DNA from: Bacillota bacterium
Lineage (GTDB): Bacteria > Bacillota > Clostridia > Christensenellales > DTU072
NCBI GenBank assembly: GCA_009781445.1
Contig: WQYD01000011.1
Location: 1 to 35,917, forward strand
Length of the DNA: 35,917 nucleotides
Direction of reading: 5' to 3'
The position numbers were made by a program, and so were the translations under genes. The notes beneath the pieces were generated by a model. The model was given only the letters and a program-made list of their open reading frames with translations. It searched no databases and was not told the origin of the DNA. Shown piece after piece: positions 1 to 35,917 of this stretch (its first letter is position 1; every line of letters begins with the position of its first letter).

Positions 1-88
1 CACCCGTGCTTGCAATAAATGTCAAATATTCCGCCGTAGAACTGCGAATTGTTACTTCTTTTTTATTTTTTTTAATCGTAGGTTTCAT
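1..88 (-). CDS. RhuM-family protein, N-terminal fragment (cut by window edge)
   Basis: Reading leftward from the ATG at 88, 29 codons are open to the window edge and give MKPTIKKNKKEVTIRSSTAE followed by YLTFIASTG. From memory, the stretch IRSSTAEYLTFIA is the typical N terminus of RhuM-family (virulence protein RhuM/KilA-N-related) proteins, which are often found with prophages, restriction-modification loci and genomic islands. Their molecular role is not established. The start lies 9 nt after the stop of the 285-residue gene, so the two are probably co-transcribed. Only the first ~30 residues are visible, so the family call rests on a short but distinctive stretch. Confidence 0.6.
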   Translation of the reverse strand, partial: MKPTIKKNKKEVTIRSSTAEYLTFIASTG

Positions 89-97
89 ATTTTTGTC

Positions 98-955
98 TTA
101 TTCGGAAAAATCTCTTACCCATTTGTCGACATTGGTTTTATGATTTATTAAATAATCTGAATGGATAATCGCTTCAAGATACAAGGCAAAAGCTGTATTG
201 TAAATTTCTTCCATTTCTTGATTGGTTTTTCCGCCTATTATTGTTGCCTGCTTAGCATTGGGCGCATGGCGTGTATCTGTTTTTTGCGATAGCAAGCCAA
301 TGTTGCTAACAAGGGCGGTGTGATTGTTGGTTTTAAGCAGGTCTTTGATTGTTTCAAAATATTTATAAAGTCTACAAAGAATATCTGACTTTGCGTTCAA
401 ATCGCCCTTTAAAGAATGGTGGTGGAACAAGTACATTTTTTCGCCCAATTCGTATTTATCGCCTACAATTTCTGTGGCTTGCGTAACCGCATAATCTTTT
501 TCAACTATAATATGAAAACCGTTAGAATTCTCAACAATTTTATGGTTTAATCGTTCAACACTATTTTCAATATTTTCCAGCATCGCATTAAGACTGTCAA
601 CAAGACCCCGATAATCTTTGTCTCTTCGCCAAAAATCCATTATTAAACTTTTCGTTTCGGAATTGATTATTATGCCATATAAATACTCTAAGTAGCATTT
701 ATAGTATTCAACGGAAATACCCTGATTGTTTTTTTGTAAAACTTCAGCAATTTTATCTAAACCCGAACCTGCCAAAAAATCCTCATGACTTATGGCATTA
801 TTTCTAAACTTATTTTCTATTCTTAAGTAACACCCGTTCAATATGCTAAGAACGCTATTGCTGAAACACAATTTTGATAAAAGCCGTTCAAGGGTGGCAA
901 TTTCTCTTGCAATATTAATTTCTCTCTTCGCAAATTTTTCAAAAAAACTTTCCAT
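98..955 (-). CDS. Hypothetical protein, possible abortive-infection C-terminal-like domain
   Basis: A 285-residue soluble protein with no signal peptide or membrane helix, preceded by a good ribosome site (GAGG, 7 nt before ATG). I do not recognise it firmly. The last ~70 residues hold an L-L-S-x-x-T-D-T-R-H-A segment, then a helix N-T-A-F-A-L-Y-L-E-A-I. This loosely recalls the R-N-x-x-G-x-A-H-G plus N-x-A-x-x-L-x-x-F-L pattern of the abortive-infection C-terminal (Abi_C) domain, but the match is weak and by eye. The N-terminal two thirds look helical and rich in E, N and K. It sits directly upstream of the RhuM-family start, so both may belong to one accessory or defence cluster continuing beyond the window. 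Confidence 0.6.
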   Translation of the reverse strand: MESFFEKFAKREINIAREIATLERLLSKLCFSNSVLSILNGCYLRIENKFRNNAISHEDFLAGSGLDKIAEVLQKNNQGISVEYYKCYLEYLYGIIINSETKSLIMDFWRRDKDYRGLVDSLNAMLENIENSVERLNHKIVENSNGFHIIVEKDYAVTQATEIVGDKYELGEKMYLFHHHSLKGDLNAKSDILCRLYKYFETIKDLLKTNNHTALVSNIGLLSQKTDTRHAPNAKQATIIGGKTNQEMEEIYNTAFALYLEAIIHSDYLINHKTNVDKWVRDFSE

Positions 956-1131
956 TTATTACCTCATTCAAATATAAAATCGGATAGTGTTGCGACTATT
1001 CTTTGGTTTCAATACCTACTGTTCTAGGGATAAAAGCAAGTTAAAATTCGGTCGTTACACCACGGCAAATCACCGACATTTTAAATATCCGTTAAATTCA
1101 GTTGCTTAGGGCTTAACAGATTTACCGACTT

Positions 1132-1668
1132 CTATCTTCCGGGTAAAAACCTTTTCTTATATTCCACTATAGATTTCTCTATAACTTCTATGGCAACTTT
1201 TTTTGATTGAATGTCTATCTTTGCGGTTTCTTTGTGTTCAAGGGCTTTGTACACGGTGAAGAAGTGGCAAATTTCCTGCATTATGTGGGGGGGAAGTTCT
1301 AAGATATCTCTGTACGCACTCCAACTTGGTTCTTTAAAAGGGATTGCGATAATCTTATTATCCACCACACCATCGTCCAGCATGGAAACCATGCCGATAG
1401 GATAGCAACGGCAAAGCGCAAGCGGTGTGATAACTTCGTTAGACATAATCAGCACATCAAGCGGATCGTTATCTTCTGCATAGGTGCGCGGAATAAAGCC
1501 GTAATTGGCGGGGTAGTGGGTGGAAGTGTACAAAATTCTATCAAGAATTAAGCCACCTGTTTGCTTATCAAGCTCATATTTGTTTTTGCTTCCCTTGGGG
1601 ATTTCAATAACTGATAAAAAGTCCTGCGATGCAATTCTGTCTGCATGAACATCGTGCCAAAGATTCAT
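1132..1668 (-). CDS. ppa: Inorganic pyrophosphatase, soluble family I
   Basis: Hydrolyses pyrophosphate to two phosphates in the cytoplasm, pulling biosynthetic reactions forward. The protein (178 residues from the chosen start) shows the family I signature: IPKGSKNKYELDK near residues 23-35, the YPANYGFIPRT stretch, and the metal-binding D-N-D-P-L-D-V-L motif near residues 66-73. The length matches bacterial family I enzymes. An in-frame ATG nine codons upstream (1695) exists, but GGAGGG lies 6 nt before the ATG at 1668, so I take that start. It has its own promoter (1722-1751) and is divergent from feoA. Confidence 0.95.
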   Translation of the reverse strand: MNLWHDVHADRIASQDFLSVIEIPKGSKNKYELDKQTGGLILDRILYTSTHYPANYGFIPRTYAEDNDPLDVLIMSNEVITPLALCRCYPIGMVSMLDDGVVDNKIIAIPFKEPSWSAYRDILELPPHIMQEICHFFTVYKALEHKETAKIDIQSKKVAIEVIEKSIVEYKKRFLPGR

Positions 1669-1721
1669 TCTTTGCCCTCCGAAATATGTTTTCATTTTTA
1701 ATTACTAAAATGATTAAATCA

Positions 1722-1751
1722 ATTATAGCACCTAAGTGGTAAATTATGCAA
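1722..1751 (-). promoter_or_regulatory. Sigma-A promoter for ppa
   Basis: On the minus strand TTGCAT (1746-1751) and TATAAT (1722-1727) are separated by 18 bp. The -10 box is about 54 bp from the ppa start. TTGCAT recurs as the -35 box of other promoters in this window (hicAB, the lipoprotein leader). On the plus strand the same region leads into feoA; a short inverted repeat TGATTAAATCA (1711-1721) lies here and could be an operator, but it is not a clear Fur or DtxR box. Confidence 0.65.
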
Positions 1752-1771
1752 GAACAAAATACTTTAATAGT

Positions 1772-2002
1772 ATGGCTTCAATAACTTTGGCGGATTTACC
1801 CGTGGGAACGGCGGGGGCGGTGATTAAAATTGAGGGTAGCGGTGCGGAAATTATCAGGCTCATGGACATGGGCTTTACACCCAAAACAAAAGTTACGCTT
1901 TTTAAAATTGCCCCGCTTGGCGATCCGTACGAAGTTATTTTGCGCGGATACCATTTAACGCTACGCGTAAGCGAATGCTTGAAAATTAAGGTGGAAAAGT
2001 GA
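1772..2002 (+). CDS. feoA: FeoA, small ferrous-iron transport protein
   Basis: A 76-residue SH3-like FeoA protein that works with FeoB in ferrous iron uptake. It shows the family pattern: L-A-D-L-P-V-G at the start, then I-x-R-L-M-D-M-G-F-T-P-x-T-x-V, then the final L-R-G-Y-H-L-T-L-R-V-S-E segment. I chose the ATG at 1772 because the FeoA fold begins right after it; a GTG 12 codons upstream (1736) would add an unrelated lead. No clear ribosome site precedes 1772, and a TTTAAT box ends only 3 nt upstream, so the exact start and mRNA end are uncertain. Its TGA overlaps the GTG start of feoB (GTGA), so the two are translationally coupled. Confidence 0.9.
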   Translation: MASITLADLPVGTAGAVIKIEGSGAEIIRLMDMGFTPKTKVTLFKIAPLGDPYEVILRGYHLTLRVSECLKIKVEK

Positions 2003-3846
2003 TAGTCGCGCTTGTGGGAAATCAAAACTGCGGTAAAACCACGCTATTCAACCGCCTTACGGGTGGCAGGCGCAAGGTGGGAAATTTCCCTGGGGTTACC
2101 ACAGAAATTTCAAGCGGAAAACTTATGGGGAATCCAAGCATTAAGATTGTGGATTTACCCGGATTATACTCATTAAACGCTTACACAAACGAAGAAAAGC
2201 TAACCTTAAATTTTATAAAAGAAAGCCACGCGGATATAATAATTAACATAGTGGATGCAACTAACTTAAACCGCAATTTGTATCTCACAATGCAACTTTT
2301 GGAATCCCAAACCCCGATTATCCTCGCAATAAACATGGCAGACGAACTCAAGAAAAACGGCACGGAAATCAATGTGGACGAACTTAAAAGGCTTTTAGGT
2401 TGCGAGGTATTTTTAATGGCGTGCGCGAAAAACCAAGGGGTTAGTGCGCTTAGCGAATGTTTAATTCAGAATTCAGAATTAAGAATTCAGAATTATGGAA
2501 ATATCAATAAAGATTCCACCCCTATGCCCTATGCCCTATGCCCTATGCCCTCAATCTACGCTGAAATCGTAAATTCGCGCTACAACCGCATTGATACCCT
2601 GCTTAGCAAAGTTATCACAAAGCAAGGTGAAAACAAAGCGCAAATGTTTTCGCGGAAGATAGATAAACTTTTAACCCACAAGGTGCTTGCCCTGCCGATT
2701 TTTTTAATTATTATGGGGCTTGTGTTTTATCTTTCGTTCGGGCTTGTGGGGAATTTGATAAGTGATTTAGTTCGGGATTTTATTCAAAACGGCGGTAAGG
2801 CGCTTAGCGGTTTTCTAACAAAGAGAAGTGTGCCACCCTTGCTTGTTTCGTTTGCCGTGGACGGCGCGTACGCAGGCGTGGCAAGCGTAATTTCATTTTT
2901 GCCGATGCTTGTGCTGTTATTTTTCTTTTTATCCTTAATTGAAGACACGGGATATATGGCGCGCGTTGCGTTCGTGCTTGATAAATTGCTAAGCAAAATC
3001 GGGCTTAACGGCAAGGCGGTTGTGCCTGTGCTTTTGGGGTTTGGCTGTTCTGTTCCCGCCTATATGTCCTGCCGTACTTTACCCCTCAACCACGAACGGC
3101 AGGCGTCCTCTGCCATGGTTGGGTTTATACCGTGCAGTGCCAAAATTCCGCTTATCGCCCTCTTTGCTTCGGTTTTCTTTGCAAAATACCGCGCAGTCGC
3201 CATGCTTGCCGTGTACATTTTAAGCATGGTTCTTGGCGTGATAACCCAACTTATTTTGAAAAAGACGAAATTTAAGAACCAAAAGTCGGGCTTTATTCTT
3301 GAATTACCGCCTTACCGAATGCCGTCTTTAAAAAATGTATCTGTTTATCTTTTTGAAAAGGCAAAGGTTTTTTTAGTAAAGACATTTACGGTTATTCTTC
3401 TTTCTTCGGTGTTTGTGTGGTTTTTATTAAATTTCGGCATAAATTTTAAGCCTGCCGAAAGCATAGAAAGCAGTATTCTTGCTTACGCCTCGCGGGCTTT
3501 TGCCCCCCTCTTTGCCCCTATAGGGCTTGGCGATTGGCGGATAGTAAGCGGAATTTTATCAGGAATTGTGGCAAAAGAGGCAATCTTAAGCAGTCTTGCC
3601 GTCCTTCTTGGCGCAGGCGCGACTGTTGAATCGGGGCTTATTGCCCCCCTTTCCGCCATGTTCACCGCAAGGCAAGCGGTTTCATTTTTAATATTCACCA
3701 CCCTTTACACCCCTTGCGCCGTAGCCTGTTCCGCCTGCATAAAAGAATCCCCCTCTAAAACCTTCGCCCGCACAACTCTCTTTATGCAAACGGCTATAGC
3801 TTACGGAATAAGTTTTTTGTTTTACTTCTTTTCGGGACTTTTTTAA
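1999..3846 (+). CDS. feoB: FeoB, ferrous iron transporter with N-terminal G domain
   Basis: Inner-membrane ferrous iron importer, 615 residues. The G domain is clear: P-loop GNQNCGKTT (7-15), FPGVTTE (30-36), DLPG (52-55) and NMAD (112-115). A helical linker follows, then the membrane part from about residue 230 with the Gate repeats (PVLLGFGCSVPAYMSCRTL and FTTLYTPCAVACSACIKE). The start is GTG overlapping the feoA stop. The protein is odd at residues 156-184: the end of the G domain runs into a low-complexity insert (IQNSELRIQN, then PMPYALCPMP) made by heptamer DNA arrays (see 2464-2550). The insert keeps frame and sits in the flexible G-domain/linker junction, so function is probably kept. 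The transporter call is secure; the effect of the insert is inference. Confidence 0.96.
   Translation: MIVALVGNQNCGKTTLFNRLTGGRRKVGNFPGVTTEISSGKLMGNPSIKIVDLPGLYSLNAYTNEEKLTLNFIKESHADIIINIVDATNLNRNLYLTMQLLESQTPIILAINMADELKKNGTEINVDELKRLLGCEVFLMACAKNQGVSALSECLIQNSELRIQNYGNINKDSTPMPYALCPMPSIYAEIVNSRYNRIDTLLSKVITKQGENKAQMFSRKIDKLLTHKVLALPIFLIIMGLVFYLSFGLVGNLISDLVRDFIQNGGKALSGFLTKRSVPPLLVSFAVDGAYAGVASVISFLPMLVLLFFFLSLIEDTGYMARVAFVLDKLLSKIGLNGKAVVPVLLGFGCSVPAYMSCRTLPLNHERQASSAMVGFIPCSAKIPLIALFASVFFAKYRAVAMLAVYILSMVLGVITQLILKKTKFKNQKSGFILELPPYRMPSLKNVSVYLFEKAKVFLVKTFTVILLSSVFVWFLLNFGINFKPAESIESSILAYASRAFAPLFAPIGLGDWRIVSGILSGIVAKEAILSSLAVLLGAGATVESGLIAPLSAMFTARQAVSFLIFTTLYTPCAVACSACIKESPSKTFARTTLFMQTAIAYGISFLFYFFSGLF
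2464..2550 (+). repeat. Composite heptamer repeat element inside feoB
   Basis: Five near-identical 7-mers (ATTCAGA, ATTCAGA, ATTAAGA, ATTCAGA, ATTATGG; 2464-2498) lead to a core GGAAATATCAATAAAGATTCC (2497-2517), then four CCCTATG units plus CCC (2520-2550). The span is 87 bp, 29 codons, in frame. The core read on the minus strand starts GGTGGAATCT, like the elements at 14086-14167 and 23114-23160. The same architecture occurs in mscL. Confidence 0.85.
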
Positions 3847-3941
3847 TAAAGATTCTACGGTGATTTTTGAAAAACTTAATTGTGAAAGCAATTGAAAACT
3901 CGGCTTTTTGCGATACTGTTTAAAATAACTGTTCTGCTGAC

Positions 3942-3971
3942 TTGACAAACATATGTTTGGTTTGCTATAAT
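3942..3971 (+). promoter_or_regulatory. Promoter with LexA-like palindrome in the spacer
   Basis: TTGACA (3942-3947) and TATAAT (3966-3971) are separated by 18 bp. A perfect 14-bp palindrome CAAACATATGTTTG (3946-3959) overlaps the -35 box and spacer. It fits the pattern of Gram-positive LexA/DinR boxes (GAAC-N4-GTTC) with A for G at the outer position. A repressor bound there would block RNA polymerase. The promoter at 31199-31228 has the same layout. LexA control is inference from motif shape. Confidence 0.75.
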
Positions 3972-3981
3972 AATAGCGTAA

Positions 3982-4046
3982 GTGGCGGGAAAAATAAATG
4001 CCAATACAAGCCTCGCGAATCGGGGCTTTTTCACAGAAACCGCCAC
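3982..4046 (+). ncRNA. Structured leader RNA with internal terminator, before PRTase operon
   Basis: The predicted transcript begins near 3978. A perfect 7-bp outer stem, GTGGCGG (3982-3988) with CCGCCAC (4040-4046), encloses an inner hairpin AAGCCTCG (4008-4015) with CGGGGCTT (4021-4028), loop CGAAT, followed by TTTTT (4027-4031). The inner hairpin with its T-run is a classic intrinsic terminator placed before the first gene. The outer clamp and the inner terminator can nest, so this may be an attenuator, a free small RNA of about 55 nt, or both. It matches no riboswitch class I know. The ribosome site AAAGGA lies downstream, before the ATG at 4073. Confidence 0.65.
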
Positions 4047-4072
4047 CAAAAAAATTATAAAGGAACAACCAT

Positions 4073-4687
4073 ATGAAAGTTTTTATTATTAAAGAAAATC
4101 ACTACCTCAACAAAGATATTGTTGGATTTTACCGCTCCGATTATGTTGGTTACCAAAAAGAAGGCAATCCTGATTTTATAAACAAACTAAAGAACATGAC
4201 CCGCGTAAACGGCGAATTGGATTTAATAGAAGAATTCGTTACTGTTGCGAAAATCCTAACCGAAGATCTTGGTAAACTAACAAATATCCCAAACTACGCA
4301 GGCAGTGCGATTTGCGCCGTTCCGCGCTCAAAGGCGGATTGCTCGTACCATAAAAGCCAACTTCTGTTCAAAAAAGCACTTGCAAGCGTAGCAGACAGTT
4401 TGAATTGCGAAAATTGCACCGATGCAATAAAAAGAGTAAGCGACACAAAAACCACACACAATTGGCGACTGAAAAACAACAAGGGTAGCGCGCCCTATAA
4501 AGGAATAACTAAAGATACCTGCAAAATAAACTCTAAAGCGTTTAAAGAAAAAAATGTTATACTTGTTGACGATATTTACACAGACGGTGTTCATGTTGTG
4601 GATGATTGCATTCAAACACTATTGGATCTTGGGGCAAAAAATGTGCTATTATATGTAGTGGCAAAAACATTAAACAAATCGGCATGA
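4073..4687 (+). CDS. Phosphoribosyltransferase-fold protein (type I PRTase)
   Basis: A 204-residue cytoplasmic protein. The PRPP-binding signature of type I phosphoribosyltransferases is plain at residues 161-172 (NVILVDDIYTDG), followed by a V-x-x-x-x-x-x-L-x-x-x-G-A-K-x-V helix-strand. An earlier strand ICAVPRSKAD (80-89) fits the usual start of the fold. It is not a standard purine or pyrimidine salvage enzyme; it resembles the ComF-type and conflict-system PRTases, which may act on nucleotides or nucleic acids. First gene of a tight three-gene operon: its TGA overlaps the ATG of the DprA-like gene. Expression is probably controlled by the LexA-like operator and terminator upstream. The substrate is unknown. 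Confidence 0.8.
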   Translation: MKVFIIKENHYLNKDIVGFYRSDYVGYQKEGNPDFINKLKNMTRVNGELDLIEEFVTVAKILTEDLGKLTNIPNYAGSAICAVPRSKADCSYHKSQLLFKKALASVADSLNCENCTDAIKRVSDTKTTHNWRLKNNKGSAPYKGITKDTCKINSKAFKEKNVILVDDIYTDGVHVVDDCIQTLLDLGAKNVLLYVVAKTLNKSA

Positions 4688-5499
4688 GTTCACAAATTGC
4701 AAAAAAACTATATATAGCCGTGCGACACGGCATAATTAAAACCAAGGCTCAATTTTGGAAGTTTTTCGCCGACCCCGAAAGCATAAATGGCATTGATATC
4801 GGCATATCCGAACCCGAACTTCCTTTCAGCTTAATTTGTTGTTTTGACGATAACTTTCCGAGAATCCCCGATACCGTAAAACTCACAGACAAACCTTTTC
4901 TTTTTGCATTTCACGGCGATATAACGCTACTGCACAATGCGCACAAAAATATTGCCGTTATCGGCACAATAAATCAAAGTGAAGAAATTGCGAGGCGCGA
5001 AAAGCGGATAATAGAGAAACTTGCAAGCAACGGGTGCAACATTGTAAGTGGCTTGGCTTGGGGGGCAGATACAGTTGCGCACACAGAAGCATTGGCGAAC
5101 GGCGCAAAAACTATCGCTTTTCTTCCTTCCTGCCTTGATAACATTTATCCGACTGCAAATATTGGTTTGGCAAATAGGATTATTAACTCGGGCGGGTTAA
5201 TCATAACGGAATATGTGGCAAAACCAAACAGCAAGCAAGAACAAATAAAACGCTTTATTGAAAGAGATCGGTTGCAAGCAATGTTCAGCAAGGCGGTAAT
5301 TTTAATAGCAAGCCACCGAAAAGGCGAGGGCGATAGTGGCTCACGGCACGCTATGCAAAAAGCAAAGGACTACGGCATTAAACGATTTGTAATGTTTGAC
5401 GAAAATACTGACACAAATGCACCGCAGTTCGGACTAAATTCAGACTTGTTAGCTGACGGCGCAGAGGTTTTAACATTAAATAAACTATGCTTATTGTAG
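4684..5499 (+). CDS. DprA/Smf-like SLOG-domain protein
   Basis: A 271-residue protein of the DprA (DNA-processing) branch of the SLOG Rossmann superfamily. Visible family marks, numbered from the ATG at 4684: FPRIP (58-62), IAVIGT (90-95), NIVSGLAWGADTVAH (119-133), the LDNIYPTAN stretch (141-149), FIERDRLQAM (171-180; R-N-R in classic DprA, here R-D-R) and a G-S-G-S-R-H-A-like segment near 207-213. The C-terminal winged-helix of classical DprA is missing. I chose the ATG that overlaps the PRTase stop (ATGA); an upstream in-frame ATG at 4606 lies inside the PRTase gene. Being locked between a PRTase and a HAD protein argues for a nucleotide- or DNA-sensing role in a conflict system rather than transformation. 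That role is inference. Confidence 0.85.
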   Translation: MSSQIAKKLYIAVRHGIIKTKAQFWKFFADPESINGIDIGISEPELPFSLICCFDDNFPRIPDTVKLTDKPFLFAFHGDITLLHNAHKNIAVIGTINQSEEIARREKRIIEKLASNGCNIVSGLAWGADTVAHTEALANGAKTIAFLPSCLDNIYPTANIGLANRIINSGGLIITEYVAKPNSKQEQIKRFIERDRLQAMFSKAVILIASHRKGEGDSGSRHAMQKAKDYGIKRFVMFDENTDTNAPQFGLNSDLLADGAEVLTLNKLCLL

Positions 5500-6011
5500 A
5501 TTTAGACGACACGCTCGTTGCTTCAACAAAACTAAACAACGATGCGTATAACTACGCGCTTGAAAAATTAGGGTTTGCTGAAATCAAAACCAGCGGTAGA
5601 ATCACGAGAAAAAGCCTTGCGCACTTAAGCCCCGAAATGCTTACAAAAGTTATATCAGAAAAGCAGAATTATTTCACCAGAGATTGGATGCCGTACAGGT
5701 TGACTATAAATAGCAAGCTTATCCATAAAATGATTTGGGCAGGAAAGGAAAATTGTTTTATTTGGACTAAATCCGAAAAAGGGCGCGCTATGGCTATCAT
5801 TGAGAAGCTAAGAATAGACAAAATCATTTCTGGTGTAATTTTTGACGACAAAAAGGATTTTTTGGGGAAATCTTTGAAGTTGTTGCAGGCGCATACGCGC
5901 GCCGACACGGCAGTTATCTACGAAAACACCAAACTTCGCAACTTGAAAGTTGTTGACTCTATTGATAGCAAGCCTTTCCGCGTAAAAGGTTATTTAGCGG
6001 TTTTAAAATGA
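5487..6011 (+). CDS. HAD-superfamily hydrolase-like protein
   Basis: A 174-residue protein starting with HAD motif I, VDLDDTLV (D5 nucleophile, D7), followed by a helical cap-like stretch, a motif II candidate F-I-W-T-K-S (91-96) and a motif IV candidate I-F-D-D-K-K-D-F (118-125). HAD enzymes are mostly phosphatases or phosphotransferases acting in the cytoplasm. It overlaps the DprA-like gene by 13 nt, so translation is coupled and the three products are likely made together. A HAD phosphatase beside a PRTase and a SLOG protein suggests processing of a nucleotide or sugar-phosphate product, possibly of the PRTase. The substrate is unknown. Confidence 0.8.
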   Translation: MLIVDLDDTLVASTKLNNDAYNYALEKLGFAEIKTSGRITRKSLAHLSPEMLTKVISEKQNYFTRDWMPYRLTINSKLIHKMIWAGKENCFIWTKSEKGRAMAIIEKLRIDKIISGVIFDDKKDFLGKSLKLLQAHTRADTAVIYENTKLRNLKVVDSIDSKPFRVKGYLAVLK

Positions 6012-6015
6012 AGAT

Positions 6016-6048
6016 AAAAAAAGACGGAATGCAAACAAGCAATCCGCC
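6016..6048 (-). terminator. Intrinsic terminator after fba (bidirectional)
   Basis: Stem GACGGAATGC (6023-6032) with GCAATCCGCC (6039-6048), 8 of 10 pairs, loop AAACAA. On the minus strand it is followed by seven T (6016-6022), ending fba. On the plus strand a TTTGTT tail could also end the PRTase-SLOG-HAD operon. Confidence 0.75.
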
Positions 6049-6080
6049 TTTGTTATGTTAAATTTGTTTTAGTTGGTGAA

Positions 6081-7010
6081 TTAAATCTTATTTGAACAGC
6101 CCAAAACATTCACAATTTTGTGCTTAACGATTTCCTTAATTGCTTGCCTTGCTGGGCCTAAGTATTGGCGGGGGTCAAAGTGAGAGGGGTTATCGTTAAA
6201 GTATTTGCGGACGGTGGCGGTTACTGCCATGCGAAGATCGCTATCAATATTTATTTTGCAAACTGCCATTGACGCTGCTTGCCTAAGCATTTCTTCGGGG
6301 ATTCCTTTTGCCCCCGGCATATTACCGCCGTATTGGTTAATCATTTCGGTGAGATATTGCGGAACGCTTGATGCGCCGTGCAAAACTATGGGAAAGCCCG
6401 GTAAAAGCCTTGATATTTCTTCCAAAATATCAAACCTTAGCTTGGCTTCGCCTTTAAATTTAAATGCGCCGTGGCTTGTGCCGATTGCAATCGCAAGGCT
6501 ATCTACCCCCGTTTTTGCCACAAATTCTTGAACTTGGGCGGGATCTGTGTATTGCGCGTCTGCGTCTGAAACATTAACTGCGTCCTCAATTCCTGCAAGC
6601 CTGCCAAGTTCAGCTTCAACCACAACTCCGCGATCATGCGCATAGTCCACCACATTTTTGGTGATTTTGATATTTTCCGCAAAGCTATGGTGCGAGGCGT
6701 CTATCATTACTGAAGTAAAGCCTCTTTCAATGCAATCCTTGCAAACTTCAAAGGTATCACCATGATCAAGGTGCAGGCAAATCGGCAAGCCCGAATCTTC
6801 CACCGCGGCTTGCACAAGGCGGTTAAGATAAATCGGATTTGAATACTTTCTTGCGCCTGCGGAAACCTGCAAGATAAGCGGTGCGCGTTCTTCCTTCGCC
6901 GCTTCCACAATACCTTGGATAACCTCCATATTGTTCACATTGAACGCACCGATTGCGTATCCGCCTGCATAGGCTTTTTTAAACATTTCCTTACTTGTTA
7001 CTAAAGGCAT
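6081..7010 (-). CDS. fba: Fructose-1,6-bisphosphate aldolase, class II
   Basis: Zinc-dependent aldolase that splits fructose-1,6-bisphosphate into two triose phosphates in glycolysis and runs in reverse in gluconeogenesis. The 309-residue protein has the class II marks: GAFNVNNMEV near residues 21-30, catalytic D82 in H-L-D-H-G, and zinc ligands H83, H180 (T-S-H-G) and H211 (L-H-G-A-S). The G-G-N-M-P-G-A-K-G-I-P segment near 228-238 is typical of the Firmicutes type. GGAGG lies 6 nt before the ATG. It is monocistronic, ended by the hairpin at 6016-6048, and divergent from the trmN6-like gene. Confidence 0.95.
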   Translation of the reverse strand: MPLVTSKEMFKKAYAGGYAIGAFNVNNMEVIQGIVEAAKEERAPLILQVSAGARKYSNPIYLNRLVQAAVEDSGLPICLHLDHGDTFEVCKDCIERGFTSVMIDASHHSFAENIKITKNVVDYAHDRGVVVEAELGRLAGIEDAVNVSDADAQYTDPAQVQEFVAKTGVDSLAIAIGTSHGAFKFKGEAKLRFDILEEISRLLPGFPIVLHGASSVPQYLTEMINQYGGNMPGAKGIPEEMLRQAASMAVCKINIDSDLRMAVTATVRKYFNDNPSHFDPRQYLGPARQAIKEIVKHKIVNVLGCSNKI

Positions 7011-7074
7011 TGAACTTCCTCCGTTTGTTACTTCCCATATTGTACCAAATTTAAAAGCAAAAAGCTATTTTTAA

Positions 7075-7083
7075 TGCTATAAT
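7075..7083 (+). promoter_or_regulatory. Extended -10 promoter of trmN6; likely leaderless mRNA
   Basis: TGCTATAAT (TG at 7075-7076, TATAAT at 7078-7083) forms an extended -10 box. Exactly 7 nt separate it from the ATG at 7091, so transcription should begin at or beside the start codon. No ribosome site can be seen. Confidence 0.65.
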
Positions 7084-7090
7084 TATTTTT

Positions 7091-7822
7091 ATGGCGGAAA
7101 TCAATATAAAACCCTCAGAGAGGCTTGATAATCTTGAGTGCGGTGATTTAAAAATAATTCAGGATAAGGCAGGCTACACCTTTACCATGGATTCAGTTTT
7201 GCTTGCCAACCGCGCACGCGCGAATTATGGTGATAGGATTATTGATCTTGGCACGGGCAGTGGCGTTATTCCGCTTTTGCTTTCCTATAAAACTACAGCT
7301 AAGGAAATCTTTGGCATAGAAATTCAAGAAAGGCTTCACGACATGGCAAGCCGTTCGGTGCTTTTAAACGGGCTTGAGAACCGCATTAAAATTTTAAACT
7401 GCGATATTAAAAACGCCGTGAAATCGTTTGGCAAGGAATGCTTTGATATGGTGGTTTCAAACCCCCCTTACATGAAATTTGGTGGCGGTGAGTTTAGCGA
7501 AAAGGATATTTGCAAGCGCGAAGTTCTTATCACTTTAAATGAAATTATCGCGGTAGCCTCACAGCTTTTAAAGTTTGGCGGAAATTTTTTCATTGTTTAT
7601 AAAGCGGAACGGCTTACGGATTTAATGTGCGCTTTGCGCGAAAATAATTTAGAACCAAAGAGGATAACCCCCGTGCAACCCACGCCCAAAAAGCAGATAG
7701 ACACGGTTATCATTGAAGCCAAAAAGCAGGCGCAGGCAGGGTTAATTCTTGAAAAACCCCTGCTTGTGTTTGACGAAAACGGCGAATATAGCGAAGAAAT
7801 AAAAAGGATTTACAAGCAATGA
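7091..7822 (+). CDS. trmN6: tRNA1(Val) A37 N6-methyltransferase-like protein (TrmN6/YabB type)
   Basis: A 243-residue SAM-dependent class I methyltransferase. Motif I is D-L-G-T-G-S-G-V-I (57-65) and the amino-methylating motif IV is N-P-P-Y, as in DNA and RNA adenine N6-methylases. The N-terminal L-x-x-G-x-L-x-I-I-Q-x-x-x-G-Y-x-F-x-x-D-S-V-L-L pattern is typical of TrmN6 (E. coli YfiC, Bacillus YabB), which modifies A37 of tRNA-Val. Being immediately followed by rsmI with an ATGA overlap matches the order in many Firmicutes. The mRNA appears to start at the ATG. Confidence 0.9.
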   Translation: MAEINIKPSERLDNLECGDLKIIQDKAGYTFTMDSVLLANRARANYGDRIIDLGTGSGVIPLLLSYKTTAKEIFGIEIQERLHDMASRSVLLNGLENRIKILNCDIKNAVKSFGKECFDMVVSNPPYMKFGGGEFSEKDICKREVLITLNEIIAVASQLLKFGGNFFIVYKAERLTDLMCALRENNLEPKRITPVQPTPKKQIDTVIIEAKKQAQAGLILEKPLLVFDENGEYSEEIKRIYKQ

Positions 7823-8637
7823 ACGGAACGCTTTACATTGTGGGAACGCCAATCGGTAATTTAAAGGATATCACGCTTCGCGCGCTTGAAACCTTGAAAA
7901 CCGCAGATATTATCGCTTGTGAGGACACGCGCCACACGCGCGTACTGCTATCGCATTACGGTATTAACACCAAATTGATTTCTTATCACCAACACAACGA
8001 ACGCACGGCAACGGAAGAAATCAAAGAGTATTTAAACAGCGGAAAATCCGTGGCACTTGTTACGGACGCAGGAATGCCGGGGATATGCGATCCGGGGGCT
8101 ATCGTAATCAGCGAACTTAGGCAACAAGGCTTTGTAACCGAAGTTATCCCCTCTGCAACTGCCCTAACAAGCGCGGTAAGCCTTGCGGGAATTAAAGAAA
8201 GCGGATTTGTTTTCCTTGGATTTTTGCCAGAAAAATTAAAGGATAAAGACGCGCTTTTAGAAAGCTACAAAAATTCACCCCTGCCCCTCGCGCTTTACTG
8301 CGCCCCTCACGATCTTAATAAAATCATAGATTATCTTTATAAAAAACTTGGCAACCGCGTTCTCAAAAGCGTGAAGGAAATCACAAAACTGCATGAAACG
8401 GTTTACACAGGAACTCTATCTGAACCGAACATTGAAAACATTAAAGGTGAATTTGTGCTGATAGTTGAACCGCCTGTTTTGCACGAATCAAATGAGGATA
8501 TTATAACTCACGAACTAAAAACCTTAATCAAAAGCGGTATGCCAAAATCCGAAGCGGTTAAAGAGGTGGCAAAAAAGCTATCCCTTCCCAAAAACACAGT
8601 GTACGAGATTGCGTTAAGTATTGGCAATTATGGGTGA
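7819..8637 (+). CDS. rsmI: 16S rRNA (cytidine-1402-2'-O)-methyltransferase
   Basis: RsmI puts the 2'-O-methyl group on C1402 of 16S rRNA in the decoding centre, using SAM. The 272-residue protein starts with the tetrapyrrole-methylase-fold marks V-G-T-P-I-G-N-L-K-D-I-T-L-R-A (4-18) and I-A-C-E-D-T-R-H-T (32-40), then V-T-D-A-G-M-P-G-I-C-D-P-G near residues 80-92 and I-P-S-A-T-A near 107-112. A short helical C-terminal domain with K-S-E-A-V-K-E-V-A-K follows, as usual. Its ATG overlaps the trmN6 stop. No clear terminator separates it from the convergent PIN toxin gene 16 bp away. Confidence 0.96.
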   Translation: MNGTLYIVGTPIGNLKDITLRALETLKTADIIACEDTRHTRVLLSHYGINTKLISYHQHNERTATEEIKEYLNSGKSVALVTDAGMPGICDPGAIVISELRQQGFVTEVIPSATALTSAVSLAGIKESGFVFLGFLPEKLKDKDALLESYKNSPLPLALYCAPHDLNKIIDYLYKKLGNRVLKSVKEITKLHETVYTGTLSEPNIENIKGEFVLIVEPPVLHESNEDIITHELKTLIKSGMPKSEAVKEVAKKLSLPKNTVYEIALSIGNYG

Positions 8638-8653
8638 TTATTTTGTGGTTTCT

Positions 8654-9052
8654 CTAATATTTTGCTAAGAAATCTGACGGCGAAAGAACCTCAACTTCGT
8701 CATACACTCTTTCAAAGAAATGTTTATCCCCAGTAATGAGAACCTCGGCTTCTGCAAATATGGCAGAGACTAAAACATGCTTATCCCCTTGATCGCTTAT
8801 TGTTGCCTTTGAGGTTACAATTTCTTCGTTTGGTATATAAGTGTACTCGTATTTGAGGTTGGCAAAGAACCTCTCAAAAAGCGGTAGGCTCTTAGGAAAT
8901 TTGCGCTCAACAACCCGCTTAACTTCTTCAATTATCGTGTTGGTTAAAATTATCACAAACTTTTCAGAGGCATAATTTACGCACTGCGATGCACCGCCAT
9001 TCGGAAAAAGTCCAGCGGAAAGCAAAACATTGGAATCAAATATCACTTTCAT
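8654..9052 (-). CDS. PIN-domain toxin (putative toxin-antitoxin ribonuclease)
   Basis: A 132-residue PIN-domain protein of the COG1569-like toxin family, predicted metal-dependent ribonuclease. Acidic active-site candidates are D6 (I-F-D-S-N-V-L-L-S-A), E42/E43, D90 (D-Q-G-D-K-H) and D109 (I-T-G-D-K-H-F). Its ATG overlaps the stop of the upstream AbrB-type antitoxin (ATGA), the usual antitoxin-first order. The target RNA is unknown. Confidence 0.88.
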   Translation of the reverse strand: MKVIFDSNVLLSAGLFPNGGASQCVNYASEKFVIILTNTIIEEVKRVVERKFPKSLPLFERFFANLKYEYTYIPNEEIVTSKATISDQGDKHVLVSAIFAEAEVLITGDKHFFERVYDEVEVLSPSDFLAKY

Positions 9053-9297
9053 TTGAAACCCCTCACCTCGTGTACTAAAGCCGTAATATCGTCCTCCGTC
9101 TTAATGCCAAGTTCGTTCGCAATGCCTTGAAGTCCTGCTTGCAAGCTCTTTAGAGCTAACTTATTTGCATTTGTGATAAAGAAGCCGTCTGCCTGCTCTA
9201 CGAGCAAAACTTTATCACCACCCCTAACGCCAAGCTTTCTTCTCGTTTCGGGTGAAAGCGTTATCTGTCCTTTGTCTGTCAACTTTGCCAACTGCAT
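9049..9297 (-). CDS. AbrB/MazE/SpoVT-type antitoxin
   Basis: An 82-residue protein with the swapped-hairpin DNA-binding domain at the N terminus: L-T-D-K-G-Q-I-T-L-S-P-E-T-R-R-K-L-G-V near residues 6-24, then G-D-K-V-L-L-V. The C-terminal half is the region expected to wrap and inhibit the PIN toxin. Such antitoxins bind their own promoter, and an inverted repeat TGTAGTA-N6-TACTACA overlaps the -10 box just upstream. Ribosome site AAGGAG precedes the ATG. Forms one module with the PIN gene. Confidence 0.9.
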   Translation of the reverse strand: MQLAKLTDKGQITLSPETRRKLGVRGGDKVLLVEQADGFFITNANKLALKSLQAGLQGIANELGIKTEDDITALVHEVRGFK

Positions 9298-9330
9298 AAT
9301 TACACTCCTTATTGTAGTAAATTTCCTACT

Positions 9331-9368
9331 TGTAGTAATAGTATACTACAAAAAACAGCATTTGTAAA
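9331..9368 (-). promoter_or_regulatory. Promoter and operator of the AbrB/PIN module
   Basis: Minus-strand TTTACA (9363-9368) and TATACT (9340-9345) are 17 bp apart. A perfect inverted repeat TGTAGTA / TACTACA with 6 bp between the arms (9331-9350) covers the -10 box. A further TTGTAGTAA copy lies at about 9313-9321. This is the expected form of an autoregulatory toxin-antitoxin operator. Confidence 0.75.
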
Positions 9369-9435
9369 CAGGCAATTAAAAAATTTATATTCTTCATTCT
9401 TTGCAAGGCAATTGCGATAATGTAAACCTATAAAA

Positions 9436-10188
9436 TTATCTATAAACCCTATCTTTGCCAAGCATATCGTTTATGTTTTCGCAATGCCTTGCAATATTTT
9501 CGTGTTTGTCGCCATTAGCAACTGCTTTTTTGAGTAATTCAACAATCTTTCGCTTATCGTTATAGTTTGCTTGCGGATTATTGTTTATTATGTGGCGAAA
9601 CACTTCAAGCACCCTGTAATCGCGAACGATGTATGTGCCACGCGGTACAAAATCAATATCTTTTAATTCACAATTTCCGTAAAAAACAATTATGGAATAA
9701 AACGGGATTTGCTCTGAGCTAAGCAGTTTTTTCAAATTTGCGATGTGTTTTTCGTTTTGTTTAATCGGATTATAAAAAGGATATTTTTCTTCGCCGAACG
9801 CCAAAACCTTTGTCCAATTAGTTTGATTGCCGTTTCCATAAATCCAACCGCTATAGTCTTTGACTTCAAAAACAATTATGCCCACTTTGGTTGCTACCAC
9901 TAAATCAACTTGCGAAAATTTATCATTGCCAAGTTCAATATATAAATCGTGAAATATGGTTTGCGCAGGAATGTCATTCTTGAGCAATTCACGCACCAAA
10001 TCTCTTTCAGCATTTGTGCCTCGGTGTTGCGATGTTACGGTGTGAAATAATTGTTCTTCTTTTTCCTTGTCCCACTCTTCTTGTTTATATAATATATCGG
10101 CGCAATAGAGAATCGCGGGAAGAACGCCAAGAAGGAACAGCAAGAAGAAAATGTATCCGTTTATCTTGGGTCTTTCGTTCGTTTCCAT
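9436..10188 (-). CDS. Membrane-anchored NERD (nuclease-related) domain protein
   Basis: About 250 residues. An N-terminal membrane helix (I-F-F-L-L-F-L-L-G-V-L-P-A-I-L) is followed by a NERD domain: G-T-N-A-E-R-D-L-V, then Q-V-D-L-V-V-A-T-K-V-G-I-I-V-F-E-V-K-D-Y-S-G-W-I-Y-G. The D...E-V-K core is the pattern of restriction-endonuclease-like nucleases, so it may cut or bind DNA or RNA. I prefer the ATG at 10188 (METNERPK), 4 nt after the plsC-like stop; an ATG 14 codons upstream would overlap that gene. The substrate and role are unknown; NERD proteins are often in accessory or DNA-processing contexts. Confidence 0.85.
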   Translation of the reverse strand: METNERPKINGYIFFLLFLLGVLPAILYCADILYKQEEWDKEKEEQLFHTVTSQHRGTNAERDLVRELLKNDIPAQTIFHDLYIELGNDKFSQVDLVVATKVGIIVFEVKDYSGWIYGNGNQTNWTKVLAFGEEKYPFYNPIKQNEKHIANLKKLLSSEQIPFYSIIVFYGNCELKDIDFVPRGTYIVRDYRVLEVFRHIINNNPQANYNDKRKIVELLKKAVANGDKHENIARHCENINDMLGKDRVYR

Positions 10189-10192
10189 TGCG

Positions 10193-11437
10193 CTATTGTA
10201 ATTTTTTTGCTTTTTCTTCTTTAATATCAAACAAGGCTTGCACTGTGGTAAAAGCCCTTACGGGGCGGAATTTTTCTTTAAACACGAATTTGCAGAGGAT
10301 ATCCCCCTCAAATAAATCAATCCGTGAGGACATTTGCATAGGCAAGCAAGGGGGGTTAGGCAGGGGGAATTTTTTGGTTACTTCTTTGCCTATAAATTCA
10401 AAACCGTTTTCGGATATATTGAGAATGCCTTCGTCTACAGGGATATTTTCGCCGTTTCTTGTGTTAAAATACTCAAGTTTAACTTCCTCTGTATACACAT
10501 AATTTTCTTCGCTAAGCGCAATATTTTTAATGTGGTTATATTGATATTTGCACCACAAATCAAGCCTGTCAAACGCAACGCTTCCGCTTTCGGGAAGCAA
10601 TTTGCCGTATTCGTTAAAAACAACTTTATTACCGCAGGCAGTGCAGGAAACCGCGTTCCATTCCTCAATAATTGTGTGCATTTGGGCGCATTTGGGGCAA
10701 ACGAAAAGTATGCGGATAATGCCGTCCGTAGTGCTTCGCTTTTTATTAACGAAAGCAAGGTTATTATCCTGCTGAAAATTGCAATCGCTGTACTTAAACA
10801 AGGGCATCACGCGTTCTCTGATTTCTTTTACCGAAAGCGTGGCGCATTCCTCAGCGGTTAAAGCTATGTTGGTGTCTACCACCATTTTGCCCTTTCTAAA
10901 GCCCCTGAAATATCTTGGGCGCGTGCAATAACCGCCGTTTACCCTGATAACCACCACGGGAACTTTAAGCCATTTTAATAATTTGAAGTGCGTATCGGAC
11001 AGCCTTGAATCATTTCCGTCAAGCGTGAACATTGCTTCGGGGAACATTAGCACGGGAATTCCTGCGTCAATCATGCGCTTAATATTCCTTACGCTTACGG
11101 GATCTTTGGTAAATTGTTTTTTAGGGATAGAATTTTTAAGCCCTCTTGCAAGCCCGCCTGCGCTTAAGTAAAAAAGGCTTACCGCAATCACCATTGAACC
11201 GCGCCAAGGTCTTAACGCATGCCCCGCAAGGGCGAAATCCATGGGCGAACTATGCGTGGCAAGGGCAATAAAAGGCTTGCCCTTAAGTGGCTTAAGTGCT
11301 TCGCGCTGTTCCTTAGAAAATTCCGCACGGTAATTGATTTTTGAATATATTCCAAGCGCCCTTTGCAAAAGGTTCATATACCACGGTGGCTTTCTGAACT
11401 CTGGCTTGGGAACCATAGATTTTTGCTTTTTTGCCAT
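10193..11437 (-). CDS. PlsC-type acyltransferase with C-terminal zinc ribbon
   Basis: About 414 residues. The N-terminal half is a 1-acylglycerol-3-phosphate acyltransferase-like domain: the H-x4-D motif is T-H-S-S-P-M-D-F (H62, D67) and the motif III equivalent is M-F-P-E-A (131-135; E-G-T or E-G in classic PlsC). It should transfer an acyl chain to a lysophospholipid or related acceptor at the membrane. Unusually a Cys4 zinc ribbon follows (C247-x2-C250 ... C265-x2-C268), then ~140 residues of beta-rich unknown sequence. Start taken at ATG 11437; a GTG five codons upstream is possible. The zinc ribbon makes a standard phospholipid role less certain. Confidence 0.8.
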   Translation of the reverse strand: MAKKQKSMVPKPEFRKPPWYMNLLQRALGIYSKINYRAEFSKEQREALKPLKGKPFIALATHSSPMDFALAGHALRPWRGSMVIAVSLFYLSAGGLARGLKNSIPKKQFTKDPVSVRNIKRMIDAGIPVLMFPEAMFTLDGNDSRLSDTHFKLLKWLKVPVVVIRVNGGYCTRPRYFRGFRKGKMVVDTNIALTAEECATLSVKEIRERVMPLFKYSDCNFQQDNNLAFVNKKRSTTDGIIRILFVCPKCAQMHTIIEEWNAVSCTACGNKVVFNEYGKLLPESGSVAFDRLDLWCKYQYNHIKNIALSEENYVYTEEVKLEYFNTRNGENIPVDEGILNISENGFEFIGKEVTKKFPLPNPPCLPMQMSSRIDLFEGDILCKFVFKEKFRPVRAFTTVQALFDIKEEKAKKLQ

Positions 11438-11544
11438 TAAAGTTATTCTCACTTTAAAGATATATATATTAATATAATATCACATATAGAATAATAATTC
11501 AACCTTGCATATTTTGTGCGTGGTTTTCTGTGGCTTTCTCTAAT

Positions 11545-11573
11545 AAAAAAGACTGCTAAAAAGCAGTCTTTTT
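11545..11573 (-). terminator. Strong bidirectional terminator between gap and plsC-like gene
   Basis: GACTGCT (11551-11557) pairs with AGCAGTC (11562-11568), loop AAAA, flanked by A6 and T5 tracts, so it can stop transcription from either strand. It follows gap on the minus strand. Confidence 0.9.
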
Positions 11574-11601
11574 GTTGCTATAGCAACGAATTTGTGTCTA
11601 T

Positions 11602-12717
<1,116 letters not shown>

Positions 12718-12752
12718 TTAAGTTTCTTTTGGGGCTATATTGCACTTCTAAT

Positions 12753-12916
12753 ACTATTTAGCCTTCTGATTTGACACTTGCTTGCGATGTGTTTACGAGA
12801 TAAATTTTGGCTTTTCTTAGCTTTAGGTGTAGTGGAACTACATTAGCAAGCTAAGAAAAGACGGAATTTAGCCGAAAAGACACGCAATGATGTGTTAAAT
12901 TAGACGGCTAAATAGT
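12753..12916. repeat. 164-bp imperfect palindrome, MITE-like, overlapping hicB 3' end
   Basis: The two arms of about 80 bp align over almost their whole length. Both outer ends read ACTATTTAGCC (12753-12763 and the reverse of 12906-12916). Inner blocks include CTTTTCTTAGCTT (12811-12823) against AAGCTAAGAAAAG (12848-12860) and TGTAGT (12828-12833) against ACTACA (12837-12842), leaving a 3-nt loop. By eye about 80-85% of arm positions match. The right end contains the hicB stop codon and last codons. This fits a palindromic miniature element; no certain target-site duplication was found. As RNA it would fold as one long hairpin that could also end hicB transcription. Confidence 0.85.
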
Positions 12917-13305
12917 GTAAGTTCTTTTATTAAGGCTTCGCGCAACACCTTTGAAAAATTCAAGCCAAGTTCTTCCGCCTTGTCATTTAACCCCTTAGGG
13001 ATATAAAGGGTTTTTTTAACAGGTTTTTCGGAATTTTTCCTTTTATATGCCGTTAAATCCACATTTATCAGGCTAACAAATTCCTCTTTGGTGTTTGTGG
13101 CAAAAGCGGTTAACTCGCTTGCTTTCGGAAAAGCTCTTTTCTCGTCCTCATAAACCATTAGCACACCGCCAAGGCAATCTTCCGCCATGGTTATCGCCTC
13201 TTCAAGCGTGTCGCCCTCTGTAACTGCTCCGCCAAAATCGGGAAAATTAACAATGTAACCGCCCTCTTCCGCATTTCTGAATACCGCAGGATATATATAC
13301 TTCAT
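12895..13305 (-). CDS. hicB: HicB-family antitoxin
   Basis: 136 residues. The N-terminal partially degraded RNase H-like HicB fold is clear: Y-P-A-V-F-R-N-A-E-E-G-G-Y-I-V-N-F-P-D-F, then G-D-T-L-E-E-A-I-T-M-A-E-D-C-L. The C-terminal half has a ribbon-helix-helix-like DNA-binding region (K-K-T-L-Y-I-P-K-G-L-N-D-K-A-E-E-L-G-L-N then F-S-K-V-L-R-E-A-L). It should neutralise HicA and repress the hicAB promoter. The final residues (about FSRLI) and the stop lie in the arm of the 164-bp palindrome, so the natural C terminus may have been replaced. It lies 13 bp downstream of hicA. Confidence 0.92.
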   Translation of the reverse strand: MKYIYPAVFRNAEEGGYIVNFPDFGGAVTEGDTLEEAITMAEDCLGGVLMVYEDEKRAFPKASELTAFATNTKEEFVSLINVDLTAYKRKNSEKPVKKTLYIPKGLNDKAEELGLNFSKVLREALIKELTLFSRLI

Positions 13306-13318
13306 AATAATTACCTCT

Positions 13319-13504
13319 TTATTTTTCTACTCTTGCTTTTTTTAATATATCGTTCGCCGTTCCTTTCTTTAAATCGCCTTTGTGTTGCGGTACGGTTACA
13401 ACATCGCTATATTCTTGGTGGCGGAAATTTTTATGCCCGCCGTTTGTGCGCACCTCGTACCACCCTGCTTTCTTTAGTAGCTTTTCAATCTCTCGTACTG
13501 TCAT
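13319..13504 (-). CDS. hicA: HicA-family mRNA interferase toxin
   Basis: A 61-residue double-stranded-RNA-binding-fold toxin that cuts mRNA. It shows K-K-A-G-W-Y-E-V-R-T-N-G-G-H-K-N-F-R-H with catalytic H24, and the closing V-T-V-P-Q-H-K-G-D-L-K-K-G-T segment of HicA. Length is normal. First gene of hicAB, with an operator-overlapped promoter upstream. Confidence 0.93.
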   Translation of the reverse strand: MTVREIEKLLKKAGWYEVRTNGGHKNFRHQEYSDVVTVPQHKGDLKKGTANDILKKARVEK

Positions 13505-13531
13505 TAGTTATTGTTTCCTTTGAACAATATT

Positions 13532-13560
13532 ATTATACGCTACATAGCGTATAAATGCAA
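13532..13560 (-). promoter_or_regulatory. hicAB promoter with overlapping operator
   Basis: Minus-strand TTGCAT (13555-13560) and TATAAT (13532-13537), spacer 17 bp. A perfect 10-bp inverted repeat, TTATACGCTA and TAGCGTATAA with 2 bp between (13533-13554), fills the whole spacer and enters the -10 box. The expected ligand is HicB, alone or with HicA. Confidence 0.85.
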
Positions 13561-13608
13561 TAGTTTTTTATTTTACTTTTGTTTCTTGAAATTTTTAATC
13601 TTGCAAAC

Positions 13609-13631
13609 AAAAAAGCGCACGAATGCGCTTT
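13609..13631 (-). terminator. Terminator after the mazF-like gene
   Basis: AAAGCGCA (13612-13619) pairs with TGCGCTTT (13624-13631), loop CGAA. On the minus strand a six-T run follows (13609-13614). Confidence 0.8.
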
Positions 13632-13658
13632 CTTAGAGTCGGATTTCAGAAGTTTTAT

Positions 13659-14000
13659 CTAAACGAAGAACCCAAGGCTAATCATAAGCCCGCTGTTCAC
13701 GCGTTTCATTGTGTCAAAATTTAATTCGCCTATTTTATCTTGCAGGCGCGCTTTATCTATTGTTCTTATTTGTTCAAGCAGTACCACGCTATCCTTCGGC
13801 AATCCGTTTGCATGCCCAAGTTCTATATGGGTGGGTAATTTTGCCTTGCTTAATTGGCTTGTTACCGCTGCCGCAATAACGGTGGGCGCGTATTTATTTC
13901 CTATATCGTTTTGCACTATAAGCACAGGTCTTATTCCGCCCTGCTCACTTCCAACCACAGGGCTAAGGTCTGCGTAGTACAATTCTCCTCTTCTGATCAT
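13659..14000 (-). CDS. ndoA: MazF/NdoA (EndoA)-type mRNA endoribonuclease
   Basis: A 113-residue toxin of the MazF/PemK/Kid family, which cuts single-stranded mRNA. The family start [21 protein letters not shown] is followed by [12 protein letters not shown] and the internal H-I-E-L and L-L-E-Q-I-R-T-I-D motifs, as in Bacillus NdoA. GGAG lies 5 nt before the ATG at 14000, which I prefer over the ATG five codons upstream. No ribbon-helix-helix antitoxin (NdoAI/MazE type) is next to it on either side, so its partner must be elsewhere or has been lost; the upstream flank is occupied by a repeat element. Confidence 0.93.
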
Positions 14001-14085
14001 ACCTTCTCCATTCATAGTTATTCAATACCTTGTGATATTGTTGACTGAATTTCGTAATTTTATTCAAAATTGAGGGGGCAGGGAA

Positions 14086-14167
14086 GGATTCTAAATCTCA
14101 TTATGAAAAGTGAAACGAGAAACATGAAACGAGAAACATGGTGGAATCTAAATCTCGTTATTGATCA
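14086..14167 (+). repeat. Composite heptamer repeat element (intergenic)
   Basis: Five 7-mers TGAAAAG, TGAAACG, AGAAACA, TGAAACG, AGAAACA (14104-14138) sit between two copies of the core: GGATTCTAAATCTCATTA (14086-14103) and GGTGGAATCTAAATCTCGTT (14140-14159), which match at 16 of 18 aligned bases. The second core runs on as ATTGATCA. The same core appears at 23114-23134 and 31304-31321. Confidence 0.85.
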
Positions 14168-14201
14168 GCGCACAATGATAGATTTTAATATAATTACCGA
14201 T

Positions 14202-14230
14202 TTGCATTGACAAAGTATCCCAAATATAGT
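14202..14230 (+). promoter_or_regulatory. Promoter of the lipoprotein leader RNA
   Basis: TTGCAT (14202-14207) and TATAGT (14225-14230), spacer 17 bp. Transcription would start near 14237, right at the foot of the long leader hairpin. Confidence 0.6.
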
Positions 14231-14239
14231 AAATTGTAT

Positions 14240-14371
14240 TTACCACACAACTCAATTTTTTTCCATACGGCTGAATTTGTCAATCGGCTGTTCTCCCCGT
14301 ATGGAAATACGAGTTGTGTGGTAACAATGGAGGTAGCCCTTTGGGTGCGCCTCATTGTGGGCGCATTTTTT
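14240..14371 (+). ncRNA. Structured leader RNA with antiterminator/terminator switch
   Basis: A long hairpin has a perfect 14-bp base (14240-14253 with 14311-14324) and a perfect 11-bp upper stem (TTTCCATACGG 14260-14270 with CCGTATGGAAA 14297-14307). Next, ACAATG-G-AGG (14324-14333) can pair with CCTCATTGT (14350-14358). A competing hairpin, TGCGCC (14346-14351) with GGCGCA (14360-14365), is followed by six T (14366-14371) and is a full intrinsic terminator. The two 3' structures exclude each other, the usual expression platform of a riboswitch or attenuator. I do not recognise the ligand-binding part as a known class. The lipoprotein ribosome site lies just after the terminator. Confidence 0.7.
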
Positions 14372-14388
14372 ATTTTACGGAGGAATTT

Positions 14389-16956
14389 ATGAAAAAGGTT
14401 TACAAATTAGCTTTAGTGCTTGTGATTCTCGCAGTGTGCATTGCGTTAATGGTTGCGTGCGGTAGCAGAGAAGAAGGTGGCGGAGGTAGTGCCACGCACG
14501 CGGGCGTTTATTATGAATATAGTAACGACAATGTAAAGATGCCTGATTCTTGGGTAGAGTTAAGGGCTAACGGTACTTGGAAAGATAACACTTCTGCCGA
14601 GGGAACATATTCAATTACTGACGGAAATATTAAGATTTTTGTTGAATTCTTTGGCGAAAATAGCGAACTTATGAGTGGCACAATAGCAAACGGCGTTATG
14701 ACCGTTAGCTTTTTTGGAATGACCACAGTATATAAAACGGATACCGCGGGAGCAAACAGCAGTGGTAATGAAGAACCGCCTGTCGTAATGCAATACGCAG
14801 TAACTTTTAATACCGACGGCGGAAGCGGCGTTGGGAATCAAACGATAGAAAGCGGGAAGTTTGCAACCCGCCCCGCAGTCAACCCGACAAAAGTTGGCTA
14901 CGAATTTGACAATTGGTATAGCGACAGCGAGAAAACCACGGTCTTTAACTTTACAGCAGACGCGATTGCTTCCCAACAAATAATTTACGCCAAATGGACG
15001 ATTGTGACTTATACAATCACCTACGCGAATCTTTTGGACAACGCAAACCCCAACGACGCGATTACAAGTTATACAATCGAAAGTATGGCAATCAGTTTTG
15101 CAAACCCCACGCGGAACGGCTATATGGGAACATGGGATATTGCAAGCATTCCTTCGGGCAGTACGGGCAACAAGACGATAACGGCGCAATGGACGGCAGA
15201 GAACTATACGATTACATACCGCGATGTTGGCGATACGGTATTCAGCGGAACACATGGTCTAAGTCACCCGACTTCGCATACCTACGGCATGGCGACACCG
15301 TTGGTCAGCCCGACAAAGATTGGTTATGTTTTTGACGGATGGTTTACAATAAACGATGGAACAGGTACCGCATTAACGACATTGGTTGCAACGGCTTACA
15401 CGGGCGATATTGCGCTATATGCCAAATGGAAACAATTATATAATTTGTCGCTTTCCAAAAACATATCCGAGGCAGGTTTGGTTTCAGGTAGCGGCAGTTA
15501 TAGTGATGGAACATCGGTTACGGCGACAGCAACGGTAAGTGACGGCTATATTTTTGACGGGTGGTGGGATGGCAACACAAAGATGAGTGAAAATCTTATT
15601 TATAGATTTGCAATGCCAAATAAAAATGTATCCCTTGAGGGTAGATGGGTTGTTGGGCTTCCATATCTTAATCATAACGGCAAGCAATATGTCAATCCAA
15701 ATGTGGTTACGGTTTTGTCGACGGCGGGCGATCGCGCTTTGTCTGGCTGGTACATTTTATCTGGCAATGTTTCGGGTAATTTTACATTGACAGTGAGCGG
15801 TCATGCAACTCTGATACTTGCGGACGGCTGTGTTTGGAGTATAGGAAGTGGAAATATTATCGTACCCTATGGCTACGATAGTTCGCTAAGCATCTATGCG
15901 CAAAGCTCGGGTCTTAACGCAGGAAGAATAAACGCGACCGCTATCGGGGGAATGAACGGCGCTCATGAAAACTCAGAAATCTCAAACGGGTTAATAAGCA
16001 TTTTTGGTGGGGTCATCACCGCAACGCGGATTGGTGGTGGCAATGGAGCGAATGGTACTGTCGGCCATACGCCCGCACCCACCATGCCCGCCGATGGTGG
16101 CACTGGCGGCCTTGGTGGTTACGGCGGTTTTGCCACAATTAACATTTATGGTGGGAATATTACGGCAACGCACATTGGCGGTGGGAATGGTGGGACTGGT
16201 GGAGCTGGTGGCGTAGGTACAAAGGCGGCAGATAATGCTTATTATCCTAGCGGGGGGCGGAGTGGCGGTAACGGCGGAGCCGGTGGCCATGGCGGAGGTG
16301 CCAAAATTTATATTTATGGCGGAGTAGTTTCCGCAACGACGATTGGCGGTGGGAATGCTGGAAACGGTGGAGTTGGTGGTACAGGCGGTGCCGGTGGTAA
16401 TGCTACTACGCATAGTACCGCCTCAATAGGCGGACGCGGCGGAAACGGTGGACGCGGCGGAAACGGTGGAGATACTTACACTTTGGATATACGTATATAT
16501 GCCGGAACGGTTACTGCCAACAGAATTGGAGTCGGCAATTTTGGCGCAGGCGGTAGTGGCGGAGCAGGTGGCAGTGGTGGCTCCGCATTCGGAGGCGGAA
16601 CATGGGGCGCCAATGGCGGTAGCTTTGGCACCGGTTCCTCCGGCAATTTTGCTTATTCTCATGGCGGTGTTCAAATAACAGGCGGAAGCGTAAAAGTCAC
16701 AACATGGCAAATACCCCCCTATATCTCTTTTGACCCGCGGAACTATATTTACGGCGAGAGAACCGACCTTCGGGTCTTTCTTCGTACCATCAATATCGGG
16801 TTTGCCAATGCGGCTGTAGAGAGCGGCACGATAACCGGCGCGGCATATTACGGTTTTACCGATGTCAAAGCAGATTCTTCGGGCAACCTATATCTGTGGC
16901 TTGCCGACCATATAACCGAAGTGGCAATCAACGGAATCAGTTATACTGTGTCCTAA
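14389..16956 (+). CDS. Large secreted lipoprotein with InlB-type repeats and glycine-rich region
   Basis: 855 residues from the ATG at 14389, which follows GGAGG by 5 nt. A lipoprotein signal peptide ends at L-M-V-A-C (lipidated C24). Residues ~50-115 form a beta-rich domain. Three Listeria-Bacteroides (InlB B / Flg_new) repeats follow at about 136-203, 206-268 and 270-347, each ending A-K-W or A-Q-W, then a divergent InlB repeat at ~350-420. Residues ~520-770 hold four to five units of about 50-65 residues with the pattern I-x-I-Y-G-G-x-V-x-A-T-x-I-G-G-G-N then G-G-x-G-G runs, probably a beta-helix with glycine-rich turns. Such proteins sit on the cell surface and bind hosts, glycans or other cells; the exact ligand is unknown. 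Expression is likely set by the leader RNA. Confidence 0.88.
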   Translation: MKKVYKLALVLVILAVCIALMVACGSREEGGGGSATHAGVYYEYSNDNVKMPDSWVELRANGTWKDNTSAEGTYSITDGNIKIFVEFFGENSELMSGTIANGVMTVSFFGMTTVYKTDTAGANSSGNEEPPVVMQYAVTFNTDGGSGVGNQTIESGKFATRPAVNPTKVGYEFDNWYSDSEKTTVFNFTADAIASQQIIYAKWTIVTYTITYANLLDNANPNDAITSYTIESMAISFANPTRNGYMGTWDIASIPSGSTGNKTITAQWTAENYTITYRDVGDTVFSGTHGLSHPTSHTYGMATPLVSPTKIGYVFDGWFTINDGTGTALTTLVATAYTGDIALYAKWKQLYNLSLSKNISEAGLVSGSGSYSDGTSVTATATVSDGYIFDGWWDGNTKMSENLIYRFAMPNKNVSLEGRWVVGLPYLNHNGKQYVNPNVVTVLSTAGDRALSGWYILSGNVSGNFTLTVSGHATLILADGCVWSIGSGNIIVPYGYDSSLSIYAQSSGLNAGRINATAIGGMNGAHENSEISNGLISIFGGVITATRIGGGNGANGTVGHTPAPTMPADGGTGGLGGYGGFATINIYGGNITATHIGGGNGGTGGAGGVGTKAADNAYYPSGGRSGGNGGAGGHGGGAKIYIYGGVVSATTIGGGNAGNGGVGGTGGAGGNATTHSTASIGGRGGNGGRGGNGGDTYTLDIRIYAGTVTANRIGVGNFGAGGSGGAGGSGGSAFGGGTWGANGGSFGTGSSGNFAYSHGGVQITGGSVKVTTWQIPPYISFDPRNYIYGERTDLRVFLRTINIGFANAAVESGTITGAAYYGFTDVKADSSGNLYLWLADHITEVAINGISYTVS

Positions 16957-16980
16957 AACTCAATCTAACTTATTTGCAAG

Positions 16981-17004
16981 GGCAGAGAGTTCAAACTCTC
17001 TGCC
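16981..17004 (+). terminator. Hairpin after the lipoprotein gene
   Basis: A perfect 11-bp stem, GGCAGAGAGTT with AACTCTCTGCC, and a 2-nt loop, 25 bp after the stop codon. No T-run follows, so it may protect the mRNA end or terminate weakly. Confidence 0.6.
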
Positions 17005-17398
17005 GTTGCGTATGCATATACAATTGATGCTACCCGTCAGTCACCTCGTTCGCACAAATGCTCTCTGCACGCCAAACCTTCGGGCGTTAATCCTAAGTAA
17101 AAAACAGCAGGCTGGAACGCGCATTGGTGCCCCTAGCTACGGGCAAATATCATCTGGGGTCGGAGCGGAGCATTGCTTAAATGCGAAATAAACTGACTTC
17201 CTTAACATTTCTTTGGGCACCGAATATTTAGACGCAATACGACATGTCGCTTAAACTCCATGCGCACGAGGTCGTACTGGCCCACCGAAGGGTTGGGGCT
17301 CTGGTCTGAGTTTTGATGTCTCACATAGGTGGTTCGTGCTTCGCAAAACTAAACGGATTGCAGTACCAACGAGATGCAAAATAGGTAGCGATCGTCCA
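17005..17398. other. Non-coding stretch of unknown nature
   Basis: No convincing gene. It looks more GC-rich than the island genes to its right and holds several short inverted repeats: TGCCC/GGGCA near 17128-17146, GCATT/AATGC near 17171-17186, the palindrome CGACATGTCG near 17241-17250, and ATACGAC with GTCGTA at about 17237 and 17272. It matches no rRNA, tRNA, tmRNA, RNase P or SRP RNA that I can recognise. A 61-codon open frame at 17006-17191 looks like chance or a decayed sequence. Confidence 0.4.
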
Positions 17399-17638
17399 AT
17401 GATATGCTCTTTGATTTGTTGTTTGTCGTATTTAGGTTATTTTCTCGTAATAATGATAATACTTTATTTTATGGAAAATAAAGACTCAAACCAAATGAAA
17501 CTTGATAATATAGAAAATCTGCTATGCGAGATACTTAAAACTGTCAGAGCGAATAATGACCTTGTTAACGAAAAATTTCTTAGTGTGTTTAAGAAATTAG
17601 CTCGAATTGATATGTTAGTTGCTACCGACAGAGGATAA
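17399..17638 (+). CDS. Small putative membrane protein, unknown
   Basis: 79 residues: one hydrophobic segment at the N terminus (S-L-I-C-C-L-S-Y-L-G-Y-F-L-V-I-M-I-I-L-Y-F) followed by a charged helical tail with L-D-N-I-E-N-L-L-C-E-I-L-K and N-E-K-F-L-S-V-F-K-K-L. The tail looks truly coding, but the ribosome site is weak and an ATG at 17472 or an upstream GTG at 17336 are alternatives. It overlaps the end of the convergent gene by 17 nt. Function unknown. Confidence 0.4.
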   Translation: MICSLICCLSYLGYFLVIMIILYFMENKDSNQMKLDNIENLLCEILKTVRANNDLVNEKFLSVFKKLARIDMLVATDRG

Positions 17639-18413
17639 GATGCCTTAGCAAATCATAAACGAATGCACCAATAACACTAGCCACAATTGGAGTAGCAATT
17701 GCAACAACTAGTGCACTTCCAGGGTGGTCGTGTATAAAGTCTTGCAATCTATAAAACCGTGCCTTTCTTAACTTTTTCAATTTTTTCTCAATGTACTTGT
17801 AATAACCATAGAAGCTATCATCGTCTAGGGTTTTAGTTATTTCTTCTTTGCAATCATCGCAAATCTTTGGTTTACCGCAAGACTTTGAGAGAAGTTTGAT
17901 TTTTTCATTTTTGCTTGTATCAAAAATACAATTTCTAAATTCGTCGTTCCATATGCGCTTCTTGCAGACATACCTCAAAACATCTCTGTATATTGCTATT
18001 AGCAAAAAATTTATTACCGAAATATTCGCTTCAGCTATAATTTTTTTTGTTCCGTATAGGCTCAAATAAAAAAGGCTTTGTTGCTCATTCAGGCTACCGC
18101 CATAGTTTGTTTTCGTCCTATAATCTGTTAGCAAGATATAGATGCCAGTTTGCCCATCTTTGATTTGCTGATTGAATTTTTCTACCATAGCCCCGTCTTC
18201 CAAGCAGACATCGTTTTCCCCATCAAGCCCAAATTCAGCAATTTCAATATTCTCCTCTTCGAATACAACATTAAATATGCGAGAGTTATGATCTTTCAAC
18301 TCGCTTTTAAGAAAATAAAAATCCGAAGATCCCATATTGATAATATGTACTTTTGTTGGTGCATAATCGGAGACCTTATAGAATTTCCGTTTCCTGCTCT
18401 TCTTTGTGCCCAC
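17622..18413 (-). CDS. Hypothetical protein with C-terminal membrane helix and Cys motif
   Basis: 263 residues, GTG start with an excellent ribosome site (AGGAGG, 6 nt spacing). The N terminus is very basic (G-T-K-K-S-R-K-R-K). The middle contains C-I-F-D-T-S-K then K-S-C-G-K-P-K-I-C-D-D-C, a pattern of C-x-F-D ... I-C-x-x-C seen in some archaemetzincin-like and defence-associated proteins, so a small zinc site is possible. A C-terminal hydrophobic helix (S-A-L-V-V-A-I-A-T-P-I-V-A-S-V-I-G-A-F) suggests a tail anchor. I do not recognise the family and no catalytic H-E-x-x-H is seen. Part of an island of unknown genes. Confidence 0.7.
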   Translation of the reverse strand: MGTKKSRKRKFYKVSDYAPTKVHIINMGSSDFYFLKSELKDHNSRIFNVVFEEENIEIAEFGLDGENDVCLEDGAMVEKFNQQIKDGQTGIYILLTDYRTKTNYGGSLNEQQSLFYLSLYGTKKIIAEANISVINFLLIAIYRDVLRYVCKKRIWNDEFRNCIFDTSKNEKIKLLSKSCGKPKICDDCKEEITKTLDDDSFYGYYKYIEKKLKKLRKARFYRLQDFIHDHPGSALVVAIATPIVASVIGAFVYDLLRHLILCR

Positions 18414-18596
18414 CTTCCACCTCCTCGTTCTTTATGCGGTCAAAACATCTAAATTGTAACACGGCAGCACCCATTTGTCAATAGCTCAATTCGCACACTT
18501 TCTCACATTTGCTTGCATGTAAATTGCAAATTTGCGTGAATTTAACATAATTTCATGTAAATTTATTGGCATTTTTCAAAACTTTGGAAAAAATAG

Positions 18597-18625
18597 TTGA
18601 AATATTTACCGCTAAATGTTACAAT
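18597..18625 (+). promoter_or_regulatory. Promoter for the 18658-20390 gene group
   Basis: TTGAAA (18597-18602) and TACAAT (18620-18625), spacer 17 bp, in an AT-rich stretch. It lies 32 bp before the first start codon of three co-directional genes. Confidence 0.6.
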
Positions 18626-18657
18626 AAGCCAAGTTCTTGTAATGGGTAGGTTTTGAT

Positions 18658-19131
18658 GTGCGAAAATTTCTTAACAGAATTGCAAAATTTGCCGACAATT
18701 TACATGATGCAATCAAGCGGACAGTTGCCATAACTTTTGGTAGTGCTTTAAAGCACGCACCAAACACATATCGTACATTACTCGTTGAGGGCGTTGCAAT
18801 GATCGTCATAGGTTTAGCACATAAGTGGCAGGGAATAGTCGGTCTTTTGGGGGCGGTAATTCCGCTGACAATCATTGCCTGTTTGGAGGATCATGATATG
18901 GTCAACAAAGCCAATAATCGGACTCATAACGCAAAGACTTATTCGTGGGTCAAATTCAACTCTGCTGTAATGGCTATAGTAACAGCATTCGTTATTTTGG
19001 CAATCGGCAGATATGAAAACTGGCTTGTTGTTTTGTTTTTTATAACATTGGGATTACTTGTTTCGCAACTACTTGCAAGAAATAAACTTTGTCTTGATGC
19101 ACATGGCGAAAAAATTAAGCGTATTTATTAG
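18658..19131 (+). CDS. Multi-pass membrane protein, unknown
   Basis: 157 residues with a basic, amphipathic N-terminal 40 residues and about four membrane helices (near L-L-V-E-G-V-A-M-I-V-I-G-L, G-L-L-G-A-V-I-P-L-T-I-I-A, A-V-M-A-I-V-T-A-F-V-I-L-A and W-L-V-V-L-F-F-I-T-L-G-L-L-V). GTG start; AGG lies 7 nt upstream. No family recognised. First of three genes on the same strand; its size and topology would allow a holin-like or immunity role, but nothing proves this. Confidence 0.6.
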   Translation: MRKFLNRIAKFADNLHDAIKRTVAITFGSALKHAPNTYRTLLVEGVAMIVIGLAHKWQGIVGLLGAVIPLTIIACLEDHDMVNKANNRTHNAKTYSWVKFNSAVMAIVTAFVILAIGRYENWLVVLFFITLGLLVSQLLARNKLCLDAHGEKIKRIY

Positions 19132-19188
19132 TAATGGCGCACATACTATTAACCGATAACATCTTAAGAACAAAGGAGACATAAAAAT

Positions 19189-19383
19189 ATGGAAATTGTT
19201 ATCATAGGCGCAATTTTTGTTGGATTAGCCGGAGTCGTCGCGATTGGAAAAATCGCAAGTCGTTTTATGGAAAAAATTGACAAAGCAGTCAGCAAAACCA
19301 CAGATGCATATAGTTTGTCAAATGATGAGCAGTCTGCTAAAGTTGCAATCGAGTTTGCGAAGCATAAGGAAATGAATCGATGA
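19189..19383 (+). CDS. Small single-pass membrane protein, unknown
   Basis: 64 residues: an N-terminal hydrophobic helix (I-V-I-I-G-A-I-F-V-G-L-A-G-V-V-A-I-G) then a charged amphipathic helix and tail. A clear ribosome site AAAGGAGA precedes the ATG, so it is very likely translated. It lies between the four-helix membrane protein and the 314-residue gene, so probably one operon. Function unknown. Confidence 0.65.
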   Translation: MEIVIIGAIFVGLAGVVAIGKIASRFMEKIDKAVSKTTDAYSLSNDEQSAKVAIEFAKHKEMNR

Positions 19384-19445
19384 GCACATTGGGGGGAGGG
19401 GCACATGTGTCCTTTTCGCATGTTAAGTGAGCGTGGGAGCACAAA

Positions 19446-20390
19446 ATGACATTTAATACAGATGATAAATGCGGGGGAGTAATTGAGTTCTTTGAGCAAG
19501 ATATGGTTGCTGTGTACAAGGAGATTTACGATAGGGAAAAACCCAAGCATAATTACATTTTAGTAAATTACATCGGCATTGACCAGAGCAATCCAGACTT
19601 TAATGTTTTTGTTGAAGAAACCTACTTTGGACGCTACAAGAAACTAAAACAGTTTTGTATAGACAGAAATATTGTGAAAGCTGAGACTAAGGACAGTTTG
19701 AGCAGAACAAAAATTTGCAGTTGCGTAAGTGTAGCAATCGCCCAAAAGCCACCGTTCTTTCATAAAAAGTCTGGCGAAAAAAACGAGGAAGCTGATCGGA
19801 AACGGCACACACTAGATTTGAATATGGAAGCTGCCGTTCACACGGCACTTAGAATATTGTTTAAGTTCTGGACGCTTGATTATCGCATCAAACTTAATGT
19901 CGCACTGAAAAAAAATGCAAGCGAACCTTCCGACGCGTTAATTGCGCAAATACAGCGCTACAAGAGATACATCATTGTACTTGAAAACTGCAAATATTGG
20001 TTTGACTATGTGGCGCTCGAAGGTCACACGGATTTTATCACAAGCTTGAAGGGTGCTTTCGCGGCTATCGCACACGACAAAAAACCTTATTCTGAGTCGG
20101 TTTTACGACTTTTGTTCTTATTGTTTTTTCAACTCGAGAAACATTATGACGCGATGCTTAGAAATTATGTAATGCTTTTTGCTGAGCCAACCAATAATGA
20201 GCGACTTTTGTTGGATCAATATGATTGGAGTAAATATGCAAACATCGGTAACGAGGGCATTATAACAATCGAAATTTTAGACAAAACAACTCATGAAAAA
20301 GCTTACATCGATGATCCTATGACATACGCAAAAAAAGTTCTAGAAAGATGTTATTTTCGGTCGGGATCGACATCGCCAGAGAACAAATAG
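19446..20390 (+). CDS. Hypothetical soluble protein, unknown
   Basis: 314 residues, mostly helical after residue ~110, with no membrane segment or signal peptide. The first third has a beta-type stretch H-N-Y-I-L-V-N-Y-I-G-I-D and a Y-F-G-R-Y-K-K-L-K-Q-F segment. GGGAG lies 6 nt before the ATG. I recognise no motif. Last gene of the island group; a composite heptamer element (20490-20551) lies between it and the amidase. Confidence 0.6.
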   Translation: MTFNTDDKCGGVIEFFEQDMVAVYKEIYDREKPKHNYILVNYIGIDQSNPDFNVFVEETYFGRYKKLKQFCIDRNIVKAETKDSLSRTKICSCVSVAIAQKPPFFHKKSGEKNEEADRKRHTLDLNMEAAVHTALRILFKFWTLDYRIKLNVALKKNASEPSDALIAQIQRYKRYIIVLENCKYWFDYVALEGHTDFITSLKGAFAAIAHDKKPYSESVLRLLFLLFFQLEKHYDAMLRNYVMLFAEPTNNERLLLDQYDWSKYANIGNEGIITIEILDKTTHEKAYIDDPMTYAKKVLERCYFRSGSTSPENK

Positions 20391-20489
20391 CCGAAGTTCG
20401 CACTCTTTAATGTGGTGTGTCAAGGGAACGAACAGCACGAAAAGCAATCGGTAAAAGCCACAAATCAAACCATTAATCTTTTTCCTCAG

Positions 20490-20551
20490 TTCGTACTTCA
20501 TACCTAAAAATAGCTCCACCACTATTGCCTGTTGCCTATTTCCTGTTGCCT
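20490..20551 (-). repeat. Composite heptamer repeat element (intergenic)
   Basis: Two 7-mers TTCGTAC, TTCATAC (20490-20503), a core reading GGTGGAGCTATTTTTAG on the minus strand (20504-20520), then ATTGCCT, GTTGCCT, ATTTCCT, GTTGCCT (20524-20551). The left units match the GTACGAA units at 28617-28637. Confidence 0.75.
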
Positions 20552-20592
20552 TAAAAATTCACAAACCGTGCCAAAACCGCATATCCTGTATC

Positions 20593-21534
20593 ATGGCAAC
20601 AATAGTAATTGATCCCGGACACGGCGGGTATGATATAGGCGGTGCGTATTTCGGACGCCAAGAGAAAGACGATAACTTAAGGTTTTCGCTTGCGCTTGCG
20701 GATTATTTAAGAAGGCACGGCGAACGCGTGGTGCTTACAAGAAGCGGTGATTATTTCGTACCGCTTTTAAACCGCAGTGCGATTTCAAACAGTGCGGGGG
20801 CGAATCTCTTTGTGTCTATCCACCGAAACGCATTTGCGCTTCCCAGTGCAAACGGCATGGAAATTTACACAAGGGCTTACCCCTCTGCCGTTGAGGTTAG
20901 GGACGCAAGCCTGATTCTTAGCGAACTTTTAAAAGTTCCTAATGTGTTTAGAAATCGGGGAATCCACCGTGCCGATTTTTCGGTTCTAAGAAACACCCGC
21001 GCCCCTGCTTTGCTTATTGAACTTGGATTTATTTCAAACGAACAAGATAATCAGATTTTTGACACGCGTTTTAATGAATTGGTTGAGGCGGTGGGTAAGG
21101 GAATTTTGGAAGCCGTGGGTGGTGCAGTCGTCCCCCCGCAAGGTGGCGATGCCACGGTACGGCAGATTCAATCTACTCTAAATTCAAGATACAACGCAGG
21201 GCTGATTGTGGACGGAATTGCAGGTTCTTTAACTAAGAACGCACTCGTGAGGGCTTTGCAACAAGAATATAACACTCAATTTAACGCAGGGCTTACGGTA
21301 GACGGAATCTTTGGGCCAAGAACGCGTTCGGCAATGCGCCTGTTTCGGCAAGGTTCACGCGGAAACATTGTGTGGCTGATTCAGGCCGCGCTTTATCTAA
21401 AAGGCGAACGAATCGCGGTAGACGGAATTTTCGGGCCTTTAACAGATTCTGCCGTCCGCCGATTCCAAGCCTCGCACGGCTTAAGCGTGGACGGAATCGT
21501 TGGCCCTAATACCTTTGAGGCTTTATTCACATAA
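20593..21534 (+). CDS. N-acetylmuramoyl-L-alanine amidase with peptidoglycan-binding repeats
   Basis: 313 residues. An Amidase_3 domain (1-175) carries the zinc ligands H10 (I-D-P-G-H-G-G), E24 and H77 (V-S-I-H-R-N-A), and catalytic E143 (L-L-I-E-L-G-F-I-S-N). It cleaves the bond between muramic acid and the stem peptide. Two to three PG-binding type 1 repeats follow, each with V-D-G-I-x-G-P/S-x-T (near 208, 234, 277 and 297). There is no signal peptide, so it would need a holin or other export route, as phage endolysins do, or act from the cytoplasm after lysis. No ribosome site is seen; a weak TTCACA/TATCCT pair ends 5 nt before the ATG, so its mRNA may be leaderless. Confidence 0.93.
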   Translation: MATIVIDPGHGGYDIGGAYFGRQEKDDNLRFSLALADYLRRHGERVVLTRSGDYFVPLLNRSAISNSAGANLFVSIHRNAFALPSANGMEIYTRAYPSAVEVRDASLILSELLKVPNVFRNRGIHRADFSVLRNTRAPALLIELGFISNEQDNQIFDTRFNELVEAVGKGILEAVGGAVVPPQGGDATVRQIQSTLNSRYNAGLIVDGIAGSLTKNALVRALQQEYNTQFNAGLTVDGIFGPRTRSAMRLFRQGSRGNIVWLIQAALYLKGERIAVDGIFGPLTDSAVRRFQASHGLSVDGIVGPNTFEALFT

Positions 21535-21580
21535 AAACTATAAAAGGCGCAAAATCACAAAATTTTGTTGCTATAAATAC

Positions 21581-21607
21581 AAAAAGCCACTGATAAGTGG
21601 CTTTTTT
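21581..21607 (+). terminator. Bidirectional terminator between amidase and mscL
   Basis: AAAAAGCCACT (21581-21591) pairs with AGTGGCTTTTTT (21596-21607), loop GATA. It serves the amidase on the plus strand and the tpiA-mscL unit on the minus strand. Confidence 0.9.
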
Positions 21608-21645
21608 GGTAATTTGTTTTTGTGGTTTTTAAAATTGGTTTGCTT

Positions 21646-22287
21646 TTATGCGCTTGGCTTTTTTAAAATATCTCTAATCTCTGCCAAAAGTTCTTCGGTG
21701 GTTTTTGCGGAAGTCGCCTGTGGCGCGTCCGCTTGGTGATTGGTGATTGGTGGTTGGTGGTTGGGGGCGGAATTATTATCAATGCTTCCTTCATTCTGAA
21801 TTCTGAATTCTGGATCACGAATTAAGTCCGCGCCTGTCGGCTGTTGCGCTATGCTTTTTTTAATTCTTTTCGCCTTTTCCTTGATTTCCGCTTTTGCAGT
21901 TTTGACCGTTTTTGAAAGGCGCGAAGCTATCTTTATTCCTATAAATATTGAAAGCGCGATTATGAAAAAGTTCACCACTGCTTGGATAAACATTCCGTAG
22001 CGAAACACAATTGCGTCTTTTCCTGCGGTTGCCTCTCGTAGCGTTGCGGACGCACTTGCGATATCCACATTCACGATTAGCCCTATTAACGGCATGATAA
22101 TATCCGCCACAAGGCTATCAACAATAGCTTTAAACGAAGCACCGATAATTATGCCTATGGCAAGCTGAACCACATTGCCTTTGGTTACAAAGGCTTTAAA
22201 TTCATGCCAAAAGCCAAGGTTTTGCGCCTTTTTTTCCGCTTTTTTCGCTTTCCGTTCTTCTTTGGTAAGTTTAAAATATTTAAACAT
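21646..22287 (-). CDS. mscL: Large-conductance mechanosensitive channel with extended tail
   Basis: MscL opens under membrane tension and releases solutes in osmotic downshock. Marks: G-F-W-H-E-F-K-A-F-V-T-K-G-N-V-V then L-A-I-G-I-I-I-G (TM1) near 25-50, the periplasmic loop, and TM2 near 100-122. The closing helix T-T-E-E-L-L-A-E-I-R-D-I-L-K-K is the normal MscL C terminus. At 213 residues it is about 60 longer than usual: an N-terminal basic lead plus a repeat-derived insert at residues 159-185 (P-E-F-R-I-Q-N-E ... N-H-Q-P-P-I-T-N-H-Q) between TM2 and the final helix. The ATG overlaps the tpiA stop by 1 nt (TAATG), so it is co-translated with tpiA. Confidence 0.95.
   Translation of the reverse strand: MFKYFKLTKEERKAKKAEKKAQNLGFWHEFKAFVTKGNVVQLAIGIIIGASFKAIVDSLVADIIMPLIGLIVNVDIASASATLREATAGKDAIVFRYGMFIQAVVNFFIIALSIFIGIKIASRLSKTVKTAKAEIKEKAKRIKKSIAQQPTGADLIRDPEFRIQNEGSIDNNSAPNHQPPITNHQADAPQATSAKTTEELLAEIRDILKKPSA
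21733..21813 (-). repeat. Composite heptamer repeat element inside mscL
   Basis: On the plus strand: TTGGTGA, TTGGTGA, TTGGTGG, TTGGTGG, TTGGGGG (21733-21767), then a core GCGGAATTATTATCAATGCT (21768-21787), then ATTCTGA, ATTCTGA, ATTCTGG (21793-21813). The span is 81 bp, 27 codons, in frame. The ATTCTGA units are close to the reverse complement of the ATTCAGA-type units in feoB, and the cores align. Confidence 0.85.
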
Positions 22288-23054
22288 TACTCATTAACTT
22301 TATTTGCCGATTCCACGATTTTTGCAAAATCTTCAGCTTTTAAAGATGCACCGCCGATAAGTCCGCCGTCTATCTCTGCCATTGCCATAAGTTCATTGGC
22401 ATTGCCCGCGTTCATGCTACCGCCGTATTGAATGCGCATTGCAGAAGCGGAAGTTCTTCCGTAAAGTTTTCTTAGGGCTTTGCGAACTATCCAAATTGTG
22501 TCGTTAGCGTCCTCAGGGGTTGCGGTTTTGCCTGTGCCGATTGCCCAAACGGGTTCGTAAGCAACCACGATTCTCTTTAAAGAAGATTTTTCAATTCCCA
22601 CAAACGCACTTGTAACTTGCTTTTCAAGAACGCTTGCGGTTTTGCCTTTTTCCCTTTCTTCAAGCGTTTCGCCTATGCAGATAATTGGTTTTAATTTAAA
22701 TTCAAGTGCCTTTTTAACGCGCTTATTAACGGTATCGTTTGTTTCATTAAAATATTGCCTTCTTTCACTATGCCCCACTAACACATATTCGCATTTTAAC
22801 TCAGCAAGCATTTCCGCGCTTACTTCGCCAGTGAACGCACCTTTATCCGCCCAATGCACATTTTGTGCGCCAAGTTTCATATTAGTTCCGCGCATAGCTT
22901 TTCTTGCTGTGTTAAGGCTTGTGAACGGCACGCAAAGCACTATTTCACAATCGTCCTTGCCTGCCACAAGGGGCGCAAGCTGTGCGATTAGTTCTTTTGT
23001 ACCCTTTTGGGTATTGTTCATTTTCCAATTTCCTGCAATAATGTTTTTTTTCAT
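22287..23054 (-). CDS. tpiA: Triosephosphate isomerase
   Basis: Interconverts dihydroxyacetone phosphate and glyceraldehyde-3-phosphate. 255 residues, normal length. Active-site marks: N-W-K-M-N (9-13, catalytic K11), V-G-H-S-E-R-R with the catalytic His near residue 97, and A-Y-E-P-V-W-A-I-G-T-G-K-T with the catalytic Glu near 170; the phosphate loop Y-G-G-S-M and G-G-L-I-G-G-A-S-L close the barrel. Ribosome site GAGG before the ATG. It is followed by mscL with overlapping codons and preceded by a heptamer element and pgk, so pgk and tpiA may be partly co-transcribed. Confidence 0.97.
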   Translation of the reverse strand: MKKNIIAGNWKMNNTQKGTKELIAQLAPLVAGKDDCEIVLCVPFTSLNTARKAMRGTNMKLGAQNVHWADKGAFTGEVSAEMLAELKCEYVLVGHSERRQYFNETNDTVNKRVKKALEFKLKPIICIGETLEEREKGKTASVLEKQVTSAFVGIEKSSLKRIVVAYEPVWAIGTGKTATPEDANDTIWIVRKALRKLYGRTSASAMRIQYGGSMNAGNANELMAMAEIDGGLIGGASLKAEDFAKIVESANKVNE

Positions 23055-23113
23055 TTTATTTCCTCTTTTCCTTTTTTTGGTTTAATTTTTTTATTTAGAA
23101 TATGGATTATATA

Positions 23114-23160
23114 TAATGAGATTTAGAATCCACCATTGTGCGTTATGCGTTATGCGTTGC
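23114..23160 (-). repeat. Composite heptamer repeat element between pgk and tpiA
   Basis: Minus-strand core GGTGGATTCTAAATCTCATT (23115-23134) beside plus-strand 7-mers ATTGTGC, GTTATGC, GTTATGC, GTTGCC (23135-23160). The array stops exactly at the pgk stop codon (23161). An ATTATATATAAT stretch next to the core could supply a -10 box for tpiA. Confidence 0.85.
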
Positions 23161-24351
23161 CTATTTATTATCAAGGCAATCCACCCCCGGTAGTACGATT
23201 CCCTCTAAGAATTCAAGAGAAGCACCGCCACCCGTGGATATATGGGTAACTTTATCTGCATAGCCAAGCTGTTGAATTGCAGAAGCCGAATCACCGCCAC
23301 CGATTATCGTAATTGCCTGCGACTCTGTTAACGCTTTTGCCACGGCGCAAGTTCCGCCTGCAAACGGCTTCATTTCAAACACGCCCATAGGCCCGTTCCA
23401 AATCACGGTTTTTGCGCACTTAACGGCTTCGGCGAAAAGTTTTTGGGTTTTTGTGCCTATATCAAGCCCCTGCCAACCCTCAGGAATATCGCCCACGGCT
23501 ACTTCCTTAATATTAGCGGTTTCGGCAAACGCGTCCGCGATAATATGATCTATAGGTAAAAGAAGATTTACCTTTTTATCCTTTGCTTTTGCCATAAGTT
23601 CTTTTGCTAAATCAATTTTATCCTTTTCGCACTTAGAACCGCCTATCGCATAGCCCATTGCCGATTCAAAGGTGTAAGCCATTGCACCGCCGATAATAAG
23701 GGTATCAACCTTATCCAAAAGATTATTGATAACGCCGATTTTATCACTAACTTTTGCACCGCCCAAAATTGCCACGAAAGGTCTTTTTGGATTTTCAAGC
23801 GCACCGCCCATGATTTCAAGTTCTTTACCTATTAAGAAGCCTGCCACGGATTCTTTAGCCAAGCCGTACTGCGCGATTCCTGCGGTGGAAGCGTGCGCCC
23901 TGTGTGCCGTGCCGAAAGCATCGTTCACATAGATATCGCAAAATGAGGCAAGCGCAATGCAAAAATCCTTATCGTTTGCCTCTTCTTCATTATGAAACCT
24001 TAAATTTTCAAGAAGTAAAACTTCGCCCTCTTTAAGCGCGGAAACTTTTGCTTTAGCGTCCTCGCCGATAACATCTGAGGCGAATATAACAGGCTTCTTA
24101 AGAAGTTCTGCCAGCTTTTCTGCCACAGGCTTTAATGAAAATTCAAGGTTAAATTTCCCCTTTGGCCTGCCGAGGTGCGAACACAAAATAACTTTTGCAT
24201 TGTTGTCCAAAAGATATTTAATTGTGGGTAATGCGCCCTCAATCCTGTTAACATCGGTTATTTCGCCGTTAACAATCGGCACATTGAAATCAACCCTAAC
24301 AAGGCACTTTTTGCCTTTAACGCTTACATCTTTAATAGTTTTTTTGTTCAT
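23161..24351 (-). CDS. pgk: Phosphoglycerate kinase
   Basis: Makes ATP and 3-phosphoglycerate from 1,3-bisphosphoglycerate. 396 residues, normal length. Marks: V-R-V-D-F-N-V-P (18-25), [10 protein letters not shown] (56-65), the substrate-binding [11 protein letters not shown] near 155-165, [11 protein letters not shown] near 195-205, and the nucleotide-site W-N-G-P-M-G-V-F-E then G-G-G-D-S near the C terminus. GGAGGG lies 6 nt before the ATG. Own promoter at 24395-24423; tpiA follows. Confidence 0.97.
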
Positions 24352-24394
24352 TTGCCCTCCAAAAGCAATGTGTGTTTGAAATTAATATAGGTAG

Positions 24395-24423
24395 ATTATA
24401 TAGTGTTTTGGTTTGATTATCAA
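24395..24423 (-). promoter_or_regulatory. Sigma-A promoter of pgk
   Basis: Minus-strand TTGATA (24418-24423) and TATAAT (24395-24400), spacer 17 bp, about 43 bp before the start codon. Confidence 0.75.
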
Positions 24424-24429
24424 GTAAAA

Positions 24430-26058
24430 TCAAAACAAACCGTCAATTTTACCGCTTTCGTCAATAGTCATTTTTACGGCGGAAGGGATTTTGCTTAAGC
24501 CCGGCATAAGCATGATATCGCCTGCCACAATCACAAGGAAACCGCTTCCTGCGCGGATTTGGATATCGCGGACGGTGAAATCAAAGCCCTTGGGGCGGTT
24601 TAAAAGTTTAGGATCTTGAGAGAATGAATATTGGGTTTTGGCAATGCAAATGGGCAGTGAACCGTAACCAAGTTTATTGATTAAATCAAGCTTTTTCTTT
24701 GCTTGTTCGGAAAAGATTACTTTTGATGCACCGTATATTTTGGTAGCTATGGCTACGATTTTGGCAGAAACTTTGTCCTTAGTTGCGTAAGTGAGGTTTA
24801 ATTTCTTGGGTTCGCTATCCGCAAGTTTTACCACTTCTGTGGCAAGTTCCGTGCAACCCTTGCCACCCTCTGCCCAGCAATTTGCAACCACAGCTTTTAC
24901 GCCCGCGCTTTCGGCTGAGGCTTTAATAATTGCTATTTCTTGATCGGTATCGGTTACGAATCGGTTAATGGCAACAATCGTTTTAACATTAAAGTTTTTA
25001 GTTAAATTTTCAATATGCCCCTGCATATTTTTTACGCCCTCTTGAAGCCCACCGCTTTCGCCGTTATGCTTAAGCGCGCGCACAGTGGCAACAAGGACAA
25101 CCGCGTCTGGGTTAAGCCCTGCCGTACGGCATTTAATGTTAAAAAACTTTTCAGCACCCAAATCTGCGCCGAAACCTGCTTCGGTAACGGTGTAATTTGA
25201 TAAACTCATGGCAAGTTTTGTGGCACGGATACTGTTGCACCCATGGGCAATGTTCGCAAAAGGCCCACCGTGAAGAATCGCAGGTGTGCCTTCAAGCGTT
25301 TGCACAAGGTTGGGGAAAATTGCGTCCTTTAAAAGGATTGCCATTGCGTTTTCTGCCTGCAAATCCCTTGCAAGCACGGCTTCGCCCTTTTGGTTATAGC
25401 CCACAAGGATATTGCCAAGCCTTTGTTTTAGTTCGCCCATGTTTCCCGAAAGGCACAAAATTGCCATAATCTCAGAAGCGGCGGTTATATTAAATCCGTC
25501 CTCTCTGGGGATTCCGTTAACCTCACCGCCACCGCCCACTTGAACCACGCGCAAAGCACGATCGTTTAAATCAAGGCAACGCTTCCACTCAATACGGTTT
25601 AAATCAAGCCCAAGTTCGTTGCCTTGCTTAATATGGTTATCAATAAGTGAGGAAAGCAAATTGTTAGCTGAGGTTATCGCATGGAAATCCCCCGTAAAAT
25701 GCAGGTTAATATCTTCCATAGGCGCAACCTGCGCCCTGCCACCGCCTGCCGCACCGCCCTTAACCCCGAACACAGGCCCTAAAGACGGTTCTCTAAGCGC
25801 AAGGCAAACATTTTTACCGATTTCAGAAATCCCGTCTGCCAAGCCCACCGATACGGTGGTTTTGCCCTCACCGAAGGGGGTGGGGTTCACCGCCGTAACC
25901 AAAATCAGCTTTCCCTTGGGCTTTTTCTTAGGCTCAGTTAACACTTTTGCCTTATATTTTCCGTAAAATTCAATATCCCCTTTGGGTATCTTTAACGCCA
26001 CCGCAATTTTTGCGATAGGCTTTAGCTGTACACTTCTTGCAATTTCAATATCTTTCAT
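24430..26058 (-). CDS. fhs: Formate--tetrahydrofolate ligase
   Basis: Joins formate to tetrahydrofolate using ATP to give 10-formyl-THF, feeding purine synthesis and one-carbon flow (also the methyl branch of the acetyl-CoA pathway in acetogens, which cannot be judged here). About 542 residues. Marks: D-I-E-I-A at the start, E-F-Y-G-K-Y-K-A-K, the P-loop T-P-F-G-E-G-K-T-T near residue 60, L-R-E-P-S-L-G-P-V-F-G-V-K-G-G-A-A-G-G-G, and the C-terminal D-I-M-L-M-P-G-L-S-K. I chose the ATG at 26058; the ATG 12 codons upstream lies at the -35 box. A -10 box ends 7 nt before it, so the mRNA is probably leaderless. Confidence 0.95.
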   Translation of the reverse strand: MKDIEIARSVQLKPIAKIAVALKIPKGDIEFYGKYKAKVLTEPKKKPKGKLILVTAVNPTPFGEGKTTVSVGLADGISEIGKNVCLALREPSLGPVFGVKGGAAGGGRAQVAPMEDINLHFTGDFHAITSANNLLSSLIDNHIKQGNELGLDLNRIEWKRCLDLNDRALRVVQVGGGGEVNGIPREDGFNITAASEIMAILCLSGNMGELKQRLGNILVGYNQKGEAVLARDLQAENAMAILLKDAIFPNLVQTLEGTPAILHGGPFANIAHGCNSIRATKLAMSLSNYTVTEAGFGADLGAEKFFNIKCRTAGLNPDAVVLVATVRALKHNGESGGLQEGVKNMQGHIENLTKNFNVKTIVAINRFVTDTDQEIAIIKASAESAGVKAVVANCWAEGGKGCTELATEVVKLADSEPKKLNLTYATKDKVSAKIVAIATKIYGASKVIFSEQAKKKLDLINKLGYGSLPICIAKTQYSFSQDPKLLNRPKGFDFTVRDIQIRAGSGFLVIVAGDIMLMPGLSKIPSAVKMTIDESGKIDGLF

Positions 26059-26065
26059 GTGTAAT

Positions 26066-26094
26066 ATTTTACGGTATTTGGAAGAAAATGTCAA
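26066..26094 (-). promoter_or_regulatory. Promoter of fhs; likely leaderless mRNA
   Basis: Minus-strand TTGACA (26089-26094) and TAAAAT (26066-26071), spacer 17 bp. Seven bases separate the -10 box from the ATG (26058), so transcription should start at the start codon. No ribosome site fits in this space. Confidence 0.7.
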
Positions 26095-26101
26095 TAGCCA
26101 A

Positions 26102-26155
26102 ACAAATAACGCGTTCGCGTTATTTGTACTGTGCGCTGTGCGCTATACATTGTGC
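26102..26155. repeat. Perfect hairpin plus heptamer array
   Basis: ACAAATAACGCG (26102-26113) and CGCGTTATTTGT (26116-26127) form a perfect 12-bp stem with only TT between. Directly next come 7-mers ACTGTGC, GCTGTGC, GCTATAC, ATTGTGC (26128-26155), similar to the ATTGTGC/GTTATGC units at 23135-23160. No full core is seen, only GCCGGAATG after the array. Confidence 0.75.
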
Positions 26156-26180
26156 GCCGGAATGTATATATTAAATATTC

Positions 26181-26209
26181 TTGCTTAAACTTACACTAAG
26201 CGGTATAAT
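26181..26209 (+). promoter_or_regulatory. Promoter of the Wzz-like gene
   Basis: TTGCTT (26181-26186) and TATAAT (26204-26209), spacer 17 bp; ribosome site GAGAGG precedes the ATG at 26241. Confidence 0.7.
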
Positions 26210-26240
26210 ATTAAAAACAAAAGCTACGAGAGGTTTACAA

Positions 26241-27680
26241 ATGCAGGCAGAAAACAAAGTTTTAGAGGAAAACATGGCAACAGAACACGAACACAAGGAT
26301 TTCGGTTTTAAGCAATTCGGCAAACTGATTAAGAAATCATTTTTTAGGATTTTCATTTTCTCAATGATTGCAGGGTTAGTTATGGGAATCGTTTCAATCG
26401 GTGTGCATTTTGGCACAAGGAATGCAAATGCTTCGGTTTCCGCAATCATAGATTTTAGTTACAGAGGAATTGAAAGCGGTAAAGATCCCAATCTTATCCA
26501 TAATCTTGATGTTAACAAAGTTAAATCCCCAAGCGTGGTGAATTCTGCGATTGTTAAGCTGAATTCACAAAATGTGGATATTAAACTTTCAAAGATTTCT
26601 GATATTATTAACAATATCGTTATTGAGGGGCAAATTCCAAGAAATATCGCAAACGCGCCTGAAAACACAACTTATTTCCCAAGCCGTTACAGAGTTTCCA
26701 TTATAAATTTAAAGGATTGCGGACTTAATGCAAACACGGCAAGGCTTTTGCTTGACACTATTATTGAGGAATATGAGATTTATTTTAATGAAGAATACCG
26801 CAAAACTTACCGCTTTGAATCGGTCTTCCTCAACACAGTAATGCAAGATAGCTTCACCATTAAGGATTCGCGCTATGAATTTGTGGAAGTTTATGATTTA
26901 TTAAACCGCGAAATCCGCAACGCAGTTTCCCTTATTGACACCATTACTAACGAACACCAAAACACAGCTTTCCACAGCATTAAAACGGGGCAAACCTTCC
27001 AAAGCGTCCGTGACGAACTTATCCGTGAAAGATCAAGCGCGCTAACGAGGATTCAAATAAATGTTTCCGCTTACGCTTTATCTTCTAACATTCCTGCCAC
27101 AATCCGCTATCTTGAAAAGAACATGGCAGATATTCAAGCAAACTTAACGCGCGCCGAAGCCGATCACTTGGGCAGGCTTAAACTTATTGAGGAATATGAT
27201 CTTGGCACAATAATTGTGGCGGACAGCCAAGGTGGCGGAACTATCGGCAAGGGCGGGCCTACGGAAGAATATAACAGGCTTTTCCGTTCGGCAGAAGCCT
27301 CACTTCTTGAAATTAATCAGCTAACGCTTAGCTTGGAACTTACGGATAATATGCTTCAAGATTTTAAGGCTTACGAAACCACAAACGAAGCCGATCGTGA
27401 AATAGCAAAACAAGCCGTGGAAGAAGAAGTTAAATATCTTGCGGAAGCAATTCTAAAGCAACTTGAACTTGCAGGAACAATAGCGGAAGAATATATTGAA
27501 ACTCAAGTTTTAAGAGATGCCGTGCGCAAAGCACTTCCCACCGTGTATCAAGCCCCCATGACGGATTCGGCACGCATAACGCTTGTGATTTCCGCAATAG
27601 TTGTTGTGCTTTCGGCACTCTCTGCGGTTGCGGTAACTTACGCGGTTATGAAAAAGCGCGGTGAGTCCCTTTTTGATTAA
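26241..27680 (+). CDS. Wzz-like polysaccharide chain-length / membrane protein
   Basis: 479 residues with the two-helix layout of chain-length determinant proteins: a cytoplasmic N terminus, TM1 near 34-57 (F-R-I-F-I-F-S-M-I-A-G-L-V-M-G-I), a large outside helical domain with long coiled-coil-like stretches, and TM2 near the C terminus (I-T-L-V-I-S-A-I-V-V-V-L-S-A-L-S-A-V-A-V) with a short basic tail. Such proteins set polymer length or couple export of surface polysaccharide. The sequence is divergent and no Wzz proline motif is obvious before TM2, so the family call is by architecture. The start at 26241 has a ribosome site. DUF2156 gene follows by 8 bp. Confidence 0.6.
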   Translation: MQAENKVLEENMATEHEHKDFGFKQFGKLIKKSFFRIFIFSMIAGLVMGIVSIGVHFGTRNANASVSAIIDFSYRGIESGKDPNLIHNLDVNKVKSPSVVNSAIVKLNSQNVDIKLSKISDIINNIVIEGQIPRNIANAPENTTYFPSRYRVSIINLKDCGLNANTARLLLDTIIEEYEIYFNEEYRKTYRFESVFLNTVMQDSFTIKDSRYEFVEVYDLLNREIRNAVSLIDTITNEHQNTAFHSIKTGQTFQSVRDELIRERSSALTRIQINVSAYALSSNIPATIRYLEKNMADIQANLTRAEADHLGRLKLIEEYDLGTIIVADSQGGGTIGKGGPTEEYNRLFRSAEASLLEINQLTLSLELTDNMLQDFKAYETTNEADREIAKQAVEEEVKYLAEAILKQLELAGTIAEEYIETQVLRDAVRKALPTVYQAPMTDSARITLVISAIVVVLSALSAVAVTYAVMKKRGESLFD

Positions 27681-27688
27681 ATCACTTA

Positions 27689-28609
27689 ATGAAATTTGAA
27701 TCAGTAACAGAAAATCATTTTATAAAAATAAACGCACTTACAGCAAAATTAACCGCCGAGGACACGAGGTTTTCGGCGGTTAATATTTTAGCGTGGCAAA
27801 AGTTCTTAAAGCCCGAAGTTTACATATCAGAAAGTTTCGCAGTATTGCGCTTAAGTGTAGACGGTGAATTTTACTACCTTCCGCCACTTTCGGAAAGCAA
27901 AGAATCGTTTGCTTCTGCCGTGGAAAAACTTGAAAACATTGGCGTAAAAAAGTTTATGCTTTGCGCCGATTGGCAAAAAGACTTGCTTGTTAACCGTGGC
28001 TACACGGCTGAGGAAAATCGGAACATGGCGGAATACCTATATATAACCGCGGACTTATCCGAACTTAAGGGCAAAAAGTATCACGCAAAAAGAAATTATA
28101 TTAACGCTTTTCCTGCGTCCTATATATATAGGGAATATAAAAATGAAGATTACGAAGCCGTTATGAACCTTTTTGATAAGTGCTATGCCACAAAAACAAG
28201 TGAGGGCGGTGAGATTTTTGCAGAACTTGGCGCAAGCTGGAGTTATATTAAGGACGAATTAAAAATGAGTGATTTTGATCTTGAAAAGCAGGTTGTTCAA
28301 TCAATCCTAAAGGACACAACAGGGGTTTTTAACACAGTTCAAGACATAATTGAAATCAACGGCGAAATTTCCGCCTTTACCCTCGGCGGAATCACCCCCT
28401 CAAATGTGGGCGCAATTTATTTCCAAAAATGCGATACTGCCTACCGCGGAATTTACGCGCTTATGGATAACCTATTTATCAAAAACCGATTCCCCCGCAC
28501 GGAATACATAAACAAGCAAGAAGATATGGGGATTGAGGGAATAAGGAAATCAAAGCTAAGCTACCACCCTGTTAGGCTTTTGAATGCGTATATCTGCTAT
28601 AAAAACTAA
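27689..28609 (+). CDS. DUF2156 / LPG-synthase C-terminal-like protein
   Basis: 306 residues with two GNAT-like halves, as in the C-terminal catalytic domain of phosphatidylglycerol lysyltransferases (DUF2156). Marks: Y-I-T-A-D-L-S-E-L-K-G-K-K-Y-H-A-K-R-N-Y near residues 120-140, then F-T-L-G-G-I, and the closing K-Q-E-D-M-G-I-E-G-I-R-K-S-K-L-S-Y-H-P. The family moves an acyl or aminoacyl group from a CoA or tRNA donor. No membrane domain is present, so it is a stand-alone soluble version with unknown substrate. Eight bp after the Wzz-like gene, so probably the same operon and perhaps linked to cell-surface work. Confidence 0.88.
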   Translation: MKFESVTENHFIKINALTAKLTAEDTRFSAVNILAWQKFLKPEVYISESFAVLRLSVDGEFYYLPPLSESKESFASAVEKLENIGVKKFMLCADWQKDLLVNRGYTAEENRNMAEYLYITADLSELKGKKYHAKRNYINAFPASYIYREYKNEDYEAVMNLFDKCYATKTSEGGEIFAELGASWSYIKDELKMSDFDLEKQVVQSILKDTTGVFNTVQDIIEINGEISAFTLGGITPSNVGAIYFQKCDTAYRGIYALMDNLFIKNRFPRTEYINKQEDMGIEGIRKSKLSYHPVRLLNAYICYKN

Positions 28610-28616
28610 GTTTTGG

Positions 28617-28637
28617 GTACAAAGTACGAAGTACGAA
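28617..28637 (+). repeat. Heptamer array after the DUF2156 gene
   Basis: GTACAAA, GTACGAA, GTACGAA (28617-28637), then TTTCGGC. The units match, in reverse, the TTCGTAC/TTCATAC units at 20490-20503. No core was found beside it. Confidence 0.65.
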
Positions 28638-28716
28638 TTTCGGCAATCAAAAATTGAAGCTATTCTAATTCACTTGCGGATAAGATTTTACTTTTCCAAA
28701 ATATCCGGTAAACATA

Positions 28717-29508
28717 TTAAACTCTTACGGCGTAATAATCAGGATCTATCTCGCACGGCAGATATTCTATACCCGTAACAAGTGTCCTAACACCGCTTTT
28801 AACATAAATTTGCTTCCCTGCTTCTCTCAGTATGGACAACGCTTCTTTTATGTAGGAAGTCCAGTCTACGCCCTTGTCCATGCCTTTATAATTATTAACC
28901 TTACCAATTTTATAGTGATCTACGCTGTTGTCCGCAAGTGTCGCATGGATAAGCTTAAGGCTTTCAATCGGGTCAAGGGACGGCTCAAAGCTTGCAAAAG
29001 TTTTGATTCCAGCATCATGCAAGGCTTTCAAGCCCGATAGCCTTTGTGACGGCAAATCCGCACCAGATTCCCATTCCTTACTTTTTTCCTCGTCCATAAA
29101 AGTAAGGGTTGCCCCCACCATTATCCTTTTTCCAAACGCTTTGAAAATATCTAAGTCCCTAAGCGCACGGCTTACACCCTTTGTTAAAACCGCCACGGGT
29201 GCTTCGTATGCGTTGAGTAGCCTTAATGCATCCCGCGTGGTTTGACTGTTGTCTGCATTCTCGCAATACACATCACCGATAAATGACAAAAGAATTTGTT
29301 TATCGTATTTTTGCACTTGCAAATCTTTTTCTATACCCCGCAAAACATCCTTACGCGGAAGAGGCTTGCCGAAATATGCGTTCTCGTTCCGTTGAAGTGT
29401 ATGTGGCGCATAGCAATATTTGCACCTATGTGAACAACCTATGTAAATATTGCACGCATAAGGGCTATATTCTCTTGCCATTCCTGTGGGCTGATATATA
29501 ATACTCAT
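28717..29508 (-). CDS. Radical SAM protein, spore photoproduct lyase-like family
   Basis: 263 residues from the ATG at 29508. The iron-sulfur motif is C-S-H-R-C-K-Y-C (C-x3-C-x2-C) near residues 25-32 in the context Y-I-G-C-S-H-R-C-K-Y-C-Y-A, as in the SPL/Rv2578c-like radical SAM family (COG1533). Later T-K-G-V-S-R-A-L-R-D and F-A-S-F-E-P-S-L-D-P belong to the barrel. True spore photoproduct lyase is longer and repairs UV lesions in spore DNA; this short type has no proven substrate. A -10 box ends 7 nt before the ATG, so translation may be leaderless; an ATG 12 codons upstream overlaps the -35 box. Confidence 0.9.
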   Translation of the reverse strand: MSIIYQPTGMAREYSPYACNIYIGCSHRCKYCYAPHTLQRNENAYFGKPLPRKDVLRGIEKDLQVQKYDKQILLSFIGDVYCENADNSQTTRDALRLLNAYEAPVAVLTKGVSRALRDLDIFKAFGKRIMVGATLTFMDEEKSKEWESGADLPSQRLSGLKALHDAGIKTFASFEPSLDPIESLKLIHATLADNSVDHYKIGKVNNYKGMDKGVDWTSYIKEALSILREAGKQIYVKSGVRTLVTGIEYLPCEIDPDYYAVRV

Positions 29509-29515
29509 GCCTCTA

Positions 29516-29544
29516 ATTATAGCGGTTTTGGCACGAAAAATCAA
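29516..29544 (-). promoter_or_regulatory. Promoter of the radical SAM gene; likely leaderless mRNA
   Basis: Minus-strand TTGATT (29539-29544) and TATAAT (29516-29521), spacer 17 bp; 7 nt to the ATG at 29508. This is the third case of the same spacing in the window. Confidence 0.7.
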
Positions 29545-29548
29545 TCTT

Positions 29549-30118
29549 TTACGCTATGAAATAACCATAATGCTTCAAGTAATCATCCCGCACCTCATAG
29601 TATTTTACCCTTTCTTTGCCGTAGTTTCCTAACATTCCATAAAAGAACTCAATGCCTTTCGGATTGAAAAGCGTGGGACATTTGCGAAGCATATTTTGCA
29701 AGCCGAATATCTTCATGCCCTCTTTTTGGATTTGTGTAAAGGCATTGACTATTGCGGTATATAAGATAACCGTGCCTTTTTGCAAGCTCTCACTCTCAAG
29801 GATTTTCTTATAAATGTCAAAAGCTATGCCGTAGCTGTCGCAATCAATTACATTATATTGAGATAAATCCAACGAATCAATTACCCTGCGGGTATCTGCG
29901 TTTAGGTTTCTGCCCTTGCCCCTTTGCACCTCTATGCCAAAATATTTTTCTTTTTCAAAGTTGCGCCACAGCACATTGTTGCCAGCGTAAAGGTCTAAAA
30001 CCCGCAAGCCCGCCAAATGCTTTGTTGCCTCTTGCCTGAGAAAAATTTTGTTAGCAACGGATTTATTGTCAGTCTTGGTGTCGCGGATATCAAAACCGCT
30101 AATTTGTAGTGGATTCAA
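29549..30118 (-). CDS. Class I SAM methyltransferase-like protein of a prophage-type cassette
   Basis: 189 residues from a TTG start that lies 8 nt after GGAGG; an upstream TTG (30133) is also open. The SAM-binding start is R-V-L-D-L-Y-A-G-N-N-V-L-W, followed by F-G-I-E-V-Q-R-G-K-G and N-V-I-D-C-D-S-Y-G-I-A-F-D, the pattern of a Rossmann methyltransferase. No N-P-P-Y or D-P-P-Y motif is present; I-D-C-D-S-Y-G may take its place. It overlaps the ParB-like gene by about 20 nt and ends the TerS-ParB cassette. DNA is the likely substrate given the neighbours, but this is inference. Confidence 0.7.
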   Translation of the reverse strand: MNPLQISGFDIRDTKTDNKSVANKIFLRQEATKHLAGLRVLDLYAGNNVLWRNFEKEKYFGIEVQRGKGRNLNADTRRVIDSLDLSQYNVIDCDSYGIAFDIYKKILESESLQKGTVILYTAIVNAFTQIQKEGMKIFGLQNMLRKCPTLFNPKGIEFFYGMLGNYGKERVKYYEVRDDYLKHYGYFIA

Positions 30119-30647
30119 TTTCAACACCTCCAATCTTTTTTACCGCCTCTAAGATATCAAGCATTTTGTCGTTGTCGTTAATGTCAAGGCTTATCAGATA
30201 ATGCACCCTGCGGTAAGGCTTTAAAACCTGCTCTTGCAATTTGTCTAATGTCACAAAAAACTTTTCCGTATCAAGCCCGAAGTTTTTTAAATCGTAACTT
30301 TTTTGCAGTTTTTCTAACTCGGTAAGCAATTTCGCATCGTCAAACCCCGTTTCAAGGTTAGTTGCGTTATGTGCAATTACATAAGCCCTGCGTTCATCGT
30401 CTGTTAAATGGTCAAGCCTTATGCACGGTAATTCCGTAATGCCAAGTAGCTTTACTGCCTCAATTCTGCCGTTGCCCTCTAACACCACATTGTTTGAACC
30501 TGCTATTCCCAAAGGGTCATTAAACCCAAATTCCTTAATTGAGTTTGCTATGTGCCTTATTTGCTCTTTTGTGTGGATTTTAGAGTTGTCTTCGTAAGGT
30601 GTTAGTTTTTCTACTTTTATATACTCAATTTTTAAATTATCTGCCAT
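30099..30647 (-). CDS. ParB/Srx-type N-terminal domain protein
   Basis: 182 residues. The ParB N-terminal (ParB/sulfiredoxin-fold) pattern is clear: K-L-T-P-Y-E-D-N-S-K-I-H near residues 14-25, I-A-N-S-I-K-E-F-G-F-N-D-P near 33-45, then V-L-E-G-N-G-R-I-E-A-V-K-L-L-G near 55-69. Phage and mobile-element versions of this fold can be CTPases, nucleases or DNA-modification partners, and often stand next to methyltransferases and terminase genes. No HTH or dimerisation domain of a true partition protein is seen. One nt separates it from the terS-like stop. Confidence 0.88.
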   Translation of the reverse strand: MADNLKIEYIKVEKLTPYEDNSKIHTKEQIRHIANSIKEFGFNDPLGIAGSNNVVLEGNGRIEAVKLLGITELPCIRLDHLTDDERRAYVIAHNATNLETGFDDAKLLTELEKLQKSYDLKNFGLDTEKFFVTLDKLQEQVLKPYRRVHYLISLDINDNDKMLDILEAVKKIGGVEIESTTN

Positions 30648-30648
30648 G

Positions 30649-31095
30649 CTATCCCTTCCTTCTCGCCTCAGGTGTTAGCCTTAATTCTTTTAACAGCTTT
30701 TCAAGTTGCTTATTGCAGTCGGTTAAGGTTTTGTAATGCTCATTTTCTTTAACTAATACCTTTGGCGTTTCGCCGTCCTTGCAAACGCCCGTTACAATCC
30801 TTGTGTAGCGTTCGGGGTTTTTGATATATTCAGCCCAAGCCCTATCCCTTAAAATCTTCGTTTGCACATATTGACGCATGAGTTCAGCGTCTGCCGTAGT
30901 TTTGATATAGCTTGTGCTTGAAATCAAAAGCTTTGCAATTTCTTCCCAAGCCAATTTTTCTTCCTTGCTTAAACCAATAGGGGCTTTTAAGCACTTATTG
31001 CTCTCGCTAAGTTCTTTTTGGTACTGCTCTCTTTGCTCTTTTAGTTCTCTTTCTAATCTTTGATTATAGCTTTCTGTTTTGTTATCTTGACACAT
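30649..31095 (-). CDS. Phage terminase small subunit, P27-like
   Basis: 148 residues. A charged helical N terminus is followed by A-P-I-G-L-S-K-E-E-K-L-A-W-E-E-I, a D-A-E-L-M-R-Q-Y helix, and the closing L-L-K-E-L-R-L-T-P-E-A-R-R-K-G. This order (x-x-L-S-x-x-x-x-x-x-W ... D-x-x-x-x-x-x-Y ... L-x-L-T-P-x-x-R) is typical of P27-family terminase small subunits, which pick phage DNA for packaging. No large terminase or other structural gene is nearby, so this looks like a remnant or a captured cassette. Ribosome site GAGAGG before the ATG; expression controlled by the region at 31114-31228. Confidence 0.75.
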   Translation of the reverse strand: MCQDNKTESYNQRLERELKEQREQYQKELSESNKCLKAPIGLSKEEKLAWEEIAKLLISSTSYIKTTADAELMRQYVQTKILRDRAWAEYIKNPERYTRIVTGVCKDGETPKVLVKENEHYKTLTDCNKQLEKLLKELRLTPEARRKG

Positions 31096-31113
31096 GAATA
31101 CCCTCTCTTTTTA

Positions 31114-31228
31114 AAACATATGTTCTTTTAATCCGCGCTAAAAAATCCTGCTCGGCAGGATAGGGATTTTGAAACACAGTTTTGCTGTAAGTGGCTTAAT
31201 TATATCAAACCGAACGGGCGTTTGTCAA
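31114..31228 (-). promoter_or_regulatory. Promoter, two LexA-like boxes and leader terminator before terS-like gene
   Basis: Minus-strand TTGACA (31223-31228) and TATAAT (31199-31204), spacer 18 bp. AAACGCCCGTTC (31212-31223) in the spacer fits A/G-AAC-N4-GTTC. Downstream in the leader is a perfect terminator hairpin ATCCTGC/GCAGGAT (31145-31161, loop of 3) followed by a T-run on this strand, then a second box GAACATATGTTT (31114-31125), very close to the Gram-positive SOS box, just before the ribosome site. The spacer reads AAAC-N4-GTTYGGTTTG here and at 3947-3964 alike. Confidence 0.75.
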
Positions 31229-31263
31229 TAGATAAGTACAGTTTTTTGGAATTAGGGGTGGAA

Positions 31264-31381
31264 GTGAAGAATGAAAAGTGAAACATTAAACATGAAACAT
31301 AAAGGATTCTAAATATCATTAAAATAAACTCTTAATAAATAAATTCCATAATTCATATTTAATATTTCATATTTTATATTT
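31264..31381 (+). repeat. Composite heptamer repeat element before the histidine kinase stop
   Basis: 7-mers GTGAAGA, ATGAAAA, GTGAAAC, ATTAAAC, ATGAAAC, ATAAAGG (31264-31305), a core GGATTCTAAATATCATTA (31304-31321), then a second array CATAATT, CATATTT, AATATTT, CATATTT, TATATTT (31347-31381). The second array reaches the stop codon of the histidine kinase gene. The first array resembles the TGAAACG/AGAAACA units at 14104-14138. Confidence 0.85.
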
Positions 31382-32759
31382 AACAGCAAGGTATCTCAAT
31401 ATAAAACTTGCTTCCCCCGCCGATTGAACTTTCAACCCCATAAACCCCCCCTGGGGTGGCGGTGATAATTTCTTTAACTATTGAAAGCCCAAGCCCCGTG
31501 CCTACGCTGGGGCGGTTGTGGTTTTTTTCGGATTTATAGTACCTATCCCAAATGCGTTCAATGGTTTTAACATCCATGCCGTCACCGTGATCAATTATTT
31601 CCACGCGGACATTTTTACCTTTAATAAGCTGATTAACTATAATTGTTTTATCCTCGCCTGCGTAAGTTACTGCGTTGCTGAAAAGGTTATAAACCGCTTG
31701 GGTAATTTTGACCTCGTCTGCAAAAACACGCGCGGTTTTGGTGTGGTTAAATTCAATTTTGTAGCCCTTATGCCCAAGAAATGCCTTGTGGCGGTTAACG
31801 ATATCCTCAAGAACTAAAACCAAATCAAACTCAGAAAAGTTCATTTCGCCCTTGCTTTCTTGAATTTTTGATAAATCTAAAATGGAATTAACAAGCCCCG
31901 TAAGCCTATCCGTTTCGTCTATAATAATTTGGATTTCGCTTGCGCCTGCCTTGCTTGGGAAATCTCTTAGCACTTCCGCATAACCCTTTATGAGGGCAAG
32001 AGGGGTTTTTAAATCGTGAGAGATATTTGCAATTAAATCTTTTTTAAGTTTATCCAATGAGGCAATTTCGTCTACCGCGTACTTTAACGCTTGCGATAAT
32101 GCGTGGGTTTCCTTAAACGCGCCTGCGGAAGGAATCTCACCTGCCCTGCCTTTTGTAAATTCTTCGGCGGATTCCGAAAGTTTTTCGGCAGGCTTAATTA
32201 TCCATTTTGCCACCGCAAGCACCACTATGGTTGCAACCCCGAAGATTATTGCGGAAATAATGCCAAGCATTTTGATTGCGCCCTCGTAAACCGCGCCTTC
32301 GGGCTTAGTGCGCGCCTCGGCGATAATTAAAACCTGCGCGCCGTACTGAGTTTGAACTATTTCTGCAAAAATTATAAATTGATTATCCGTTTGCGAATGC
32401 TTTCCGCCACCGCGCTGTGCGCTCACAAAGACTTCGGCAAGAACGCCTTGCCCGAAGTTCAGCAAAGCGGAATGCCCTGCCGAAGCGCGCGCATCCTCGT
32501 ACACAAGCCCGTTTTCAGTTATTGCCACCATGCTAATGCCGTACTTAACGGAAACTTTTAAAAGTTCTTCACTAAAAACTTCGCTGTTAATTGCGCTTTT
32601 GGCTTCGGCTATGCCGTTAGATAATTCTTGCTTGCGGGAAGTTAGATAAAGCCCGTTAAATAAAAGGTAATTTAAAAGCCAAATTCCGCCTATTACTATT
32701 ATAGTAAAGGCGGAAAAGCCTATCGTAATCCATGCTTTGATTGGAAGCTTATGTTTCAA
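31380..32759 (-). CDS. Membrane sensor histidine kinase
   Basis: 459 residues from a TTG start that follows GGGG by 7 nt and overlaps the response-regulator stop by 11 nt; an ATG at 32810 would lie deep inside that gene. TM1 is near residues 8-33, an outside sensor domain of ~130 residues follows, and TM2 is near 163-186. A HAMP-like linker precedes the H-box N-I-S-H-D-L-K-T-P-L-A-L-I-K-G-Y (phosphorylated H248), then N-L-F-S-N-A-V-T-Y (N box), D-H-G-D-G-M (G1) and G-T-G-L-G-L-S-I-V-K (G2). It autophosphorylates and passes the phosphate to the adjacent OmpR-type regulator. The signal is unknown. Confidence 0.95.
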   Translation of the reverse strand: MKHKLPIKAWITIGFSAFTIIVIGGIWLLNYLLFNGLYLTSRKQELSNGIAEAKSAINSEVFSEELLKVSVKYGISMVAITENGLVYEDARASAGHSALLNFGQGVLAEVFVSAQRGGGKHSQTDNQFIIFAEIVQTQYGAQVLIIAEARTKPEGAVYEGAIKMLGIISAIIFGVATIVVLAVAKWIIKPAEKLSESAEEFTKGRAGEIPSAGAFKETHALSQALKYAVDEIASLDKLKKDLIANISHDLKTPLALIKGYAEVLRDFPSKAGASEIQIIIDETDRLTGLVNSILDLSKIQESKGEMNFSEFDLVLVLEDIVNRHKAFLGHKGYKIEFNHTKTARVFADEVKITQAVYNLFSNAVTYAGEDKTIIVNQLIKGKNVRVEIIDHGDGMDVKTIERIWDRYYKSEKNHNRPSVGTGLGLSIVKEIITATPGGVYGVESSIGGGSKFYIEIPCC

Positions 32760-33417
32760 ATCTATACCCCATACCGCGCAAGGTAACCACATAATCGCTT
32801 GCGTCACCAAGGCTTTTTCTTAAAAGTTTGATATGGGTATCAAGAGTTCTGTCGTCCCCGTAAAAATCATAGCCCCACACTTCGCTTAAAATCCTCTCAC
32901 GCGAAAGGGCAATGCCTTTATTCCTAACCAAGAAAAATAAGAGTTCATATTCCTTTGGCGATAATTCAATTCTTCCGCCGTTCACATAAACTATGCGTGC
33001 TGTAAAATCCACTTTTAATTTATCCGTTTCGTAAATATCGCTTTTGGCTTCGCTTGCTTTCCCGCGGGATAAAATTGCGTTAACCCTAAGCATCAATTCC
33101 TTGGGGGAAAAGGGTTTTGTAACATAATCGTCCGCGCCGATTTCAAAGCCGTGAATCTTATCATATTCCTCAGTTCTTGCCGAAAGCATTATCACAGGGA
33201 TTTGGGAAAACTGCCTGATTTTTCTTACTGCGGAAAATCCGTCTAATTCAGGCATCATGACATCCATAAGCACAATATCGTACTTACCGTTTTTCACAAG
33301 TTCCACCGCTTCCATGCCGTTTTGCGCCCCCGTTACCGAATAGCCCTCAAATTCGCCGTATTTGGCTACGATATCTCTTATATTTGGTTCATCGTCCACT
33401 ATTAGTATTTTGTACAT
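32749..33417 (-). CDS. OmpR/PhoB-family response regulator
   Basis: 222 residues. Receiver domain with acidic pair D8/D9, phosphoacceptor D52 (V-L-M-D-V-M-M-P-E-L-D-G) and Y-V-T-K-P-F-S-P near 98-105. The C-terminal winged helix carries E-L-S-P-K-E-Y-E-L-L-F-F-L near 149-161, V-W-G-Y-D-F-Y-G-D-D-R-T-L-D-T-H-I near 180-196 and the closing R-G-M-G-Y-R-F-E. Forms an operon with the histidine kinase (11-nt overlap). Lies 60 bp from the HtrA-like gene, an order seen in many Gram-positive envelope-stress loci (WalRK-HtrA type), but the signal and targets cannot be read here. Confidence 0.96.
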   Translation of the reverse strand: MYKILIVDDEPNIRDIVAKYGEFEGYSVTGAQNGMEAVELVKNGKYDIVLMDVMMPELDGFSAVRKIRQFSQIPVIMLSARTEEYDKIHGFEIGADDYVTKPFSPKELMLRVNAILSRGKASEAKSDIYETDKLKVDFTARIVYVNGGRIELSPKEYELLFFLVRNKGIALSRERILSEVWGYDFYGDDRTLDTHIKLLRKSLGDASDYVVTLRGMGYRFET

Positions 33418-33437
33418 TTTTTTATCCTACCTTTGTA

Positions 33438-33446
33438 ATTATACCA
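33438..33446 (-). promoter_or_regulatory. Extended -10 promoter of the two-component operon
   Basis: Minus-strand TGGTATAAT, an extended -10 box, 20 bp before the regulator ATG. No convincing -35 box. Confidence 0.55.
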
Positions 33447-33477
33447 CACTTTTTCATTTGTTTACTTTCGCAAAAAT

Positions 33478-34641
33478 TTATTCCGTTTTCTCTGTTAAAC
33501 GAATCACAGCCGTGCGCTGTTCACCGCCACGGTTGAAATCTATTGTTATTTGATCGTTAGGCATTTGGTTAAACACAATCACGCGCCAATCTTCTTTAGC
33601 GTTAACCGCCGTTCCGTTAACCTTAGTTATTACATCAAGTTTTTGAATTTGCGGGCCCGATATGTGGGTATACTTGGGAAGTCCGCTATAAATCATGTTA
33701 ACCGTTAGCCCTGAAAACTGATAAACTTGATCAGGTTCTGTGATTTGCACTAATCCGAAAATATCGTGTTCGGGCCTTCCGGGGACATAGCCTTTTTCCA
33801 AAAGCCCCTTAACCGCCGAATCAATAACCTGTGAGGGAACTGCGCAGAGTTCGTTTCCTGCGCTTGTCCCCGCACTGCAATTTGTGTTAATCAGCCCCAA
33901 GAATCCGCCGTAATAATTAAAGATTCCGCCACCCGTAAAGCACCTTTCAAATGTGGTGCATTCGCTTTCGGGCTTAACTTTGATTGCAGGCACATTAAGC
34001 CCTGCGCCTGCTTTAGAACAAACTTCGTCCTTTAATATAAAGCCCTTTTCGTTACCGCCTCTGCCTATCACCGCCACGCGGTTTAAAATATCGGGCTTAG
34101 CAATTGCCACAGGGGTTAAATTCATGGCGTCTACCTTTAGTATTGCCAAATCAAGAAATTCGTCCTCAAAAAGTTTTTGTGCCACAAGGTTCACATTTCC
34201 AAGTTTAACCGTGATTGTTTTTGAACCTTTAACCACATGGTAATTCGTAACGATATGCCCATTCTTAGTCCAAATAACCCCCGAAGAAAGCATGGCGTTT
34301 CCACCTGCACCGCTTTCGCCTGTGCGCGCTAAAAGTGCTTCCGCGCCTGTGGGTTCGGTGGCAATTTCCACAACGGATACCGCCGTTCTTTCCACCAAAA
34401 CCCCGTATTCAAGCAGGCTTTCTTGGGGACGCATTTCGTACACAACCACATTATTTGTGCGTGGCGGAATGTCGCCCCTTTGAATACTCAATGCCACAGC
34501 CACACTCAAAGCACAAAGGCAAACCGTAACAAAAATATACACGAAAAACTTCGCAAGGCTTCTGTTTCTTGCGTCTTTTTTTGAAGGACTTCTGTACTCG
34601 TCCTGATAGCAATATCTTGGCAGGTTCACATTCCTACGCAC
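33478..34641 (-). CDS. HtrA/DegP-like membrane protein with altered catalytic Ser
   Basis: 387 residues, GTG start. A short cytoplasmic lead, one membrane anchor near residues 30-52, then a trypsin-like fold and a C-terminal PDZ domain (~285-380, with I-S-G-P-Q-I-Q-K-L-D-V-I-T-K-V-N-G). His135 (T-N-Y-H-V-V) and Asp164 (F-L-D-L-A-I-L-K-V-D) match the catalytic dyad, but the G-N-S-G-G-P-L motif has become C-F-T-G-G-G-I (234-240): Thr236 stands where the catalytic Ser should be. It may be a Thr-dependent protease, or a binding/chaperone-type pseudoprotease. It lies next to a two-component system, so an envelope-stress role is plausible. A GTG four codons downstream is an alternative start. Confidence 0.88.
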   Translation of the reverse strand: MRRNVNLPRYCYQDEYRSPSKKDARNRSLAKFFVYIFVTVCLCALSVAVALSIQRGDIPPRTNNVVVYEMRPQESLLEYGVLVERTAVSVVEIATEPTGAEALLARTGESGAGGNAMLSSGVIWTKNGHIVTNYHVVKGSKTITVKLGNVNLVAQKLFEDEFLDLAILKVDAMNLTPVAIAKPDILNRVAVIGRGGNEKGFILKDEVCSKAGAGLNVPAIKVKPESECTTFERCFTGGGIFNYYGGFLGLINTNCSAGTSAGNELCAVPSQVIDSAVKGLLEKGYVPGRPEHDIFGLVQITEPDQVYQFSGLTVNMIYSGLPKYTHISGPQIQKLDVITKVNGTAVNAKEDWRVIVFNQMPNDQITIDFNRGGEQRTAVIRLTEKTE

Positions 34642-34968
34642 GGCAATTACCCATAATTGCCATTATTATAACGCGCGTATGTGAACACTGCATGATAACA
34701 ACTTGTTTTTTGCTAAGGAAATTCAATGAAAATCCACGCAAGAGATAAGCGCGGTTTTATATGATATTTTGCATAGAATATTGCGTTTAGGATTCCTAAT
34801 TAGCTAAATAAGTATCCTATACTACGGCGAATAATATAAATACCTTGCTTGAAATACCGTGGCGGATTATGCTTTAATGAACGAATCGTTTTTTAGTTGC
34901 GCTTTTATCTTGACAAATTTTGAAGTATATAATACAATTATCAACAATATTAAAATTAAGAGGCAACA
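34642..34968. other. Intergenic region between the HtrA-like gene and greA
   Basis: No gene found. A perfect inverted repeat GGCAATTA/TAATTGCC (34642-34661, loop CCCA) lies directly before the HtrA GTG. A minus-strand TATAAT (34665-34670) is the likely HtrA -10 box. The rest, to the greA promoter at 34910, is AT-rich with no clear structure. Confidence 0.5.
34910..34938 (+). promoter_or_regulatory. Sigma-A promoter of greA-lysS
   Basis: TTGACA (34910-34915) and TACAAT (34933-34938), spacer 17 bp, with ribosome site AAGAGG before the ATG at 34969. Confidence 0.8.
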
Positions 34969-35445
34969 ATGGACAAAACGATTCCGCTTACCCAAGGCAA
35001 ATTCAGCGAATTAACAGAAAAACTTAGGCACAACGAAACCGTTAAACGCGGTGAAATTTCTGACGCCATTAAAACGGCTAAGGAATTTGGCGATTTATCC
35101 GAAAATGCAGAGTATTCCGCCGCCAAAAGCGCGCAAGAAAAACTTGAAATTGAGATAGCGCAATTATCGGATATTTTAATGAGGGCGTATCCTATTGATA
35201 AAAGCACCCTTGGCACCACAAGCGTGCAGGTGGGAAATTTTGTGGCAATTTACGATTCATATTTTGACGAAGAAGTTACTTATCAAATCGTTTCAAGCAT
35301 TGAAGCCAGCACGGCAGAAAATAAGATAAGCAATCAAAGCCTTATCGGCAAAGCCCTCGTTGGCAAAAAGAAAGGTGATTTAGTTACGGTTACGCTTCCC
35401 ACAGGGGTTGACGCGGAATTAAAGGTTTTATCAATATCCAAATAA
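34969..35445 (+). CDS. greA: Transcription elongation factor GreA
   Basis: 158 residues. GreA enters the secondary channel of RNA polymerase and triggers cleavage of backtracked RNA. The N-terminal coiled coil carries the family tip motif E-F-G-D-L-S-E-N-A-E-Y (residues ~38-48, with the catalytic acidic D and E), then A-Q-E-K-L-E-I-E-I-A-Q-L. The C-terminal FKBP-like domain ends with S-L-I-G-K-A-L-V-G-K-K-K-G-D. Length is normal. Directly followed by lysS, as in many Firmicutes. Confidence 0.97.
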   Translation: MDKTIPLTQGKFSELTEKLRHNETVKRGEISDAIKTAKEFGDLSENAEYSAAKSAQEKLEIEIAQLSDILMRAYPIDKSTLGTTSVQVGNFVAIYDSYFDEEVTYQIVSSIEASTAENKISNQSLIGKALVGKKKGDLVTVTLPTGVDAELKVLSISK

Positions 35446-35465
35446 GTTGAACTTTTAACACAAAT

Positions 35466-35917
35466 ATGGCAACAGATAATAACATTAACAATGAAATTTT
35501 AACAGCGGAAGAGGTGATTGCCTCTCACGCTTCGGAATCTATGGTTAGGCGGGAAAAACTTGCCCAGCTTAAAGAAGCAGGTGCTTGCCCTTTTGAAATC
35601 ACAAAAGTGGAAGTGGACGCTTACGCGAAAACCATTTTAGAGAACTACGCAGACTACGAAGCAAAAGAAGTGAAAATGGCAGGCAGAATTATGTCCAAAC
35701 GCATTATGGGCAAGGCTTCCTTTTCACATATTTATGACGGCACGGCAAAAATTCAGCTTTATTTTAAATCCGATACTTTGGGCGAAAGCTATGAATTTTA
35801 TAAAACTCTTGACACAGGCGATATTATCAGCTTCACTGGCGAAGTTTTTACCACGCGCCACGGCGAGATTAGCGTTAAGGTGGATTCATTTAAACTTACC
35901 GCAAAATCACTAAACCC
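35466..35917 (+). CDS. lysS: Lysyl-tRNA synthetase class II, N-terminal part (cut by window edge)
   Basis: 150 codons are visible and open to the window end. They cover the N-terminal helix (V-R-R-E-K-L-A-Q-L-K-E-A-G near residues 27-39, then C-P-F) and the tRNA anticodon-binding OB fold: M-A-G-R-I-M-S-K-R-I-M-G-K-A-S-F, then I-Q-L-Y-F-K, and G-D-I-I-S-F-T-G-E-V-F-T-T-R-H-G-E-I-S-V. This matches class II LysRS, which loads lysine onto tRNA. The catalytic domain is beyond the window. It follows greA by 20 bp, so same operon. Confidence 0.94.
   Translation, partial: MATDNNINNEILTAEEVIASHASESMVRREKLAQLKEAGACPFEITKVEVDAYAKTILENYADYEAKEVKMAGRIMSKRIMGKASFSHIYDGTAKIQLYFKSDTLGESYEFYKTLDTGDIISFTGEVFTTRHGEISVKVDSFKLTAKSLN

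What the first reader, a model, noticed from the sequence alone, without database searches (positions are those of the whole stretch)
3942..6011. Candidate damage-inducible PRTase-SLOG(DprA)-HAD system with an attenuated leader RNA
Seen: three tightly overlapping genes (PRTase-fold, DprA-like without winged helix, HAD-like) behind a strong promoter whose spacer holds a perfect palindrome CAAACATATGTTTG, plus a clamped leader with an intrinsic terminator. Known: SLOG and PRTase domains recur in nucleotide-centred bacterial conflict systems, and GAAC-N4-GTTC boxes are bound by Gram-positive LexA. Inference: a DNA-damage or phage-triggered module in which the SLOG protein senses a nucleotide or DNA end and the PRTase/HAD pair makes or destroys a nucleotide signal or depletes a metabolite. 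I know no described system with exactly this gene set and leader.
Basis: partly seen in the sequence, partly recalled or inferred. Interest (0 to 1): 0.85.

Follow-up and report, generated by a model that had tools for sequence, protein, structure and literature searches.

The report
ShosTA-type phage-defence toxin–antitoxin, split toxin
These three overlapping genes are a bacterial self-poisoning phage-defence module of the known ShosTA kind, unusual in that the two halves of the toxin that are one protein in the studied version are made here as two separate proteins, and this layout turns up in distant bacteria.

Summary
The three genes are real, overlap as described, and form a conserved unit. 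It is not an undescribed kind of system. Gene 1 is a ShosT-like PRTase toxin, gene 2 a ShosA (DprA-like) antitoxin; both match PADLOC ShosTA models, and a canonical dprA lies elsewhere in the genome. Gene 3, the HAD, is the new part. In the solved reference ShosT (P2-phage type, PDB 8zvb) and in Pf-phage, Psychrobacter, Piscirickettsia and rhizobial homologues, a HAD-like domain is fused in front of the PRTase. Here HAD and PRTase are separate proteins flanking ShosA. All 6 genomes of the order that carry this PRTase have PRTase–ShosA–HAD in that order (one copy decayed). The same order occurs in Segatella and Sinorhizobium plasmids, and a permuted one in Synechocystis. Other lineages fuse the HAD to DprA or to a RecQ-type helicase. 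Most likely function: abortive anti-phage toxin–antitoxin, with PRTase and probably HAD attacking nucleotide metabolism and ShosA restraining them. New variant of a known kind.

The parts
3942..3971 (+). sigma-70-type promoter TTGACA-18 bp-TATAAT with extended -10
   Evidence: 12 of 12 consensus matches
3946..3959 (.). 14-bp perfect palindrome CAAACATATGTTTG overlapping -35 and spacer; role unproven
   Evidence: absent from related loci
3982..4047 (+). 5' leader: 7-bp clamp GTGGCGG...CCGCCAC around hairpin AAGCCTCG-CGAAT-CGGGGCTT; weak terminator-like, not conserved
   Evidence: z -2.06; not called as terminator; no conservation
4073..4687 (+). shosT-like PRTase gene, predicted toxin (204 aa), PRPP motif VILVDDIYTDGVH, lacking the HAD domain of the reference ShosT
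   Evidence: PADLOC ShosT 6.6e-9 and PsyrT 6.3e-5; low-confidence model matches PurF and ShosT 8zvc; conserved DD motif
4684..5499 (+). shosA-like gene, predicted antitoxin (271 aa, DprA/SLOG core, no winged helix)
   Evidence: PADLOC ShosA 9.5e-49; PDB ShosA 8zva/9vzo at about 7e-17; canonical dprA is elsewhere
5487..6011 (+). HAD-family phosphatase-like gene (174 aa), predicted detached HAD part of ShosT; D5, D7, T9, T94 and E146 conserved
   Evidence: PF03031/PF13419; alignment A4; co-occurrence 6 of 6; fused to the PRTase elsewhere

Best explanation
The locus is a ShosTA-type abortive-infection toxin-antitoxin operon in which the two-domain toxin is split. The PRTase (ShosT-like) is the toxic enzyme: it uses PRPP and perturbs purine/nucleotide pools until DNA is damaged. 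ShosA, a DprA-like DNA-binding protein made by coupled translation from an overlapping gene, restrains the toxin or counters its damage in uninfected cells. Phage interference with replication, recombination or transcription releases the toxin and the cell stops growing or dies before phage are made. The separately made HAD phosphatase works with the PRTase on the same metabolites, the job suggested by its fusion to the PRTase in other ShosT proteins. Shown here by computation: gene structure, family membership of genes 1 and 2, conservation of the triad, HAD-PRTase fusions elsewhere. Taken from work on the E. coli system: toxicity, defence, biochemistry. Inferred: that this copy is active, that the HAD is an effector partner (about even odds), and what triggers it.
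For: Gene 2 matches PADLOC ShosA at 9.5e-49 and gene 1 ShosT at 6.6e-9, PsyrT weaker. The low-confidence PRTase model finds PurF and ShosT 8zvc/8zvd/8zvb. Solved ShosA is a phmmer hit of gene 2. The triad in one order is in 6 of 6 PRTase-bearing genomes out of 396 in the order, in Segatella copri and S. meliloti plasmids, and permuted in Synechocystis. HAD is fused to the PRTase in PfAC02a, Psychrobacter, Piscirickettsia, Bradyrhizobium, S. fredii and P. fragi, and marginally in P2_4C9, whose protein is the solved ShosT. HAD-DprA fusion in Deinococcus. Sporadic and mobile: a 73%-identical PRTase with ShosA on a phage contig, an integrase next to the G1134 copy, type II restriction genes near the G253 copy, absent from most relatives. 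Literature: DprA+PRTase protects E. coli against T7 and lambda (PMC9122126); ShosT is a PRTase and pyrophosphatase disturbing purine metabolism and ShosA binds DNA (PMC12593503 citing Pu 2025); PRPP-site mutations abolish toxicity of the related RqlH PRTase (PMC4670107).
Against: Sequence similarity of gene 1 to known ShosT is low and confined to the C-terminal half. The phosphate-loop glycine of the PRPP motif is not conserved in the subfamily, so its chemistry may differ. The HAD match between split and fused forms is weak (hhalign probability 57%), so separate recruitment of HADs is possible. Some pairs have no HAD next to them (G460, Hymenobacter, Chryseobacterium, Halopiger), so HAD is not essential to the family. 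No experiment was done on this copy.
Confidence: 0.8

Rival explanations
1. The HAD is a second antitoxin or house-cleaning enzyme: it dephosphorylates the toxic nucleotide made by the PRTase, so the cell is guarded both by ShosA and by the HAD.
For: HAD is a separate, catalytically intact-looking protein, made last in the operon like many immunity factors; in Deinococcus it is fused to the DprA-like antitoxin.
Against: In most fusions it sits on the PRTase toxin, not on DprA. In the decayed G212 copy the PRTase and HAD are broken while ShosA is intact, which does not discriminate.
Confidence: 0.3
2. A metabolic or nucleotide-salvage operon (PRTase plus phosphatase) with a DprA-like regulator, unrelated to phage defence.
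For: PRTase and HAD are common in salvage; the window's flanks are housekeeping (feoAB, ppa, fba).
Against: Specific match to ShosA/ShosT models, sporadic presence in 6 of 396 genomes of the order, carriage on a phage contig and plasmids, and restriction, Abi and integrase neighbours.
Confidence: 0.07
3. One reading: a LexA-controlled, damage-inducible module with an attenuated leader.
For: Palindrome in the spacer of a perfect promoter; folded leader (z -2.06); one AAACTTTTGTTC upstream of lexA; related RqlH/RqlI and ShosT act through DNA damage (PMC4670107, PMC12593503).
Against: No GAAC-N4-GTTC; the box is absent from eight related loci and from recA and uvrB; other placed genomic copies lie inside reading frames; leader unique to this copy.
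Confidence: 0.08

Closest known systems
ShosTA (E. coli P2-phage type; PDB ShosT 8zvb/8zvc/8zvd, ShosA 8zva/9vzo)
   Same: PRTase toxin plus DprA-like antitoxin as adjacent genes; HAD-like, PRTase and DprA-like parts all present
   Different: Reference ShosT is one 424-aa chain with a HAD-like N-terminus that has lost the catalytic aspartates (FSIADVV); here the HAD is a separate gene with the aspartates kept, placed after shosA; low sequence identity
Pf-phage and Psychrobacter ShosTA (HAD-PRTase-zinc-ribbon fusion plus DprA)
   Same: Same three domains, HAD motif I intact
   Different: HAD and PRTase fused, with C-terminal zinc ribbons; window proteins have none
PsyrTA / RqlHI (RecQ-PRTase plus DprA-like)
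   Same: PRTase toxin held by a DprA-like partner
   Different: PRTase is part of a RecQ helicase; the window has no helicase. A HAD is fused to a RecQ-type protein next to a DprA-like gene in Raoultella plasmids
Competence DprA
   Same: PF02481 core
   Different: Window protein lacks the winged helix, scores below the NCBIfam dprA cut-off (122.8 against 191.15 bits), and the genome has its own canonical dprA

Membership tests
ShosTA | DprA-like antitoxin of the ShosA type | tested here: met
   PADLOC ShosA 9.5e-49, 164 bits; solved ShosA is a phmmer hit
ShosTA | PRTase-domain toxin of the ShosT type next to it | tested here: met
   PADLOC ShosT 6.6e-9; ShosT structures among the best Foldseek matches of a low-confidence model; adjacent, overlapping genes
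ShosTA | HAD-like N-terminal region fused to the PRTase, as in the reference protein | tested here: not met
   Gene 1 is 204 aa with no HAD hit; a separate HAD gene is present instead. Not a defining feature of the family: Hymenobacter matches the models with PRTase only
ShosTA | PRTase toxic alone, neutralised by ShosA | not testable with these tools
   Needs expression assays
ShosTA | Anti-phage activity | not testable with these tools
   Context only: phage contig, restriction genes, AbiD-like neighbour
PsyrTA/RqlHI | PRTase fused to RecQ-type helicase | tested here: not met
   204-aa protein, no helicase domain; ShosT scores better than PsyrT
Competence DprA | Equivalog score and C-terminal winged helix | tested here: not met
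   122.8 bits against a 191.15 cut-off; no winged-helix hit; canonical copy elsewhere
LexA regulon | GAAC-N4-GTTC box in the promoter | tested here: not met
   Site is AAACATATGTTT; not shared with recA or uvrB upstream regions or with eight related shosT loci
Intrinsic-terminator attenuator | GC hairpin followed by a T run, conserved leader | tested here: inconclusive
   Hairpin predicted, short T run, not called by the scan, not conserved

The most novel reading that the evidence does not exclude
HAD phosphatase is a recurrent third component of the whole DprA-PRTase toxin-antitoxin superfamily, alternately fused to the toxin, fused to the antitoxin, fused to the RecQ form, or encoded alone. 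In the split form it is a catalytically active enzyme that processes the PRTase's product, making a two-step toxin pathway that the reference system, with its degenerate HAD, no longer shows.
Probability: 0.35. Interest if true: 0.65.

Novelty: new variant of a known kind. Interest (0 to 1): 0.42.

Why it matters
What ShosT does chemically, and why it carries a HAD-like region, is hard to ask when both parts are one chain and the HAD part has lost its nucleophile. The split systems give the PRTase and an apparently intact HAD as separate proteins, so each step can be assayed alone. It also suggests that detectors which look only for ShosT and ShosA miss a conserved third gene.

Tried and rejected
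LexA regulon: checked recA, lexA and uvrB upstream regions, RAACATATGTTY sites in the genome and eight related shosT loci; no support. Rfam: no hit. Leader in relatives: only a 31-bp promoter-like match before a ylxM-like gene in G020, without the palindrome. Empty site: feoB relatives have no fba next to them, so no clean insertion boundary. HAD structure: two-sequence model of low confidence (pLDDT 54), not searched further. Viral contigs: no relative of the HAD. HAD profile across the class found only other HADs outside such operons among the three loci inspected. Plasmid and phage searches with the PRTase: only Synechocystis. Bermanella DprA-HAD-PRTase first looked like another split triad, but its pieces line up with the fused P. 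fragi ShosT, so it is more likely a broken fused gene and is not counted. The primary ShosTA paper (Nat Commun 16:3141) is not held in the library; its content is cited through a review.

Full report
Observation. The promoter is a full consensus match. The palindrome is exact, but perfect 14-bp palindromes are not rare in this window (6 seen, 4.0 expected). The leader folds somewhat better than shuffles (z -2.06), and its terminator is weak.

Identity. The DprA-like protein matches PADLOC ShosA at 9.5e-49 and the PRTase matches ShosT at 6.6e-9. The DprA-like protein falls below the dprA equivalog cut-off, and the genome's real dprA is on another contig. A two-sequence structure model of the PRTase is weak (pLDDT 56, pTM 0.59), yet its best solved matches are PurF and ShosT with PRPP (8zvc), and 8zvd and 8zvb also appear. 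So genes 1 and 2 are a ShosTA pair.

The third gene. Searching the order with the HAD (297 genomes) and then with the PRTase profile (396 genomes) gave six genomes with this PRTase, all different genera; all six have PRTase, DprA-like and HAD genes in the same order. In one (G212) the PRTase is frameshifted and the HAD has a stop inside its first catalytic motif, while ShosA is intact; that copy is from a single metagenome assembly and could hold errors. The same order occurs on a Segatella copri plasmid and a Sinorhizobium meliloti plasmid, and HAD-PRTase-DprA on Synechocystis pSYLB. A tree of the DprA-like proteins puts the window with the phage-contig copy (100/99) and inside a nine-member clade that includes Synechocystis (100/99); Segatella falls outside it, though several deeper forks are weak and S. 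meliloti was not in the tree.

Why a HAD. In Pf phage PfAC02a the toxin gene is annotated as HAD plus PRTase (ShosT), and Pfam finds HAD_2 and Pribosyltran in that one chain. The same fusion is seen in Psychrobacter, Piscirickettsia, Bradyrhizobium, S. fredii and P. fragi, the PRTase hit being below the curated cut-off in several of them. The P2_4C9 protein, which matches the PADLOC ShosT model over 424 residues and the solved ShosT over its whole length, has marginal HAD hits in its first 130 residues. In Deinococcus the HAD is fused to the DprA-like protein, and in Raoultella to a RecQ-type helicase with a ShosT/PRTase-like stretch. Pairs without an adjacent HAD exist: G460, Hymenobacter, Halopiger, Chryseobacterium. 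The window thus carries what is one toxin chain elsewhere as two separate proteins. Direct profile comparison is strong for the PRTase part (95%) and only suggestive for the HAD part (57%), so common descent of the HADs is likely but not proved.

Catalytic residues. The split HADs of the window's clade and Synechocystis keep D5, D7, T9, T94 and E146. The P2-type ShosT has lost both motif I aspartates (FSIADVV), whereas the Pf type keeps them. The PRTase keeps the acidic pair D166/D167 in the PRPP motif, but not the loop glycine in every member. PRPP-site mutations abolish toxicity in the related RqlH (PMC4670107).

Mobility and context. The PRTase on an uncultivated phage contig is 73% identical over its whole length, with phage head genes beside it; that contig ends in ShosA, so a HAD cannot be judged. 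The G1134 copy has an integrase next to it, the G253 copy sits near type II restriction genes, and the Synechocystis copy near an AbiD-like gene. In the window itself the module sits between feoB and fba with no integrase seen.

Mechanism. Published work on the E. coli pair reports that DprA plus PRTase protects against T7 and lambda (PMC9122126) and that ShosT is a PRTase and pyrophosphatase that disturbs purine metabolism and causes DNA duplications, filamentation and death, with ShosA binding DNA and T7 Gp0.7 as a trigger (PMC12593503, citing Pu et al. 2025). I carry that over to this locus by homology. The role of the HAD is my inference, about even odds between effector partner and the rest, with a second antitoxin the main rival.

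Regulation. The claim of LexA control fails the tests available: no such box at eight related loci or upstream of recA and uvrB, and the other copies of the palindrome that could be placed lie inside reading frames. A single AAACTTTTGTTC upstream of lexA is noted but not enough. The leader is unique to this copy.

Verdict. A real, conserved three-gene unit of a known kind, in a variant with the toxin's two parts on separate chains. No paper found in the searchable library describes it, but that library lacks most subscription journals and the primary ShosTA paper.

Noticed in passing
window 3998-4060: Short leader ORF MPIQASRIGAFSQKPPPKKL ending 12 bases before the shosT start; its proline codons overlap the 3' strand of the leader clamp, so ribosome stalling there could open the clamp. 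No good ribosome-binding site; not conserved.
   Followed up: partly
L003/L005 (G212 contig 3), PRTase and HAD: Decayed copy: PRTase frameshifted and HAD with a stop within its first catalytic motif, antitoxin intact, as expected after toxin loss; single assembly, could be sequence error.
   Followed up: partly
L086:4001-8431, Raoultella plasmid: HAD at the N-terminus of a very large RecQ-type helicase with a ShosT/PRTase-like stretch, next to a DprA-like gene: a HAD-bearing relative of PsyrTA/RqlHI.
   Followed up: partly
L084:1799-3217, Deinococcus wulumuqiensis pDrdI: HAD fused to a DprA/ShosA-like protein, preceded by a coiled-coil protein and a DEAD/DEAH helicase.
   Followed up: partly
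L088 and L090, Pseudomonas plasmids: Long DprA-like proteins (about 500 aa) beside DEAD/DEAH helicases; possibly another DprA-linked system.
   Followed up: no
G000:C4:31165-33407 (L075, L023, L024): Region without obvious long genes, holding GAACATATGTTC twice, GAACATTTGTTC once and repeated MFHVKH-encoding sites that look like parS (from memory); possibly near the replication origin.
   Followed up: no
L030 upstream of lexA and L077 upstream of recA: Both upstream regions share TTGAGAATAAATG, a possible common regulatory site in this genome.
   Followed up: no
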